Source of the DNA: Arsukibacterium sp. UBA3155
Lineage (GTDB): Bacteria > Pseudomonadota > Gammaproteobacteria > Enterobacterales > Alteromonadaceae
Assembly (NCBI GenBank): GCA_002364615.1
Contig: DEYP01000025.1
Coordinates: forward strand, 124,001-188,000
DNA length: 64,000 bases
Direction of reading: 5' to 3'
Shown here: in pieces, positions 1 to 64,000 of the stretch
Numbering within the stretch: the first letter of the stretch is position 1
Layout: each line of letters starts with the position of its first letter
Made by a program: the position numbers and the translations under genes
The notes under the pieces: generated by a model
Seen by the model: only the letters and a program-made list of their open reading frames with translations
The model's database searches: none
What the model was told of the DNA's origin: nothing

Positions 1-408
<408 letters not shown>

Positions 409-458
409 TTACCGTCACCCAAACTACCCGCAAAGTTAAATCGGTCGCGGCTGCGCTG

Positions 459-2042
459 TTGCTCACCGGCGCCGGGGCGCTGAATACCCTGGCGTTTGCG
501 CCCTTCACTCTGTGGTGGCTGCCTTTTTTCACCCTGGCAATCTTAGTGTTAGTGATCGGTCGGGTCAGCCATTGGCGCCAGGCGCTGTTTGCTGGCTTTT
601 TCTATGGTGTTGGCTGGTTTGGTGTTGGTATTAGCTGGGTGCATGTCAGCATTGATCAGTTTGGCGGTTTACCGCTGATTGCCAGCCTGGGTTTAATGGC
701 CTTGCTGGTGAGCTATCTGGCATTGTTCCCGGCACTTGCGGCGCTGCTTACATACTGGTTTACGCTAAAACGGCACAATGGAAAACGGCTTGCCGCTCTA
801 ACATTTGCCGCGCTTTGGGTTAGCATTGAATGGTTGCGCAGCACCCTGCTCACTGGTTTTCCATGGTTATCTCTGGGCTACAGCCAGACTAGTGCAGGCT
901 TAGCCGACTTTGCACCAATAATTGGCGAAACCGGTATCAGCTTTATCCTGGCAGCCAGCGCGGCAGCATTAGCCCGCCTGTATCAGGGCGGCCCGGTATT
1001 ATCCCGGGTTGGCCCGGCAGTAGTGGCAGGGGTAATTATGCTAAGCGCCCCTTTACTGCAACAGTTCAAAGGCTGGGATTACCAGAGCAACAGCGTCAAT
1101 ATTGTGATGGTGCAAGGCAATATAAAGCAGGATTTACGTTGGCAACCTGAGCAGGAGTGGCCAACCATGCTTAAGTATCTGGACCTGACCCGACCGCATT
1201 TCGCCGAAGCCGATATTGTGATCTGGCCTGAAGCGGCCATACCGCAACTGGAACCGATGGCTGAAGCCTTTCTGGATAACCTGAACAAAGCGGCTTTTTA
1301 TAATGATGCCGCACTGATCACCGGAATACTGGACTATAACCTTTCAACCGAGCAAGCCTGGAACAATTTAATCGTGCTTGGCAAAGACACGGCCGGTGCA
1401 ACGGAAGGCCAATACTTTTATGGCCATGCTAATCGTTTCAGCAAACACCATTTATTGCCCATTGGCGAATTTGTTCCTTTTGAGCAATGGCTGCGTCATC
1501 TGGCACCCATTTTTGATCTACCCATGAGCTCCTTTACCCGCGGCAGTTATGTGCAGCCTAATTTACTGGCGAATGATTATCAGCTGTTAAGTGCCATTTG
1601 CTTTGAAATTGCTTTTCCGCGCCAAATTCGCGCCAACTTTACCACTGACACCGATTTTATTCTGACCGTCAGCAACGATGCCTGGTTTGGAGACAGCATC
1701 GGCCCCCACCAGCACTTGCAAATAGCCCAGATGCGGGCCCGCGAGTTTGGCCGGCCGGTGTTACGTGCAACAAACAATGGCATCACCGCCTCTATTAAGC
1801 CCGACGGCACCATTGCCAAGCGGCTACCTCAGTTTAAAGAGGCCGTACTATCCGATACCCTAACCCTAAGCACTGGCCGTACCTGGTACAGTCGTTTTGG
1901 CGACTGGCCACTGGCTATCATTGTTGGCTTGGTGCTGCTTGGCACCTTAATCAACCTTCGTTTTACCAAACGTCAGCCTGACCCCTCTACTTTAAATCCA
2001 CATTCCACCAACTTGCCTTCATCAGTAAAGCATCAGCGGTAA
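459..2042 (+). CDS. lnt: Apolipoprotein N-acyltransferase (start uncertain, probably upstream near 402-410)
   Basis: Transfers the third acyl chain onto the N-terminal Cys of lipoproteins in the inner membrane. An N-terminal multi-pass membrane half is followed by a nitrilase-like CN-hydrolase domain. Numbered from the TTG at 459, the catalytic triad appears as E258 (VIWPEAAIP), K329 (NRFSKHHLLP) and C381 (SAICFEIAFP). The coordinates use this TTG because it is the first ATG, GTG or TTG in the frame, but it has no Shine-Dalgarno sequence and would remove the segment preceding the first membrane helix. The frame is open back to 399. A GAGGA at 391-395 is followed by ATC-ATA-ATT at 402-410, so a rare start there is plausible. 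Function is secure; the start is not. Confidence 0.93.
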   Translation: MLTGAGALNTLAFAPFTLWWLPFFTLAILVLVIGRVSHWRQALFAGFFYGVGWFGVGISWVHVSIDQFGGLPLIASLGLMALLVSYLALFPALAALLTYWFTLKRHNGKRLAALTFAALWVSIEWLRSTLLTGFPWLSLGYSQTSAGLADFAPIIGETGISFILAASAAALARLYQGGPVLSRVGPAVVAGVIMLSAPLLQQFKGWDYQSNSVNIVMVQGNIKQDLRWQPEQEWPTMLKYLDLTRPHFAEADIVIWPEAAIPQLEPMAEAFLDNLNKAAFYNDAALITGILDYNLSTEQAWNNLIVLGKDTAGATEGQYFYGHANRFSKHHLLPIGEFVPFEQWLRHLAPIFDLPMSSFTRGSYVQPNLLANDYQLLSAICFEIAFPRQIRANFTTDTDFILTVSNDAWFGDSIGPHQHLQIAQMRAREFGRPVLRATNNGITASIKPDGTIAKRLPQFKEAVLSDTLTLSTGRTWYSRFGDWPLAIIVGLVLLGTLINLRFTKRQPDPSTLNPHSTNLPSSVKHQR

Positions 2043-2302
2043 AGCAGCATTATTTACCTTTAAAAGAAACTAACGCTTCTAATTATTACATTTGGTTACA
2101 TTTAAAACATTAACTAATTTCACAATAATTACACTTAACGGCTGTTTTCGGAAAGCTGACTTTTATTCTTTGCTTTACCTGTTTTTTTATGGCAAAACAA
2201 AGTGGTGTTAAACAATAAAGCAATGCGTTAAAGCGCCGACAGAGCGCGACAGATTACAAAAAATCAGCTGCAACGACTGATAAATCCAAAGGAAGTATTT
2301 GA

Positions 2303-3979
2303 ATGAAACTAAATAAATTATCCACTATAGCTACCGCTACTTTGCTGGCAATGGGTGTTACAGCCGCTGCTGCCGCATCTGACAGAGTTATTATCCAGGT
2401 TGATAACAGCAAGAAAGGCGTGGTTAAAGCGCTTGCTAAACAGCTTGGCGGTGAAATTAAAGTTGACGCTGATGGTTTTATCGCCGCGCAGTTTAGCGGC
2501 AAATCGTTAAGTGAAATTAAAGGCCTGTTGAATAACCCACATATTAAGCTGGTTGAAGCCGATGTTCAACGCCACGCTATGGCGCTGTTCAACGATGATG
2601 CCGGTAATCCGGCAACTCAGCAATTAACCCCTTACGCAGTTTATCAGTCGCAGGCCAATCAGGTTGGTTTGAACTTAGGTAATACCAAAAAGGTGTGTGT
2701 CATCGACTCAGGCATTGCCCGTGACACCGGAGAAACCGGTGGTGGCAATAACGATTTCGACTGGTCAAATATTACGGGTACCAGCAATTCCGGCACCGGT
2801 GACTGGTTCCGTGATGGTGGCCCGCACGGTACCCATGTTGCCGGTACAATTGCAGCTGCCGATAATGGTATCGGTGTCATCGGCATGGCACCAGGCAACC
2901 CGATGCATATTATAAAAGTATTTAACGATGCAGGCTGGGGCTATTCCTCTGATTTAGCGTTCGCAGCGCAAAAATGTACTGAAGCTGGTGCCAAGATTAT
3001 CAGTATGAGTTTAGGCGGTGGCGGTGCCAACAGCACTGAAGAAAACGCTTTTAACACCTTTACCAACAATGGTGGTTTAGTACTGGCAGCGGCAGGTAAT
3101 GACGGCAATACCACCCGCTCTTACCCGGCAGGTTATGCTTCGGTAATGATGATCGGTGCTAACGATGCCAATAATAACATTGCTAGTTTTTCGCAGTACC
3201 CTTCATGTACAGTGACGTCTGGTCGTGGCAAAAATGCTACCACCACTACCAATGACGGTTTCTGTGTAGAAGCCTCTGCGGGCGGTGTGGATACCTTATC
3301 AACCTACCCGGCAGGCGGCACTTCAATGGTGACAGCAGTTGCCGACGGTGTTGGTTTTGCTGCAGCTCCTTCTGATAATACAGGTTCTTTGAACAACGCT
3401 ACTTACCATATGGGTACAGCTCAAACTACTGATGCCGGTGCAAACGGTAAAATCTGTACAATTGACCGTGGTGTCGTCTCGTTTGCTGACAAAATTAATA
3501 ACTGTGCAAACTCTGGTGGTATCGGCGCGATTGTAATCAACAACGTTGCTGGTGAAGGCCCGGTTTATATGGATGTTACCGGCGCCGCTAATATCCCGTC
3601 ATACGGTGCAGCTTTAGAATCACGTAGCAACCTGGTAGGTGCTACTAACATTACTATTTCATCGTCAGCTAGCGACTATGGTTATATGAGCGGCACCTCG
3701 ATGGCTACGCCGGCTGTTTCAGGTATTGCGGCGCTTGTATGGTCTAACTTCCCAAGCTGCAGCGGCACTGAAATTCGTAATGCCTTAAAAGCAACGGCAC
3801 AAGATGCGGGCGCAGCGGGCAAGGACGTATACTTCGGCTACGGTATTGTGAAAGCGAAAGCGGCTTATGACTACCTGACAGCGAATGGCTGTACCGGTAG
3901 CGGCACTGGCGGTGGCGGCGGTGGTGGTACTGATCCAGAGCCAGAGCCATGTAAAGGCGGCCCAAGAAAATGTGGTTAA
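2303..3979 (+). CDS. Secreted subtilisin-like serine protease (S8) with inserted PA domain
   Basis: A 558-residue exported protease preceded by GGAAG at 2291-2295. In order: a Sec signal peptide (residues 1-26, ending in an alanine run), an I9-type inhibitory propeptide (about 28-95), and the S8 catalytic domain with D135 (VCVIDSGIA), H175 (PHGTHVAGT), oxyanion N266 (AAAGNDG) and S466 (MSGTSMATP). A protease-associated domain is inserted between N and S (about 355-450, with GKICTIDRG). The C-terminus is a Gly run followed by a Pro/Glu and Cys/Lys tail. No autotransporter or PPC domain is seen. Probably released or surface-located for extracellular proteolysis. It stands alone with its own terminator. 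Confidence 0.93.
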   Translation: MKLNKLSTIATATLLAMGVTAAAAASDRVIIQVDNSKKGVVKALAKQLGGEIKVDADGFIAAQFSGKSLSEIKGLLNNPHIKLVEADVQRHAMALFNDDAGNPATQQLTPYAVYQSQANQVGLNLGNTKKVCVIDSGIARDTGETGGGNNDFDWSNITGTSNSGTGDWFRDGGPHGTHVAGTIAAADNGIGVIGMAPGNPMHIIKVFNDAGWGYSSDLAFAAQKCTEAGAKIISMSLGGGGANSTEENAFNTFTNNGGLVLAAAGNDGNTTRSYPAGYASVMMIGANDANNNIASFSQYPSCTVTSGRGKNATTTTNDGFCVEASAGGVDTLSTYPAGGTSMVTAVADGVGFAAAPSDNTGSLNNATYHMGTAQTTDAGANGKICTIDRGVVSFADKINNCANSGGIGAIVINNVAGEGPVYMDVTGAANIPSYGAALESRSNLVGATNITISSSASDYGYMSGTSMATPAVSGIAALVWSNFPSCSGTEIRNALKATAQDAGAAGKDVYFGYGIVKAKAAYDYLTANGCTGSGTGGGGGGGTDPEPEPCKGGPRKCG

Positions 3980-3999
3980 TTATTTAACCCACTACTACT

Positions 4000-4024
4000 A
4001 GCCGGCATAATGCCGGCTTTTTAT
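4000..4024 (+). terminator. Intrinsic terminator of the S8 protease gene
   Basis: An 8-bp perfect stem, AGCCGGCA / TGCCGGCT, with a three-base loop (TAA) is followed directly by a T-rich run. It lies 20 bases after the protease stop codon. Confidence 0.9.
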
Positions 4025-4193
4025 TAGCGCCAACCTGGCAAGTCTGATAGTTGCACCGCCTCATTCTCTTCAGACAGCTAGCCTGACTAAGCTGCACTGT
4101 TATTTTGCTGTGCTATTACTTTGCTTTGCTCATCGCCAGAAGATCCATTAGACTGAATGATAACGCTGTGTTTCAGGTGAAAATTAACCACTT

Positions 4194-5684
4194 ATGATCG
4201 TTTTCTTCAGGTTAGTGCTGCTGGCATTATTGCTAAGCAACCCACTGTTACTCAGTCACGCCGAAACCGAATTTACCATTGTATACGCTGCTGAAATGGC
4301 AGAAGCGAATCATCCTGAAGCTAATTTTTCGCAACTGGCGACCTTATTACAGCAAGCTCGTCGCAAAAGTACACCCACCTTTTTTCTGTTTGGTGGCAGC
4401 AGTCTTGGCCCCAGCCCGCTTGGCTTTTTTGACCGCGGCGCGCATATAATAGATATTCTTAATAGTTTAGAACCAGACGCGATGGCAGTTTCGCACCGTG
4501 ATTTTGCATTTTTGTCAGAAGAATTGTCACAACGAGCCTATGAGGCCGCCTTCCCCCTGGTGTTAAGCAACCTGTACGACCCGATGACAGAGGGTAATCT
4601 TGATGGCCTGGTAGACAGTATTCTGGTGCAGCAGGGTGACATTAAACTGGGTGTGATTGCGCTGGTCGCACCTTATGTTATTCAGCAATATGCGCTGGAC
4701 AGATTACAGGTCACCCCCGCCGAGCAGGCTATTACCCTGCAGGCAGCAAAACTAAAAGCGCAGGGTGCGAACCTTGTGGTAGTAATGCACACGACCGAAC
4801 TGGATTTTTTACCCGACTTGCTGGCAAAGGGCACTATTAACCTGGCATTTCGCAATAATTATGATGGTAAGCAACTGCTGCCCAACCAGCCCAATATTAT
4901 CCTGCAACAGCAACTGAATCAGGCGGTAATTGTTGAGGCTAAATTAGATACTGATCTCAAGCTGGACAAGCTAAAGACCAGCTACATTGATTTGGCGACG
5001 TTACCAGCAGAGCCGGAGATAGCCAGAAAAATTGCTACGCACACTCAACGTTTGCAATTGTTATTGCAAGAACCCCTGGGACACACCGTGCTAGACTTTA
5101 CCACCCGCCGGGATGACGTGCGTAACAGAGAGAATGCGTTTGCTAATTTTGTGGCCGATACCCTGAGAAACTACACTGATGCACAGCTGGCGTTTATCAA
5201 CAGCGGCACCATCCGTGGGGTGAAAGATTACCCGGCGGGTACCTTGCTTACCCGGGGAGACATTCTGGCTGAACTACCCTTTCGCAATACGCCGGTGCTG
5301 CTGCAACTTAGCGGCCAGGATTTAGTCAGCATTTTTGAACATGGGCTCAGTGGCTTAGATAACCAGCGCGGATTCTTTTTACAGGTCTCCGGTTTTACGC
5401 TGCTTTTTGACAGTACTGCGCCAGCAGGTAACAGGGTTGTCAAACTGTTGGTTAATGGCGACCCCGTTATCAGCGATAAAATGTATAACGTTGCCACAGT
5501 AGAGTATCTGGCCGAGGGCGGTGATGGTTTTGAGATTTTAGAGAAACGCAGCAAACTGAATTTCTTTAACCCCAGCGATCGAAACATTGCAGATATTATT
5601 GCCGCCGCCATTAAAAAGCAGCAGACCATTACTCTGGTAACAGACGGCCGGCTGCACGATATCAGCCAGCAGGCTAAGCCATGA
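4194..5684 (+). CDS. Exported 5'-nucleotidase/UshA-family protein with degenerate catalytic domain
   Basis: A 496-residue protein with a signal peptide (about 1-23, LLLSHA). The C-terminal half is a good 5'-nucleotidase C-terminal domain: ENAFANFVADTLR, then NSGTIRG, and the block around GDILAELPF that contributes nucleotide binding in UshA. The N-terminal metallophosphatase half keeps the family layout but lacks the metal ligands. Where UshA-type proteins have the TNDxHG, GDxxxG and GNHExD motifs, this one reads VYAAEMAEA, LFGGSSLG and VSHRDFAF. It is therefore probably catalytically dead and may bind a nucleotide or act as a periplasmic sensor. Its stop overlaps the start of the next gene (ATGA at 5681-5684), implying coupled translation with a diguanylate cyclase. 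Confidence 0.85.
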   Translation: MIVFFRLVLLALLLSNPLLLSHAETEFTIVYAAEMAEANHPEANFSQLATLLQQARRKSTPTFFLFGGSSLGPSPLGFFDRGAHIIDILNSLEPDAMAVSHRDFAFLSEELSQRAYEAAFPLVLSNLYDPMTEGNLDGLVDSILVQQGDIKLGVIALVAPYVIQQYALDRLQVTPAEQAITLQAAKLKAQGANLVVVMHTTELDFLPDLLAKGTINLAFRNNYDGKQLLPNQPNIILQQQLNQAVIVEAKLDTDLKLDKLKTSYIDLATLPAEPEIARKIATHTQRLQLLLQEPLGHTVLDFTTRRDDVRNRENAFANFVADTLRNYTDAQLAFINSGTIRGVKDYPAGTLLTRGDILAELPFRNTPVLLQLSGQDLVSIFEHGLSGLDNQRGFFLQVSGFTLLFDSTAPAGNRVVKLLVNGDPVISDKMYNVATVEYLAEGGDGFEILEKRSKLNFFNPSDRNIADIIAAAIKKQQTITLVTDGRLHDISQQAKP

Positions 5685-7289
5685 GTTCACCTTCTAAACG
5701 TTATTACTCCAGCGCCAGATTATTATTTGCTTCATTATTACTAAGCCTGCTGCTGTTTATTTTACTGAGTTTGATGTTTTATCATCGTCTGCACCAGGCG
5801 CAGCAAATTGTCAGCAGAGTTGCAGAACAAGGCATTCCTGCGGTACTGGAAGCCAGCCTGGTACACGATAAAGTGAAGGAACTTAATCTGCAATCAGAGC
5901 TATTACGCAATGCAGTCAGCCAGGCAGCAAGGGACAGAGCGTCACAGCAGATACGGCAGATTATTGTTCAGATAAGCAGTCTTGATCATCAGCAATATGT
6001 GCAACACCAGTATCAGCAACAGCGGCTGCAACTGATTGCTGATGAAGCCCGCGCTCTGGACATGCTGATTGCCGAGCGGCTGGTTCTGCAGCAGCAAAGC
6101 CGCAGCTGGCTGGACAAATTAAGTCAACTGCAACAACAGAGTCAGCAATTGAGAGCCAATCAGCCCTGGCTGCTAAGCTATTCAGGGTTACTACGTGATA
6201 TTACCGCCCTGTACAGCATTGACCGCTTATATAACCTGCGCCAAAGTCGTACAGAACTAAATAAGGCGTTGGCAGGCAATAAAATAATGCTTAACCAGTT
6301 AAGCGCCACGGTACAACCAGCCGCACAAGTGCTGTACCAGCAACTGCTGGCTGCATTGATGTCTGAGCAAGGGATCCTGGCGCTACTAGAGGCAGAATTA
6401 AGCAATATTGCCAAAGCCACCGGCAAGGCAAACTTTTTACGCAGTCTGGTGACTGACTACGCCAGCGAAACCGAGCTTAATGCTTATCAGTCCGCGGCGT
6501 CACTGATGCAGTTAAGTCAGCAATCCTCGAATTCACTTGCCCGGCAAAACCGGTTAAGTGCCGCTCTGGCACTGGCCGCTATACTGTTGCTGCTGGCGAT
6601 GATGTTTTATACCCAGAAACGGGTAATTCAGCGTTTAAAATTACTTAATGAAAAAGTGCAGGCTGGCACTGGTTTTACGGATGACGACCGTTTGTTCAGC
6701 AGTAATGATGAAATTGCAGACATTGCCCGTTCTTTTAACCAGTATAGTAATACTGGTTACGGCCCAGCAAACGGCATTAGAACGTCAGTCTTTAACGGAT
6801 GGCCTGACTGGCATCGCCAATCGCCGCCACTTCGACGCCCATTTACACAGCGCCGTGGCAATGGCTAAAAGAATGAAACAGACGCTGGCAGTGATCCTGT
6901 TGGACGTTGACGACTTCAAAGCGTATAACGACAGCTACGGCCATCTTGCCGGTGATGACACCTTAAAAGCGATAGCAAACACCCTGGCAACCACCTTGCA
7001 GCGTCAGGTCGATCTGGTTGCCCGTTATGGTGGAGAAGAATTTGCCTGCGTCCTGCCGAATACCAGCCCGGAGCAAGCATTCATTATGGCGGAACAATTG
7101 CGACTGGAAATATTAGCCTTAATGCTGCCTCACCAGGCCAGTCCAACAGCCGGCTTTGTTACCATTAGCCTGGGTATCGCCAGCCTGAAACTGGGCCAGG
7201 ACATCAGCGATAAAGTCTTGCTGAATCAGGCAGACAAAGCCTTATATCAGGCAAAAAGTCAGGGCCGAAACTGCACCGTCATGTTATAA
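5681..7289 (+). pseudogene. Membrane diguanylate cyclase (HAMP-GGDEF), interrupted by a frameshift
   Basis: The first part (5681 to about 6745) encodes a transmembrane helix at residues 11-33, a Gln-rich periplasmic coiled-coil sensor of about 250 residues, a second helix near 290-310, and the start of a HAMP-like linker (DEIADIARSFNQ). The frame then changes. A complete GGDEF domain follows in the next frame up to 7289, with LTDGLTGIANRRHFD, the active-site GGEEF, and an inhibitory-site RQVD exactly five residues before it. The switch point lies between about 6745 and 6766 and fits one extra base. Without the shift this would be a normal cyclase of about 535 residues making c-di-GMP. Either a recent null allele or a sequencing error. 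Confidence 0.85.
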
Positions 7290-7298
7290 CTTTGGGGC

Positions 7299-9209
7299 TT
7301 AGCGGATCACCTTAACCCCTATTTCCAGTTCGACGCTCTGCTGCAGCTTTTGCTCAATACGCCGTTTTACCCGGTCCATAGTGGCATCGTCCACTGCACT
7401 GCCTGATACCAGGGTCAGGCTGATCCTAAGCGGCGTTCCAGGTCGGACACTCACATCCCGCAGTTTTACTTCTTCCAGCTCTAAGCCATCCAGCTGCTGC
7501 ACTACCTGATGCTCTGCCACCATATGACCAAAGCCAATAGCCAGTGGAATACACAAGATAGCAGCCAGGATCAGGGTGAGTGCCAAACCGCGCTTCGCCC
7601 GGTGAAACGGGCTGTATCCCAGAAACATAAAGGTAATTACGGCGGCTAAAATTATTCCGACCAGGTTAGTCAGAAACAATAAGAAGGCGCCCCAGAACAC
7701 CGTGAAATCGAGCCAACCAAGGCCAATACCGGCCACCGCTAAAGGCGGCACCAGCGCTACCGCTATCGCCACGCCAGCTAAGCTTTTCGCTACCTCTGCC
7801 CGCGCATGGGCATAGGCGCCGGCAATACCGGATATGACCGCTACTCCTAAATCAAGTAAGGTTGGGCTTATTCTTGCCGCTATTTCGCTGTTAATGGTTG
7901 TTAGCGGGATAAACCAGGTCGCTACCATGGCACAGCCCATGGCCAAACCGGTACCGACCGCAATGCTGCGACTGCTGATGAGCATTAAACTCACATCCTG
8001 ACGCAGCGTACCCAGTGCCATTGAGACAATGGGCCCCATTAATGGCGCTAAGATCATCGCGCCAATGATCACCGGAGTAGAGTTAGCAAATAAGCCAAAT
8101 ACGGCCAGTAAGGTCGCCAGCACCATCAGGGTTAAATACGATGAGGACGCCTTTGCGCTCTCGCGCATCGCCATAAATAACTCTTTAAACTCGTCCGTTG
8201 CAGCATGATGGATCCATGGCAGCGGATAGGTCACTAATTCGCTCTTTGCTTTACCGGCAGGCAACGCTTTGGTTCTGACTGCTTCTTTGCTCTCTGTTTC
8301 AGCCTCTTCCAGTGCCAGATAGCGTCCCGGTGCCAGCAGCAATACCCTCGGCTCCACTTTCAAATGCAAGACACTGTTCTTTTCAATTAAACCATCATGG
8401 GTGTAACTGATCAGTTTTGGACTGCTGATCATCAGGCTACGGCTTTTAACATGGCCGACAAAAGACGGGGTGTTATTATTCCAGTAATCGCGTAAAAACA
8501 GCGAAGCAAATAAAAACCTGAGCATTTCAAACACACTTCGTGGTGCCAGTATCAACGCGTGTAACATACCATCGTTAACGCTGGAGTCCGCCACCAGCCG
8601 CCTTGACAATACCGAGCTGCGGCCATGCTCAACCACCACAATCCCCAGTGCGGCGGTATCAACAATTTTTTCTTTATGGGTGGTAATTTTAAAGGCGTTG
8701 AACGTTACCTTGCCAATACCTTTTACCAACCGGACAAACCGTTTAAGCCGCTTCGCCAGAGGCTCAGCCAGTGCTTCTCCCGGAGTTAAGGTTAATGCGT
8801 CACCTATTACCACCGAGTTAAATACCGGTACGTCGTTACATAACAGTAAATCAGCCTCGGTGGCGTTGTTGTTTAAGGCATCGGTTAGCGCCTCTTCCAT
8901 TTTGCCGGCAATGCCAAAGCCATAACGGGCATGTTTCATTTCCGGGTGAGGGAGCAGCGCCAGGGTTAATTGCTGGCGCTGGATTTGCAGTACTAACTCG
9001 CGCAGTAGCTCGTCGCTCAGGTAGCATACTATACGACTACCGGCGATAAACCCGGCAGGCTGTTCAGGATTAAATACCTGAATTTTCAGCGCGGCAAAGC
9101 CCTCTCCTAACCGGGCACGCAATAACGGCAATAACTGCTGCTGTACCCGTTGCTCATCCAGATCGGCGTACAGCACCACAATGGGCTGGTCTGCGCGCGT
9201 GCTATTCAT
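7299..9209 (-). CDS. DUF389 membrane protein with lipid-kinase-like N-terminal region
   Basis: About 636 residues. The second half (about 330-540) is a DUF389 (TIGR00341/TIGR00271-like) multi-pass membrane domain with the typical stretches NSTPVIIGAMILAPLMGPI and a Gly/Ala-rich helix series. The first half contains VNDGMLHALILAP and a later LISYTHDGLIE block resembling the C-terminal part of diacylglycerol/sphingosine kinase-like proteins, but no GGDGT nucleotide-binding motif is seen, so kinase activity is unlikely. Starts further upstream would read deep into the protease gene. The ATG at 9209 gives an 8-base overlap with its stop (ATGAATAG); the ATG at 9221 is an alternative. Role unknown; translation is probably coupled to the protease. 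Confidence 0.8.
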   Translation of the reverse strand: MNSTRADQPIVVLYADLDEQRVQQQLLPLLRARLGEGFAALKIQVFNPEQPAGFIAGSRIVCYLSDELLRELVLQIQRQQLTLALLPHPEMKHARYGFGIAGKMEEALTDALNNNATEADLLLCNDVPVFNSVVIGDALTLTPGEALAEPLAKRLKRFVRLVKGIGKVTFNAFKITTHKEKIVDTAALGIVVVEHGRSSVLSRRLVADSSVNDGMLHALILAPRSVFEMLRFLFASLFLRDYWNNNTPSFVGHVKSRSLMISSPKLISYTHDGLIEKNSVLHLKVEPRVLLLAPGRYLALEEAETESKEAVRTKALPAGKAKSELVTYPLPWIHHAATDEFKELFMAMRESAKASSSYLTLMVLATLLAVFGLFANSTPVIIGAMILAPLMGPIVSMALGTLRQDVSLMLISSRSIAVGTGLAMGCAMVATWFIPLTTINSEIAARISPTLLDLGVAVISGIAGAYAHARAEVAKSLAGVAIAVALVPPLAVAGIGLGWLDFTVFWGAFLLFLTNLVGIILAAVITFMFLGYSPFHRAKRGLALTLILAAILCIPLAIGFGHMVAEHQVVQQLDGLELEEVKLRDVSVRPGTPLRISLTLVSGSAVDDATMDRVKRRIEQKLQQSVELEIGVKVIR

Positions 9210-11592
9210 CCAGAGCACCATTAACCAGTTCGGCAATTTCAGCCAAACGTTGCATGGCCCGGCCATTAACCGATTTTTTCGGATACTGACCGCGTCGATT
9301 CAGCTCACCGGCTTCTTCACCGGTTAACAGTGCCAGTGCTTCATCGACGGTTCTCACCACATAAATATGAAACTTTTGCTCGGCTACTGCGGCTATCACT
9401 TCATCGCGCAGAACCAGATTAAGCTGATTGCTGGCCGGAATAATAACCCCTTGCTCGCCGGTCAGTCCGCGTGACTGACACAACCGGAAAAAGCCTTCAA
9501 TTTTTTCGTTAACCCCACCAATTGCCTGCACCTGACCATGTTGGTTAATCGAACCGGTTACTGCCAGGCTCTGTTCAATGGGTATATCGGTTATGGCAGA
9601 AATAAGGGCGCACACTTCGGCCAGGGAGGCGCTATCACCATCAATATGGCCATACGACTGCTCCATCGCAATGTTGGCGCACAGTGTTAGCGGGAAATTG
9701 CGGGCATACTTAGCCCCGAGATACCCGGTCAGTAATAACACCCCTTTGGAGTGTATCGCCTTACCCAGTTCAACTTCCCGTTCGATATCAATAACCCCAC
9801 TGGAGCCGGCAAATACGGTGGCACTGACCCTGGCCGGCGTCCCAAAGGCAGTATCACCAATCTCCAGTACCGTCAGACCATTAATTTTGCCGACCGCCAT
9901 GCCGTCGGTATCAATTAAAATCTGGCCTTCCTGAATATCTTCAAGAAACCCCTCGCTGATGCGGCCGGTACGATGCTGCTTGCCCTGCAAGGCTTGCTGG
10001 ACGTGAGTTTCATTCAGAATGTCGCTGTCGGCCTGGGCCGCGTAGTAACAGGATTCACGTACCAGCTCCAGTACATCAGCAAAGCGGGCTGATAGCTTGC
10101 GCTGGTGCTCTGCCTGCCGGAAACTGAATTGCAATAACTGGCGCAGACCGCACTGCGTTAGCTTGGTAATATTAAGCTGTTGCATTTGCAGCTGAATTTG
10201 CCGCGACATGTAGCTTAGTGTTTGTTCGTTATACGGCAGATAGTGCTCGAAATCAGCCAGTACTCTGAACAGCTCGTTAAACTCTTCGTCTACCTCCTGT
10301 ACCAGATAATAAAGATCACGCGACCCTAACAGCACCACTTTGACGTTAAGCGGAATAGCCCTTGGGGTAATAATGGTAGAGTTTGTTACCGCATGTTCGC
10401 TTAAGGTATCAATTACCACTTCACCGCTTTTTAAAGCCAGCTTAAGCGCGTCCCATACCGAGGCCTGAGAGAGCAAGCGGTCGGCATCCAGAATTAAATA
10501 ACCGCCATTTGCTTTGTGCAGCGCGCCAGGGCGGATCATCCGGTAATTGGTATAAAGGGCACCGCTGGACGAGTTATATTCTACCCGGCCAAACAAATTG
10601 CCATAACTGGGATTGGGTTCAAAAATAATTGGCGCGCCGGACATCGCTTCATGATGCACCAGTACATTAGGAACAAATTCTTCGACAAAAATTTCCCGGC
10701 TGTCTATCTCTTCCTGTTTTTCAGCGTCGGATTCATCAGGCAGCAGTTCCAGCACTGCTTTTACTAAATGCGGCCGCATTTCTTTTAAATATTTCAGCAC
10801 ACCAAGCTCGGTGCTGTAATCATGCTCCAGATGCTTGAGCATCGGCTTAATGGCTTGTTCGATGGTGTCTTTACGAAGCGTTCTCAGGTTTTCTGACAGC
10901 TCACGTTTCCAGCGTGGCAATTCCAGCAGGGCATCGTTTAATACCGTCTCCAGCTCCGACACAACGCCGTAAAAGTACTGCCGCTGCTCGTCAGTCATTT
11001 TGCTGAATTCACTGTCTTCCAATGGCTTACCGTCAATAATGGGCGAAAAACTCACTGCACCATTGTCTTCAAACAGCACCACATGTTTTTCCAGTGCGGT
11101 TTTTTCGACCCGCTCAATGGCCAGGTCGTAGCGATCGTCAAACTGGCGGGCAATGGCTTTTTTCTTGCGCTGATAGCCCGGATTATCAAAGGCGGCCGGA
11201 AAGGTATCCAGCAATTCATCAATTAAGGCTTCCAGCTTTTTTACCAGTATACGGCCATCACCAGGCAGTAACCGCAGGGTATTAGGAACGCGCTCGTCAT
11301 CAAAATTATTCAGGTAGCACCATTCATTGGCCGTCGCTTTCTCCGCTGCGGCATGCTGCAAAATATCCTGCACCAGGGTAAAGCGGCCTAATGCCGGTTC
11401 GCCCATCACATACAGGTTATAACCGGGCATATCCATACCAATGGCAAATGCCAGTGCTGATTTAGCCCGCTCCTGGCCAATAAAACCCGGTATCAGCTCA
11501 GCGGTCGCCAGTGCTTGTTCAATCTGATCATCTTGCAAAATGGGGCCTAGCTGAGCCGGGTCGAGCGCTAAAGACAAATGGCTATGGGTCAT
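9202..11592 (-). CDS. Lon-like S16 protease (LonC/YcbZ-type, AAA_32 region)
   Basis: About 796 residues, starting at the ATG at 11592, which has AAGGGA five to ten bases upstream; longer readings begin without a ribosome site. An AAA-like region is followed by a C-terminal Lon protease domain with catalytic Ser in GDSASLAEV and Lys in GGVNEKIEGF, about 40 residues apart, as in the Ser-Lys dyad of family S16. The expected Walker A reads GEPALGRFT (Lys replaced by Arg, Ser/Thr by Phe) and the Walker B region reads GGYLILDADRLL, without the usual DE. This resembles LonC-type proteins, whose ATPase centre is degraded. It has no N-terminal Lon substrate-binding domain. Likely cytoplasmic proteolysis; substrate unknown. 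Confidence 0.88.
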   Translation of the reverse strand: MTHSHLSLALDPAQLGPILQDDQIEQALATAELIPGFIGQERAKSALAFAIGMDMPGYNLYVMGEPALGRFTLVQDILQHAAAEKATANEWCYLNNFDDERVPNTLRLLPGDGRILVKKLEALIDELLDTFPAAFDNPGYQRKKKAIARQFDDRYDLAIERVEKTALEKHVVLFEDNGAVSFSPIIDGKPLEDSEFSKMTDEQRQYFYGVVSELETVLNDALLELPRWKRELSENLRTLRKDTIEQAIKPMLKHLEHDYSTELGVLKYLKEMRPHLVKAVLELLPDESDAEKQEEIDSREIFVEEFVPNVLVHHEAMSGAPIIFEPNPSYGNLFGRVEYNSSSGALYTNYRMIRPGALHKANGGYLILDADRLLSQASVWDALKLALKSGEVVIDTLSEHAVTNSTIITPRAIPLNVKVVLLGSRDLYYLVQEVDEEFNELFRVLADFEHYLPYNEQTLSYMSRQIQLQMQQLNITKLTQCGLRQLLQFSFRQAEHQRKLSARFADVLELVRESCYYAAQADSDILNETHVQQALQGKQHRTGRISEGFLEDIQEGQILIDTDGMAVGKINGLTVLEIGDTAFGTPARVSATVFAGSSGVIDIEREVELGKAIHSKGVLLLTGYLGAKYARNFPLTLCANIAMEQSYGHIDGDSASLAEVCALISAITDIPIEQSLAVTGSINQHGQVQAIGGVNEKIEGFFRLCQSRGLTGEQGVIIPASNQLNLVLRDEVIAAVAEQKFHIYVVRTVDEALALLTGEEAGELNRRGQYPKKSVNGRAMQRLAEIAELVNGALDE

Positions 11593-11761
11593 GTCATCCC
11601 TTATTAACAACAAAATATAATGCAAACGCAATTGCCGACATACTACCAAAAACATGCTGTGCTGTGCTGGCTATTTTATTTTTTCAGTTTCCTGATTAAA
11701 GGATCTGGCCATCGCGCCGATACAAGCTTAGCAACAGAAATTAACCTTAGCCGGGGGCATT

Positions 11762-12037
11762 ATGAACGAGCAAAATTGTCTGCAGAAAATTCGCAATCTT
11801 GGTGTCCGGTTACAGGAACTGGAATTGGTGCAAGTAGCACCGGGCAAGTCTTATACTGCTACGGCGCTGAACTTTTTGTTTGCCGACCATGGTGCAACGC
11901 GCCCTGCCGGGATACCACTGGACCATACGTTGCGTGCCTTAGGAGAGATTATCGTCGCCAACAGAAAAGTGCATTTCAGCCGGCTTGACCCCGATAGCAT
12001 TGTTGATTTTTTCTGCCGTTTTTACCGGGTTCATTGA
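11762..12037 (+). CDS. Hypothetical 91-residue protein
   Basis: A short frame starting with ATG seven bases after a GGGGG run that could serve as a ribosome site. The predicted product is mostly soluble, with no signal peptide, membrane helix or recognised motif. It lies divergent from the Lon-like protease and just upstream of the proposed hvf promoter, so its own transcript probably ends in or reads through that promoter. I do not recognise a family. The reading frame is not interrupted and a start site is present, but the evidence that it is a real gene is moderate only. Confidence 0.45.
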   Translation: MNEQNCLQKIRNLGVRLQELELVQVAPGKSYTATALNFLFADHGATRPAGIPLDHTLRALGEIIVANRKVHFSRLDPDSIVDFFCRFYRVH

Positions 12038-12051
12038 AATAAGCAAATTTT

Positions 12052-12084
12052 TGAAATACCTTTGCTGGTGGCCGGGTCTTATAA
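12052..12084 (+). promoter_or_regulatory. Predicted ECF-sigma promoter of the hvfABC operon
   Basis: TGAAATACC at 12052-12060 and GTCTTATAA at 12076-12084. The first bases of the two elements are 24 apart. The same pair with the same spacing occurs upstream of the DoxX/sigma operon at 14258-14290. A GTC-containing -10 with a GAA-containing -35 is typical of ECF sigma factors. hvfA starts 30 bases after this site. A second TGAAATA lies 17 bases further upstream (12035). Confidence 0.65.
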
Positions 12085-12114
12085 CTGACTCTGACAACCA
12101 AAAGGTAAAATCTG

Positions 12115-12531
12115 ATGAAATCACTAAATAAAACCCAACTTTCTTTTGCGCTTGGCGCCATGGCTTTAGGTTCTGTTGCCGCCGGTGCGGCGCATGCCGA
12201 CACCAACCCTTTTGCAGCTGCTGAACTTAGCATGGCGTATCAGCTTGCCGCTACCGAGGGTAAATGTGGCGAAGGCAAATGTGGCGCCGATAAAGCCAAA
12301 GACAAAGCTAAAGATAAAGCTGCAGAAAAAAGCCAGGAAATGAAATGTGGTGAAGGCAAATGTGGTGCTGATAAAGCTAAAGCAAAAGCAAAAGCCGAAG
12401 ATAAAGCCAAAGAAATGAAGTGCGGCGAAGGCAAGTGTGGCGCCGATAAAGCCAAAGCAAAAGCCGAAGATAAAGCGGCAGAAAAAAGTAAAGAAATGAA
12501 GTGTGGCGAAGGCAAATGCGGTGCGGCGTAA
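12115..12531 (+). CDS. hvfA: HvfA-type RiPP metallophore precursor, KCGEGKCG repeats
   Basis: A 138-residue precursor with a Sec signal peptide (about 1-28, cleavage after AHA) and then a low-complexity core. Eight Cys (51, 56, 78, 83, 103, 108, 130, 135) sit in four pairs five residues apart. Three pairs are MKCGEGKCG and the first is TEGKCGEGKCG, giving five EGKCG motifs. The pairs are separated by Lys/Ala/Glu/Asp-rich spacers and recur every 25-27 residues. In described hvf and bufferin systems such Cys motifs are modified by an MNIO enzyme with a DUF2063 partner to give copper-binding peptides. Here the modifying genes follow directly. The assignment is strong; the exact modification and metal are inferred. 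Confidence 0.88.
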   Translation: MKSLNKTQLSFALGAMALGSVAAGAAHADTNPFAAAELSMAYQLAATEGKCGEGKCGADKAKDKAKDKAAEKSQEMKCGEGKCGADKAKAKAKAEDKAKEMKCGEGKCGADKAKAKAEDKAAEKSKEMKCGEGKCGAA

Positions 12532-12534
12532 GCG

Positions 12535-13419
12535 GTGAATGTTAAAGCCTCATTAACCGGAGCAGGCCTTGGCCTGCGCCGGGAAATGCTCAGTGAAGTG
12601 CTGGCGACCACCCGCCCGGTAGCGGATTTTTTTGAAGTCGCCCCGGAAAACTGGTTGCCTTACGGTGGTAAACTGGCCAGTCAGTTTAAAGCGCTGACCG
12701 AGCGTCATGCCTTTGCCTGCCATGGCTTATCTTTGTCAATTGGCAGTCCCGACCCACTCGATATTAATTTTATTAAACAGTTAAAGGTGTTTTTTCGGGA
12801 ACACAATATCAAGCTGTACAGCGAACACTTAAGTTATTGTTCTGCTAAAGGGCATTTATACGACTTAATGCCTATTCCCTTTACCGAAGAAGCCGCCCGT
12901 TATGTCGCCGCCCGGATACGCACGGTACAGGATATTCTGGAACAACCCCTGATTCTGGAAAATGTGTCTTATTATGCTGCGCCTGGCCAGCAGATAAGCG
13001 AGCTGGACTTTATTGGTGAAGTACTCGAACAAGCCAATTGCCAACTACTACTTGATGTTAATAATATTTATGTTAACTCGGTAAATCATGGCTATGACGC
13101 CGCTGCGTTTCTGCGGGCGTTACCCTCTGAGCGCGTGGCCTACTATCACGTAGCCGGTCATTATCAGGAAGCACCGGATTTACTGGTCGATACTCATGGT
13201 GCCGATATTCCGGATCCGGTTTGGCAGTTACTGCAACAGGCGTACCTGCAGCACGGCGTAAAACCCACCTTATATGAGCGCGATTTTAATATTCCGGCGC
13301 TTAGCAGCTTGCAGCACGAACTGGATACGATCAGAGTGATGCAACAACAGGCACTTAACGCCAGCAGCCAAAAAACCGGTTCGCAAAAACATAGTTCGCC
13401 AAAGACTGCCGTATTATGA
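12535..13419 (+). CDS. hvfB: MNIO (DUF692) multinuclear iron oxidase that modifies HvfA
   Basis: A 294-residue TIM-barrel enzyme of the MNIO family. The iron ligands and family blocks are visible: FFEVAPENW, HGLSLSIGS, LYSEHLSY, ENVSYY, LDVNNIYVNS, YYHVAGH, DTHGADI and YERDFNIP. These enzymes use two or three iron ions and oxygen to rearrange Cys or Asn side chains in peptides. Translation begins at GTG 12535, only three bases after the hvfA stop, so it is coupled to the precursor. The C-terminus adds a short Ser/Lys-rich tail of about 20 residues. It overlaps the next gene by four bases (ATGA). Confidence 0.92.
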   Translation: MNVKASLTGAGLGLRREMLSEVLATTRPVADFFEVAPENWLPYGGKLASQFKALTERHAFACHGLSLSIGSPDPLDINFIKQLKVFFREHNIKLYSEHLSYCSAKGHLYDLMPIPFTEEAARYVAARIRTVQDILEQPLILENVSYYAAPGQQISELDFIGEVLEQANCQLLLDVNNIYVNSVNHGYDAAAFLRALPSERVAYYHVAGHYQEAPDLLVDTHGADIPDPVWQLLQQAYLQHGVKPTLYERDFNIPALSSLQHELDTIRVMQQQALNASSQKTGSQKHSSPKTAVL

Positions 13420-14219
13420 GTTCTCACCCCATTAATTCTGACAGCAACACGACCAGCGATAACGACTTTAAACAGCTGCAACTGCAGTTCGCGGCTTATA
13501 TTCGTGATCCTGGCAACTGCCCGCCGCCGCAAGGGCTCGAAGCGCGTCGGTTAAAGGTATACCGAGACCTGTTTTTTAATAATGTTAAAGGCTTTCTCGA
13601 CACGGCGTTTCCGGTGTTAAAAACCCTGTACAGCGACAGCGCCTGGACGGCACTGGCCCAGCAATTTTTTAGTAAGTATGCCTGCCACAGCCCTTACTTT
13701 TTGCATATTGCCGAGCAATTTGTGGCATTTTTGCAAGACTACCCGCCGACAGAGACGGATCCGGCTTTTTTAGCGGAGTTGGCGCATTACGAATGGGCGG
13801 AGCTGTATATCGCTACCCAGGTGCTAAGCCAGCCCCAGCCTTTACTTGAGTCCGGGCAATTAACTGGCACACAGCTCGAAAGTACCCGGTTGCAGCTGTC
13901 TGAGCTGGCCATGCTCTGCGCTTACCAGTGGCCAGTGCAGCAAATATGCACCGATTTTCAACCTGCTGAACCGGGGCAGCCCGTTTTTTTCTTGCTGTAT
14001 CGCAACACAGAGCATGAAGTTAAATTTGTGCAGCTTAACCAGGCCACCTTATTATTGCTAAATCATTTAGCAGAGCAGCCCGGTCTGACATTTCCCGCAT
14101 TAATACATACCATCAGCGCGCAATTACCCGGCTTATCTGAGCAGCAATTACAACAGGGCGCCCTGCCCTTGTTGCAGGATTTAGCCCAAAAAGGCGCGAT
14201 TCACGGTTATCAAGGTTAA
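13416..14219 (+). CDS. hvfC: DUF2063 partner protein of the MNIO enzyme (HvfC)
   Basis: 267 residues. The N-terminal DUF2063 domain (about 20-115) shows the typical RRLKVYRDLFFNNVKGFLDTAFPVL block, and a helical and beta C-terminal region follows. In related systems this protein delivers the precursor peptide to the MNIO enzyme and is needed for modification. The ATG overlaps the hvfB stop (ATGA). The first 20 residues are rich in Ser, Asn and Asp and are probably disordered. It is the last gene of the hvfABC transcription unit; an A/T-rich hairpin follows the stop. Confidence 0.9.
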   Translation: MSSHPINSDSNTTSDNDFKQLQLQFAAYIRDPGNCPPPQGLEARRLKVYRDLFFNNVKGFLDTAFPVLKTLYSDSAWTALAQQFFSKYACHSPYFLHIAEQFVAFLQDYPPTETDPAFLAELAHYEWAELYIATQVLSQPQPLLESGQLTGTQLESTRLQLSELAMLCAYQWPVQQICTDFQPAEPGQPVFFLLYRNTEHEVKFVQLNQATLLLLNHLAEQPGLTFPALIHTISAQLPGLSEQQLQQGALPLLQDLAQKGAIHGYQG

Positions 14220-14239
14220 GCTTTTTTCAATAAAAAAGC
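14220..14239 (+). other. A/T-rich hairpin after hvfC, possible weak terminator
   Basis: GCTTTTTT, four-base loop CAAT, then AAAAAAGC. The stem is perfect but weak, and no T-run follows on the plus strand, so termination is uncertain. It lies between hvfC and the second ECF-type promoter. Confidence 0.35.
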
Positions 14240-14257
14240 GGGTCGACAACAAAACAG

Positions 14258-14290
14258 TGAAATAACACTACGTCAGCCACGGTCTTGTTA
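14258..14290 (+). promoter_or_regulatory. Predicted ECF-sigma promoter of the DoxX-sigma-antisigma operon
   Basis: TGAAATAAC at 14258-14266 and GTCTTGTTA at 14282-14290. The spacing is identical to the hvfA promoter (first bases 24 apart) and the two match in 8 of 9 and 7 of 9 positions. It lies 39 bases before the DoxX start. This implies that the sigma factor encoded downstream activates its own operon. Confidence 0.65.
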
Positions 14291-14329
14291 TGCATGGTGA
14301 TTCTAGCAACAAATTAACAGGCAAGGTTT

Positions 14330-14968
14330 ATGTTAAAGCGACTCTATTCTTATTATCAACGAACGGTCAGCCGTCTGGCGCAGGTCAGTGGCCTGGCGCC
14401 CTTGCTATTGCGGCTTATACTGGCACCAGTGCTTATTCAGGCCGGCTGGAATAAATTTAGTCATTTTGACAATACCGTCGCCTGGTTTGGTAACAGTGAC
14501 TGGGGCTTAGGTTTGCCGCTGCCAGCACTGTTAGCCGGCCTGGCAATTGCCGCTGAGTTAATCGGCGGAGCCTTGTTACTAATGGGGTTACTGACCCGGC
14601 TGGTGGCAATACCTTTATTAATAACCATGCTAATCGCTATTTTTGCGGTGCATCTGCCCTACGGCTGGCCTGCCATAGCAGATAGCAGCAGCTGGCTGGC
14701 CGATGGCACGATTTTACTGAACGAGCGGGTAATGGACAGCAGCGAAAAAATTGAAGCCGCCCGCAGTCTGTTGCAACAACACGGTAATTACGACTGGCTC
14801 ACCTCAAGCGGCAAACTGGTGATCCTGAACAATGGCATTGAATTTGCGGCCATGTATTTAGCCATGTTGCTAAGCCTGCTGTTTAGTGGCGGCGGGCGTT
14901 ATGTCAGCGTTGATTACTGGCTTCATCGCTACTGTCAGCCGCTTTACTCTGGCGTTGCCAGGCACTAA
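14330..14968 (+). CDS. DoxX-family membrane protein of the hvf cluster
   Basis: 212 residues with four predicted membrane helices (about 22-40, 60-85, 88-105, 168-190) and the DoxX signature APVLIQAGWNKFSHF. The soluble insert at about 112-165 is longer than in minimal DoxX proteins. DoxX proteins are frequent partners of MNIO/DUF2063 gene sets, where they may support redox chemistry or membrane transport of the modified peptide; the exact role is unproven. It is the first gene of the second transcription unit, 51 bases before the sigma factor gene. Confidence 0.88.
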   Translation: MLKRLYSYYQRTVSRLAQVSGLAPLLLRLILAPVLIQAGWNKFSHFDNTVAWFGNSDWGLGLPLPALLAGLAIAAELIGGALLLMGLLTRLVAIPLLITMLIAIFAVHLPYGWPAIADSSSWLADGTILLNERVMDSSEKIEAARSLLQQHGNYDWLTSSGKLVILNNGIEFAAMYLAMLLSLLFSGGGRYVSVDYWLHRYCQPLYSGVARH

Positions 14969-15019
14969 TGCGGCCAGCCACCTTAATTACCTTAAATGAT
15001 TGCTTTACAGGTTCAGCTT

Positions 15020-15622
15020 ATGTCCATTACGCTTACGGCCCATGCAACCAAGCAAAAGTCCCGATTAATGTCGACATCACGAAAGACACTGCTCACTTTG
15101 CCGGTCTCTTTATTTAAGCGCAAAGCACAAAGCAACAGCCAGCGCTATGAGCAGTTGGTAAGGCTGTATCATGCGGATTTATACCGGTACGCTTTTTGGT
15201 TATGCCGCGACCAGCATATTGCCGAAGACATTGTGCAGGATACGTTTTTACGGGCCTGGAAAGCGCTGGATTCGTTACTGGACGACAACGCGGCGAAAAG
15301 CTGGCTTATTACTATTCTGCGCCGGGAAAACGCGCGGCGGTTTGAGCGAAAACAGCTGGATTACAGTGATGTTGAGCAAGAGAATCTAACCGATGATATT
15401 AACCCGGCATTAGAGCAGCAATATGATAATGCCGTGCTGCAACAACAGTTACTGCTGTTACCACCTGAATATGGCGAGCCCTTGCTATTGCAGGCCTTAG
15501 CAGGTTTTAGCAGCGACGAAATTGGCCAACTACTAGGTTTAAACGTAAATACCGTGAACACCCGCTTATTCCGGGCCCGGCACTTACTGAAGCAGCGCCT
15601 GACCGCGCAAGAAAAGGGGTAA
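15020..15622 (+). CDS. ECF sigma-70 factor linked to the hvf cluster
   Basis: About 200 residues. Region 2 covers YEQLVRLYHADLYRYAFWL and AEDIVQDTFLRAWKAL. Region 4 covers LPPEYGEPLLLQALAGFSSDEI and a helix-turn-helix with NTVNTRLFRARHLL. The ATG at 15020 has AGG eight bases upstream; the ATG at 14996 has none. A small gap (four bases) separates it from the anti-sigma gene. Because the two local transcription units share an ECF-type promoter, this protein is the likely activator of both. The inducing signal is probably a metal such as copper, inferred from the HvfA product. Confidence 0.92.
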   Translation: MSITLTAHATKQKSRLMSTSRKTLLTLPVSLFKRKAQSNSQRYEQLVRLYHADLYRYAFWLCRDQHIAEDIVQDTFLRAWKALDSLLDDNAAKSWLITILRRENARRFERKQLDYSDVEQENLTDDINPALEQQYDNAVLQQQLLLLPPEYGEPLLLQALAGFSSDEIGQLLGLNVNTVNTRLFRARHLLKQRLTAQEKG

Positions 15623-15626
15623 AGCG

Positions 15627-16334
15627 ATGGTTGATTTATCATTAAGACAGGCTCTGATTGCCGATCCACAGGCCCGCTCTGCCAAGCTCGCACAGGCCGT
15701 TGCCGCCGATCCTCAGTTACAACAACTGCAACGCCAGTTACTGCTGGACCAGGTGCGCATTATGCAAGCACTTACCCTGGATGTGCCCGATACCTTAGCG
15801 GTAAAACTGCTACGCCAGCAAATGCAGCTAACTCAGAAAACGCAAACTAGGCGTTTTACCGGCGCTATTGCCTTAGCCGCATCTATCGCCTTTGTTGCCG
15901 GCCTGACCCTGAACTGGTTTAACTATGGCTTTCCTGACATGACCTTAGGCCAGCATGCGTTGGCGCATGTGTATCATGAAGCACCCTATATGGACCAGAT
16001 GCTGGCGCCGCAACCGCTGATTCAGGTTAACGCTAAGCTGGCAAGCTTTGGCGCTGAACTGACAGACTGGTCGCAATCTATTGTTTATTCAAATTTTTGT
16101 GATTTTCGCGGCACCCGTTCGTTACATTTAGTGATGCAAACCGAACAAGGGTTGGCAACAGTGTTTGTGGTACCAGCGGATAATCAGCTGAAATTTGAGC
16201 ATAATTTCTCTGATGGCACCTATCGCGGTCGCAGTGTAGCGCTAAAAAACGCTGATTTAGTGGTAGTCAGTGAAAATGAGCAGGATTTACAGCAATTACC
16301 CGCTAAACTTCAGCAACAGCTTAAATTTATTTAA
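15627..16334 (+). CDS. DUF3379 membrane protein, probable anti-sigma factor
   Basis: 235 residues. A cytoplasmic N-terminal part (about 1-75) with short helices comes before one membrane helix (about 79-98, AIALAASIAFVAGLTL) and a periplasmic domain of about 135 residues. The start of the periplasmic part carries HALAHVYHEAPYM, three His within eight residues, plus Glu and Met, which could bind metal. DUF3379 proteins are typically encoded right after ECF sigma factors in this group of bacteria. The single-helix topology and operon position fit an anti-sigma factor that senses the envelope. Direct sigma binding is inferred. Confidence 0.85.
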   Translation: MVDLSLRQALIADPQARSAKLAQAVAADPQLQQLQRQLLLDQVRIMQALTLDVPDTLAVKLLRQQMQLTQKTQTRRFTGAIALAASIAFVAGLTLNWFNYGFPDMTLGQHALAHVYHEAPYMDQMLAPQPLIQVNAKLASFGAELTDWSQSIVYSNFCDFRGTRSLHLVMQTEQGLATVFVVPADNQLKFEHNFSDGTYRGRSVALKNADLVVVSENEQDLQQLPAKLQQQLKFI

Positions 16335-16363
16335 CGCAGTATGGTATGGCGCAGGGAAGCAGA

Positions 16364-16765
16364 ATGACCGACAAAAATCAGGCAGAATGGCTGTTAATTC
16401 AGCAAAGTTATGACAAGCAAGAGCAGCAGGCATTATGGCTAAAAGTTGTCACCATTCTGGTATGGCTGTGGTTGCTGAAAAACGCCGCAGCCATTGAGCT
16501 GCAACTCGGTGTTGTTGGCTTATTCTGGCTGCATGAAGCCATCCTTAAAACCTTTCAGCTACGCGCCGCCAACCGTTTACTGCAACTGGAGCAGGCCATA
16601 CTGCAGGCTCAGGATATTGGTTGTCAGTGGCACAGCCAGTGGCAATATCAGCGGCAAAACCCGTTACAGCTAATACAGGGCTATGCCAAACAGGCCGTCA
16701 AACCCACGGTGGCAGTAACTTACCTGGCGCTCATAGCCGCCAGCCTGCTACGGCTTTGGCTGTAG
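16364..16765 (+). CDS. Small membrane protein of unknown function at the end of the sigma operon
   Basis: 133 residues, starting at the ATG at 16364 after AGGGAAG. Two membrane segments are likely near 30-60 (VTILVWLWLLKNAAA and following) and one at the C-terminus (about 115-132). The middle is a Gln-rich amphipathic helix (LLQLEQAILQAQ). I recognise no family. It starts 29 bases after the anti-sigma stop and is read in the same direction, so it probably belongs to the same transcript and the same response. Confidence 0.8.
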   Translation: MTDKNQAEWLLIQQSYDKQEQQALWLKVVTILVWLWLLKNAAAIELQLGVVGLFWLHEAILKTFQLRAANRLLQLEQAILQAQDIGCQWHSQWQYQRQNPLQLIQGYAKQAVKPTVAVTYLALIAASLLRLWL

Positions 16766-17100
16766 CAGCAAAGCTCGCTCTGATTACTATTTCCGGTTAG
16801 AGCCAAAGCGGACATTTTTTTTTCAGTATCTCACAATAAACGCCGCGTAAATCTAAAGTTGAAGCACCAACTACAGAGAGGGAAACACCTTGCTGGCATT
16901 GCCCGCATTGTCAGATAGCGTTATTGCATCTGGCGTCAGTGTTAGTAGCACGGCCTCAGGGACAACCTGACGGCTGAACCTGAGGGATGTAGGGTGAACG
17001 AATACTGGCCGGAAACGGCTGGAGGGGTGGCTGGGACGGTTTACGCTACGCTCCAGCCGCTCCAAAGCTTTGCGTAACTACAAATGACATGTCCATCATG
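16766..17100. other. Non-coding stretch with inverted repeats, no credible gene
   Basis: About 335 bases without a supported gene. Two inverted repeats stand out: CCTCAGG (16954-16960) with CCTGAGG (16979-16985), and GGCTGGAG (17017-17024) with CTCCAGCC (17051-17058). The stretch at about 16980-17065 is more GC-rich than the flanks. It may be a remnant of a mobile element or a structured RNA. I see no attC core sites, IS ends or tRNA. Confidence 0.5.
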
Positions 17101-17150
17101 TTGTACATGTTAAGGTTTGAGGCTATACTTGTCCTGTGAAACGTACATGT
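17101..17150 (+). promoter_or_regulatory. yefM-yoeB promoter and operator
   Basis: A -35 TTGTAC (17101-17106) and -10 TATACT (17124-17129) are 17 bases apart. Palindromic TGTACATG-type sequences overlap the -35 (17102-17109) and recur before the start codon (GTACATGT 17143-17150); a related GACATGTC lies at about 17087. YefM-type antitoxins bind palindromes with a TGTACA core, so autoregulation by the antitoxin or the complex is expected. Confidence 0.7.
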
Positions 17151-17159
17151 GGAGGTTGT

Positions 17160-17414
17160 ATGAGAATTGTGTCTTTTACTGAAGCAAGAAATAGCCTGAA
17201 AGCGGTTTTAGATTCCGTCGTTAATGACGCAGATACAGCAGTCATTACTCGCCGTGATTCGGAAGATGCTGTTGTTATGTCGCTGGACTACTACAACAGT
17301 CTGATGGAAACGGTTCACTTACTGCGCTCACCTGCCAATGCTGAGCATTTGAATCGCTCAATTGAACAATTCAAAGCAGGTAAGATAACCTGCAGAGACT
17401 TGATTGATGAGTAG
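17160..17414 (+). CDS. yefM: YefM-type antitoxin
   Basis: An 84-residue Phd/YefM-family antitoxin. The N-terminal DNA-binding fold begins MRIVSFTEARNSLKAVLD and continues to VVMSLDYYNSLMET; the C-terminal tail is the flexible toxin-neutralising part. The start is the ATG at 17160, preceded by GGAGG at 17151-17155. A GTG at 17136 would extend the frame but overlaps the operator. It neutralises YoeB and represses the operon. Its stop overlaps the toxin start (ATGAGTAG), giving tight coupling. Confidence 0.95.
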   Translation: MRIVSFTEARNSLKAVLDSVVNDADTAVITRRDSEDAVVMSLDYYNSLMETVHLLRSPANAEHLNRSIEQFKAGKITCRDLIDE

Positions 17415-17670
17415 TCGTTTGCTGTCATGGACTGACGAATCCTGGAGCGATTACCTTTATTGGCAAACCCAGGACAAAAAAAAGCTCAAACGAATAAACA
17501 AGCTTATAAACGACGTTAGACGCTCACCGTTTGAAGGTATTGGTAAGCCTGAGCCGTTAAAGGAAAACCTAGCTGGTTTTTGGTCCCGACGTATAGATGA
17601 TACGAACAGGTTGGTGTACGCAGTTGATGATAATACGATTACGATAATCTCGTGCCGTTATCACTATTAG
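17407..17670 (+). CDS. yoeB: YoeB-type mRNA interferase toxin
   Basis: An 87-residue RelE-superfamily toxin that cleaves mRNA at the ribosomal A site. Very close to the family pattern: WSDYLYWQTQDKKKLKRIN, SPFEGIGKPEPLKENLAGFWSRRID and a C-terminal SCRYHY. The catalytic Glu in the PLKENL region, the Arg in WSRRI and the penultimate His are present, so it is probably active. The ATG at 17407 is preferred over the TTG at 17404. Confidence 0.96.
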   Translation: MSSRLLSWTDESWSDYLYWQTQDKKKLKRINKLINDVRRSPFEGIGKPEPLKENLAGFWSRRIDDTNRLVYAVDDNTITIISCRYHY

Positions 17671-17755
17671 ACTCGGCCCTTGCAAAAGGCAGCTAATAAG
17701 TTACTGCACCGGAAAAATAACTCGTTGACGCTCGTCATTTTTCGGAGAGTAAAGC

Positions 17756-18169
17756 GTGAGAGCCATGAAAACAAGAATCGCAGCACTTGGTGTAATCTGT
17801 GTGTTTTTGACTGGATGTGCTTTTGTTCCTTCCGTCAAAAACAAGCTTTCGGTTCGTCCAGTTAAGTATGTACCGTGTTTGGAAAACATGGCGGCAAGTA
17901 CTTCTTGTGGTTCTGTTACCGTACCTCCAGATGAAGCGGAAGGTTTTGTCGTGATTGTTGGTTGGAAACGATATGAAGAAATCACCGAATCAGCAGGGCA
18001 AAAAAAGTTGATTCAAGAACAGATGCACAAGAAATTTCATGATTTCGCTACAAGTGAAGTAGTCTCCCGTGATTATTGCCATTTAGCAAGTGTGCCAAGA
18101 GATAAACAGAATATTATGCGCTGGGAAGGATCGGGAGATCGGGGTATCTATGTTGTTTGTACTGAGTAA
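17756..18169 (+). CDS. Small putative lipoprotein of unknown function
   Basis: 137 residues. An N-terminal lipoprotein signal (ALGVICVFLTGC) has a clear lipobox. The remainder is a small soluble domain with several Cys (including VPCLEN, TSCGSV, DYCHLA and VVCTE near the end), suggesting disulfides in the periplasm. GTG 17756 lies eight bases after GGAG; ATG 17765 is an alternative. No family recognised. It sits in the toxin-antitoxin patch and may be part of a recent insertion. Confidence 0.75.
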   Translation: MRAMKTRIAALGVICVFLTGCAFVPSVKNKLSVRPVKYVPCLENMAASTSCGSVTVPPDEAEGFVVIVGWKRYEEITESAGQKKLIQEQMHKKFHDFATSEVVSRDYCHLASVPRDKQNIMRWEGSGDRGIYVVCTE

Positions 18170-18275
18170 ATACTCTGACAAGCGACCGCACCGGACAAAT
18201 TCCCACCCTCACCTTTTGTGCAAAAATACGCACAAACTGGCAATGAATATGCCGTCTGGTCAGAGCCCAATGCAT

Positions 18276-18299
18276 AACCGCAACATGCTGCGGGTTTTA
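18276..18299 (+). terminator. Probable intrinsic terminator after the lipoprotein gene
   Basis: AACCGCA, a six-base loop and TGCGGGTT, followed by TTT. The T-run is short, so it is of moderate strength. It lies about 110 bases after the lipoprotein stop and just before the next ribosome site. Confidence 0.55.
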
Positions 18300-18311
18300 T
18301 AGGGAGAATTG

Positions 18312-18509
18312 ATGCAATCTACAATTAAGAAAATGTTATTTAATTTTGGCGGCTATTCTTTTTGGGTTCTACTGGTTTGCTGGGGCTCTCTATTTCTTGT
18401 TCTTAAGAGTTGCCAAACGCTTTGCCATCATACTGTTGTAAATACTGTTTCATCACCAAGTGGTGAGCAAGTGGCAGAAGCTTGTCATCAGTGTCTCAGA
18501 TCTTTATAA
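18312..18509 (+). CDS. Small membrane protein, possibly the front part of a frameshifted gene
   Basis: 65 residues from ATG 18312 with GGGAG at 18302-18306. One membrane helix (about 14-32) is followed by SCQTLCHH and SSPSGEQVAEACHQC. After about 18478 a different frame stays open to a TGA at 18589-18591 and would add about 37 residues (beginning KLVISVSDLYKARSIN). The original gene may have been about 100 residues and is now truncated by an indel. No family recognised. Confidence 0.4.
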   Translation: MQSTIKKMLFNFGGYSFWVLLVCWGSLFLVLKSCQTLCHHTVVNTVSSPSGEQVAEACHQCLRSL

Positions 18510-18629
18510 AGCTCGCAGCATCAATCCTAATGGTAGAAAAAGTGCTGACTTAAAAGTAAGTTATCAGTATCGTGAGCTCCAAAACCAATGACTAAATTTT
18601 ATCGCCAGCAAACAGCGCTGGCTGCGACA

Positions 18630-19232
18630 TCATCCTGCTGCGCGGCTTAACTTACGCCACAGATACAAGCCATACCAGGCATTAAACCAGAAGCCGCAAT
18701 AGACAATAGCGGTGACATACAACTCACGCGAAACATATAACGGGATGGCGATGGTATTGACCAGTAACCAGAACCACCAGGTTTCCAGCTTACGGTTCAT
18801 TAGCAAAAACTGGGCGATAAGGCTGAACATTAAAATAGAGGAGTCAATATAGGGGGCATAGCCATTGGTCAGGCTGTGCAACATAAAACCATGCGCCGCA
18901 GTAACAAGCAGTGCCAGCGCAGTAAACAGCAATAATTTTGTCGGGCGGGTGCTGCTTACCCGCTTGATGCCAGAGGCCCGGCCCCACTGATACCAGCCGA
19001 TAACATTAGTAATAATAAAAAACAGCATCAGCATACTTTCAGCATACAGCTGCACCTGAACAAATAATGCCGCAAATAAAGCGCAGCCAATAATACCCAG
19101 CCACCAGGTATGAATACTGTTTCGTGCCGCCAGAAATACTGCCAATAGGTAAAAACCATTAGCCGCATACTCAAGCTGACTGAGGCTAATGGCCTGCGTG
19201 ATATCAGTCAAGGCCATTACTGTGGTTGTCAT
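18630..19232 (-). CDS. pnuC: Nicotinamide (riboside/mononucleotide) transporter PnuC
   Basis: A 200-residue, seven-helix membrane protein with PnuC features: WWLGIIGCALFA, ITNVIGWYQWGR and the C-terminal FWFNAWYGLYLWRKL. It imports the pyridine ring precursor for NAD salvage. Its ATG shares a base with the stop of the aldehyde dehydrogenase gene (TAATG), so the two are coupled. The pairing suggests that NAD(P) supply and an NAD(P)-dependent dehydrogenase are made together; this is inference from context. Confidence 0.92.
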   Translation of the reverse strand: MTTTVMALTDITQAISLSQLEYAANGFYLLAVFLAARNSIHTWWLGIIGCALFAALFVQVQLYAESMLMLFFIITNVIGWYQWGRASGIKRVSSTRPTKLLLFTALALLVTAAHGFMLHSLTNGYAPYIDSSILMFSLIAQFLLMNRKLETWWFWLLVNTIAIPLYVSRELYVTAIVYCGFWFNAWYGLYLWRKLSRAAG

Positions 19233-20689
19233 TATTTATCAAGCCCACCCAGACACAGGTATTTAATGTCCATATAATCAGCCAGGCCATATTTAGACCC
19301 TTCACGGCCATAGCCAGATTGTTTTACCCCACCAAAGGGTGCAACGGGGTTGGATATCATGCCTTCATTAACACCCACCATGCCATAATGTAAGCCTTCG
19401 GCTGCCCGCCAGATGCGGCCAATATCCCGGCTGTAGAAGTAGGCTGCTAAACCAAATTCGGTCGCATTGGCCAGCTTTATGGCCTCTGCTTCATCATTAA
19501 AGCTTTGAATTGCCGCTACCGGGCCAAATATTTCCTGCTGCGCCAGTGCCATATCATTGTTGACGCCGGTAACTAAGGTTGGTAAATAAAATAGGCTGTC
19601 TGCTGCCTGGCGTTTACCACCACAATGTACCTTAGCGCCGTTTTCGGTTGCTTGCTGCAGCAGCTCGTCAACTTTGTCGCAGGCTTCGTCGCTGATCAGC
19701 GGGCCAATATCGACTTTATCATCGGTACCGTTGCCAAGTTTCAGCTTGCCAATAGCCTGTTGCAGTTTTTCGGTAAAGGCATCCAGCACTCTGTCCTGCA
19801 CCAGGATCCGGTTGGTACAGACACAGGTTTGGCCGGCATTACGAAATTTAGAGGCCATTAAACCGTCAATGGCCGCATCCAGGTCGGCGTCATCGAATAC
19901 GATAAAGGGGGCATTGCCACCCAGCTCCAATGAGACCCGCTTGACCGTGTCTGCACACTGCTTTGCCAGTTGTTTGCCAATGTTGGTTGAGCCGGTAAAG
20001 CTAAACTTAGCTACTCTGGGATCTTCAGTAAGTACCTTACCAATCGCTTTTGCATCGGTACTGACCACCACGTTAAATACCCCGGCCGGGATGCCAGCGC
20101 GATCTGCCAGTTCCGCCATGGCAAGTGCCGATAAAGGCGTAAGCTGAGCAGGTTTAACCACAAAGGTGCAGCCTGCGGCAAGTGCAGCCGCCGCTTTGCG
20201 GGCAATCATGGCATTGGGGAAGTTCCAGGGAGTAATGGCCGCGACCACGCCGACCGGCTGTTTTAAGACAATGATTCGTTGATCACTGCTTTTGGCCGGA
20301 ATAGTATCGCCGTAAACCCGCTTGGCTTCTTCGGCAAACCATTCCAGATAAGAGGCGCCATAGGCAATTTCGCCCTTAGCTTCGGCTAACGGCTTGCCCT
20401 GTTCCAGTGTTAACAGCAGACCTAAATCGTCCTGATGCTCCAGCATCAGTTGTTGCCAGCGCATTAATAATTTTGCCCGTTCTGCTGCCGGGCGTGCCGC
20501 CCAGTCAGCCTGCGCCGTATCGGCTGCGGCCACTGCTTTCTTTGCGTCTGCAGCTGTTGCATCAGCTACCGTGCCAATGATCTCGCCGTTTGCCGGGTTG
20601 GTGACATTAAAAGAACGCGCTGCGCTCTGCCAGTTACCCTGCCAGTAAGATGCATACTTTAATAACGCCTGATCGTGTAGTTTACCCAT
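19232..20689 (-). CDS. gabD: NAD(P)-dependent succinate-semialdehyde dehydrogenase
   Basis: 485 residues, the normal length for GabD. Cofactor and active-site blocks are present: [27 protein letters not shown], catalytic Glu in [20 protein letters not shown] and catalytic Cys in [13 protein letters not shown], ending in [17 protein letters not shown]. It oxidises succinate semialdehyde to succinate (4-aminobutyrate breakdown). Substrate choice within the aldehyde dehydrogenase family is judged by overall similarity. No gabT is seen nearby. Upstream, GGAGG overlaps the promoter-proximal region at about 20693. Confidence 0.9.
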
Positions 20690-20825
20690 ACCCCCTCCTT
20701 ATTCGAATAGCAGAAACTGTAAACCTGACTAACAGACAAGCTGGCAGCCACAGAGGTTCAGTCAATCTGTACTTTGTAGTGTTACAGTGTAGCAGCTCGT
20801 AAGGTATTCAATATAAACAGGAAGG

Positions 20826-20862
20826 CTGACGCCTGGTGCTGCTGCAACAGACCAGGCGTCAG
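20826..20862 (-). terminator. Strong hairpin after the second nhaD gene, probable terminator
   Basis: A 12-bp perfect stem, CTGACGCCTGGT / ACCAGGCGTCAG, with a 13-base loop, eleven bases past the nhaD stop. The T-content downstream on the minus strand is modest (CCTTCCTGTTTATATT), so it may also act as an mRNA 3'-end stabiliser. Confidence 0.65.
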
Positions 20863-20872
20863 AGAAGGGCAA

Positions 20873-22300
20873 CTAGGTAAAGCTGGCGGCATTTAACCAC
20901 AAATGCATGGCGACGCTGGCAAAATAGCCGAGCAAAATAACCGGCGCCCATTTCAGGTGCCCCATAAAGGTGTAATAGCCGCGGGCCTGGCCCATTAATG
21001 CCACCCCGGCAGCAGAGCCGATGGATAATAAACTACCGCCAACACCAGCAGTCAGGGTAATTAGCAACCACTGGCCATGCGACATATCGGGTTGCATAGT
21101 CAGTACGGCAAACATCACCGGAATGTTATCGATCACCGATGACATTAACCCCAGCACAACGTTAGCAATCGTCGGATTGCCATTGGCGTATAAACTGTTC
21201 GATAACAGCTCCAGATAACCAATATAACCTAAGCCCCCAACGCACATCACGACGCCATAGAAAAACAGCAGGGTATCCCACTCTGCACGGGCAATCCGGC
21301 TAAAGACATCAAACGGGACTATCTGCCCCAGTGAGCGAATGCGTTCCTGGTCGCCTTCCCGCTCGGCCATGGCCCGCTTGCGCGCCAGTGAACCGGGTAA
21401 GGTTTTGCGCAAAAAATAGCCAAAAAACTGCAACAACCCCAACCCGGTCATCATGCCGAGTACCGGCGGTAAATCCAGCCAGGAATGGTACAGCACTGCC
21501 AGGGCTATGGTAGCCAGAAACAAGGTTAGAATTCTAAGGGCACCGCGCTTCAGTTCTACGTCTTCTTGCAACGCTGCAGGGTAACGGCGCTCGACAAAAA
21601 AGCTCATAATAATTGCCGGCACCAGATAATTGACGACCGCCGGAATAAACAAGGTGAAGAATTCATTAAAGGTGATAATACCCGCTTGCCATACCATCAG
21701 GGTGGTAATATCGCCAAACGGAATAAAAGCGCCGCCGGCATTGGCAGCAATAACAATATTGACGCAGGTAAGATTAATAAAGCGCTTATCCCCCTCCGCC
21801 ACTTTCATCACCACCGCACACATCAGCATGGCCGTGGTCATGTTATTGGCAAACGAAGAGATAACAAACGCCAGCACACCACTGATCCAGAACAAGCTGC
21901 GGTAGCTGAACCCTTTGCGGATTAACCAGGCCCGCAACGAATCAAATAATCTCCGCTCCTCCAGGGCGTTGATATAGGTCATCGCCACCAGCAAAAACAA
22001 CATAAGCTCGGCAAACTCAAGCAGCGTATGACGAAAGGCATCTGCGGTAACGCCAGTAATACCATCCTGCATATAACGCCAGGCGACTAATGCCCAGATA
22101 ATGCCGGCAGCAACCAACACCGGTTTAGACTTACGCAGATGTATTTTCTCTTCTGCCATTACCAGTAAATATGCCAATGCAAAAAGCACCAGCGCAATAA
22201 TACCTACCGGAGAGCCGGTTAAATCCAACTCGCCAGTCGCAGCATATGCCACCGGTGTAAATACCACACAGACTATCAGCCACAGCAGCCACTGTTTCAC
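20873..22300 (-). CDS. nhaD: NhaD-type sodium:proton antiporter, divergent copy
   Basis: 475 residues, a multi-pass membrane protein of the ion transporter superfamily with an N-terminal signal-like helix. It is a close paralogue of the adjacent gene at 22395-23846 (blocks HTLLEFAELMLFLLVAMTY, FGDITTLMVWQAG and TAGVGGSLLSIGSAAG are shared). In the segment where NhaD proteins have SPIADNLTTALL, this copy reads SSFANNMTTAML, so the usual Asp is Asn152. Also GGAFIPFGD here against GGAFSPFGD in the neighbour. This change at a putative ion-coupling region may alter ion preference. It follows the other copy after about 95 bases and may share its transcript. Confidence 0.92.
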   Translation of the reverse strand: MKQWLLWLIVCVVFTPVAYAATGELDLTGSPVGIIALVLFALAYLLVMAEEKIHLRKSKPVLVAAGIIWALVAWRYMQDGITGVTADAFRHTLLEFAELMLFLLVAMTYINALEERRLFDSLRAWLIRKGFSYRSLFWISGVLAFVISSFANNMTTAMLMCAVVMKVAEGDKRFINLTCVNIVIAANAGGAFIPFGDITTLMVWQAGIITFNEFFTLFIPAVVNYLVPAIIMSFFVERRYPAALQEDVELKRGALRILTLFLATIALAVLYHSWLDLPPVLGMMTGLGLLQFFGYFLRKTLPGSLARKRAMAEREGDQERIRSLGQIVPFDVFSRIARAEWDTLLFFYGVVMCVGGLGYIGYLELLSNSLYANGNPTIANVVLGLMSSVIDNIPVMFAVLTMQPDMSHGQWLLITLTAGVGGSLLSIGSAAGVALMGQARGYYTFMGHLKWAPVILLGYFASVAMHLWLNAASFT

Positions 22301-22394
22301 GCGCTCACCCTCGGTTATATATTTAGATATCGTTGGCAGATGCCTATTGTAAATGAGCCCAGCTCAAATTCTCACGCAAATAATACAGTAATCG

Positions 22395-23846
22395 CTAACT
22401 TGCCAGACCATACTCGGCAAAACTGGCAGCATTGAGCCACAAATGCACAGCGATACTGGCAAAATATCCCAATAAAATGACCGGAGCCCATTTCAGGTGC
22501 CCCATAAAGGTGTAGTACCCTCGTGCCTGCCCCATTAGCGCTACACCGGCAGCTGAGCCAATCGATAACAGACTACCCCCCACCCCGGCGGTTAAGGTGA
22601 TAAGTAACCAGTGGCCATGCGACATCTCTGGCATCATCGTTAGTACCGCAAACATCACTGGAATATTATCGATTACGGCGGAAATAAGCCCTAACGCAAT
22701 GTTGGCGTAGGTCGCATCCCATTGGGTGTAAAGCACTGTCGACATCAGTTCCAGATAGCCAATAAAACCCAGTCCGCCCACACACATTACCACCCCGTAG
22801 AAGAACAACAGGGTATCCCATTCGGCGCGGGATACCCGGCTGAATACATCAAAGGGGACTATCTGTCCCAGTGCTTTAATACGCTCCTGATCACCTTCCC
22901 TTTCGGCCATTGCTCTTTTGCGAGCCAATGAACCCGGCAGAGTAACCCTTAGGAAAAACCCGAAGAACTGTAAGTAACCCAAACCGGTCATCATGCCAAG
23001 AACCGGAGGTAAATGCAGCACCGAGTGAAAGGCAACTGCGGTTGCAATAGTTAATAAGAACAGGCATAAAATGCGGATAGCACCACGCTTTAATTCAACT
23101 TCTTCGTACACAGCCGACGGTTTACGTTTTTCTACGAAGAAACTCATAATAATGGCTGGGATAAGATAATTGACCACCGAGGGTAAAAACAGCGCCAGGA
23201 ACTCCATAAACCGCAATACGCCTGCCTGCCACACCATCAGCGTAGTAATGTCACCAAAGGGGCTGAAAGCACCACCGGCATTTGCCGCTACCACAATGTT
23301 TACACAGCACAGGTTAATAAACTTCTTGTTGCCTTCGGCCACTTTCATTACCACGGCGCACATCAGTAGCGCGGTGGTCAGGTTATCGGCGATTGGCGAG
23401 ATAAAAAATGATAGTACGCCGGTTATCCAGAACAATGACTGGTAACTGAAGCCCTTACGCACCATCCAGCTACGCAGCGCATCAAATACCCGCCGCTCCT
23501 CCAGCGCGTTAATGTAGGTCATGGCGACCAGCAAAAACAGCATTAGCTCCGCAAACTCCAGCAGCGTATGACGGAACGCTTCTTCAGTAACCGTTGGCAT
23601 ATCAGCCTGAATGTAGCGCCAACCAATCAACGCCCAGATAATACCGGCCGCAACCAGTACTGGTTTGGATTTACGCAGATGAATCTTTTCTTCCAGCATC
23701 ACCAGAATATAAGCAATGATGAAAATAGATAATGCCACATAACCTGTGGTCGAGGCCGTTAACAGCAATGGACCACTGGCAGCAAAGGCAAAAGGTGAAC
23801 ATAACAACGCAAACAAACTAAACAGCATGATGCTGAACTTAAACAT
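22395..23846 (-). CDS. nhaD: NhaD-type sodium:proton antiporter
   Basis: 483 residues, NhaD family, typically exporting Na+ or Li+ in exchange for protons at alkaline pH. It keeps the canonical SPIADNLTTALL segment (Asp154), GGAFSPFGDITTLMVW, and the C-terminal PVMFAVL and GGSLLSIGSAAGVALMG blocks. The N-terminal hydrophobic segment resembles a signal peptide (SPFAFAASG), so the N-terminus probably faces the periplasm. First of two tandem copies. The pair points to a sodium-rich or alkaline habitat. Confidence 0.95.
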   Translation of the reverse strand: MFKFSIMLFSLFALLCSPFAFAASGPLLLTASTTGYVALSIFIIAYILVMLEEKIHLRKSKPVLVAAGIIWALIGWRYIQADMPTVTEEAFRHTLLEFAELMLFLLVAMTYINALEERRVFDALRSWMVRKGFSYQSLFWITGVLSFFISPIADNLTTALLMCAVVMKVAEGNKKFINLCCVNIVVAANAGGAFSPFGDITTLMVWQAGVLRFMEFLALFLPSVVNYLIPAIIMSFFVEKRKPSAVYEEVELKRGAIRILCLFLLTIATAVAFHSVLHLPPVLGMMTGLGYLQFFGFFLRVTLPGSLARKRAMAEREGDQERIKALGQIVPFDVFSRVSRAEWDTLLFFYGVVMCVGGLGFIGYLELMSTVLYTQWDATYANIALGLISAVIDNIPVMFAVLTMMPEMSHGHWLLITLTAGVGGSLLSIGSAAGVALMGQARGYYTFMGHLKWAPVILLGYFASIAVHLWLNAASFAEYGLAS

Positions 23847-23895
23847 GATTGGCTACTTCAAATTTAAACAACATAAGTAATACAATAAAACCAAC

Positions 23896-23924
23896 AACCC
23901 GGCGGGGTGCCGGGCTGTTTATTT
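23896..23924 (-). terminator. Hairpin between nhaD and the stress protein gene, probable terminator
   Basis: CCCGGC, loop GGGGT, GCCGGG, directly after the universal stress protein stop on the minus strand, with TTGTTGGTTTTATT following. On the plus strand GTTTATTTTAT follows, so it might act in either direction. Confidence 0.6.
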
Positions 23925-23926
23925 TA

Positions 23927-24781
23927 TCAGCGAAGAATTAACAAAGAGCATTTCGCTTTGCTAATCATGGCAGTCGTGGTACTGCCTACAATAAACTGAC
24001 GAATGCGGGAATGGCCGTACGCCCCCATCACCATCAGGTCAATATGATGCTCTTGCTGGTACTGGTTAAGTACCTCTTCCGGCTCACCACCTACTATGGC
24101 AATGCGGGTATCAAAACCAGCATTACGCAGAATGTGTGCTGCGGTTTCCATCTGCTGCTGTGCGGCTTCAATATTGGCGCCGGCCATCACCAGATGCACT
24201 GGCAACCCTTTACCGAGCGGACTGGCAGCCAGCATTTCCAGGCCTTTTAGTGCGGTGGCGCTGCCATCATAGGCCAGCATAATGCGTTGTGGTTCTTTAT
24301 AGCTTTGCTGGGTTAATAAAATAGGTTTATGCACACTGCGAATAACCTGCTCGACATGCAACCCCAGATGGCCATGGGCATCGGCACTGCTAAAGCCGCG
24401 TTTGCCCAGCACCAGTAACCGGGTTTCTTCTTCCAGCTCGACCAGGGTTTGTACCAGGGTGCCGTGACGCAAGCGTTCATCGACAGCGGCAACGCCGGCC
24501 TGCTCAGCCCGGCTTTTCGCGGCATCGAGCATTAGCCTGCCGCGCTCCAGCGCCAGCTTGCCGTGTTTTTCATCCAGCTCTGCTAACTGTTGCAGCAACA
24601 CTTCCTGCGAACCCAGGCCAATACTGCCGCTTAAATCCGGGGTATGGGTATGCTGTGCTTTATCCAGCACGTGAATGACGGCCATTGGCACAGTTAAACG
24701 GTTAGCTGCCCATACGGCATAATCACATACAGCTTCGGCATAAGGTGAGGCGTCAATACACGCCATTACTTTTTTAGTCAT
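23927..24781 (-). CDS. Tandem universal stress protein (two UspA domains)
   Basis: 284 residues made of two Usp folds (about 1-150 and 153-284). The second domain ends with VMGAYGHSRIRQFIVGSTTTAMIS, matching the G-2x-G-9x-G-(S/T) nucleotide-binding pattern. The first domain has a looser version (VLGKRGFSSADAHGHLG). Cytoplasmic, probably ATP-binding, linked to stress survival. It lies 62 bases after the SulP transporter gene in the same direction, so it may be co-transcribed and act with that transporter. Confidence 0.93.
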   Translation of the reverse strand: MTKKVMACIDASPYAEAVCDYAVWAANRLTVPMAVIHVLDKAQHTHTPDLSGSIGLGSQEVLLQQLAELDEKHGKLALERGRLMLDAAKSRAEQAGVAAVDERLRHGTLVQTLVELEEETRLLVLGKRGFSSADAHGHLGLHVEQVIRSVHKPILLTQQSYKEPQRIMLAYDGSATALKGLEMLAASPLGKGLPVHLVMAGANIEAAQQQMETAAHILRNAGFDTRIAIVGGEPEEVLNQYQQEHHIDLMVMGAYGHSRIRQFIVGSTTTAMISKAKCSLLILR

Positions 24782-24843
24782 TGTTTTGCTCCTGTCGCCT
24801 GGGCCAATTTAGCCCGAAATAGTGTTACTAACCTTACCTGAGA

Positions 24844-26328
24844 TCAATGTCCCATCAACTTTTCTACTGCATCAGGTCGATTATGTACCGCAAACTTGTC
24901 AACCAGCGTGGCGCTGGCTTCGTTCAGGCCAACCAACTCTACTTCGGTGCCTTCGCGGCGAAACTTCAGCACCACTTTATCAAGCGAGCTGATGGCGGTG
25001 ATATCCCAGAAATGCGCCCGGTTTAAATCAATTCTCACTTTCTCCACCGCTTCTTTAAAATCAAATGCATCAATAAACTGCTCCGCCGAGGTAAAAAACA
25101 CCTGACCAACAACGGTGTAGTCGCGCTGATGGCCATTGGCCGATAAGGTAGAACCGATAAACAGGATCTGCCCCACTTTGTTGGCAAAGAACAAGGCACT
25201 TAGCAACACGCCCACCAGCACGCCATAGGCCAGGTTGTGAGTCGCTACCACTACGAGCACGGTCATGATCATCACTACAGAAGAGCTTTTCGGGTTTTTG
25301 CGTAAGTCTTTAACAGAAGACCAGCTGAAGGTACCAATTGATACCATAATCATAATGGCTACCAGAGCGGCCATCGGGATCAAACCCACGTAATCACTGA
25401 CAAAAACAATCAGCATCAATAAAAACACGCCGGCTAATAAAGTTGATAAACGGGTTCGTCCGCCTGATTTTACGTTAATAATAGACTGGCCAATCATGGC
25501 ACAGCCGGCCATACCGCCGATTAAACCTGAACCAATATTAGCGACACCCTGGCCCACACATTCACGGTTTTTATCACTACTGGTATCGGTTAAATCGTCA
25601 ACAATTGTTGCGGTCATTAATGATTCAAGTAGCCCCACTACCGCCAGCGCTAATGAATAAGGAAAAATAATTTGCAGGGTAGCAAAATTCAGTGGCACAT
25701 CAGGCCACAGGAAAATGGGCAGGCTGTCGGGCAATTCGCCCATATCGGCCACGGTGCGGATATCCATACCAAAATACAAGGCCAGCGCAGTAAGCACTAT
25801 GATACACACCAGGGGTGATGGCACTGCCTTGGTTAGGTAAGGAAACAGATAAATAATAGCCAGGCCCAAAGCGGTCATGCCGTACACCGTTAAGGTGCCA
25901 TAACTGCCCGTTAATTCGGGCAGCTGTGCCATAAAAATCAGAATGGCTAATGCATTGACAAAACCGGTGACCACGGAGCGTGACACAAAGCGCATTAAAT
26001 CGCCGAGCTTAAACAGACCAAAGATAATTTGTATAACACCACACAATAACGTGGCAGCCAGCAGGTATTCTAAACCGTGCGCTTTAACCAGGGTGATCAT
26101 CAGCAGCGCCATAGCGCCGGTAGCAGCGGAAATCATTGCCGGGCGGGCACCGACAAACGCAATAATCAAACAAATAGCGAAAGAGGCATACAAGCCAACT
26201 TTGGGGTCAACCCCGGCAATAATTGAGAAAGCAATAGCTTCAGGAATTAAGGCGAGCGCCACAACTAACGCAGACAGAACATCGCCCTTCACGTTAGAGA
26301 GCCAGTTCTGTTTCAGTGAGTTCAGCAT
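24844..26328 (-). CDS. SulP-family inorganic anion (bicarbonate/sulfate) transporter with STAS domain
   Basis: About 494 residues. The membrane domain starts GDVLSALVVALALIPEAIAFSIIAGVDPKVGLYASF, the SulP signature, and continues for about ten more helices. A cytoplasmic STAS domain occupies about 405-490 (KVRIDLNRAHFWDITAISSLDKV). It resembles BicA-like Na+-dependent bicarbonate transporters more than sulfate permeases, though substrate cannot be read with certainty. The ATG at 26328 is preferred; a TTG 39 bases upstream lacks a ribosome site. Next to a universal stress protein and two Na+/H+ antiporters. Confidence 0.92.
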   Translation of the reverse strand: MLNSLKQNWLSNVKGDVLSALVVALALIPEAIAFSIIAGVDPKVGLYASFAICLIIAFVGARPAMISAATGAMALLMITLVKAHGLEYLLAATLLCGVIQIIFGLFKLGDLMRFVSRSVVTGFVNALAILIFMAQLPELTGSYGTLTVYGMTALGLAIIYLFPYLTKAVPSPLVCIIVLTALALYFGMDIRTVADMGELPDSLPIFLWPDVPLNFATLQIIFPYSLALAVVGLLESLMTATIVDDLTDTSSDKNRECVGQGVANIGSGLIGGMAGCAMIGQSIINVKSGGRTRLSTLLAGVFLLMLIVFVSDYVGLIPMAALVAIMIMVSIGTFSWSSVKDLRKNPKSSSVVMIMTVLVVVATHNLAYGVLVGVLLSALFFANKVGQILFIGSTLSANGHQRDYTVVGQVFFTSAEQFIDAFDFKEAVEKVRIDLNRAHFWDITAISSLDKVVLKFRREGTEVELVGLNEASATLVDKFAVHNRPDAVEKLMGH

Positions 26329-26490
26329 ATTAATAAATGTCCGGAAGGTTAGAATCGTTTGAAGCAAAAAAAACAGCGCGCAGTATAAAGTTTTGTAGGC
26401 GACAAAACTAGAAAAAACTGCGCTAAATCGCCTTGCAAATCATTAATAAATACTGCTTATAAAAAGTACCGGCCAACTTTTGTGGTAAAA

Positions 26491-26976
26491 CTACACCGGC
26501 AAACCTTCCCGATAAAACTGCACTTCACCGCAGTGGCTGCAAGGTAGCAGCTCACCAGGATGGGTGTAATCGATATGCTGATAACAGTTGCTGCAACGGT
26601 AGCGGCCCATGCCGACCATTTCACCCTGAAAATACACGCCCTGATGCTTGAAATCCTGAGTCAGCTCCTGCCATTCCAACTGGGTTTTATCGGTGATGCC
26701 GCTAAGCTCCTGCCATAACGCTTCAGGCCATAATGACGGGGCTGGCGTTTCGGGTTCAGTATTTTTTGCTTCCTCTTGCTGCTCATGCCACTGGCGTTTC
26801 AGCGTTTCGATAAACAGCCGGGTTTCATAAGCGCTGAGATCTTTACCCGCTTGCAGATAGTTTTTTAAGGTATCAATAAACTTAACCAGCTGGTTATCGT
26901 AATTATGCGGGTTTTGCTGCAAATTGCGGTTAAAGTCAGCTAACCATTTTTGATATTTCTTATTAAAATCACTCAT
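26491..26976 (-). CDS. ybeL: YbeL-type zinc ribbon-containing protein (DUF1451)
   Basis: 161 residues from the ATG at 26976, preceded by AAGGAG. A helical N-terminal part is followed by a C-terminal zinc ribbon with CSNC and CSHC about 20 residues apart (YRCSNCYQHIDYTHPGELLPCSHC). Cytoplasmic, role unknown. Divergent from leuS, sharing a 133-base intergenic promoter region, the same neighbourhood as in E. coli. Confidence 0.93.
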   Translation of the reverse strand: MSDFNKKYQKWLADFNRNLQQNPHNYDNQLVKFIDTLKNYLQAGKDLSAYETRLFIETLKRQWHEQQEEAKNTEPETPAPSLWPEALWQELSGITDKTQLEWQELTQDFKHQGVYFQGEMVGMGRYRCSNCYQHIDYTHPGELLPCSHCGEVQFYREGLPV

Positions 26977-27109
26977 ATTTACTCCTTGCTGCTTTTTCCT
27001 AGTATAGACAACGCGCTTGCTTATTGTTGTCAAAACCGCGCTGCGGTATGCTATAGCCACTTTTTCCGGCATTGCCGGCCCTGCCAGAACTTTATCGTGG
27101 ATGATGTAA

Positions 27110-29698
27110 ATGCAACAACAATATGACCCGCAGCAAATTGAAACCGCTTTGCAACAACAATGGGAAGCAAACGACGCCTTTAAGGTGACTGAAGATCCCA
27201 GCAAAGAGAAGTTTTATTGCTTGTCAATGTTCCCCTACCCGAGCGGGCGTTTACACATGGGTCATGTCCGTAACTACACTATTGGCGATGTAGTTAGCCG
27301 TTTTCAACGGATGCAGGGCAAAAACGTGATGCAGCCTATGGGCTGGGATGCCTTTGGTTTGCCTGCCGAAAATGCCGCCATTAACCATAAAACTGCCCCG
27401 GCAAAGTGGACCTACGAAAATATCGACTACATGAAAAACCAGTTAAAGCGCCTGGGTTTTGGCTATGACTGGAGTCGCGAGGTTGCCACCTGCAAACCGG
27501 ACTACTATCGCTGGGAGCAATGGTTCTTCACCAAGCTGTATGAAAAAGGCCTGGTTTATAAAAAAATGGCCACCGTTAACTGGGATCCGGTTGACCAGTG
27601 CGTGCTGGCGAATGAACAGGTTATTGACGGCCGTGGCTGGCGCTCAGGCGCGGTAGTAGAGCAGCGTGAGCTGGCCCAGTGGTTTATTAAAATTACCGCC
27701 TATGCCGAAGAGCTGCTGGCAGACTTAGAGCAGCTAACCGAGTGGCCAGAGCAGGTTCGCACCATGCAGAAAAACTGGATTGGCCGCTCAGAGGGCGTGA
27801 ATATCCGTTTTGATGTCGCCTCAGCAGAGACTCGCGAGCTGGAAGTGTATACTACCCGTCCCGATACCCTTTACGGCGTAACCTATCTGGCCGTGGCCGC
27901 GCAGCATCCATTGGCGCGCCAGGCCGCAGCAACCAATCCGCAGCTGGCTGCGTTTATTGAAGACTGCAAAGGCGGCAAGCTGGCCGAAGCCGAACTGGCC
28001 ACCATGGAGAAAAAAGGCTGTGCCACCGGCATATTTGCTATTCACCCGCTTACCGGCGAACAGTTGCCGGTCTGGGTCGCCAATTTTGTGCTAATGGATT
28101 ACGGCTCAGGTGCGGTTATGGCGGTTCCCGGCCATGATCAGCGCGACTATGAGTTTGCCTCAAAGTATGGCCTGAATATTAAACAGGTTGTTGCTGCCAG
28201 CAGCGGCGATGCCGCCGACTTAAGTCAGGCAGCCTACACCGAGAAAGGCACCCTGATTAATTCGGCTGAATTTGACGGTCTGGAGTTTGCGGATGCCTTT
28301 AAGGCCATTGCTGACAGGCTGGCCAGCCTGGGCAAAGGCGAAGTAAAAGTAAATTACCGGCTGCGGGACTGGGGCGTATCGCGTCAGCGCTACTGGGGTA
28401 CTCCTATCCCTATGCTGAACCTGGCCGATGGCTCGGTGGTGCCAGTGCCTGAAGATCAATTGCCAGTGCGACTGCCGGAAGATGTGGTAATGGACGGGGT
28501 AACGTCGCCCATTAAAGCCGACCCACAATGGGCAAAAACCGAGTACAACGGCGCGCCGGCTTTTCATGAAACCGACACCTTCGACACCTTTATGGAGTCA
28601 AGCTGGTACTATGCCCGCTACTGCAGCCCGGATCACGATCAGGCCATGCTGGACCCGGCAAAAGCCAATTACTGGCTGCCGGTAGACCAATATATTGGTG
28701 GCATTGAACACGCTATTTTACACCTGTTATATGCCCGCTTTTTCCATAAGCTGCTGCGCGATGTTGGCCTGGTGCAATGTGATGAGCCTTTTAAGCGCTT
28801 ATTGTGCCAGGGTATGGTGCTGGCAGAGACGTTTTACCGCGACACTGAAAACGGTGGCAAACAGTGGTTATCACCACAGGATGTCATTGTAGAGCGTGAC
28901 GAAAAAGGCCGGATTACTCAGGCTATTTTACAAAGCGATGGCCAGAGCGTGCAGTCGGCTGGCATGAGTAAAATGTCTAAATCGAAAAATAATGGTATCG
29001 ATCCGCAGCAAGTGATTAATCAGTATGGTGCCGATACCGTGCGCCTGTTTATGATGTTTACCGCGCCACCTGAGCAAACCCTGGAGTGGTCAGACTCTGC
29101 CGTTGAAGGCGCACATCGCTTTATTAAACGGGTTTATACCCTGGTTAATGATGTCAAAGCCGCTGGCGCACCCGGCGTGCTGGACATTAGCTCCCTGAAT
29201 GGCGAGCAAAAAGCCTTGCGTCGTGAATTGCATAAAACCATTTTTAAAGTCAGCGACGATATTGGCAGACGTTACACCTTTAATACGGCAATCGCCGCTA
29301 TTATGGAACTAAGCAACAAGTTGCAACGGGCCGCGCTGGAAACAGAGCAGGATAAAGCCGTAATGCACGAAGCCATAGTGGCACTGTTGCAACTGTTAAA
29401 CCCGATAACGCCGCACGTTGCCCAATATTTGTGGGACCAGATGGGTCAGGACCAGGGCATAGAGCAAACGCCATGGCCGGTGGTTGACGAGCAAGCGATG
29501 ATAGAAGACGAAAAACTGGTGGTGGTGCAGATAAACGGTAAGGTACGAGCCAAAGTAACGGTGCAGGCTGCAGCCATTCAGCAGCAGGTGCTTGATATCG
29601 CCATGCAGGAAGAAAATGTGCAGCGTTTTCTGGAAGGTGTTTCAGTGCGTAAAGTGATTTACGTGCCAGGAAAACTATTAAACCTGGTGGTTGGCTAA
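27110..29698 (+). CDS. leuS: Leucyl-tRNA synthetase
   Basis: 862 residues, the usual length of bacterial class Ia LeuRS. The HIGH-type motif is at 49-52 ([11 protein letters not shown]), the CP1 editing domain lies about 225-415 with the Thr-rich [12 protein letters not shown] block, and the KMSKS loop is near 620 ([11 protein letters not shown]). The C-terminal anticodon-binding and tail domains are complete. It attaches leucine to tRNA-Leu; one such tRNA gene lies at 51554-51638. The first gene of a long operon, directly followed by lptE. Confidence 0.98.
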
Positions 29699-29699
29699 T

Positions 29700-30173
29700 A
29701 TGGTTAAAATTGCCATAGCCGCCGCTCTGGCTGTGATGCTCAGTAGTTGCGGTTTTCACTTACGCGGTAATTTACCGCTGAGTCAGTTTCCGGCTATCTA
29801 TGTGCAAAGTGAGGCGCATTCGCAACTGGCTCAATTGCTGAATCAACGCTTGCGTCAGAACAGCGTACAATTACTGGACAGTATGCAAGCTGACGCACCG
29901 ACCATTCAGCTGGTAAGTGATACTCTGGAGCGGCGAACGTTATCGCTGTTTCCCAGCGGTCAGGTCGCAGAATATGAACTGATTTATAAAGTGAGCTACT
30001 ATTTAATTATGCCCGGCCAGGAGCCGGCATTTAATCAGTTCGAATTGTATCGTGACTATCAGGACGATCCGAATCAGGCCCTGGCCAAAGCCCGCGAGCT
30101 GGATTTATTACTTGGCGAATTACGGCAACAGGCTGCAAATCGGATTATCCGGCAACTGGCCCGGTTAGACTGA
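29700..30173 (+). CDS. lptE: LPS-assembly lipoprotein LptE
   Basis: 157 residues with a lipoprotein signal ending VMLSSC (Cys17), then the conserved GFHLRGN. LptE plugs the LptD barrel and helps insert LPS into the outer leaflet. ATG 29700 is one base after the leuS stop. The stop overlaps the holA start (TGATG). Confidence 0.95.
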   Translation: MVKIAIAAALAVMLSSCGFHLRGNLPLSQFPAIYVQSEAHSQLAQLLNQRLRQNSVQLLDSMQADAPTIQLVSDTLERRTLSLFPSGQVAEYELIYKVSYYLIMPGQEPAFNQFELYRDYQDDPNQALAKARELDLLLGELRQQAANRIIRQLARLD

Positions 30174-31216
30174 TGCAAAAGTTGTATGCTAACCAGCTGG
30201 CTGCCCAGCTTTCGCAAGGGTTAGCTGGCTGTTACCTGATATTTGGCGAAGAACCGTTACAAAAGCTTGAAGCCATTGATGCACTGCGCCAGGCGGCGAA
30301 ACAACAAGGCTATGACGAGCGATTGAGTTTTACCCTGGATAGCCAGTTTGACTGGGCGCAATTGCATAATGAGCTAAGCGCCATGTCGCTATTTTCAGCT
30401 AAAAGGCTGATTGAACTGGAGCTTTCTCAGAAACTCTCCGCTGCCGCCAGCGATCAGCTAAAACAGTTGGCGCATTCATTATCAGCGGATATTGTTCTGG
30501 TATTGCATGGCCAGCGCGGGTTTGGCGAGGTGAGCAAACTGGCGTGGTTTAAACAGCTGCAACAGGTTGCCATACAGGTTGCCATTTATCCGCTGGACGA
30601 TCGCCAGGCCCGGCAATGGCTGCAGCAGCGTGCCAACGTGCTTAACCTGCGCCTGTCTGCAGATGCGTTCAGCCTGTTACAACACCACAGTGCCGGCAAT
30701 TTACTGGCGGCGCGCCAGGAACTGGAAAAGCTGGCATTAACCCATCCAAACCAAATGGTAGATGCCGCGGTACTGGCAAATTTTTTAGCTGACCACTCTT
30801 CGTTTACCGTATTTCAACTCGGCGATGCAATTCTCGCTGGTGACGGTCAGCAGGCCTTGCATCGGCTGCATCGTTTACTACAACAAGATATGGAGCCCGC
30901 TATTATTATCTGGCAGTTGCAAAAAGACTTGCAGCAACTGCAGCAATTGCAATATCAGCAGCAACAGGGTATTGCCCCGGCCCAGACCTTTAAACAACTG
31001 GCCATCTGGCCGAAACGCCAGCCGTTGTATCAACAGGCATTGCAACGATTATCGTTAAACTATCTGGATTACTTGTTACAGGAATTGGCCGCGTTTGACC
31101 GTTTATACAAAGGTGGTCAGCTGGCAGATCTTACTACCGCCCTGAGCCACCTGGTGTGTTTATTTATTAAACCCGTGCCTCGGACTTACAGCTTGCAACA
31201 ACAGCATGATGACTGA
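30173..31216 (+). CDS. holA: DNA polymerase III subunit delta
   Basis: 347 residues. Clamp-loader subunit that opens the beta clamp. N-terminal region YLIFGEEPLQKLEAIDALRQAA is typical; the rest is helical and Gln-rich (HolA C-terminal clamp-loader collar). Coupled on both sides: it overlaps lptE by one base and nadD by eleven bases. Confidence 0.95.
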   Translation: MQKLYANQLAAQLSQGLAGCYLIFGEEPLQKLEAIDALRQAAKQQGYDERLSFTLDSQFDWAQLHNELSAMSLFSAKRLIELELSQKLSAAASDQLKQLAHSLSADIVLVLHGQRGFGEVSKLAWFKQLQQVAIQVAIYPLDDRQARQWLQQRANVLNLRLSADAFSLLQHHSAGNLLAARQELEKLALTHPNQMVDAAVLANFLADHSSFTVFQLGDAILAGDGQQALHRLHRLLQQDMEPAIIIWQLQKDLQQLQQLQYQQQQGIAPAQTFKQLAIWPKRQPLYQQALQRLSLNYLDYLLQELAAFDRLYKGGQLADLTTALSHLVCLFIKPVPRTYSLQQQHDD

Positions 31217-31862
31217 CACCCCCGCCAGCCCCCGGTCACCAATCGGTATTTTTGGCGGCACCTTTGACCCGATACACCAGGGACATCTGGCCTGTGCCCG
31301 TTATGTGCTGGAGCACTGTGCACTGGCACAACTGCAATTTATGCCTTGTCATGTGCCGCCGCACCGGGCAAGCCCGGGAGTAAGCGCACAGCAGCGCGCC
31401 ACCATGATAGAGCTGGCTATTGCAGATGAAAGCGCCATGGTGCTGCAACCGCTGGAACTGAACCGAAGTAGTCCTTCTTATACCGCAGACAGCCTGGCAT
31501 TACTCAAACAAAGCATGCCCAACAGCACCCTGGCATTTGTAATAGGCATGGACTCGCTGTGCTATTTTACCAGGTGGTATCAGTGGCAGCGAATTCTTGA
31601 GCTTAGCCATCTTATCGTCTGCCAGCGCCCGGGTTACAGCCGCCAGGAGGGCGACGCCCCCACCTTGCTTCGTCAGTATGCTGCAACTCCGGCCGCGTTG
31701 CACCAGCATACCCACGGCAAAATTATCGAGCTGAATAATCCCGACTTCAGCCCTAGTGCCACCGCTATCCGCTCAGCGCTTGCACAAAACCGGAAAAATA
31801 TCAGCGAACTTGCCCTGCCAGTACTGAACTATATACAGCAACATCGACTCTATCAGAGCTAA
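31206..31862 (+). CDS. nadD: Nicotinate-nucleotide adenylyltransferase
   Basis: 218 residues. The nucleotidyltransferase motif GIFGGTFDPIHQGHL contains the (H/T)xGH site; PSYTADSL, GMDSL and the C-terminal SATAIRSALAQ block are present. It makes deamido-NAD in de novo and salvage NAD synthesis. Starts inside holA, with ATG 31206 or the adjacent ATG 31209. Confidence 0.96.
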   Translation: MMTDTPASPRSPIGIFGGTFDPIHQGHLACARYVLEHCALAQLQFMPCHVPPHRASPGVSAQQRATMIELAIADESAMVLQPLELNRSSPSYTADSLALLKQSMPNSTLAFVIGMDSLCYFTRWYQWQRILELSHLIVCQRPGYSRQEGDAPTLLRQYAATPAALHQHTHGKIIELNNPDFSPSATAIRSALAQNRKNISELALPVLNYIQQHRLYQS

Positions 31863-31925
31863 GCGCTATAACCGCACAAAATCTGTGGTAAAATAGCCGC
31901 TTTTAGTCAGTATTGAGGAAAATAG

Positions 31926-32246
31926 GTGCAAACGAACGAACTGGTCGCCTTTGTCACAGACAAAATTGATGATATGAAAGGTCGCGATATCGTAACCCTG
32001 GATGTCCGCGGTAAATCTAGCGTAACGGACTTTATGGTGGTGTGTTCAGGTACCTCTACCCGCCATGCTAAATCTGTTGCCGGTTATTTGGCAGAAGAGT
32101 GCAAAAAAATCGGTGTTCAGCCGTTAGGTATTGAGGGTGAAAGCGGCGGTGAGTGGGTATTACTCGATTTAGACTCGGTAGTCGTGCATGTGATGCTGGA
32201 TGAAACACGCAACTTTTATCAGCTGGAAAAACTCTGGAGTGCCTGA
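31926..32246 (+). CDS. rsfS: Ribosomal silencing factor RsfS
   Basis: 106 residues, the RsfS/YbeB/Iojap fold. VCSGTSTRHAKSVAGYL and GGEWVLLDLDSVVVHVM are the family blocks. It binds uL14 and blocks joining of ribosomal subunits during slow growth. Translation starts at GTG 31926 after GAGGA. Six bases before rlmH. Confidence 0.97.
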   Translation: MQTNELVAFVTDKIDDMKGRDIVTLDVRGKSSVTDFMVVCSGTSTRHAKSVAGYLAEECKKIGVQPLGIEGESGGEWVLLDLDSVVVHVMLDETRNFYQLEKLWSA

Positions 32247-32252
32247 TCTGCT

Positions 32253-32723
32253 ATGAAGCTTAGTCTGATCGCTGTTGGTACCAAAATGCCAGATTGGGTG
32301 CAAACCGGCTTTAACGAATATGCCCGACGCTTTGGCCGCGATATGCCGCTGGAACTTATCGAAGTTGCTGCGGGGAAACGCGGTAAAAACGCCGATATTA
32401 AGCGTATTCTGGAACTGGAGGGTGAGAAAATGCTGGCTGCAGTAAGCAAGGGCAGCCGGATAATTACCCTGGAGGTAACAGGAGACAACTGGAGCAGCCC
32501 ACAGCTGGCACAGCGCCTGGAGTTATGGCAGCAGGATGGCCGTGACGTGGCGTTCCTGATTGGCGGGCCCGAAGGGCTTGCCCCAGCATGTATTGCAGCC
32601 AGTGAAGCAAAATGGTCATTATCAGCGCTGACCCTGCCCCACCCTATGGTTCGGGTGGTACTGGCAGAAGCGTTATACCGGGCCTGGAGCATCAGTACTA
32701 ATCACCCTTATCATCGCGAGTAG
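32253..32723 (+). CDS. rlmH: 23S rRNA (pseudouridine1915-N3)-methyltransferase
   Basis: 156 residues, a SPOUT methyltransferase. The cofactor knot shows [47 protein letters not shown], and the C-terminus HPYHRE is family-typical. Follows rsfS as in most gammaproteobacteria. Confidence 0.97.
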
Positions 32724-32725
32724 TT

Positions 32726-34594
32726 ATGCTGAAAAAACGCGTTGCTATGCAGGATATTGCTGCCGAAACCCGTCTGTTTAACAGCAGAGCGGTGGTGGCT
32801 ATGCTGATAGTCTGTCTTTCTTTCAGCACTATTTTGCTCAATATGTACAATTTGCAGGTACGCTCGTATCAGGATTATCAAATTCGCTCTGAGGGCAACC
32901 GCATTAAGGTATTGCCGTTGGCACCTAATCGCGGCCTGATAAGCGACCGTAACGGCATTTTACTGGCAGAGAACAAGCCGGTATTTTCACTGGAACTGGT
33001 GCCAGAGCAAATAGACGATATCGACACTACCCTGAGCAGCCTGGCTGAGTTAATTGAGATTTCTGAAGAGCAACAACAGGAGTTTCTGCAGCAGGTCAGG
33101 CAACAACGACGCTTCAACTCTATTGCCTTAAAAGAACGTCTGGACGAGCAGGAAGTGGCGGTGATCTCGGTGAACCTGCATCGATTTCCCGGAGTGACGG
33201 TAGAAGCGCGGTTAAGCCGGCATTACCCCTTTGGCGACTTATTTACCCATGCTCTGGGCTACATTGGCAAAATTAACACCGATGATTTACGTCGGCTGGA
33301 TGAGCAGGGTCACCTGGCAAATTATGCCGCAAGTCGGGAAATTGGCAAGCTCGGACTGGAACGTTACTACGAAGAGCAATTGCATGGCATTATGGGTTTT
33401 CAGGAAGTAGAGGTTAATAACCGGGGCCGGATTATCCGGGTTTTACGTTCGGTAGCCGCCCGCTCCGGTAAAAACATCAAACTTAGCCTGGACGTGGGCT
33501 TACAACTGACCGCCCAGCAAACGCTGACTGAGCATCGTGGTGCTATTGTGGCAATGGACCCGCGGGATGGCGCCGTGCTGGCCTTTTACTCTAACCCAAG
33601 TTACGACCCTAATTTGTTTGTGCACGGCATTAGCAGCAGCAATTATAATGCCTTGCTGCACTCACCAGACAGGCCATTGATCAACCGCGCTACCCAGGGG
33701 ATTTATCCACCGGCATCGACCATTAAACCACTGATGGCCCTGCTGGGGCTGGAAACCAATACCGTAAAACCCGATACCCGGGTTTGGGATCCGGGCTATT
33801 TTACTTTACCAAACAGTGACCATCGTTTTCGTGACTGGAAAAGAGGTGGCCATGGCTGGGTTGATGTCTACAGCGCGGTAGCGCAAAGCTGTGATATTTA
33901 CTTTTACGACCTGGGAATTAAGCTCGGTATTGACCGGATTTCAGATTATATGCGCCAATTCGGTTTTGGTGAGCGCACCGGTATCGACATTCATGAGGAA
34001 GCCAGTGCCAATATGCCGTCCCGAGGCTGGAAGCGGGCCCGTTTTAATCAACCCTGGTACCCTGGCGACACAGTACCATTGAGTATCGGCCAGAGTTTCT
34101 GGACTGCCACGCCGCTTCAGCTGGCGTTATCTACCGCTGTTCTGGTTAACAAAGGCTTGTTACCCACCCCGCATATGGCCGCTGAGCTCAGCTCAGAAGA
34201 CAGCAGTGAATTAGTCGACCCAGGCCTTAGGCCCAGTGTGAACGTGGTTGATGCAGAGAACTGGCGGGTCATTGCCGATACCATGGTGCAAACCGTGGCA
34301 ACATTAAAAGGTACGGCACATCCCGCTTTTAAAACAGCTGAATTCAGCTCAGGTGGTAAAACCGGTACTGCGCAGGTGGTTGCAATAGCACAAGACGCAA
34401 AATACGATGCCAAGTCACTCGATGAACGACACAGGGACAACGCCATGTATATTGGCTATGCACCCGCCAAAGACCCAACAGTCGTATTTGCGGTTGCCGT
34501 AGAAAACACCGGTGGTGGCAGCAGTGTTGCCGCACCTATTGGCCGCCAGTTACTGGACTACTATTTTTCTGCCGGAGTAAATGCCAATGAGTAA
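32726..34594 (+). CDS. mrdA: Penicillin-binding protein 2 (elongasome transpeptidase)
   Basis: 622 residues. One N-terminal membrane helix (about 25-45), a dimerisation/pedestal domain, and a transpeptidase domain with catalytic STIK (in [11 protein letters not shown]), AQSCD in the SxN position and KTGT (GGKTGTAQV). It crosslinks lateral-wall peptidoglycan with RodA. It starts two bases after rlmH and overlaps rodA. Confidence 0.97.
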
Positions 34595-35708
34595 CAGCAT
34601 GGTTAATCCGGCACAGCGCAGCGGCCGGCTGGCCGCATTTCATATTGACCTGCCATTACTGCTGGGGTTGCTAACCTTACTAGGTTTTGGGCTGGTCATA
34701 TTGTACAGCGCTACGGGCCAGAGCGAAGCCATGATGAAAGCGCAGATCATTCGTCTGGGGGTCGCTTTAGCTGTAATGGTGGGTATTGCGCAATTAAGCC
34801 CGCAAACTATCCGGCGCTGGGCGATTGCGCTATTTGGTGTCGGGTTGTTAATGCTGGTCGCGGTATTGCTGTTTGGCTATGTTGGCAAAGGCGCGCAGCG
34901 TTGGCTTGATTTAGGATTTATGAAATTTCAGCCCTCAGAAATAATGAAGCTCGCGGTGCCAATGGCCGTAGCCTGGTTTATCGCGGCAGATAATTTACCG
35001 CCCCGTATCTGGCGATTGATTGTCGGTTTTGCTATGTGTGCTGTACCCACTCTGCTGATCGCTAAGCAACCTGATTTGGGCACATCGCTATTGATCGCCA
35101 TGTCAGGCGTCTTTGTATTATTTCTGGCGGGGATGAGCTGGCGCTTAATCAGCTTTATTGCTGTAATGGTGTCAGCCTTTGCCCCGGTAATGTGGTTCTT
35201 TTTAATGCATGGCTACCAACGGCAACGGGTATTGACGTTTCTTAATCCTGAGACAGACCCACTGGGCTCGGGGTATCATATTATTCAATCTAAAATTGCT
35301 ATCGGCTCTGGTGGGGTGGATGGCAAAGGCTGGTTGCAGGGAACCCAATCGCAATTAGAGTTTCTGCCAGAACGTCATACCGATTTTATTTTTGCTGTGT
35401 TAAGTGAAGAGTTTGGGCTAATTGGCGTGCTGTTGTTGCTTGCTATTTATTTGTTTATCATTGGCCGTGGCCTTATCATTGCCAGCACCGCACAGGATAA
35501 TTTCAGTAAACTGGTCGCAGGCAGTTTTACTCTGACCTTTTTTGTTTATGTTTTTGTTAATATTGGCATGGTTTCCGGGTTATTACCGGTGGTTGGCGTA
35601 CCGCTGCCGCTGGTCAGTTATGGAGGTACCTCTATGGTAACGTTAATGGCCGCGTTTGGTGTATTAATGTCGGTCAGTACGCATAAGCGGATGTTGGCAA
35701 ATGGTTAA
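34587..35708 (+). CDS. rodA: Rod-shape peptidoglycan glycosyltransferase RodA
   Basis: About 373 residues, ten-helix SEDS protein. Family marks: [36 protein letters not shown], and the C-terminal [17 protein letters not shown]. It polymerises glycan strands with PBP2. ATG 34587 has GGAG nine bases upstream and overlaps the mrdA stop (ATGAGTAA); the ATG at 34581 is closer to the ribosome site and less likely. Confidence 0.96.
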
Positions 35709-36510
35709 GTGTTATTGGGTTGTGATGATGGCAGCAATACTGACGCTGACCGGCTGCAGCAGCAAACCTGAACATACGTCTCCGAATGCCGGCCGATATC
35801 AGCAACAACAGGACAGCATACCTGATCGGTTACCCACCTTGCTGGAAACGACCGATCCGGCGCCCGTTGCGGAACCGCTAAGCCGCGGTGGCAACCGGCC
35901 TTATCAGGTATTTGGCCAGCATTACTCTCCGATTGCCGATATTACCCTATTTCAGGAGACGGGAATTGCCTCATGGTACGGCAGCAAGTTTCATGGCCAT
36001 CTTACCTCTAATGGTGAAACCTATAATATGTTTGCCATGACGGCGGCCCATAAAACCCTGCCGTTGCCTTCTTATGTTAAAGTAACCAACCTGGATAATG
36101 GCCTCAGTGCAATTGTCAGAGTGAATGATCGCGGACCTTTTCACCGGGATAGAATAATTGATTTATCTTACTCTGCCGCGAGTAAAATTGGCATGCTAAA
36201 ACAAGGTACAGCCAGAGTTCAGCTTGAGCTTATAAAATCCCCGGCCATGCTGGCGCAGGATTTAACCCCTGCAAAGCAACCCTGCTATATCCAGATATTT
36301 GCCAGTAGCGACAATGTTAAGCTAAACCAGTTAAGTGCAGAAGTGGCAAAAAAACTGGCGGTACCTACCGAAATTAAAGCTGCCGATGGAATTTTCCGGC
36401 TGCTGGTGGGTCCGAGTAAGGATAACAGGCAAGCGCGAAGCTGGCTGGCAAAATTAAAAGCCGACCAATATCCGGGCGCCTACTATTTTGACAGCACCGT
36501 ATGCAGTTAA
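35701..36510 (+). CDS. rlpA: Septal/rare lipoprotein A with SPOR domain
   Basis: 269 residues. Lipobox LTGC (Cys19), a double-psi beta-barrel with [35 protein letters not shown] and [15 protein letters not shown], and a C-terminal SPOR domain (about 195-265). RlpA-type proteins bind or cleave denuded glycan strands. The barrel retains the His and Asp seen in active lytic transglycosylase versions. Overlaps rodA by eight bases. Confidence 0.96.
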
Positions 36511-36565
36511 GCCATCGTCTGCTGTTAATATATTTTGTAATTTTAATAATAAAAGAACGGGTCTC

Positions 36566-37729
36566 ATGAATAGTTATCGACGCATCGTTACTTCCGGCAT
36601 TTTTGCCATCAGCAGTTTTTGTTTTGTCAGTATCACCCAGGCGCAGGTTGTGGTGCCGCAACCCCCTTCCGTTGCTGCAAAAGGCCATATTCTGATCGAC
36701 TACGATACCGGCAAGGTACTATCCGAAGAAAACGCTGATATGTCACTAGCACCAGCCAGCCTTACCAAAATGATGACCAGTTACGTTATTGGTACTGAAT
36801 TAAAAAATGGCAATATCAGCCTGGATGATAAAGTGACAATCAGCGAAAATGCCTGGGCAAAAAATTTCCCGGGCTCATCGTTAATGTTTATCGAAGTGGG
36901 TACTCAGGTAAGCGTAGCCGATCTTAACAAGGGCATTATTATTCAATCGGGCAACGATGCCTGTGTCGCGATGGCGGAACATATTGCCGGTAGTGAAAGT
37001 GCCTTCGTTGATTTAATGAATGCCCATGCCAAACGCCTGGGTATGCTTAATACAACCTTCAGCACCAGCCATGGTTTACCGGCGGCAGAACAATACACCA
37101 CGCCACGGGATATGAGTAAACTGGCTGTGGCGTTAATCCGGGATGTGCCAGAAGAATATGCCGTTTATGCCGAAAAAGAGTTCACCTACAACAGTATCAG
37201 GCAGTACAACCGCAACTCATTGTTATGGGATCGCAGCCTGGCAGTAGATGGTATTAAAACCGGCCATACCAGTGAAGCAGGTTATAGCTTAATTACCTCT
37301 GCCACCCGCGACGATATGCGATTGGTATCGGTAGTGATGGGGACTAACAGTGAGCGCGAGCGCGCGAATGAAAACAAAAAACTGTTAAGCTACGGTTTTC
37401 GTTTTTTCGAAACTTTTGCGCCCTATCAGAGCGGCGAGCAATTTGCTGAGCAACGGGTGTGGCAGGGAGATAAAGAACAAATCCAGCTTGGCCTGTTACA
37501 AAGCACGCCAATTACTATTACCAGAGGTCAGCGCCGTAACCTCAAAGCAGACGTCAGCTTGAATCAGCAACTGATTGCCCCCATTAATAAGGGCCAGGTA
37601 GTAGGTACCATTTATTTAAAACTGGATAATCAGGATATTGCTGAGTACCCTCTGGTGGCATTAGAAGATGTTGGCCGTGGCGGTTTCTTCAGCCGGATGG
37701 TCGATTACGTGAAAATGCAATTTAATTAA
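36566..37729 (+). CDS. dacA: D-alanyl-D-alanine carboxypeptidase (PBP5/6 type)
   Basis: 387 residues from ATG 36566. Signal peptide (about 1-28), catalytic SLTKM, SGN (IIQSGNDACVAMAEH) and KTGHT motifs of S11 peptidases, then the beta-rich C-terminal domain and a terminal amphipathic helix (FFSRMVDYVKMQFN) that anchors it to the inner membrane. It trims pentapeptide side chains. The upstream reading into rlpA lacks a ribosome site and would hide the signal peptide. Confidence 0.96.
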   Translation: MNSYRRIVTSGIFAISSFCFVSITQAQVVVPQPPSVAAKGHILIDYDTGKVLSEENADMSLAPASLTKMMTSYVIGTELKNGNISLDDKVTISENAWAKNFPGSSLMFIEVGTQVSVADLNKGIIIQSGNDACVAMAEHIAGSESAFVDLMNAHAKRLGMLNTTFSTSHGLPAAEQYTTPRDMSKLAVALIRDVPEEYAVYAEKEFTYNSIRQYNRNSLLWDRSLAVDGIKTGHTSEAGYSLITSATRDDMRLVSVVMGTNSERERANENKKLLSYGFRFFETFAPYQSGEQFAEQRVWQGDKEQIQLGLLQSTPITITRGQRRNLKADVSLNQQLIAPINKGQVVGTIYLKLDNQDIAEYPLVALEDVGRGGFFSRMVDYVKMQFN

Positions 37730-37754
37730 TCAGTGGTATCTGTGCGGTGACACG

Positions 37755-37778
37755 TCCCGGCAACTGCCGGGATTTTTT
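37755..37778 (+). terminator. Intrinsic terminator after dacA
   Basis: TCCCGGCA, two-base loop, TGCCGGGA, then six T. Ends the leuS-dacA unit; ybeD-lipB-lipA follow. Confidence 0.93.
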
Positions 37779-37861
37779 GTTACAATATTTTAAACAACCT
37801 TTGCTAACCATAGCGTGCAGCAGGTTGTCAGTAACACTTTAGCATCTGTGAGAATAACGAT

Positions 37862-38143
37862 ATGGCCAATGAAGTAAAAGACACTAAATTTGATCAGTAC
37901 CTGGAGTTTCCCTGTCAGTTTAACTTCAAAGTGTTAGGTCTGGCTGAGCCAACCCTGGTAGACGATGTGATGACTGTAATTTGCCGCCACACCGATGCTA
38001 CAGATTACAGTCCGAAAGTAAAACCCAGCGCGAAAGGGAATTATCACTCGGTATCGGTGCAAGTTACCGTAACCAGCAAAGCCCATATCGAATTGCTGTA
38101 TACCGAGCTTGGCAAAATAGAGTTGGTTCGTTACGTTCTTTAA
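37862..38143 (+). CDS. ybeD: DUF493/UPF0250 protein YbeD
   Basis: 93 residues with the ACT-like ferredoxin fold of the family ([41 protein letters not shown]). Role unknown; it is consistently next to dacA and lipB, so a link to lipoate attachment or envelope metabolism has been proposed by context only. Confidence 0.95.
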
Positions 38144-38208
38144 TCGCCTGAACTCGCATTGGCCAGATAAATCGCTATAATGCAGCCAGTTTTTATGCGG
38201 AGTGAATT

Positions 38209-38871
38209 TTGAGCATCAGTCAGCAACTTGTGATCCGTGATTTAGCAAGCCAGGACTATACCCAAGTATGGCAGGCGATGCAGCAATTCACCGACAATCG
38301 GAACGAGCACACTATCGACGAGCTGTGGTTGCTGGAACATCCTGCGGTGTTTACTCAGGGCCAGGCTGGTAAGGCGGAGCATCTGCTACAACCAGGTGAT
38401 ATACCGGTAGTTAAAGTCGACCGAGGTGGCCAGGTAACTTATCATGGGCCGGGCCAACTGGTCGTCTATGTGCTGCTGGATATCAAACGGCGCAAGCTTG
38501 GGGTACGAGAGCTGGTAACCTTGCTGGAACAGGCACTAATTGAGCTGCTGGCCCAATATGGTACTACTGCTAATGCCAGACCAGACGCACCAGGGGTCTA
38601 TATTGAAGGTAAAAAAGTGGCGTCGCTGGGGTTAAGAGTGCGCAAAGGCTGCACGTTTCATGGCTTGGCACTGAATGTAGATATGGATCTGAGCCCCTTC
38701 AACAGGATCAACCCCTGTGGTTATGCCGGCATGCAGATGATTCAATCTAAAGATTTCGGCGGGCCGCTGAGCATTGCCCAGGCAAAAACAGATATCAGCA
38801 ACATTTTCCAACGGCTTCTGGCCGTATCCGAATTAAGTTTTAAAACAGGGTTAGAGTGGCAACATGACTAA
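38209..38871 (+). CDS. lipB: Octanoyl-[acyl-carrier-protein]:protein octanoyltransferase
   Basis: 220 residues. Transfers octanoate from ACP to lipoyl domains. Visible: [20 protein letters not shown] (the catalytic region His), catalytic Lys in [13 protein letters not shown] and Cys in INPCGYAG. Start is TTG 38209 after GGAGTGA; no ATG lies near. Overlaps lipA by eight bases. Confidence 0.96.
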
Positions 38872-39829
38872 GACAGCGCGAATGGAACCAGGTGTTAAAT
38901 TGCGTGACGCCGACAAGATGGCGTTAATTCCGGTTAAGGTATTGCCGACCGAACCTGAAGAAATGCTGCGCAAGCCTGCCTGGTTAAAAATTAAGTTACC
39001 GAAAAATTCAGAGCGGATCGATCAGATTAAAGGTGCGATGCGCAAACATGGTTTGCATTCGGTATGTGAAGAAGCCGCCTGCCCTAATCTGCCTGAGTGT
39101 TTTAATCATGGTACAGCTACCTTTATGATCCTCGGTGCCATTTGTACCCGCCGTTGTCCATTTTGTGACGTCGCGCATGGCAGACCGTTACCGCCAAGCG
39201 CGGAAGAGCCGGAAAAACTGGCGTTAACGATTCGCGATATGAAATTAAAATACGTGGTAATAACCTCCGTTGATCGCGACGATTTACGTGATGGTGGCGC
39301 CCAGCACTTTGCAGATTGCATTGACGCTATCAGGAAATATTGCCCGGATATAAAAATTGAAGTGCTGGTGCCGGATTTCCGTGGCCGGATGGATGTCGCG
39401 CTGGAAATCCTCAGCAAGAGCCCGCCAGATGTCTTTAACCATAATCTGGAAACGGCACCACGGCTTTACAAACTGGCGCGGCCCGGTGCTGATTACAAAT
39501 GGTCACTGACCTTGCTAAAACGCTTTAAAGAAGCCCATCCTGAAGTATCCACCAAGTCGGGCCTGATGGTGGGCCTGGGTGAAACAACCGAGGAATTGCT
39601 GCAGGTGCTGCAAGACTTACGCGATCATGATGTCGATATGCTGACCGTAGGCCAGTACCTGCAACCGAGCAAACATCATTTGCCGGTTAAACGCTATATG
39701 CCACCAGCCGAATTTGATGACATTAAACACTTTGCCAACAACATTGGCTTTAAACACGCCGCTTGTGGCCCCTTTGTCCGCTCGTCATACCATGCCGACA
39801 GACAGGCTGCCGGCGAAGAAGTCAGCTAA
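38864..39829 (+). CDS. lipA: Lipoyl synthase
   Basis: 321 residues, radical SAM. The auxiliary cluster Cys are in [12 protein letters not shown], the SAM cluster in CTRRCPFCD, and the C-terminal RSSYHA gives the Ser ligand. It inserts two sulfurs into octanoyl groups made by LipB. Last gene of the ybeD-lipB-lipA unit. Confidence 0.98.
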
Positions 39830-39845
39830 AACAATGACGTAAACG

Positions 39846-39870
39846 AAAGGCTGCTGTTGCAGCCTTTTTT
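39846..39870 (+). terminator. Intrinsic terminator after lipA
   Basis: AAAGGCTGC, loop TGTT, GCAGCCTTTTTT. Perfect stem with T-run, 17 bases past the lipA stop. Confidence 0.95.
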
Positions 39871-39950
39871 ACAGGTGTAACATCGACAGTACTACTAGGC
39901 TTTTTAGCTGCAGAGCAACTACACTTTTAGCAGCGATTATTGGGGGATAT

Positions 39951-40316
39951 ATGGAACAACGACGTTTTAGCCGGGTTAATTTTCAGGGTAAAGCTCATTT
40001 AGAAACCGCTGAGCAAAGCTACCCCACTGACGTACTCGATTTATCGTTAAAAGGTGCCTTAATCAGTATTCCTGCAGGTTGGCAGCCTGACGTACCCGGC
40101 TCCCTGATATTACGGGTACACCTGAGTGATTATCCACTTGATTTTAGTATGCAGGTTAGTATCGCCCATCAGCATAACGAAGTGATTGGCTTGCACTGCG
40201 ATAAAATTGATTTGGAAAGTGCGGGTCATTTAAAACGGCTGATTGAGCTTAACTTAGGTGATAGTCAGATCTTAAGCCGCGAATTGTCTGAGTTGTCAGT
40301 CGATGAGCATGGCTAA
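39951..40316 (+). CDS. PilZ-domain c-di-GMP-binding protein
   Basis: 121 residues, a stand-alone PilZ domain. The binding motif RRFSR (residues 3-7) and DLSLKG (30-35) match RxxxR and (D/N)xSxxG. It would bind c-di-GMP and pass the signal to an unknown target. Preceded by GGGGG at about 39942. Converges on the lipoprotein gene at 40323 with six bases between. Confidence 0.93.
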   Translation: MEQRRFSRVNFQGKAHLETAEQSYPTDVLDLSLKGALISIPAGWQPDVPGSLILRVHLSDYPLDFSMQVSIAHQHNEVIGLHCDKIDLESAGHLKRLIELNLGDSQILSRELSELSVDEHG

Positions 40317-40322
40317 ATGCCA

Positions 40323-41516
40323 CTAAAGGTACTGTAACGCTTCTAAGGCTTTAGGGTAGCCATGGCCAGCGGCAAGTTGCATTAACGCATGCCAGTGCTG
40401 CCAGGCTTGCTGTTGTCTGGCCAGATAAGCAAAATAATACTGCACCGGCATAATATACTCAGTTTGATCCAACGCCCGGACCATCAACTGATGGTAGAAC
40501 GCCGGCATCGCAGTCTGATAAGATTCCATAGGGTTAATTGTCGCCACCACCCGGTACGCTTGCAGCCCGGTTGCGTTACAAGTTGCAACAGCCTGTAGCG
40601 TTACGTTATCTGCCAGCGGCTGCCATTTATGTTGCCAGGCAGCCAGGGTTGCCGGACTATTGCCGAACAACAGATTAGTTGCAAATGTACCTGGCTGGCA
40701 GACTGACTCGGCCGACTCCAGGCTTAACGGATATTCATCAATAAAGCCCAGCACATGCATAAATTCATGCTGTAATAACGCCAGACTTGCTGTATCAGGC
40801 AGTTGTAAGATCCCGTTGTTATAACTGGCAATCCCGCTGCCGGCAATGACCAGTAACTGGCTGAACTTACCGGCCAGCACCTGCTCGGTTAACACGTCAT
40901 AATTGCAACTAATCCGGCTGGCAGCCTGCTCAGAGCAGTTAAGTGCAGGCGCATTCACTTTAATTAAATCGTTAAAACACACCGGTAGGCTGCCAAGCAA
41001 CGGATCCTTTGCCCAGGCGCTTTGCAGCTGCTGCCAGCGCACAATACCCGCCTGCTGGCTTGCCACGGGTTGAATGATAAGGTTGCACCCCGCAGCGGCC
41101 TGATACCCACTATTGGCAACAGCTGCTGGTGACGATTGCCACAACCCCAGTGCAGCCCGCTGTGCACGGCTAATAGCAACCGCCGGCAGCTGATTGCTAT
41201 CGACGGTGTGTTGCAGCCACGTTGCCGTGGCTAAGCGCCCTTCTAACCGTTGCTGCAACTGAATAGCGTGATTTAAGCCCTGGGTATCACCGAGTTTTGC
41301 GGCCTGTCGAAACCACTGCAAAGCGGCTTCAAGTTCGTTATCAGCCAGTCGCTGGCGAGCAAGTTGCATCGCCGCTGCGGGTTCGATGGTTGCCTGATCC
41401 ACCAACTGCTGCTCGCTAGCGGCGTTGTGCTCGGGTGAACAACCGGACAGTAATAATGCAAAAAAGCCAGCAAGCTGGCTTTTAATTAACAGGGCGCGCA
41501 AATTAATGAAACTCAT
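40323..41516 (-). CDS. Putative zinc-metallopeptidase lipoprotein with Sel1/TPR-like N-terminus
   Basis: 397 residues from ATG 41516. A lipobox LLLSGC (Cys26) is followed by a helical repeat stretch (about 45-90, with ELEAALQWFRQAAKLGD, Sel1-like). The central part contains HEFMHVLGFIDEY (250-262): a zinc-binding HExxH followed by G and D-E-Y, resembling the HExxHxxGxxDE pattern of M64-type peptidases. Several Cys (144, 180, 194, 204, 273, 313) may form disulfides. A second short Sel1-like piece ends the protein. Overlaps nlpI by 14 bases, so co-translated with it. Activity and substrate are inferred, not known. Confidence 0.85.
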   Translation of the reverse strand: MSFINLRALLIKSQLAGFFALLLSGCSPEHNAASEQQLVDQATIEPAAAMQLARQRLADNELEAALQWFRQAAKLGDTQGLNHAIQLQQRLEGRLATATWLQHTVDSNQLPAVAISRAQRAALGLWQSSPAAVANSGYQAAAGCNLIIQPVASQQAGIVRWQQLQSAWAKDPLLGSLPVCFNDLIKVNAPALNCSEQAASRISCNYDVLTEQVLAGKFSQLLVIAGSGIASYNNGILQLPDTASLALLQHEFMHVLGFIDEYPLSLESAESVCQPGTFATNLLFGNSPATLAAWQHKWQPLADNVTLQAVATCNATGLQAYRVVATINPMESYQTAMPAFYHQLMVRALDQTEYIMPVQYYFAYLARQQQAWQHWHALMQLAAGHGYPKALEALQYL

Positions 41517-42399
41517 CACTCTCGCCAGACAGCGCTTCGCCTCTGAGCCTGGCCATCTCGAGCCTGGCATAACGATGCTCAACAAACTCATAAACATTAG
41601 TAGCCAATACTTTTTTGTAGTATTCAATAGCCTGCTCAGGTTGTTGCTCTGCCTCATGCCATTTAGCCAGATAAAAGTAAACCTCACAAAGACGCTCTGC
41701 TAATAGCCGCGGACTAGTAAGATCATCAACAACGGAATTTAATAATTGTTGCTCAGACAACTGACCAAGATAAAAACGTGGAATGTTAGTTGCCCAGTCA
41801 TCCGCCGCTAAAGTGGCAACGTTAGCCGTTAAACGTGCCTTGGCCGCGCGCTCTGATAAATCACGTTCAGCCAGATAGAGCCACACTACCCGATAGGGAT
41901 CTGAGGACTGTAGTTTAAGAAATTTTACGAAATCTGGCACCGCCAGATCAGCACGGCCAGCATAATACAGGGCAATACCGCGGTTCAGATAGGCATACTC
42001 GTAATCAGGGGCAAGTTCGAGCACAGAATCAAAAGCTTCAAACGCCTGGTCAAAGTCACCACTAAGCGTGTAATGAATACCAACAAAGTTGTAGGCATCT
42101 GCCATATCTGGCTTCAGGCGCAACGCCCGCATAAAGTCCAGCCGGGCCAGTGAGCGCAAACCTGCGCTGTCATACATAACACCGCGGTCATAGTATAAAC
42201 GTGCCGACTGCTCTTCTGATAACTCAGCACGGTGTAATATTTCACTTAGCCGGGCAATGGCCAGCTCAGTTCGATAAGGAACCGCCAACGGCTCTGGCGT
42301 TAGCCAGGCCGCAGACGATGACGGTTGTAAAGTAGCACAACCGCTTAAGGTTAGCAGCGCTGTTAACAGCGCTGCGATACCGGATTTAGCGCGACGCAT
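41503..42399 (-). CDS. nlpI: Lipoprotein NlpI (TPR adaptor)
   Basis: 298 residues. Lipobox LTLSGC (about Cys21) and four to five TPR repeats (for example DAYNFVGIHYTLSGDFDQAFEAFDSVLEL). E. coli NlpI is a 294-residue outer-membrane lipoprotein adjacent to pnp that presents the murein hydrolase MepS to the protease Prc. Position one base after pnp supports the name. Here a putative protease gene overlaps its 3' end. Confidence 0.95.
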   Translation of the reverse strand: MRRAKSGIAALLTALLTLSGCATLQPSSSAAWLTPEPLAVPYRTELAIARLSEILHRAELSEEQSARLYYDRGVMYDSAGLRSLARLDFMRALRLKPDMADAYNFVGIHYTLSGDFDQAFEAFDSVLELAPDYEYAYLNRGIALYYAGRADLAVPDFVKFLKLQSSDPYRVVWLYLAERDLSERAAKARLTANVATLAADDWATNIPRFYLGQLSEQQLLNSVVDDLTSPRLLAERLCEVYFYLAKWHEAEQQPEQAIEYYKKVLATNVYEFVEHRYARLEMARLRGEALSGESDEFH

Positions 42400-42400
42400 A

Positions 42401-44530
42401 TTACGCGTCTTGCTCAGTGTTAGCCGCAGAATCAGCTGGTTTAGTATTCGCTTCTTTAATACTTAACCGTACCCGGCCCTGCTTGTCTACTTCCAACACT
42501 TTAACGGCTACTTTCTGACCTAATTGTAAATGTTCAGACACGTTGTTTACCCGCTCATCAGAGATTTGCGAGATATGCACTAAGCCGTCTTTGCCTGGCA
42601 GTACGTTTACAAAGGCGCCAAAGTCAACAATCCGGACAACTTCACCCTGGTAAATTGCACCTACTTCAATATCAGCAGTAATAGCATTGATTTTATCAAT
42701 AGCTATTTGCGCGGCTTTAGCAGTGGTAGCGGCAATTTTTATGCTGCCATCATCTTCCAGTTCAATAGTGGTGCCAGATTCTTCGGTGATTTGACGAATA
42801 ACCGCACCACCTTTACCGATAACTTCACGGATTTTCTCCGGGTTAATCTTCATGGTGTAGATACGCGGCGCGTATTCAGACATCTCTTCACGGTGACCGC
42901 TAATCGCCTGATCCATGACATTCAGAATATGCAAACGGGCTGATTTTGCCTGTTTTAATGCCTTTTGCATAATTTCCTGGGTAATACCGTCAATCTTAAT
43001 GTCCATTTGCAGCGCAGTAATACCTTCGGTGGTACCCGCTACTTTAAAGTCCATATCACCTAAGTGATCTTCATCACCTAAAATATCAGACAGTACGACA
43101 TAGTCGTCGCCTTCTTTAACTAAACCCATAGCAATACCGGCAACAGAGGCTTTGATTGGTACACCGGCATCCATTAATGCTAATGATGAACCACATACCG
43201 ATGCCATAGAGCTTGAACCATTAGATTCGGTAATTTCAGACACGATACGTACCGTGTACGGGAAATCTTCAAAATCAGGCATAACAGCCAGTACGCCACG
43301 TTTAGCTAAGCGGCCATGGCCGATTTCGCGACGCTTCGGCGACCCTACCATACCGGTCTCACCCACGCTGTACGGAGGGAAGTTGTAGTGCAGCATAAAG
43401 GTATCGGTTTTCTGACTTAACAAGTCATCGATATTCTGCGCATCACGCGCAGTACCTAAAGTACAGGTAACCAGTGCCTGGGTTTCGCCACGGGTAAACA
43501 GCGAAGAACCATGAGTACGTGGCAAAACACCTGTCATAACACTTAAACCACGGATCATTTCCGGGTCGCGGCCATCAATACGGGGCTCGCCTTTGGTAAT
43601 CCGGCTACGAACCACTTTACTTTCCAGGTCATGGAAAATATCACCAAATTCGTTTTTGTCCAGCGCTTCGTCTTCGGCCATCTCTGCCAATAACTTGTTG
43701 TGCAGGGCAGTTTTGATTTCTGCGATACGCTCGTAACGTTTAGCTTTTTCAGTGATCTGGTACGCTTCGCCAATATCAGCGGTCGCTAATTCAGCAACTT
43801 TAGCAATTAGCGGTAAGTTTTTCGCAGGTGCCTGCCAGTTCCAGCTTGGCTTAGCGCCTTCTGCCGCTAACTCATTAATTGCAGTAATGGCCGTTTGCAT
43901 TTGCTCATGGCCATACATTACCGCGCCTAACATCACGTCTTCTGACAGAATGTTCGCTTCCGATTCCACCATCAGTACCGCGTTATTGGTACCGGCAACC
44001 ACTAAGTCCAGTTTTGAGCTTTTCAGCTCTTCTTCTGACGGGTTTAACACATACTGGTTATTGATATAGCCAACCCGGGCAGCGCCAATAGGGCCGGCGA
44101 ACGGAATACCTGACAACGCTAATGCTGCTGACGTACCAATTAACGCAACGATGTCTGGCTGAATTTCAGGTTGTACTGATACGACAGTAGCAATAACCTG
44201 CACTTCATTGGTAAACCCTTCCGGGAATAATGGACGGATAGGACGGTCGATTAACCGGCATATTAAGGTTTCACCTTCACTTGGCCGGCCTTCACGTTTA
44301 AAGAAGCCACCCGGAATACGGCCAGCTGCATACATTTTTTCCTGGTAATTCACGGTTAACGGAAAGAAATCCTGACCAGGTTTTGGTTCTTTTTTACCAA
44401 CAACGGTTACTAAAACTGAAGTATCTCCCAGGCTGGCCAACACTGCGGCATCTGCCTGACGGGCGATGACGCCGGTTTCTAAAGTAAAGGTATGTTGGCC
44501 AAACTGAAATGATTTTACGATGGGAGTCAC
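42401..44530 (-). CDS. pnp: Polyribonucleotide nucleotidyltransferase
   Basis: 709 residues, standard length. Two RNase PH-like domains with [10 protein letters not shown] and [19 protein letters not shown], then KH ([20 protein letters not shown]) and S1 ([29 protein letters not shown]) RNA-binding domains. 3'-5' RNA decay, part of the degradosome. Downstream of rpsO with a terminator between them; the leader (about 130 bases) is the expected site of autoregulation. Confidence 0.98.
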
Positions 44531-44670
44531 GTGTGTATTTCCTTAATCTTAATCGCCGAATTGCGATGTTTTTCTCTGTGTTTTCTGCCTGTACAGTATA
44601 CTCTGTAACCTGTTACAAAAGATAGTTCAGTAAAGAGCTCAATAAAAATAGTGTTTAAATCATTCCCATA

Positions 44671-44698
44671 AAAAAAGAGGCTTAAAAGCCTCTTTTTT
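44671..44698 (-). terminator. Intrinsic terminator after rpsO
   Basis: AAAAAAGAGGC, six-base loop, GCCTCTTTTTT: an 11-bp stem with T-runs on both strands. It lies 20 bases past the rpsO stop and separates rpsO from pnp. Confidence 0.95.
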
Positions 44699-44718
44699 GC
44701 TACGTTATCGCTTAGCGA

Positions 44719-44988
44719 TTAACGACGTAAACCTAAACGACCGATCAGGGTAGTATAACGGCTCTGATCTTTGCCTTTTAAGTAGTCTAACAGCTTACGA
44801 CGCTGGCTAACCATACGTAACAAACCACGACGAGAATGGAAGTCGTGCTTGTGTTCAGCAAAGTGGCCTTGCAGGTGAGTGATTGACGCAGTTAACAGGG
44901 CAACCTGTACTTCTGGTGAACCGGTATCGCCTTCTTTTACAGCGTAGTCAGCAACAATTTTTGCTTTATCAGCAGCGCTTAATGACAT
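44719..44988 (-). CDS. rpsO: 30S ribosomal protein uS15
   Basis: 89 residues, the exact family length, from ATG 44988 with GGAG upstream. [24 protein letters not shown] and [19 protein letters not shown] are diagnostic. Binds 16S rRNA early in 30S assembly. Confidence 0.98.
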
Positions 44989-45087
44989 ATTTAACTCCAA
45001 TGTGAGTGAACTAAAATAAGGGTATCGCCGATCACTCATCCAGCAGACCCCAGAAAATCCGGCACATAATAGCATTTTGCTATCTTT

Positions 45088-46041
45088 TTACAAGGCGTTT
45101 ATCGCAGTAGCGGACTGTTGCACCGCACTGGTGTTAAGCAAGCGGCGTGAACAAAGTACGCCCTGCTGTACCTGGCCAATACCAATAAAGACCTCACCTG
45201 GCCCGATCAACTTAATCGCAGCAATATCATCCGCTGCGACACTGCAGTTCTGACCGTGCTGCAACTGATGCTGTTGCTCAGCACTAAGTGCCATTGCTGG
45301 CATAGCAACAATACCGGCATCCAACGGCAGTAATAACGCGTCTAAGGGGTTAAAATCAGCACTGCTGTGGCATTGCTCTGCCATGGCGTCTAACTGAGCA
45401 GGCTTTACCATTTGCGCAGCAGTAAAAGGCCCGACCTGAGTGCGGTGCAATTTGCTGACATGACCGCCACAGCCTAACAGCTCGCCTAAATCGTCGATAA
45501 GGGTGCGGATATAAGTGCCTTTGGAGCAATGAACAATAAAATCTGCCTGGTTGCCGCTACGCTTTAACAGTTCAAACTTAAATATGGTAATCGGCCGGGC
45601 TTCCCGCTCTATGGTAATACCCTGACGGGCATATTTATATAAAGGCTGGCCCTGATACTTTAATGCAGAGAACATAGTGGGCACTTGCATAATATCACCG
45701 CGAAAACTTTGCAGTGCCTGTTCCAGGTCGGTGTCAGTAAAGCTGACCGGCCGCTCACTGATTACCTCGCCTTCTGAATCGCTGGTACTGGTGCGCACCC
45801 CAAAACTGGCTGTCACCAGATAGGTTTTATCGGTATCCAGTAAAAACTGACTGAACTTGGTCGCCTCACCAAAACAGATGGGTAATAAGCCCGAGGCCAT
45901 CGGATCCAGAGCACCGGTATGTCCGGCTTTCTGTGCCTGGTATAGCCAACGGACGCGCTGTAAAATGCCATTGCTACTGACTTCTAACGGTTTATCCAGT
46001 AATAGAATGCCATTAACTGCCCTGGCATTTTTACGCGCCAT
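45088..46041 (-). CDS. truB: tRNA pseudouridine55 synthase
   Basis: 317 residues. Catalytic Asp in GHTGALDPMASGLLPICFGEATKF; RTLIDDLGELLGCGGHVSKLHRTQVGPF follows. Makes pseudouridine in the T-loop. Its start shares a base with the rbfA stop (TAATG). Confidence 0.97.
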   Translation of the reverse strand: MARKNARAVNGILLLDKPLEVSSNGILQRVRWLYQAQKAGHTGALDPMASGLLPICFGEATKFSQFLLDTDKTYLVTASFGVRTSTSDSEGEVISERPVSFTDTDLEQALQSFRGDIMQVPTMFSALKYQGQPLYKYARQGITIEREARPITIFKFELLKRSGNQADFIVHCSKGTYIRTLIDDLGELLGCGGHVSKLHRTQVGPFTAAQMVKPAQLDAMAEQCHSSADFNPLDALLLPLDAGIVAMPAMALSAEQQHQLQHGQNCSVAADDIAAIKLIGPGEVFIGIGQVQQGVLCSRRLLNTSAVQQSATAINAL

Positions 46042-46475
46042 TACTCATCAACTCCGTCGCTGTCTGTATCTGGATCAGTATCTGTTGGTTCCATGCCAGC
46101 ATCTTTGCGCTTTCTCTCATCTTCCTGGCGCACTGAAGCCACTAAACTGGCCATGCGGATCCCTTCATTTAATGACTGGTCAAACGCAAAGCGGATATGC
46201 GGCACAATCCGGGTCTGAATGCGCTTGCCAATTAAACTGCGGACATAGCCAGCGGCATCATTCAAAATTTTCAGATTGTCTTCCACCTTGCTGTCATCCA
46301 TCCCTAAAAAGGTTACAAACACCTTGGCATGTGACAGATCACGTGATACTTCGACATCAGAAACAGTAATCATTGAATGCAAGCGCGGATCTTTAATTTC
46401 GCGCTGCAGAATAACCGCCATCTCTTTCTTTATGTGTTGAGACAACCGGTCAACGCGGGAGAATTCTTTTGCCAT
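46041..46475 (-). CDS. rbfA: 30S ribosome-binding factor RbfA
   Basis: 144 residues from ATG 46475 with GGAA upstream. KH-like fold, QREIKDPRL and [14 protein letters not shown]. Maturation and cold-adaptation factor of the small subunit. The Asp-rich C-terminal tail is species-specific. The 81-base gap from infB contains a CAGGGGC/GCCCCTG hairpin with a poor T-run. Confidence 0.96.
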
Positions 46476-46556
46476 GTTAAGCATTCCAAATTTGGGGTCA
46501 GGGAAAACACAACAGGGGCACTAAAGGCCCCTGTACTATGTGTTGCCAGCGGTACT

Positions 46557-49241
46557 TTATAAGGTACGTTCAACCTGAATGGTTTCAAATACTTCGATCT
46601 GGTCGCCTTCGCGAACGTCGTTGTAATTTTTAACACCGATACCACATTCAAAGCCGTTTCTGACTTCGTTTACATCGTCTTTAAAGCGACGCAGTGATTC
46701 CAGTTCGCCTTCATAGATAACCACGTTATCTCGCAGCACCCGGATAGGCGCGTTACGTTTAATCAGGCCTTCAGTTACCATACATCCGGCAATCGCGCCG
46801 AACTTCGGTGAACGGAACACATCACGTACCTGTGCTAAACCAATAATTTGCTGTTTAAACTCTGGTGCGAGCATACCGGTCATCGCGGCTCTTACTTCGT
46901 CTAACAGCTCATAAATGATGCTGTAGTAGCGTAAGTCGAGGCCTTCATCTTCTATCATCTTACGGGCTGACGCGTCAGCACGAACGTTAAAGCCGATAAT
47001 AATGGCTTGTGATGCTGCAGCAAGCGTTACGTCAGTTTCGGTGATACCACCTACGCCGCTACCGATAATTTTAATTTTCACTTCATCAGTAGACAGTTTA
47101 GCCAGTGATTCAGAAATCGCCTGTACTGAACCTTGCACATCACCTTTTAATACCAGGTTAAGTTCAGAGACATCGCCTTCTTCCATGTTGGCAAACATGT
47201 TTTCAAGCTTGGCTTTTTGCTGACGTGCCAGCTTAACATCACGGAATTTACCCTGGCGATATAATGCGACTTCGCGGGCTTTACGCTCATCTTTAACTAC
47301 GGTGACTTCGTCACCAGCCTGAGGAACGCCTGATAAACCTAAAATTTCAACCGGAATTGATGGACCGGCGGTTTTTACTTCACGACCATTTTCGTCGCGC
47401 ATCGCACGAACCCGGCCGTATTCAAAGCCACACAGTACGATATCACCCTGATTCAGCGTGCCTTCCTGCACCAGAATAGAAGCAACCGGACCACGTCCTT
47501 TATCTAAGCGGGATTCAATAACCGCACCACGTGCCAGGCCCTTCTTAACCGCTTTCAACTCCAACAGTTCAGCCTGGTTAAGGATTGCTTCCAGTAAGTC
47601 ATCTATACCAATACCAGACTTAGCCGATACCTGCACAAACTGCGTGTCGCCGCCCCATTGTTCAGAGATAACATCGAACTGGGATAGCTCGTTTCTTACT
47701 CTGTCAGGATCCGCTTCTGCTTTATCAATTTTGTTTACTGCGACTACCAGTGGCACGCCTGCTGCTTTCGCATGCTGGATTGCTTCTTTGGTTTGCGGCA
47801 TTACGCCGTCATCCGCTGCAACCACCAGAATAACGATATCTGTTGCTTTAGCACCGCGAGCCCGCATTGAGGTAAACGCAGCATGGCCAGGTGTATCAAG
47901 GAACGTCACCATACCGCGGTCCGTTTCAACGTGATAAGCACCTATATGCTGGGTAATACCACCTGCTTCGCCATCAGCAACTTTAGCTTTACGAATGTAG
48001 TCCAGTAATGACGTTTTACCATGGTCAACGTGACCCATTACCGTAACAACTGGTGCACGTGGCTCCAGCTCGCCTTCACCTTCGCGGTCAGACATTACCG
48101 CTTCTTCCAGTTCATTCTCTTTGGTCAGGGTGAATTTGTGGCCCATCTCTTCACAAACAATGGCCGCCGTTTCCTGATCAATTACCTGATTAATGGTCGC
48201 CATGGCGCCCATCTTCATCATGGCTTTAATCACTTCAGACGCTTTTACCGCCATTTTAGAGGCCAGTTCGGCCACGGTAATGGTTTCACCAATTTTTACT
48301 TCGCGCTCTACCGGCTGGGCAGGCTTATTAAAGCCATGCTGCATACTGGTTGGCGTTTTCTTTTTCTTGGTATGACGGTTAGCACGGTTAAAGGCTTCCT
48401 TGTCATTACCGTCATCTTTCTTTTTACCTTTAGCTGGCGGGGCTTTTTTACCCACGCCACGACGACCCGCACGTTCTTCTTTCGCGTCAACTTCGTCTTC
48501 TGCCTGCTTAGCAAATTCATTGCTGGTCAGGTGGTAATCGTCTTTTTCAGTAGATTTGGCTTTTTCTTCCTGGGCCCAACGTTCACTGTTTTCTTCAGCC
48601 AGCTTGCGTGCTGCTTCAGCCTGTTTCTTGGCTTCTTCTTCCAGCTTACGCAGCGCTTCAGCTTCTTGCTGCTGGCGCATATGCTCAGCTTCACGCTTAG
48701 CTTCTTCTTTGGCTGCACGACGTGCCGCTTCTTCCGGATCGTCTTTTAACAGCTGAGCTTGTTTCGCTTCTTCACGTTTTTTAGCTTCTGCCGCTTTACG
48801 CTCTGCTTCTTCTTTGGCTTTCGCTGCAGCAATTTCCCGCGCTTTATGTTCAGCTTCCTGCTTGGCACGATTCGCTTCTGCGTTAGCTTGTTCTTCAGCC
48901 AGACGGGCTTCTTCCTGCGCTTTTAAGGTCGCTTCGTCAACAACCGGTTTTTTGATATAGGTTTTTTGCTTACGCACTTCAACCTGAATTTCCCGGTTAC
49001 GCCCGGCACCGCCAGCCACACTTAACGTGGTTTTTTCTTTACGCTTGAGGGTAAGCTTTGAAGGTTCTGATGATTTACCGCCATGCTGCTTGCTTAAATG
49101 CAACAGCAGGGTTTTTTTCTCATCTTCAGATACCTGCTGCCCTGCAGCTTTAGTAATACCTGCATCAGCAAATTGTTGTACTAACCGATCAACAGTTGTA
49201 CCGACATCACTGGCCAGCTTCTCTATGGTGACTTCTGCCAT
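46557..49241 (-). CDS. infB: Translation initiation factor IF-2
   Basis: 894 residues. A short N-terminal IF2 domain, a long Lys/Glu/Ala-rich linker (about 90-230) likely to be charged helix, a second N-terminal domain near 315-365, then the GTPase: [27 protein letters not shown] and NKID. The C-terminal domains bind initiator tRNA. The initiator tRNA gene lies upstream in the same cluster. Confidence 0.98.
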
Positions 49242-49266
49242 TTGTGTTGTTACCTCCGTTGACTAC

Positions 49267-50763
49267 TCAGTTACTTTCACTAAACCAAACAATATTGCGG
49301 GCAGCCATAATCAGCTCTGCGGCTTTTTGCTCAGTTATATCTGCTATATCTAATAAATCGTCGACACCTAAATCGGCCAGATCGTCCAGGGTTGTTACAC
49401 CTTTGCTGGCAATCACGTATGCGGTATGGGTATCTAAGCCTTCTAACGCTAACAGCGCTTCAGTTGGCTTGGCATCTTCTAATGATTCTTCGCTGGCCAG
49501 CGCACGGGTAGTTAACACCGCTTTTGCTCTGCCACGCAGTTCTTCAACAATCTCTTCATCAAAACCGTCTATCGACAGTAGTTCGCTGATGGGTACGTAG
49601 GCAACTTCTTCCAAAGTAGAAAAACCTTCGTCAACCAGCACATCAGCAAAGTCTTCGTCAATTTCCAGCGCATCCATAAAGGCCTGACGCACTTTCTCAG
49701 TCTCTTCCTGATGCTTTTTCTTCATATCAGAAACCGACATAACGTTCAGCTCCCAACCTGTTAACTGGCTGGCTAAGCGCACGTTCTGACCATTGCGACC
49801 AATCGCCATAGCGAGGTTAGAGTCTTCAACGGCGATATCCATCGAATGCGCGTCTTCATCAACAATAATAGAAGCCACTTCTGCAGGTGCCATAGCGTTA
49901 ATAACGAATTGCGCATCGTTATCATCGTACAACACGATATCAACCCGTTCACCGGCCAGCTCGTTTGACACGCCCTGTACCCGTGAACCACGCATGCCAA
50001 CGCAAGCGCCTACCGGATCTATCCGGCGATCGTTACTTTTCACCGCAATTTTTGCACGAGAACCCGGATCACGGGCCGCACCACGCAACTCAATCATTTC
50101 TTCGCCAATTTCCGGTACTTCGATCCGGAACAACTCAAGCAGCATTTCCGGACGGGCACGGCTTAAAAAAAGCTGAGCGCCGCGTGCTTCTGGCTTCACA
50201 TCAAATAATAAGGTACGGATCCGATCGCCTGGACGATACGTTTCCCGCGGTAACATTTCTTCGCGCGGTAACATCGCTTCGGCATTGTTACCTAAATCGA
50301 CAATGATGCTGTCGCGGTTAACTTTTTTAACGATACCGGTTACCAGCTCGCCTACCTGATCAATATAGGCTTCAACTACCTGAGACCGCTCGGCTTCGCG
50401 CACTTTTTGCACAATAACCTGTTTGGCCATTTGAGTGGTAATACGGTCAAACTCGATAGAATCGATTTGCTCTTCGTAGAAATCACCAATCTGCACTTCT
50501 GGTGCATCATACTGGGCTGCCGATAAGGTAATTTCCCGGGTAGGGTGTTCCTGCACCGCATCATCTGCGACCACTTCCCAACGCCGGAAGGTTTCATAGG
50601 ATCCGGTTTTACGATCAATATTTACCCGAACTTCAATATCGCCTTCGTTTTTCTTTTTAGTGGCTGCAGCTAATGCAAACTCCAGTGCCTGGAATATTTT
50701 CTCCCGCGGTACTGATTTTTCATTGGATACTGCATCGACAACTAATAATATTTCTTTTGCCAT
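49267..50763 (-). CDS. nusA: Transcription termination/antitermination factor NusA
   Basis: 498 residues. N-terminal RNA polymerase-binding domain, S1, two KH domains ([37 protein letters not shown]) and two acidic C-terminal repeats typical of gammaproteobacteria. Pausing, termination and antitermination. Follows rimP; two terminator-like hairpins precede rimP. Confidence 0.98.
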
Positions 50764-50797
50764 TGTATCTGCCTCGTTCTGACGCGACCCGAATACC

Positions 50798-51253
50798 TTA
50801 AAAAACCGGTACCACGTTTGCTTTGTCTATATTATCCAGCAGCAAACGATAGGGTTTGCCATCGACTTCCATAACGAGCATGTCAGCGTCAATCGCCTGC
50901 AACATGCCTTTGAATTTTCTTCTGTTATCTTGCGCAATTGTCAGTTTTACTTCAATTTGCTGACCTACTGCCTGTATAAAATGTGCTTCGGTAAACAGCG
51001 GACGGGATAAACCCGGCGAAGATACTTCAAGGGTGTATTCGTTAGGGATCGGATCTTCTACATCTAATATCGCGCTCACTTCACGGCTGACCAAAGCACA
51101 ATTCTCGACCGTAATACCATCACTGTGATCAATATATAGCCGCAATGTCGTGTGGCGGCCAGCACGCAGCAGCTCAATACCCCATAAATCAAAACCGGCA
51201 GCAGTTACTGTCGGGTTCAACAACTCAACCAGTTGTTGTTCTTGTTTAGTCAA
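50798..51253 (-). CDS. rimP: Ribosome maturation factor RimP
   Basis: 151 residues using a TTG start at 51253, which has GGAGG six to ten bases upstream and gives the length of the E. coli protein. No ATG is near; longer readings would cross a terminator. [33 protein letters not shown] and [21 protein letters not shown] are the family marks. 30S maturation. First protein gene of rimP-nusA-infB-rbfA-truB. Confidence 0.95.
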
Positions 51254-51274
51254 AAAGACCTCCGAATACACCAA

Positions 51275-51298
51275 TAAAAAATGGGCATAGCGCCCATT
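51275..51298 (-). terminator. Terminator/attenuator in the rimP leader
   Basis: On the minus strand ATGGGC, loop GCTAT, GCCCAT, then six T and ATT. It ends only about 10 bases before the rimP ribosome site, so transcripts must pass it to express rimP-nusA-infB. Confidence 0.8.
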
Positions 51299-51324
51299 AC
51301 TGCATAAAACTGACACGCCAGATA

Positions 51325-51350
51325 CGAAAACGCCCCGAACAAGCGGGGCG
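51325..51350 (-). terminator. Terminator after tRNA-fMet
   Basis: On the minus strand CGCCCCG, loop CTTGTT, CGGGGCG, then TTTTCG. It lies 52 bases after the tRNA-fMet gene. The second of two hairpins in tandem lies at 51275-51298. Confidence 0.8.
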
Positions 51351-51401
51351 AAGTAACATCCGAACAACACCCATATCGCCAATGAAGTATTGTTGAAAAG
51401 T

Positions 51402-51478
<77 letters not shown>

Positions 51479-51553
51479 TCCGTGTAATGGCGCGTATTAT
51501 ATAGCGCCTTGCCTGTTATCGCAAGCCTTGCATCACAAAGCTATTGATTTAGT

Positions 51554-51638
51554 TGGTGCCGAGAGCGGGACTTGAACCCGCACGTCCGAAGACACTACCC
51601 CCTCAAGATAGCGTGTCTACCAATTTCACCACCTCGGC
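51554..51638 (-). tRNA. tRNA-Leu (GAG)
   Basis: 85 bases with CCA encoded. Acceptor GCCGAGG / CTCGGC region, D-arm GTGGTGAAATTGGTAGAC, anticodon loop CTTGAGG, a long variable arm (TAGTGTCTTCGGACGT) as in class II tRNA, T-loop GGTTCAAGTCC. Upstream of tRNA-fMet and downstream of secG in the same direction. Confidence 0.97.
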
Positions 51639-51650
51639 TTAAATAAGAGG

Positions 51651-51974
51651 TTAACCTACCGGGATATCGCTGTTATCTTCTTTCTTCACAGGTGCCTGTT
51701 CAACGGCTGGAGCAGATAAATCCCATTCATCGACCGGTGCACTTTGCTTCGCAGTATAATTACCTAATACGATGCTTAATACAAAAAATAATGTTGCCAG
51801 CACCGTCGTGGTTTTCGTTAAGAAATTGCCGGTACCTGATGAACCGAACACGGTAGAAGAAGCACCTGCACCAAAGGCAGCACCCATGTCAGCGCCTTTA
51901 CCATGCTGAATTAATACCAGGCCAATTAACGCCATAGCTACCAATAAATAAACTACAATTATTATCTCGTACAT
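51651..51974 (-). CDS. secG: Preprotein translocase subunit SecG
   Basis: 107 residues from ATG 51974. Two membrane helices flank LIQHGKGADMGAAFGAGASSTVFGSSGTGNFLTKTT, the family core. The acidic/Ala-rich C-terminal tail is variable. Part of SecYEG. Two bases after tpiA, so co-transcribed with it. Confidence 0.96.
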   Translation of the reverse strand: MYEIIIVVYLLVAMALIGLVLIQHGKGADMGAAFGAGASSTVFGSSGTGNFLTKTTTVLATLFFVLSIVLGNYTAKQSAPVDEWDLSAPAVEQAPVKKEDNSDIPVG

Positions 51975-51976
51975 GC

Positions 51977-52714
51977 TTAGTCCTTTGCACTTTGGCAAAT
52001 TTGCAAAAATTCTGCTGGTTTCAAGCTGGCACCGCCAACCAATGCACCATCAATATCGGCCTGTGTAAACAGTGCCTGGCAATTTGCCGCGTTTACACTG
52101 CCGCCATATAATATTCTTACCTTTGCCGCAGCTTCACTATTGTACCCGGTCAGCTGGCGACGGATAAACGCATGCGTTTCCTGCGCCTGTTCCGGTGATG
52201 CCGATTCACCCGTACCAATAGCCCACACTGGCTCGTAAGCAATTACTGATTTCGCCAGTAATTCGGGGTGCGAAGCATACACCGCCGCTAATTGTTTCGC
52301 AATAACCTGCTCAGTATTTTCTTGCTGGCGTTCCGCTAATGTTTCACCGATACAAAGCACTGGCGTTAAACCGGCAGCAATTGCCTGCTGTATTTTTGCA
52401 CAAACCAGCTGGTCGGTTTCAGCATGATACTGGCGGCGCTCAGAATGACCAACTAAAACGAAACTGGCTCCAGCCTCGTTAATCAGGCTGCCACTGAGTT
52501 CGCCGGTATAAGCCCCTTCAGCATGCTCACTAATATCCTGAGCACCTAAAGAATAATGCTCGCTAACCGGAAAATACGCCAGCAAGGTTGCCGGCGGACA
52601 GATCAAGACATCAACCTCTGAATTTAAGGTCGTTAACTGCTGCGAAACAGTTTCAACCAGTGCTCTGGAACCATTCATCTTCCAGTTGGCAGCGATTAGT
52701 TTTTTTGCAGACAT
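51977..52714 (-). CDS. tpiA: Triose-phosphate isomerase
   Basis: 245 residues. Catalytic Lys in AANWKMNG, His in VLVGHSERR, Glu in AYEPVWAIGTG, and the phosphate loop YGGSVNAAN. Glycolysis. Starts with an A/G-rich leader of about 124 bases after glmM, no terminator seen. Confidence 0.98.
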   Translation of the reverse strand: MSAKKLIAANWKMNGSRALVETVSQQLTTLNSEVDVLICPPATLLAYFPVSEHYSLGAQDISEHAEGAYTGELSGSLINEAGASFVLVGHSERRQYHAETDQLVCAKIQQAIAAGLTPVLCIGETLAERQQENTEQVIAKQLAAVYASHPELLAKSVIAYEPVWAIGTGESASPEQAQETHAFIRRQLTGYNSEAAAKVRILYGGSVNAANCQALFTQADIDGALVGGASLKPAEFLQICQSAKD

Positions 52715-52838
52715 AACGTTATTTCCTGATGTAATACGCCGGGATACTAACCAAGCACGCCGCTAAGAACAAGTAATAACCACCAAACAACAGACTAACT
52801 GCGGTTAAAACAGTCAACGCGCCAGGGCATGTTGACGT

Positions 52839-54173
52839 TCAGCTTGCCAGTTTGACCGCCGCCGCTATTTGCTCCGCATATTCACGCACCAGCGTAGCAT
52901 CTTCACCTTCAACCATTACCCGGATAAGAGGTTCAGTACCTGATTTACGGATCAACACCCGGCCTTTACCTGCCAGCAAGCTCTCCACTTCGGCTATTTT
53001 CTGAATAACATGCTGCTTTTCAAGCGGTGCGGTGCCTTTTTCAAATTTAACGTTGACCAGTACCTGCGGCAATTTATGCATACCATCGCTCAATTGCGCC
53101 AGGCTTTCACCGGTTACCAGCATGGCATTGAGCACCTGTAACGACGCGATAATACCATCACCGGTACAGGCATAATCTAAATTAAGCACATGGCCGGAGT
53201 TTTCACCACCAATCCGCCAGTTCTTCTCTCGAAGCAGCTCCATAACGTAACGATCACCCACTGCACTTCGCACAAACGGAATATCCAGTTCCGCCAGCGC
53301 CAGCTCCAGACCCAGGTTACTCATCAGGGTACCGACCACACCGCCTTGTAAGGTTTTTTCGCGTTGCGCGCAGCGGGCAATAATGTAGACAATTTCGTCA
53401 CCATCCAGCACCCGACCTTGCTGATCCACCATCATCACGCGGTCGCCGTCACCATCGTAGGCAATACCTAAATCGGCTTGTTGCTCAAGCACTGTTTGCT
53501 GTAATAAATCGGTATGGGTTGCGCCACACTTATCATTAATATTTAAGCCATCTGGTTTGCAGCCTATAGCGATAACTTCTGCGCCCAGTTCTTTAAATAC
53601 TGCCGGTGCAATATGGTAAGTGGCACCATGAGCACAATCGATAACAATTTTCAGGCCTTTCAATGATAAATGGTTTTTAAGATGGCTTTTGCAAAACTCG
53701 ATATAGCGTCCTGCCGCATCGTCAATGCGCATTGCCCGTCCCAGCTTTTCAGAGGGTTCACATACCATGGGCTGTTCCAGCTCATGCTCAATGGCCAGCT
53801 CTACCTCATCGGGCAATTTGGTTCCATCCGCAGAGAAAAATTTAATGCCGTTATCATAATAAGGATTGTGCGAGGCACTGATCACAATACCAGCCTCAGC
53901 CCGGAATGTCCGGGTTAGGTAAGCTACTGCCGGTGTCGGCATAGGGCCAAGTAGACGAACATCAACCCCAGCAGCGATCAGACCGGCTTCAAGCGCAGTT
54001 TCCAGTAAATAGCCAGAGATCCGGGTATCCTTGCCAATCAGCACTTTTCGGGTACCACGTGCAGATAAAACCCGGCCAGCGGCCCAACCCAGTTTCATCG
54101 CAAATTCCGGCGTGATTGGAAACTCACCCACCCGGCCACGTACACCATCGGTACCAAAATATTTTCTGCTCAT
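52839..54173 (-). CDS. glmM: Phosphoglucosamine mutase
   Basis: 444 residues. Phosphoserine loop [19 protein letters not shown], metal loop DGDGDR, sugar loop GGENSGH, and phosphate-binding [12 protein letters not shown]. Makes glucosamine-1-phosphate for UDP-GlcNAc. Overlaps folP by four bases (ATGA). Confidence 0.98.
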
Positions 54174-55009
54174 GCTTCTACTCCATAGCGTACCGCAGTG
54201 GCTACCTGCACTGCCTGTACCGTTTCTTTCACGTCATGCACCCGGATTATCCGGGCACCTTGTAATGCAGCAATTGTGGCACAGGCCAGACTGCCTGCCA
54301 AACGCTGTTCAACCGGCACCTTTAATAAATTGCCAATCATTGATTTTCTTGACATACCTGCCAGCACCGGATAACCCAAGCCGCACAGTTGCGCTATTGC
54401 GGCCAGTAACTGATAGTTATCGCTCAGATTTTTACCAAAGCCAAAGCCCGGATCCAGTATAATCTGCTCTTTTGCAATACCGGCAAACTGACAATCCAGA
54501 GTCCGACGCTGCAAAAATTTAATCACGTCTGCCACTACATCGTCATACTGTGGCTGCTGCTGCATGGTGCGGGGCTCGCCCAGCATATGCATCAGACATA
54601 CTGGTACCTTTAATTCTGCAGCGCACTGCAATGCGCCTTCGCCTTGCAATGCCTGCACGTCATTAATCATATCGGCACCAGCCTTAACCGCCGCTGACAT
54701 AACTTTAGCTTTGCTGGTATCAATCGATATCACACAGTCAAAGCGTTGCCGTATAGCTTCAATTACTGGCAGCACCCGATCCAGTTCTTGCTGTAAGGGC
54801 ACGGCACTGGCGCCAGGGCGGGTTGACTCACCACCCAGGTCAATAATCGTCGCGCCATCAGTTAACATTTGTTCAGCCTGACGCAGTGCTGCTTCGGGCG
54901 CAAAATGCTGACCACCGTCTGAAAACGAATCGGGCGTAATATTTAAAATACCCATAACCACCGGGCGGCTTAAATCTAACTGACGTTGGCGGGGAAGTTT
55001 TAGCAGCAT
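54170..55009 (-). CDS. folP: Dihydropteroate synthase
   Basis: 279 residues from ATG 55009 with AGGG upstream. [32 protein letters not shown] and GMSRKSMIG are the substrate loops. Sulfonamide target in folate synthesis. Sits in the conserved ftsH-folP-glmM order; a terminator hairpin lies just upstream, so some readthrough from ftsH is likely. Confidence 0.97.
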
Positions 55010-55058
55010 AGTGACACCCTTAAACCCTGATACTTTGAAAACGGACTCTGAAATAAAC

Positions 55059-55080
55059 AAACCCCGGCATGCCGGGGTTT
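55059..55080 (-). terminator. Bidirectional terminator hairpin between ftsH and folP
   Basis: AAACCCCGGCATGCCGGGGTTT is a perfect 22-base palindrome, with TGTTTATTTC following on the minus strand. It lies 74 bases past the ftsH stop. Confidence 0.85.
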
Positions 55081-55154
55081 GGAGTATAAACAGACTTTAC
55101 GGGAAGTGCATGCAGTTACTATATAGTTTCAGCACACAGGCTTACCCTCAAACC

Positions 55155-57077
55155 TTAATGCAGATTGCCTTCAGACGGTTTATCGGTTGCTACCGGTCCG
55201 TCGCTCTCGGCTTTCGCTTTGCCTGACGAATCGTCGTCACTATTGCCCTTATCACGCGGCTCCCAGTTTTCAGGCTGGCGTACTTCACGGCGCTCCATCA
55301 AGTCGTCAATCTGTTTGGCATCTATGGTTTCATATTTCATTAATGCGTCTTTCATCGCATGTAATATGTCCATATTCTCTTCAATTAACTCTTTCGCCCG
55401 CACATAGTTGCGGTCTATAAACACCCGTATTTCAGCGTCTATTGCTTTAACAGTGTCTTCTGACATATGCTTATTTTTGCTAACCGAGCGACCTAAAAAG
55501 ACTTCGCCCTCTTCTTCAGCGTACAGCAAAGGACCCAGCGTTTCAGAGAAACCCCATTGCGTCACCATTTTACGAGCCAGGTCAGTAGCTCGCTCAATGT
55601 CATTAGAAGCACCAGTTGTCACCAACTCAAAACCATAAATCACTTCTTCTGCGATCCGGCCACCGAATAGCGAGCTAATCATGCTCTCCAGGTGACGCTT
55701 ACTGTGGCTTACCCGATCCCGCTCTGGCAAATACATGGTTACACCCAATGCCCGACCGCGAGGAATAATACTCACTTTGTAAACCGGGTCATGATCTGGC
55801 ACCAACCGACCAACAATGGCATGGCCTGCTTCATGATACGCGGTTGCTTCTTTTTCTTTTTCCGTCATCACCATTGACCGGCGCTCGGCACCCATCATGA
55901 TTTTATCTTTGGCTTTCTCAAATTCGTCCATCGACACAACCCGACAACTGCTGCGCGCTGCAAACAATGCCGCTTCGTTAACCAGATTGGCTAAATCGGC
56001 GCCTGAGAAACCCGGCGTACCACGGGCAATCACTGAGGCATCAACCCCATCGGCTAATGGCACTTTACGCATGTGGACTTTTAAAATCTGTTCGCGGCCT
56101 TTTACATCTGGTAAGCCTACGACAACCTGGCGGTCAAACCTGCCCGGGCGCAATAATGCAGGGTCAAGCACATCTGGCCGGTTGGTCGCAGCAATCACAA
56201 TAATACCTTCATTACCGTCAAAGCCATCCATTTCAACCAGCATCTGGTTTAACGTTTGCTCACGCTCATCGTGACCACCGCCCAACCCTGCGCCACGCTG
56301 GCGGCCAACCGCATCAATTTCATCAATGAAAATAATACATGGCGCTGCCTTTTTAGCCTGCTCGAACATGTCACGTACCCGGGAGGCACCAACACCTACA
56401 AACATTTCGACGAAATCAGAACCCGAAATAGTGAAAAACGGTACTTTCGCTTCACCGGCAATGGCTTTAGCCAGCAAGGTTTTACCGGTACCCGGTGGGC
56501 CTACCATCAGTACGCCTTTCGGAATTTTACCCCCAAGCTTTTGAAAGCGAGACGGGTCGCGCAGGTAATCTACCAGCTCGGAAACCTCTTCTTTGGCTTC
56601 ATCACAGCCGGCAACATCAGCAAAAGTGGTTTTTATCTGATCTTCACCCATCAGGCGCGCTTTGCTCTTACCAAACGACATGGCACCTTTGCCACCGCCG
56701 CCTTGCATCTGGCGCATAAAGAAAATCCAGACGCCAATGAGCAACAACATCGGGAACCAGGAAATGAAAATAGTAGCTAACCAGCTGCTCTCTTCAGGTT
56801 TAGCTCCAATTACCCGAACGTCATGGTCTAATAAATCTTTCATTAAACCAGGATCATTTACCGGCAATACCGTCTCAAACCGCTCGCCACTGCTACGCAA
56901 ACCGGTGATGACACCGCTGCGTTCAATTTTGACCTCACGGATCTGCCCCTGATTTACGTCTTTAATAAACTGGGTGTAACTGGTTTGTCTGTCTGCATTC
57001 TCACTGGGGCCAAAGCTGTTAAACACCGACATCAGTACTACTGCGATAACCAACCAGACAATCAGATTTTTTGCCAT
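55155..57077 (-). CDS. ftsH: ATP-dependent zinc metalloprotease FtsH
   Basis: 640 residues from ATG 57077; [19 protein letters not shown] matches the classical N-terminus and the TTG upstream is less likely. Two membrane helices with a periplasmic domain, AAA module with GPPGTGKT and [11 protein letters not shown], the pore FVEMFVG, zinc site HEAGH, and a charged C-terminal tail. Degrades membrane proteins and short-lived regulators. Confidence 0.98.
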
Positions 57078-57132
57078 GTCGCTCAAGGTTATAACCTCAT
57101 CTTCGCTTAAAAAAAATTTACCGGCTACTTTA

Positions 57133-57762
57133 CTAGAGTTTGAAGCCGGTCGCCACGATATATGTTTCCCGAGACCTGGCGCGGGAAGAATCGGGCTTGC
57201 GTATTTTCACGGTGTTAAATAACGCCCTGATATCCTTTAAAAAGGCTTCAAAGCCATCACCCTGAAACACTTTGACCACAAAACTGCCATTTTGCTTCAG
57301 AGTTTTTTGACACATATCTAAAGCAAGCTCTACCAGATACATAGAGCGGGCCTGATCAGTTGTATCATTACCACTCATATTTGGTGCCATATCAGATAGT
57401 ACCACATCTACGGTTTTACCGCCGATCCGGCTCAGTAATGCCTCTAAAACAGCTTCCTCCCGAAAGTCGCCTTGCAGAAAAGCCACGCCGGCCAGCGGAT
57501 CCATCGGCAAAATATCACACGCTATTACCGTGCCACTCTGGCCAACGACTCCCACTACATACTGCGACCAGCTGCCCGGCGCTGAGCCTAAATCAACCAC
57601 GGTCATGCCCGGTTTCATCAGCTTGTCCTGCTGCTGAATTTCTTCTAACTTAAAAGAAGCCCGCGACCGTAAGCCCAGCTTCTGTGCTTTTTGCACAAAA
57701 TGATCATCAAAATGCTCTTTTAACCATCGGGTTGAACTGGCAGAGCGCTTTTTCTTGGTCAT
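57133..57762 (-). CDS. rlmE: 23S rRNA (uridine2552-2'-O)-methyltransferase
   Basis: 209 residues from ATG 57762. Cofactor motif [17 protein letters not shown], catalytic [11 protein letters not shown], and [12 protein letters not shown] (catalytic Lys). Also called FtsJ/RrmJ. Upstream of ftsH in the same direction, as in E. coli. Confidence 0.97.
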
Positions 57763-57844
57763 AGTACCACTCTTAAATAGTGTTATGCCTGAGATGGCGC
57801 TACAATAGGCAAAAATCAAGCTTGAATCCGGATATTCTACCCAT

Positions 57845-58141
57845 ATGAGTTTAACCAATAAACAAAAACAATTTTTAAAAGCAAAAGCGCATGAGCTTAA
57901 ACCCGTAATTTTACTCGGTGGCAATGGCCTGACAGAGGGCGTGGTCGCTGAGATTGAAGTCGCGCTGAGTTTTCATGAATTAATTAAAATTAAAGTGCCT
58001 ACTGAAGATCGCGAACAAAAAGTATTGATCATGGATGCAATTATCCGTGAAACCAAAGCTGAAAAAGTGCAGGTGATTGGTAAAACGCTGGTACTGTATC
58101 GCCAGAGCGAAGCGAAAAAAATTCAGTTACCACGTAACTGA
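57845..58141 (+). CDS. yhbY: CRS1-YhbY ribosome-assembly RNA-binding protein
   Basis: 98 residues. CRM domain with [23 protein letters not shown] and a GxxG loop; C-terminal LYRQSE. Associates with pre-50S particles. Divergent from rlmE, conserved neighbourhood. Confidence 0.96.
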
Positions 58142-58142
58142 T

Positions 58143-58544
58143 TTATCCGGCCAGATAGCCCGCTGTCTGCAGCGCGATGCGGGCAGCTTTATCGTCTTTT
58201 GCAACCTGACTGATCAAATTTGCCGGCCGGTTGTCCACTTCTGTCGCTTTCTCAAACTGCCACATCACCACTGCATTGTCAGCATAAATGATTTCAACGT
58301 GCATTAGATTATGGTCAAAGCACCAATGGGTATTGTCTTTTAAAATGCCGAAAACCGCTGCCGGGCTAAGTTGCCAGTGCCGGATATCCAGCACGATTGC
58401 CCAGGGCTGAGCGATCAGATCCTGCACCAGTGTGCGAAGCTCCAGCACATAATCTTTTGCTGTGCTTTCATTCCAGATGCCATCAGCCCTTACCCATAAA
58501 ACCCGTTGTTCAAGAGCAAGACTGAACGCTTTTTTATTTTTCAT
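58143..58544 (-). CDS. Hypothetical 133-residue protein, STAS/SpoIIAA-like
   Basis: From ATG 58544 after GGGAG. Alternating beta and helix (VLWVRADGIWNESTAKDYVLELRTLVQDL, then WAIVLDIRHWQLSP) suggests a SpoIIAA/STAS-like fold as seen in small regulators of this group. No catalytic motif. Converges on yhbY by one base. Confidence 0.8.
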   Translation of the reverse strand: MKNKKAFSLALEQRVLWVRADGIWNESTAKDYVLELRTLVQDLIAQPWAIVLDIRHWQLSPAAVFGILKDNTHWCFDHNLMHVEIIYADNAVVMWQFEKATEVDNRPANLISQVAKDDKAARIALQTAGYLAG

Positions 58545-58698
58545 TGATTACTCCCGTTGCAGCCTGGTTACTGTACCCTATACGCTGTGAATCTAAACTC
58601 TGACCTGTAGGTAAATTGTAAATATTTATTAATAGATAGCCCACAGAGGCTGCCAGCAGCAATTAACCAAATTAAAAACCCGATAAGCCACTAAGATT

Positions 58699-60465
58699 AT
58701 GAAATTAAGAGATTACCAGCTACAGGCCGTTGCCACAGCTATCGGCCACTTCAAACAAAGTAATCAGTCTGCAGTTATGGTGCTTCCTACCGGCGCCGGC
58801 AAAAGCCTGGTGTTAGCAGAACTGGCCAGAGTAGCGAAAGGCCGGGTACTTATTCTTACTCATGTCAAAGAACTGGTTGCTCAGAACGCCGAAAAAGTAG
58901 GGTTATTAAGCCAGCCTGGTAGTATTTTCGCTGCGGGGCTAAACCAGAAAGACAGCCGTGCTAAAACGGTGATTGCCAGCGTACAATCTGCTGCCCGTAA
59001 TTTGTCACAATTCGAGCAGGCATTTTCCTTACTGATTATTGACGAGTGCCACCGGGTTAGTCTCAATGCCGACAGTCAGTATCAATTGCTATTTAGCCAG
59101 TTGCGCCGGCAAAATTCAGAGCTGAAAATTCTCGGCCTAACCGCCACCCCTTACCGGTTGGGTACTGGCTGGATCTACCAGAGTCACTATCATGGTCGGG
59201 TTGGCAATACCGAAAATGCCAGTTTCGAACGTTGTATTTTCGAACTGCCGTTAAGACCGTTAATTAACAAAGGCTACTTAGCAAAACCGATATTACTCGA
59301 TGGCTTAGCCGCTCAGTATGACTTTAGTGCCCTGCAGCCATTAAGCAGTATGGACTACAGTGAACAGGAAATTGAATCGGTGCTGGGCAAAATGGGCCGG
59401 GCCACCAAGCTAATTGCTGGCCAGCTGGTTCAGCTGGCTGCCAGTAAACAGGGCGTTATTGTTTTCGCTGCCACAGTGCGTCACGCCAATGAAGTACTGA
59501 ACCTTCTATTGCAGCATGGGCAAAGCGCGGCGCTGTTAATTGCCACAACCCCTGAAAAAGAACGAGATCAACTGATCGCGGCTTTTAAAGCAAAACAATT
59601 GAAGTTTCTGGTGAATGTGGCGGTACTGACCACTGGCTTTGATGCGCCTCATGTCGATTTAATCGCTATTTTACGCCCCACCGCCTCGGTCAGTTTGTTT
59701 CAGCAAATGGTCGGCAGGGGTCTGCGCAGCGCGCCAGATAAAAGCCAGTGCCTGATCATTGATTATGCAGCCAACGGTTATGACTTGTTTTATCCGGAAG
59801 TAGGCAGCCCCCGCCCCAACAGCAAATCTGTGCCAGTACAGGTACCCTGCCCGGAGTGTGGTTTTGCCAATATTTTCTGGGGACTTACAGATAACGATGG
59901 CGATATTATCGAGCACTATGGCAGACGCTGTCAGGGTTTGCTTGCACCCGAAACAAACACAGCAGCCACCCAGTGCAGCTATCGGTTTCGAGCCAGAATA
60001 TGCCCAGACTGCGGTGGCGAGAATGATATTGCAGCACGGGTTTGTCACGCCTGCCAATCGCAACTCATTGATCCGGATAAACGCTTAAAAGAAGTGCTTA
60101 GCAAGCAACACCATCATTTATTTCGCTGCCAGCAAATGCAGCTTATTGACCATAACGGTGATTTAAAAGTGCATTATCAGGACAGTGATGGCAATCCGTT
60201 TTACCGCTATTTTAAAATGCAAACAGCACCGCAGCGCCGGGCCTTATATGCCTTGTTTATTAAACCGCATAGCCGAGCACCGGGTTTTGCTCAAAAAAAA
60301 TATCAAACTGCCAGCGAGCTGGTAGCTGATCAGCACAAGTTTCGCATGCCTCAACTGATCCTGTTAAAAAAGCAGCCCAAAGGCTGGCAACATCTCGACA
60401 GTTTTTTTGATTACAGCGGCCGCTACCAGAATTCTGAAACATACTCAGGCAGCTTTTCTGATTAA
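58699..60465 (+). CDS. radD: RadD (YejH) DEAD/DEAH-box DNA repair helicase
   Basis: 588 residues (E. coli 586). Superfamily 2: LRDYQLQAV Q-motif region, LPTGAGKS (Walker A), IIDECH (motif II DECH), GLTATP, and GRGLR (motif VI). A zinc-binding part follows with CPECGFAN and CPDCGGENDIAARVCHAC. RadD acts in post-replication and double-strand break repair with RecA and SSB. No terminator is obvious downstream. Confidence 0.95.
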   Translation: MKLRDYQLQAVATAIGHFKQSNQSAVMVLPTGAGKSLVLAELARVAKGRVLILTHVKELVAQNAEKVGLLSQPGSIFAAGLNQKDSRAKTVIASVQSAARNLSQFEQAFSLLIIDECHRVSLNADSQYQLLFSQLRRQNSELKILGLTATPYRLGTGWIYQSHYHGRVGNTENASFERCIFELPLRPLINKGYLAKPILLDGLAAQYDFSALQPLSSMDYSEQEIESVLGKMGRATKLIAGQLVQLAASKQGVIVFAATVRHANEVLNLLLQHGQSAALLIATTPEKERDQLIAAFKAKQLKFLVNVAVLTTGFDAPHVDLIAILRPTASVSLFQQMVGRGLRSAPDKSQCLIIDYAANGYDLFYPEVGSPRPNSKSVPVQVPCPECGFANIFWGLTDNDGDIIEHYGRRCQGLLAPETNTAATQCSYRFRARICPDCGGENDIAARVCHACQSQLIDPDKRLKEVLSKQHHHLFRCQQMQLIDHNGDLKVHYQDSDGNPFYRYFKMQTAPQRRALYALFIKPHSRAPGFAQKKYQTASELVADQHKFRMPQLILLKKQPKGWQHLDSFFDYSGRYQNSETYSGSFSD

Positions 60466-60541
60466 GACTAACCCTGTCGATATCACTACTACTAAATTGA
60501 TTTATTAAAACAGGTACAGGGGTGGGTAAACGTTATACCCG

Positions 60542-60808
60542 CTATCTGAGTTGACTATCTTTACTACCCCGTCGGTTCATACCACCTGCTGTCGTACGGT
60601 TTTTTTCAACCGCTTCCTGACAGGCAATACAAAGACGCACTCCCGGAACTGCTTTGCGGCGCTGTTCAGGAATACGCCTGTCGCATTCATCACAATAAAC
60701 CGCGCTGTCACCTACCGTTAATTTACTTCGGACCTGTTGTACTGCATCGTCGACACTTGCATCAATTTGCTCCTGCACCGCGCCATCCCGCGACCATCCT
60801 CCTGCCAT
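60542..60808 (-). CDS. ybiI: DksA/TraR-type zinc finger protein YbiI
   Basis: 88 residues, same length and ending (NRRGSKDSQLR) as the E. coli protein. Zinc finger CDECDRRIPEQRR and GVRLCIACQE. Too short for the DksA coiled coil. Role unknown; possibly a small transcription-related factor. Confidence 0.95.
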   Translation of the reverse strand: MAGGWSRDGAVQEQIDASVDDAVQQVRSKLTVGDSAVYCDECDRRIPEQRRKAVPGVRLCIACQEAVEKNRTTAGGMNRRGSKDSQLR

Positions 60809-60986
60809 AGTAGTCTCCGTTTTATCATTAATAACTGCGTTAATAGCGGCGTTGATTAAATCATCAAGCCATTACTTACGACAACACTCAGCACTAAGGG
60901 TTGCACTCGCCCCGGCCGCAGTAACACAAAGTCTGTTAACCGGGTGCAGCAGAGCAGTTGTCTTAAAAAGTAAGCAGAGCAGCCTG

Positions 60987-61016
60987 TTGACGAAATAGCC
61001 GGGCATGCAGTAATTT
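60987..61016 (+). promoter_or_regulatory. Promoter of the tRNA-Gly gene
   Basis: TTGACG (60987-60992) and TAATTT (61011-61016) separated by 18 bases, ending 15 bases before the tRNA. Reasonable sigma-70 match. Confidence 0.65.
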
Positions 61017-61031
61017 AGCGCAGTGCTGCTG

Positions 61032-61105
61032 GCGGGTGTAGTTCAATGGCAGAATGAAAGCTTCCCAAGCTTTAGACACGGGTTCGATTCCCGCCACCCG
61101 CTCCA
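61032..61105 (+). tRNA. tRNA-Gly (CCC)
   Basis: 74 bases with encoded CCA. Acceptor GCGGGTG / CACCCGC, D-arm AGTTCAATGGCAGA, anticodon loop TTCCCAA (CCC), T-loop GGTTCGATTCC. Stands alone; a palindromic AAAAATATTTAAATATTTTT at 61120-61139 follows and may end transcription. Confidence 0.97.
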
Positions 61106-61201
61106 GATTTTCCTGCCCGAAAAATATTTAAATATTTTTGTCACAGCAGCAACTGCTGCCGGTACTTAGTAATGTCACTCACAACTTACTAAGGTCGAAA
61201 C

Positions 61202-62128
61202 ATGAATAAGCACACTAAAAAGCAAGCAACCAACACGACTAAAACAAAAACCGGCTTCTGGACCCACTGTGCCATTGCCCTAACCATTGTTAGTGGCATG
61301 TTGGCTGCTAATTTTAGTGCTAAAGCAGCTGAAAGCTTTAGTGTTGAGGTTATCGGTAGCGGTAAACCGGTGATTTTGATCCCAGGGTTAATGTCAGATG
61401 CCAGAGTATGGCGACCCACTGCCGAAGCTCTGGCGGGCGATTACCAGCTGCATTTAATCAGTATTGCTGGCTTTGCCGGCACACCGGCTATTGATGGCGA
61501 ACTGCTGCCCACAGTAAAGCAACAATTGCTGCAGTACATTACCCAAAACAAACTACAACAACCGGCAATAGTCGGTCACAGCCTGGGCGCATTTATGGCG
61601 TTTAGCCTGGCCAGTTCAGCACCTGCAAGTATTGGTAATGTTGTCGCGGTAGATGGCTTACCGTATCTGGCGCCGGTATTTACCCGTAGTAACGACACTA
61701 CCGTGGCCATGATGCAGGGCCAGGCGAGTTATTTACGCCAGCAATACCAGCAGATGACAAATGCGCAGTTAACCGCAATGACTGCACAAGGGCTGTTTAT
61801 CCAGGCCACGAGTGCGGTTCACCAGCAACAGGTGCTGGATATGGCAACTGCTTCCGATGCCAGAGCGGCAGGTCAGGCGATTTATGAGCTACTGACCACG
61901 GACTTGCGCCCTGAAGTGCACAAAATTCAAAGCAAGGTACTGTTAATCGGTGCCAGTGGTGCCATGTCAAATGACGCTGACCGCGCTGCAGCAAAAGCCC
62001 TTTATCAGCAGCAAGTTGCTACTATTGCTAACGCCCATGTTGAGTTTAATGCCAACTCAAGGCATTTTATTATGCTCGACCAGCCAGAATGGCTAACCGC
62101 CCGCATCGCACAGGCCCTAAAAGAATAA
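61202..62128 (+). CDS. Exported alpha/beta hydrolase
   Basis: 308 residues with an N-terminal basic region and membrane/signal segment (about 19-42, ending AKAA). Alpha/beta hydrolase fold: IPGLMSDARVWRP (oxyanion hole), nucleophile S127 in VGHSLGA, and a C-terminal RHFIMLDQPEWL supplying the His. Acts in the periplasm or on the membrane; substrate unknown. 18 bases before an ECF sigma gene, so probably one transcript. Confidence 0.88.
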   Translation: MNKHTKKQATNTTKTKTGFWTHCAIALTIVSGMLAANFSAKAAESFSVEVIGSGKPVILIPGLMSDARVWRPTAEALAGDYQLHLISIAGFAGTPAIDGELLPTVKQQLLQYITQNKLQQPAIVGHSLGAFMAFSLASSAPASIGNVVAVDGLPYLAPVFTRSNDTTVAMMQGQASYLRQQYQQMTNAQLTAMTAQGLFIQATSAVHQQQVLDMATASDARAAGQAIYELLTTDLRPEVHKIQSKVLLIGASGAMSNDADRAAAKALYQQQVATIANAHVEFNANSRHFIMLDQPEWLTARIAQALKE

Positions 62129-62146
62129 GTTGCAGGACGAATTAAC

Positions 62147-63283
62147 ATGAGTATCTCAATGATTGAACAACAACTTATTCCGGACGTCACTGCCGCTAAG
62201 CAAGGTGATACCGGTGCCTTTGAGCGGTTGGTTGCACGCTGCCAGCGCAGTGTCAGCAGTATTGCCCTGGCTATCGTCAAAGATTTAGATGCCAGTGAAG
62301 ACATTGCCCAGCAAGTGTTTATTCATATTTGGCAGCAGCTGAATACCTTGCAAAATCCGGCCAGTTTTTTGCCTTGGGTACGGCAGATCACCCGCTATAG
62401 CGCCTTCAACTACCTGCGGGATAACAAGGTGAGTATTACCCAGAGTTTCGATGACGCGGAACAGGCTATGGCAGAATTTGCCAGCGAGTCTGAACCGGAC
62501 CACGACTTAGCTAAACACCAGCAAAACCATATTATGGCAGACTTTATCAGCCAGTTACCCGCCGATAGCAGGGAAATCGTGCTGCTGTTTTACCGTGAAG
62601 AACAAAACAGCCAGCAAGTCGCCGAGCTACTGGGTTTAAGCGAAAGCAATGTCCGTAAAAAGCTGCAGCGGGTGCGTGAACTGTTAAAAGATCAGATCCT
62701 GGCGAAGTACGGAAAAATGATTTTAAGCACCGCTCCCGGGCTTGGCCTTACTACGGCCATATGCAGCGCCCTGACGTTAACCAGCCCGCCGGTAGCGGCT
62801 GCATCGGCCAGTGCTCTGGCGGCCAATAGCAGTGGTCTGGTAAAATTCGGCTGGCTATTAGGCGGCGCAATGTTGGGTGCTCTCGGAGGCGTGTTAGGGG
62901 TAATTCTCGGTATGAAACAACCACTGAAACGAGCGGAAACGCTGCAAGAGCGCCAGCGACTGCTAAAATACCGAAACATCAGTATCGGTTGGCTATTACT
63001 TAGCGGTATCCTGCTGGCAATGGCCTATCAGTTTACTGCTGGAGCAGTAGCACCCGTATTAGCCTTCAGCCTGTTTATGGCCGGACTGGGCTACCTGCAA
63101 TATAGTGTTTGGCAGACAATTAAGCCTCGTTTGCAACAAAAAATGCTGCACGACCCACAAGCTAAAATCGCATATAAACGCAACCTGTTCTGGTGCTGGT
63201 TTGGTATGGCGGGTGGCAGTATAGCAGGCTTTGGTGGCTTAATTATTGGGCTGATAAGTAGTGGCCGCTGGTTTTGGGGCTAA
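62147..63283 (+). CDS. ECF sigma factor fused to a multi-pass membrane domain
   Basis: 378 residues. Sigma region 2 (about 15-90: LVARCQRSVSSIALAIVKDLDASEDIAQQVFIHIW and LPWVRQITRYSAFNYLRD) and region 4 (about 130-185: LPADSREIVLLFY, QVAELLGLSESNVRKKLQRVRELL) are complete. From about 190 a C-terminal half with four to five hydrophobic segments follows (ICSALTLTSPPVAAA, WLLGGAMLGALGGVLGVIL, ISIGWLLLSGILLAMAY, AGGSIAGFGGLIIGLI). The membrane part probably replaces a separate anti-sigma factor. Co-transcribed with an exported hydrolase. ATG 62147 is preceded by a modest AGGACG. Confidence 0.88.
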   Translation: MSISMIEQQLIPDVTAAKQGDTGAFERLVARCQRSVSSIALAIVKDLDASEDIAQQVFIHIWQQLNTLQNPASFLPWVRQITRYSAFNYLRDNKVSITQSFDDAEQAMAEFASESEPDHDLAKHQQNHIMADFISQLPADSREIVLLFYREEQNSQQVAELLGLSESNVRKKLQRVRELLKDQILAKYGKMILSTAPGLGLTTAICSALTLTSPPVAAASASALAANSSGLVKFGWLLGGAMLGALGGVLGVILGMKQPLKRAETLQERQRLLKYRNISIGWLLLSGILLAMAYQFTAGAVAPVLAFSLFMAGLGYLQYSVWQTIKPRLQQKMLHDPQAKIAYKRNLFWCWFGMAGGSIAGFGGLIIGLISSGRWFWG

Positions 63284-63284
63284 T

Positions 63285-63316
63285 AAAAAACGCCAGGACA
63301 AGCCTGGCGTTTTTTA
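63285..63316. terminator. Bidirectional terminator between the sigma gene and greA
   Basis: AAAAAACGCCAGG, loop ACAAG, CCTGGCGTTTTTT. Serves both converging genes. Confidence 0.95.
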
Positions 63317-63336
63317 TTTCGTTTGACGCTATGCTA

Positions 63337-63813
63337 TCAAATATATTTAACGTCTGTTATCTCAAACTCAACCGCGCCTTTTGGAGTGGTAATGTTTGCT
63401 ACATCATCGGTGGTTTTGCCAATTAAACCGCGGGCGATGGGTGAGTTAACAGAAATTAAATTGTTTTTAATGTCTGCCTCGTCATCGCCAACGATCCGAT
63501 AGGTCATTTCTTCTTCGGTATCCAGGTTTAAAATAGATACCGTCGCGCCAAAAATCACTTTGCCATTGTTAGGCATTTTACTGATATCGATAATTTGGGC
63601 GTTGGATAATTTACCCTCAATATCCTGAATACGGCCTTCGCAAAATCCTTGCTGCTCACGCGCCGCATGATATTCAGCATTTTCCTTTAAATCACCATGG
63701 GCACGGGCTTCAGCAATAGCCTGAATAATAGCCGGCCGTTTTACCGATTTAAGCTCATGCAGTTCAACCCGCAATGCTTCTGCGCCCTGAATTGTCATCG
63801 GGATTTGACTCAT
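63337..63813 (-). CDS. greA: Transcription elongation factor GreA
   Basis: 158 residues. N-terminal coiled coil with [36 protein letters not shown] (acidic tip D and E present), then FKBP-like C-terminal domain with [14 protein letters not shown]. Rescues arrested RNA polymerase. The start overlaps the carB stop by four bases (ATGA). Confidence 0.98.
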
Positions 63814-64000
63814 CCGTTCACTCTCTTATGTAATTCCTGAATAGAATTGACGTTATTAAAAGCACTGGCTGTATTTGCCTTACACGTCGCAAATGCAGCG
63901 TTAAGCGTTGTAGTATAGTTGGCTTTATGCTGCAGTGCACCACGGCGTAAAACTTTAGAGTCTTCAATAGCCTGACGCCCTTCGGTGGTGTTAACAATAT
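63810..64000 (-). CDS. carB: Carbamoyl-phosphate synthase large chain, C-terminal end (partial at window end)
   Basis: About 63 residues of the C-terminal MGS-like allosteric domain, including [19 protein letters not shown] and [12 protein letters not shown], ending HKRVNG. The gene begins outside the window. carB-greA order and overlap suggest co-transcription. Confidence 0.93.

Follow-up and report, generated by a model that had tools for sequence, protein, structure and literature searches.

A shared ECF-type promoter motif predicted to tie hvf copper-peptide genes to a sigma factor/DUF3379 operon in Arsukibacterium and its relatives

The 64,000-nucleotide stretch of Arsukibacterium sp. 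UBA3155 DNA analyzed here (the window) carries an hvf copper-peptide cluster side by side with genes for an ECF sigma factor and a DUF3379 membrane protein, and raises the question of whether one sigma factor reads both units. A first-pass annotation had proposed this from two similar upstream elements, predicting a self-amplifying regulon.

Two predicted promoters and the genes behind them

All genes concerned lie on the forward strand. The first, hvfA (12115..12531), encodes the precursor of a predicted Cu-binding RiPP, a KCGExKCG repeat protein with 8 [KR]CG repeats and a signal peptide judged by eye; it passes the repeat-domain model (NF050137, 61.1 bits, cut-off 19.5) though it stays below the narrower HvfA equivalog NF050188 (54 of 95 bits). 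It is followed by hvfB, the MNIO (DUF692) maturase (12535..13419; NF003818, 431.4 bits, cut-off 360), hvfC, the DUF2063 partner protein (13416..14219; NF050145, 284.1 bits, cut-off 142), and hvfX, of the DoxX family (14330..14968; NF050144, 229.4 bits, cut-off 80). With a repeat precursor and HvfB, HvfC and HvfX proteins, the locus is a predicted HvfABCX copper RiPP cluster of the oxazolin type. The ECF sigma gene (14996..15622, its start possibly further in; PRK12517/NF009170, 259.2 bits, cut-off 197) encodes a protein with Sigma70_r2 and Sigma70_r4_2, that is, regions 2 and 4 only. Directly behind it lies the DUF3379 gene (15627..16334; PF11859, 204.8 bits, cut-off 33.2), and then a gene for a small membrane protein (16346..16765, the start of which may be an inner ATG), without Pfam or NCBIfam matches and present at the same place in loci L034, L036 and L038.

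Upstream of hvfA, TGAAATACC and GTCTTATAA begin at 12052 and 12076; upstream of hvfX, TGAAATAAC and GTCTTGTTA begin at 14258 and 14282, so the element order and 24-base start-to-start spacing first described for this pair are exact. We read them as two predicted ECF-type promoters, both on the forward strand, one for hvfABC (12052..12084; -35 TGAAAT at 12052-12057, 17-base spacer, -10 GGTCT at 12075-12079) and one for hvfX-sigma-DUF3379 (14258..14290; TGAAAT at 14258-14263, 17-base spacer, GGTCT at 14281-14285). Transcripts are predicted to start at about A12088 and A14294, and 97% of 87 hvfA sites have a purine at the corresponding position.

With both strands searched, TGAAAT-N17-GGTCT has exactly these two matches in the window, and none of 100 dinucleotide shuffles reached two (mean 0.01 per window). 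At up to two mismatches, 13 matches were found vs 14.7 expected, and only near-exact matches therefore count. Across all 30 contigs of the genome (3.9 Mb), a longer form, TGAAATANC-N15-GTCTTRTWA, matches exactly at these two places alone. Relaxing the pattern to NGAAAK-N17-GGTCT gives exactly three window matches against 0.14 expected; the additional one lies inside the sigma frame (15080-15107), a copy that the two-copy view of the first-pass annotation had missed. Both promoter sites recur in 5/5 Arsukibacterium loci, with diverged spacers; the second lies upstream of hvfX in four loci, to the extent that these were read, and in L036 upstream of a thioredoxin gene.

Conservation of the motif in relatives

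Counts below refer to the family and order of the window's source genome. DUF3379 scores above the cut-off in 128/147 genomes of the family and 143/295 of the order. With one mismatch or none, the motif stands upstream of hvfA in 98 of the 102 family genomes with DUF3379 (95/102 had G112, G120 and G124 not been moved to this class by hand after correction of a wrong or N-broken hvfA start) vs one of the eight without it, a comparison that ignores the relatedness of the genomes. The single exception is 80% complete; the seven complete DUF3379-less genomes represent four genera, four of the seven coming from one genus, and G102 is counted as DUF3379-less with a match of 31.1 bits, below the cut-off. 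The motif rate in shuffles was 1.05%, and 41/42 genera have the motif, which is thus conserved before MNIO clusters of relatives far above chance. Outside the family it was found in 6/9 genomes with DUF3379 vs 0/4 without. It was not found near hvfA in four of the 102 (G035, G038, G050 and G137, the last counted here with an ambiguous hvfA frame). G038 carries an exact copy 417 bases upstream of hvfA. L038 very probably stems from genome G126, and the two are therefore not independent.

The same motif is found on the DUF3379-linked sigma genes as on their presumed targets. The 129 sigma loci (128 genomes plus a second copy in G094) were reduced to 125 by omitting G003, G005, G075 and G087, for which the strand could not be fixed. 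At up to one mismatch, 103/125 carry the motif vs 1.1% expected, and it stands at a fixed place in 108/125. Three of the omitted loci (G005, G075, G087) show the boxes if G-T-C-C or G-T-C-A endings are allowed; in G003 they were not found even so. At up to two mismatches there are 119 sites, 11 of them off the usual place, among which G083, G111 and G115 may be chance. An impression gained from 30 relatives, that self-control is rare, was dropped as an artefact of start-codon calls, the motif overlapping or following the first start codon; with the conserved RYEALV segment as anchor, it was recovered in nearly all sigma loci.

In 105 sigma loci an ATG or GTG lies exactly 8 bases behind GGTCT, which suggests that the sigma mRNA is leaderless in these relatives. 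The promoter itself falls within a longer open sigma frame in 76 of the 97 loci examined, those whose -35 begins with a base other than T, where an open in-frame ATG occurs at most 45 bases upstream (2/97 in each of the other frames). T, the first -35 base in 90% of 87 hvfA sites (chosen at up to one mismatch), is found in only 11/108 sigma sites; T at this position makes an in-frame stop, and appears to be avoided. The view that the long N-terminus is false was dropped, the upstream ATG pattern making it likely real in most genomes. Such embedding may hence yield two sigma isoforms. We give about even chances to the full arrangement, in which most relatives would have a self-controlled sigma promoter within the sigma coding sequence, with -35 and -10 in the first codons of the long frame and the transcript starting on the A of the internal ATG, producing a leaderless short sigma beside a form some 15-20 residues longer from an upstream promoter, Arsukibacterium having lost the internal start and being read from the copy before hvfX. 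The window's forward-strand CGAAAG-N17-GGTCT (15080..15107) is the counterpart of this leaderless promoter, the internal ATG now being AAG while the copy before hvfX is intact; the internal site has decayed in L038. Only Arsukibacterium showed a promoter copy before a DoxX gene that shares an operon with the sigma gene. Some sigma genes in two other families have CGC or CGT for CGA, which breaks the -35.

Three other explanations have to be weighed. The resemblance could be accidental between two AT-rich upstream regions, and matches with two mismatches are indeed as frequent as expected; the exact matches (2 vs 0.01) and conservation in all five close relatives with diverged spacers, as well as across the family, refute chance, which we regard as having next to no probability. 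The match on the sigma gene could instead reflect protein coding (N-terminal Arg-Lys/Asn and Val-Ser), leaving the hvfA and hvfX sites as the only promoters. In 76/97 loci the boxes do lie over an open frame that has an ATG upstream, and the Arg codon at the box varies (CGA, CGC, CGT) in two other families. Against this, among the 119 sites, which were chosen by motif match with 6/125 loci falling outside, the first codon is NGA in 117 while the residue switches among Arg, Gly and stop, and the Val codon is GTC in 117, GTC making up 13.6% of Val codons in these genes; 14 loci even keep the motif with an in-frame TGA at the box. Coding constraint is thus improbable.

A different ECF sigma, or a shared activator, might read the motif with the DUF3379-linked sigma as merely one of its targets. 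Sequence alone cannot say which sigma binds, and the association counts covered the DUF3379-linked gene among the ECF sigma genes of these genomes. On the other hand, the motif sits at a fixed place on that very gene, and is missing before hvfA in 7/8 genomes without DUF3379. ECF sigma genes usually carry the sigma's own promoter type, a pattern that the DUF3379-linked sigma fits. We consider such an outside regulator unlikely, if slightly less so than coding constraint. That both window sites are promoters of one ECF sigma, the PRK12517-type protein of the second unit, with DUF3379 as its putative anti-sigma factor, is very probably the best explanation as a whole.

The DUF3379 protein and further candidate targets

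The DUF3379 protein, a putative membrane anti-sigma factor, has one membrane segment immediately followed by the His-rich stretch HALAHVYHE (residues 110-118), which, with the PRK12517 and PF11859 matches, bears out the original description of a sigma factor paired with a membrane protein His-rich near the membrane on its periplasmic side. Across 129 aligned loci, four residues past this segment are conserved: H114 in 99%, H117 in 81%, C158 in 100% and H167 in 99%. The ZAS motif C/H-X23-26-H-X3-C-X2-C (as defined in PMC7907618) is absent from the window protein, which has a single Cys (C158). An AlphaFold model built from six close sequences (mean pLDDT 69.6; below 50 for residues 46-102, including helix 80-100) shows four N-terminal helices, a helix at 80-100 and a periplasmic domain. 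Searched by profile against the PDB, the protein has a single weak match (E 0.05), a chain that looks designed. A search of the open-access literature found no paper naming DUF3379.

Among further candidates, the motif precedes 11/12 periplasmic thioredoxin orthologs, and these sites suggest that the gene belongs to the regulon, with dsbD perhaps also a member. HvfX itself scores above the cut-off in 15/18 genomes with DUF3379 vs 0/12 without, and the motif stands before only 7/16 HvfX genes, three of the seven overlapping the called start codon, in a count where L381 was read on the wrong frame; in the second control set of the same analysis, 12/17 loci had less than 200 bases upstream. A site upstream of cutA-dsbD (at most one mismatch) occurs in 11/11 DUF3379-positive vs 0/5 DUF3379-negative genomes. 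Membership of cutA-dsbD is only probable, because in 7/11 the site overlaps head-on with an opposite-strand heat-shock-type promoter (CTTGAAA...CCC), presumably that of groESL, and a purine at +36 is found in only 2/11. The sites free of this overlap are those of G000, G126, L483 and L484, with L492 and L493 looking similar by eye.

A genome-wide regulon list from exact matches was rejected: 22 genomes gave 86 matches vs 64 for a reversed control pattern, a total so close to the control that isolated matches mean little. Of the 86, 30 were examined as loci and 40 as regions; among the others, coordinates identify hvfA or sigma sites, two were read as L190 and L193, and G114:547377 and G049:5032719 were omitted. 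Recurrent leads were redoxin-like genes (G103, G005, G030, G108), thioredoxin-like genes (G130, G109, G013), HvfX (G064, G030), MsrP (G024), a TonB receptor type (G036, G007) and a protein of about 170 residues with no family given (G058, G117, G141). The wider target set speaks more for thiol/copper stress in the envelope than for metal supply.

Proposed circuit and comparison with known systems

We propose that DUF3379 would keep the sigma factor at the membrane until copper or thiol oxidation, sensed at its periplasmic His/Cys site, triggers release. Free sigma would then transcribe its own gene and hvfABC and, less certainly, hvfX, the periplasmic thioredoxin gene and dsbD, the output being the predicted Cu-binding peptide and envelope thiol repair. 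Across the family, hvfA is preceded by the same TGAAAT/17/GGTCT pair that the sigma gene carries, which supports the predicted tie between the hvf genes and the sigma/DUF3379 unit. Self-amplification likewise holds at the sequence level, by a route not first envisaged: in most relatives the promoter sits on the sigma's own start codon. In Arsukibacterium, the sigma gene without its internal start would be read from the copy before hvfX, leaving two same-promoter units side by side; if true, this brings the sensor, the sigma factor and peptide maturation together at a single locus.

Haemophilus influenzae RpoE2/HrsE is likewise an ECF sigma for a homologous doxX (hvf) operon, described as driving DoxX-like, COG3767, UPF0276 and DUF2063 genes and msrAB under HOCl; a cytoplasmic zinc (ZAS) protein of 67 residues serves as its anti-sigma (ECF13) and its self-control is weak (PMC7907618), whereas the putative anti-sigma here is a DUF3379 membrane protein and the sigma gene has a strong promoter motif of its own. 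Neisseria meningitidis sigmaE/MseR (NMB2140-NMB2145) is a self-controlled sigma in one operon with a DoxX-like gene, and its -10, CGTCTAA, has GTCT(A) in common with our motif; it differs in its -35 (GTAAGGTT vs TGAAAT), its spacer (12-13 vs 17 bases) and its ZAS anti-sigma (PMC2893595). Bufferin clusters also pair an MNIO copper-peptide cluster with linked sigma and anti-sigma genes, with NrsF and Buf1 precursors in place of DUF3379 and an HvfA-type precursor, the sigma gene here being usually unlinked; the main text of that paper does not mention DUF3379 (PMC12452194). Streptomyces SigR/SigR' is a thiol-stress ECF sigma with a long and a short form and two promoters, one its own. That self-controlled promoter lies upstream and yields the long unstable form, whereas the one in our relatives lies inside the gene and would yield the short form (PMC4921905). 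The two-start pattern is seen in relatives as a sequence pattern, the window having lost the internal ATG; if true, the embedded promoter is the mirror image of the Streptomyces arrangement.

H. influenzae RpoE2 is a precedent for ECF control of hvf operons; new here would be the pairing of sigma with DUF3379, together with the promoter code and embedded promoter that go with it. For a widespread pair, the analysis supplies a predicted promoter code, a likely regulon and a role open to testing, and DUF3379 would stand beside ZAS and NrsF as a further, different putative anti-sigma type tied to copper-peptide clusters. This would argue for thiol/copper stress of the envelope as the shared reason why such peptides are made, and the motif offers a direct means to find more targets and to measure the signal.

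Two units behind copies of one predicted promoter

The window, part of a 3.9-Mb genome, carries two head-to-tail units, hvfA-hvfB-hvfC (copper-binding RiPP precursor, MNIO maturase and DUF2063 partner) and hvfX (DoxX)-ECF sigma-DUF3379-small membrane protein. Each is preceded by the predicted ECF-type promoter TGAAAT-N17-GGTCT (12052..12084 and 14258..14290), which has no other exact match in the 64 kb (0.01 expected from shuffles). The nearest named relatives are Arsukibacterium species (DUF3379 identity 77-89%), and both sites are kept in 5/5 Arsukibacterium loci, with diverged spacers; one second site, in locus L038, reads GGTCC. In strain MJ3 (locus L036) a weaker site lies in front of the sigma gene, and inspection by eye placed the second site before thioredoxin-like and CcdA-like genes, not hvfX (L036:5402-6553), perhaps one thiol-redox partner swapped for another.

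Upstream of hvfA, a 91-residue frame (11762-12037) without a Pfam or NCBIfam match occurs at the same position in three Arsukibacterium loci (L034, L036, L038). The small membrane protein behind DUF3379 (16346-16765), likewise without a family in Pfam and NCBIfam, is kept in the same three loci and may be part of the regulatory unit. Two short genes at 17136-17670 resemble a YefM-YoeB toxin-antitoxin pair.

Co-occurrence of the hvfA motif with DUF3379

The first-pass annotation had linked the hvf genes to the sigma operon through this motif, and relatives support this at the level of sequence: at ≤1 mismatch, the motif is kept before hvf clusters and on DUF3379-linked sigma genes in 98/102 and 103/125 cases, respectively. 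Among 147 genomes of the family Alteromonadaceae, 110 carry HvfA repeats and 128 have a DUF3379 match above the cut-off; for those in which the positions of the two loci were compared, they mostly lay on separate contigs or far apart. The hvfA upstream regions of all 110 genomes were read, allowing ≤1 mismatch and spacers of 16-18, and the motif was found in 95/102 genomes with DUF3379 (98/102 once three wrong or broken hvfA start calls were settled by hand), compared to 1/8 without (Fisher's test, 8e-8, uncorrected for relatedness) and 1.05% in shuffles. Counted per genus, it preceded hvfA in 41/42. The single DUF3379-less genome with the motif, G107, has a completeness of 80%, and DUF3379 is present in two congeners, G034 and G076; the genomes lacking both belong to four genera, among them the window's own (G146). 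Beyond the family, HvfA repeats were present in 13/48 genomes examined, with the motif before hvfA in 6/9 with DUF3379 versus 0/4 without. Of the DUF3379-positive genomes without it, G201 and G384 match the DUF3379 model less strongly (122 and 109 bits), and the third, G220, has two mismatches.

The predicted promoter on the sigma gene

When 125 sigma loci were anchored on the conserved RYEALV segment, GAAAT/GGTCT was found at ≤2 mismatches in 119, with a spacer of 17 in 119/119. Exact sites numbered 67, with 36 at one and 16 at two mismatches; as shuffles gave 0.08% for exact matches, 1.1% with one mismatch allowed and 15% with two allowed, the exact and one-mismatch sites (103/125) carry the weight alone. 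Position -54 from the anchor holds 108 sites, 96 of them at ≤1 mismatch. A start codon lies exactly eight bases behind GGTCT in 105/119 sites (104 ATG, 1 GTG), and 97% of 87 aligned hvfA promoters have a purine at that distance; the simplest reading of these alignments is that the sigma mRNA is leaderless.

In most loci the boxes overlap with an open frame. The valine codon within GGTCT is GTC in 117/119 sites, compared to 13.6% of valine codons in the same genes, and GAAA is constant while the residue encoded by the first codon varies or becomes a stop (CGA 70, GGA 23, TGA 14, AGA 10), which argues that the constraint acts on DNA; the 119 sites were chosen by match, yet just 6/125 loci were thereby excluded. 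T as first base is scarce (11/108 sites at -54). An open in-frame ATG lies ≤45 bases upstream in 76/97 non-T loci, versus 2/97 per other frame, and in 2/11 T loci. A promoter and a longer sigma protein thus seem to be conserved side by side. Two further families of the order Enterobacterales have the boxes at the same position in 25/26 loci (≤2 mismatches), but the -35 has CGC or CGT in 4/26, so that promoter activity there may be reduced or lost.

In the window, the internal site reads CGAAAG-N17-GGTCT (15080-15107) with AAG at the start position, and in L038 it has decayed, indicating that the internal sigma start was lost in Arsukibacterium, where hvfX-sigma-DUF3379 sits behind an intact motif copy.

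Candidate targets and proposed regulation

Thiol and redox genes turn up repeatedly behind exact intergenic matches in 22 genomes, though exact matches as a group are only slightly more numerous than those of the reversed control (86 vs 64). An exact site precedes dsbD in the window's genome and in G126 (in the latter, DsbD assigned by Pfam). A thioredoxin-like protein has the motif in 11/12 strong orthologs (11/13 loci scored), from genomes outside the discovery list, though several share its genera; HvfX loci have it in 7/16, overlapping the called start in three, and control loci in 2/30. HvfX exceeds its cut-off in 15/18 DUF3379-positive versus 0/12 DUF3379-negative genomes. For the site upstream of cutA-dsbD the counts are 11/11 DUF3379-positive vs 0/5 DUF3379-negative genomes, but a heat-shock-type promoter overlaps it in at least seven and confounds the comparison. 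In L485-L491 the site lies head-on over that promoter, which is on the opposite strand and presumably groESL's; the overlap is either a confound or a cross-talk point of two stress responses. One genome (G103, L366) has an exact motif before rpoH (RpoH equivalog, 410 bits; cut-off 323.1), a single case and possibly chance. In G058, G117 and G141 (L297, L308, L343), an exact motif is followed by the gene for a ~170-residue protein that matches no family in Pfam or NCBIfam.

In H. influenzae, the homologous operon is already known to be under ECF control: RpoE2 is induced by HOCl, and all four genes of the doxX operon are RpoE2-dependent (PMC7907618). In N. meningitidis, sigmaE drives the operon that encodes it, including a DoxX-like gene, as well as msrA/msrB (PMC2893595, PMC3240639). 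Both are described there as ZAS systems with a different -35 and a spacer of 12-13 bases, in contrast to DUF3379 and N17 here. A survey of MNIO enzymes lists sigma factors and NrsF alongside bufferins, with DUF3379 absent from the main text (PMC12452194). Our search, confined to open-access literature, found no paper on DUF3379; an ECF group number for the PRK12517-type sigma, or its DUF3379 pairing, may already be in print elsewhere.

At the level of sequence, hvfA and sigma sites share a predicted promoter code, the motif co-occurs with sigma/DUF3379, and the DNA is constrained. Gene order and a modest-confidence structural model, which combines helices at the N-terminus with a single membrane helix and a periplasmic domain, lead us to infer that DUF3379 is the anti-sigma factor. 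A periplasmic signal would act through its conserved H114, H117, C158 and H167 to release sigma; the targets, a copper-binding peptide and thiol reductases, tentatively suggest copper or thiol oxidation as that signal.
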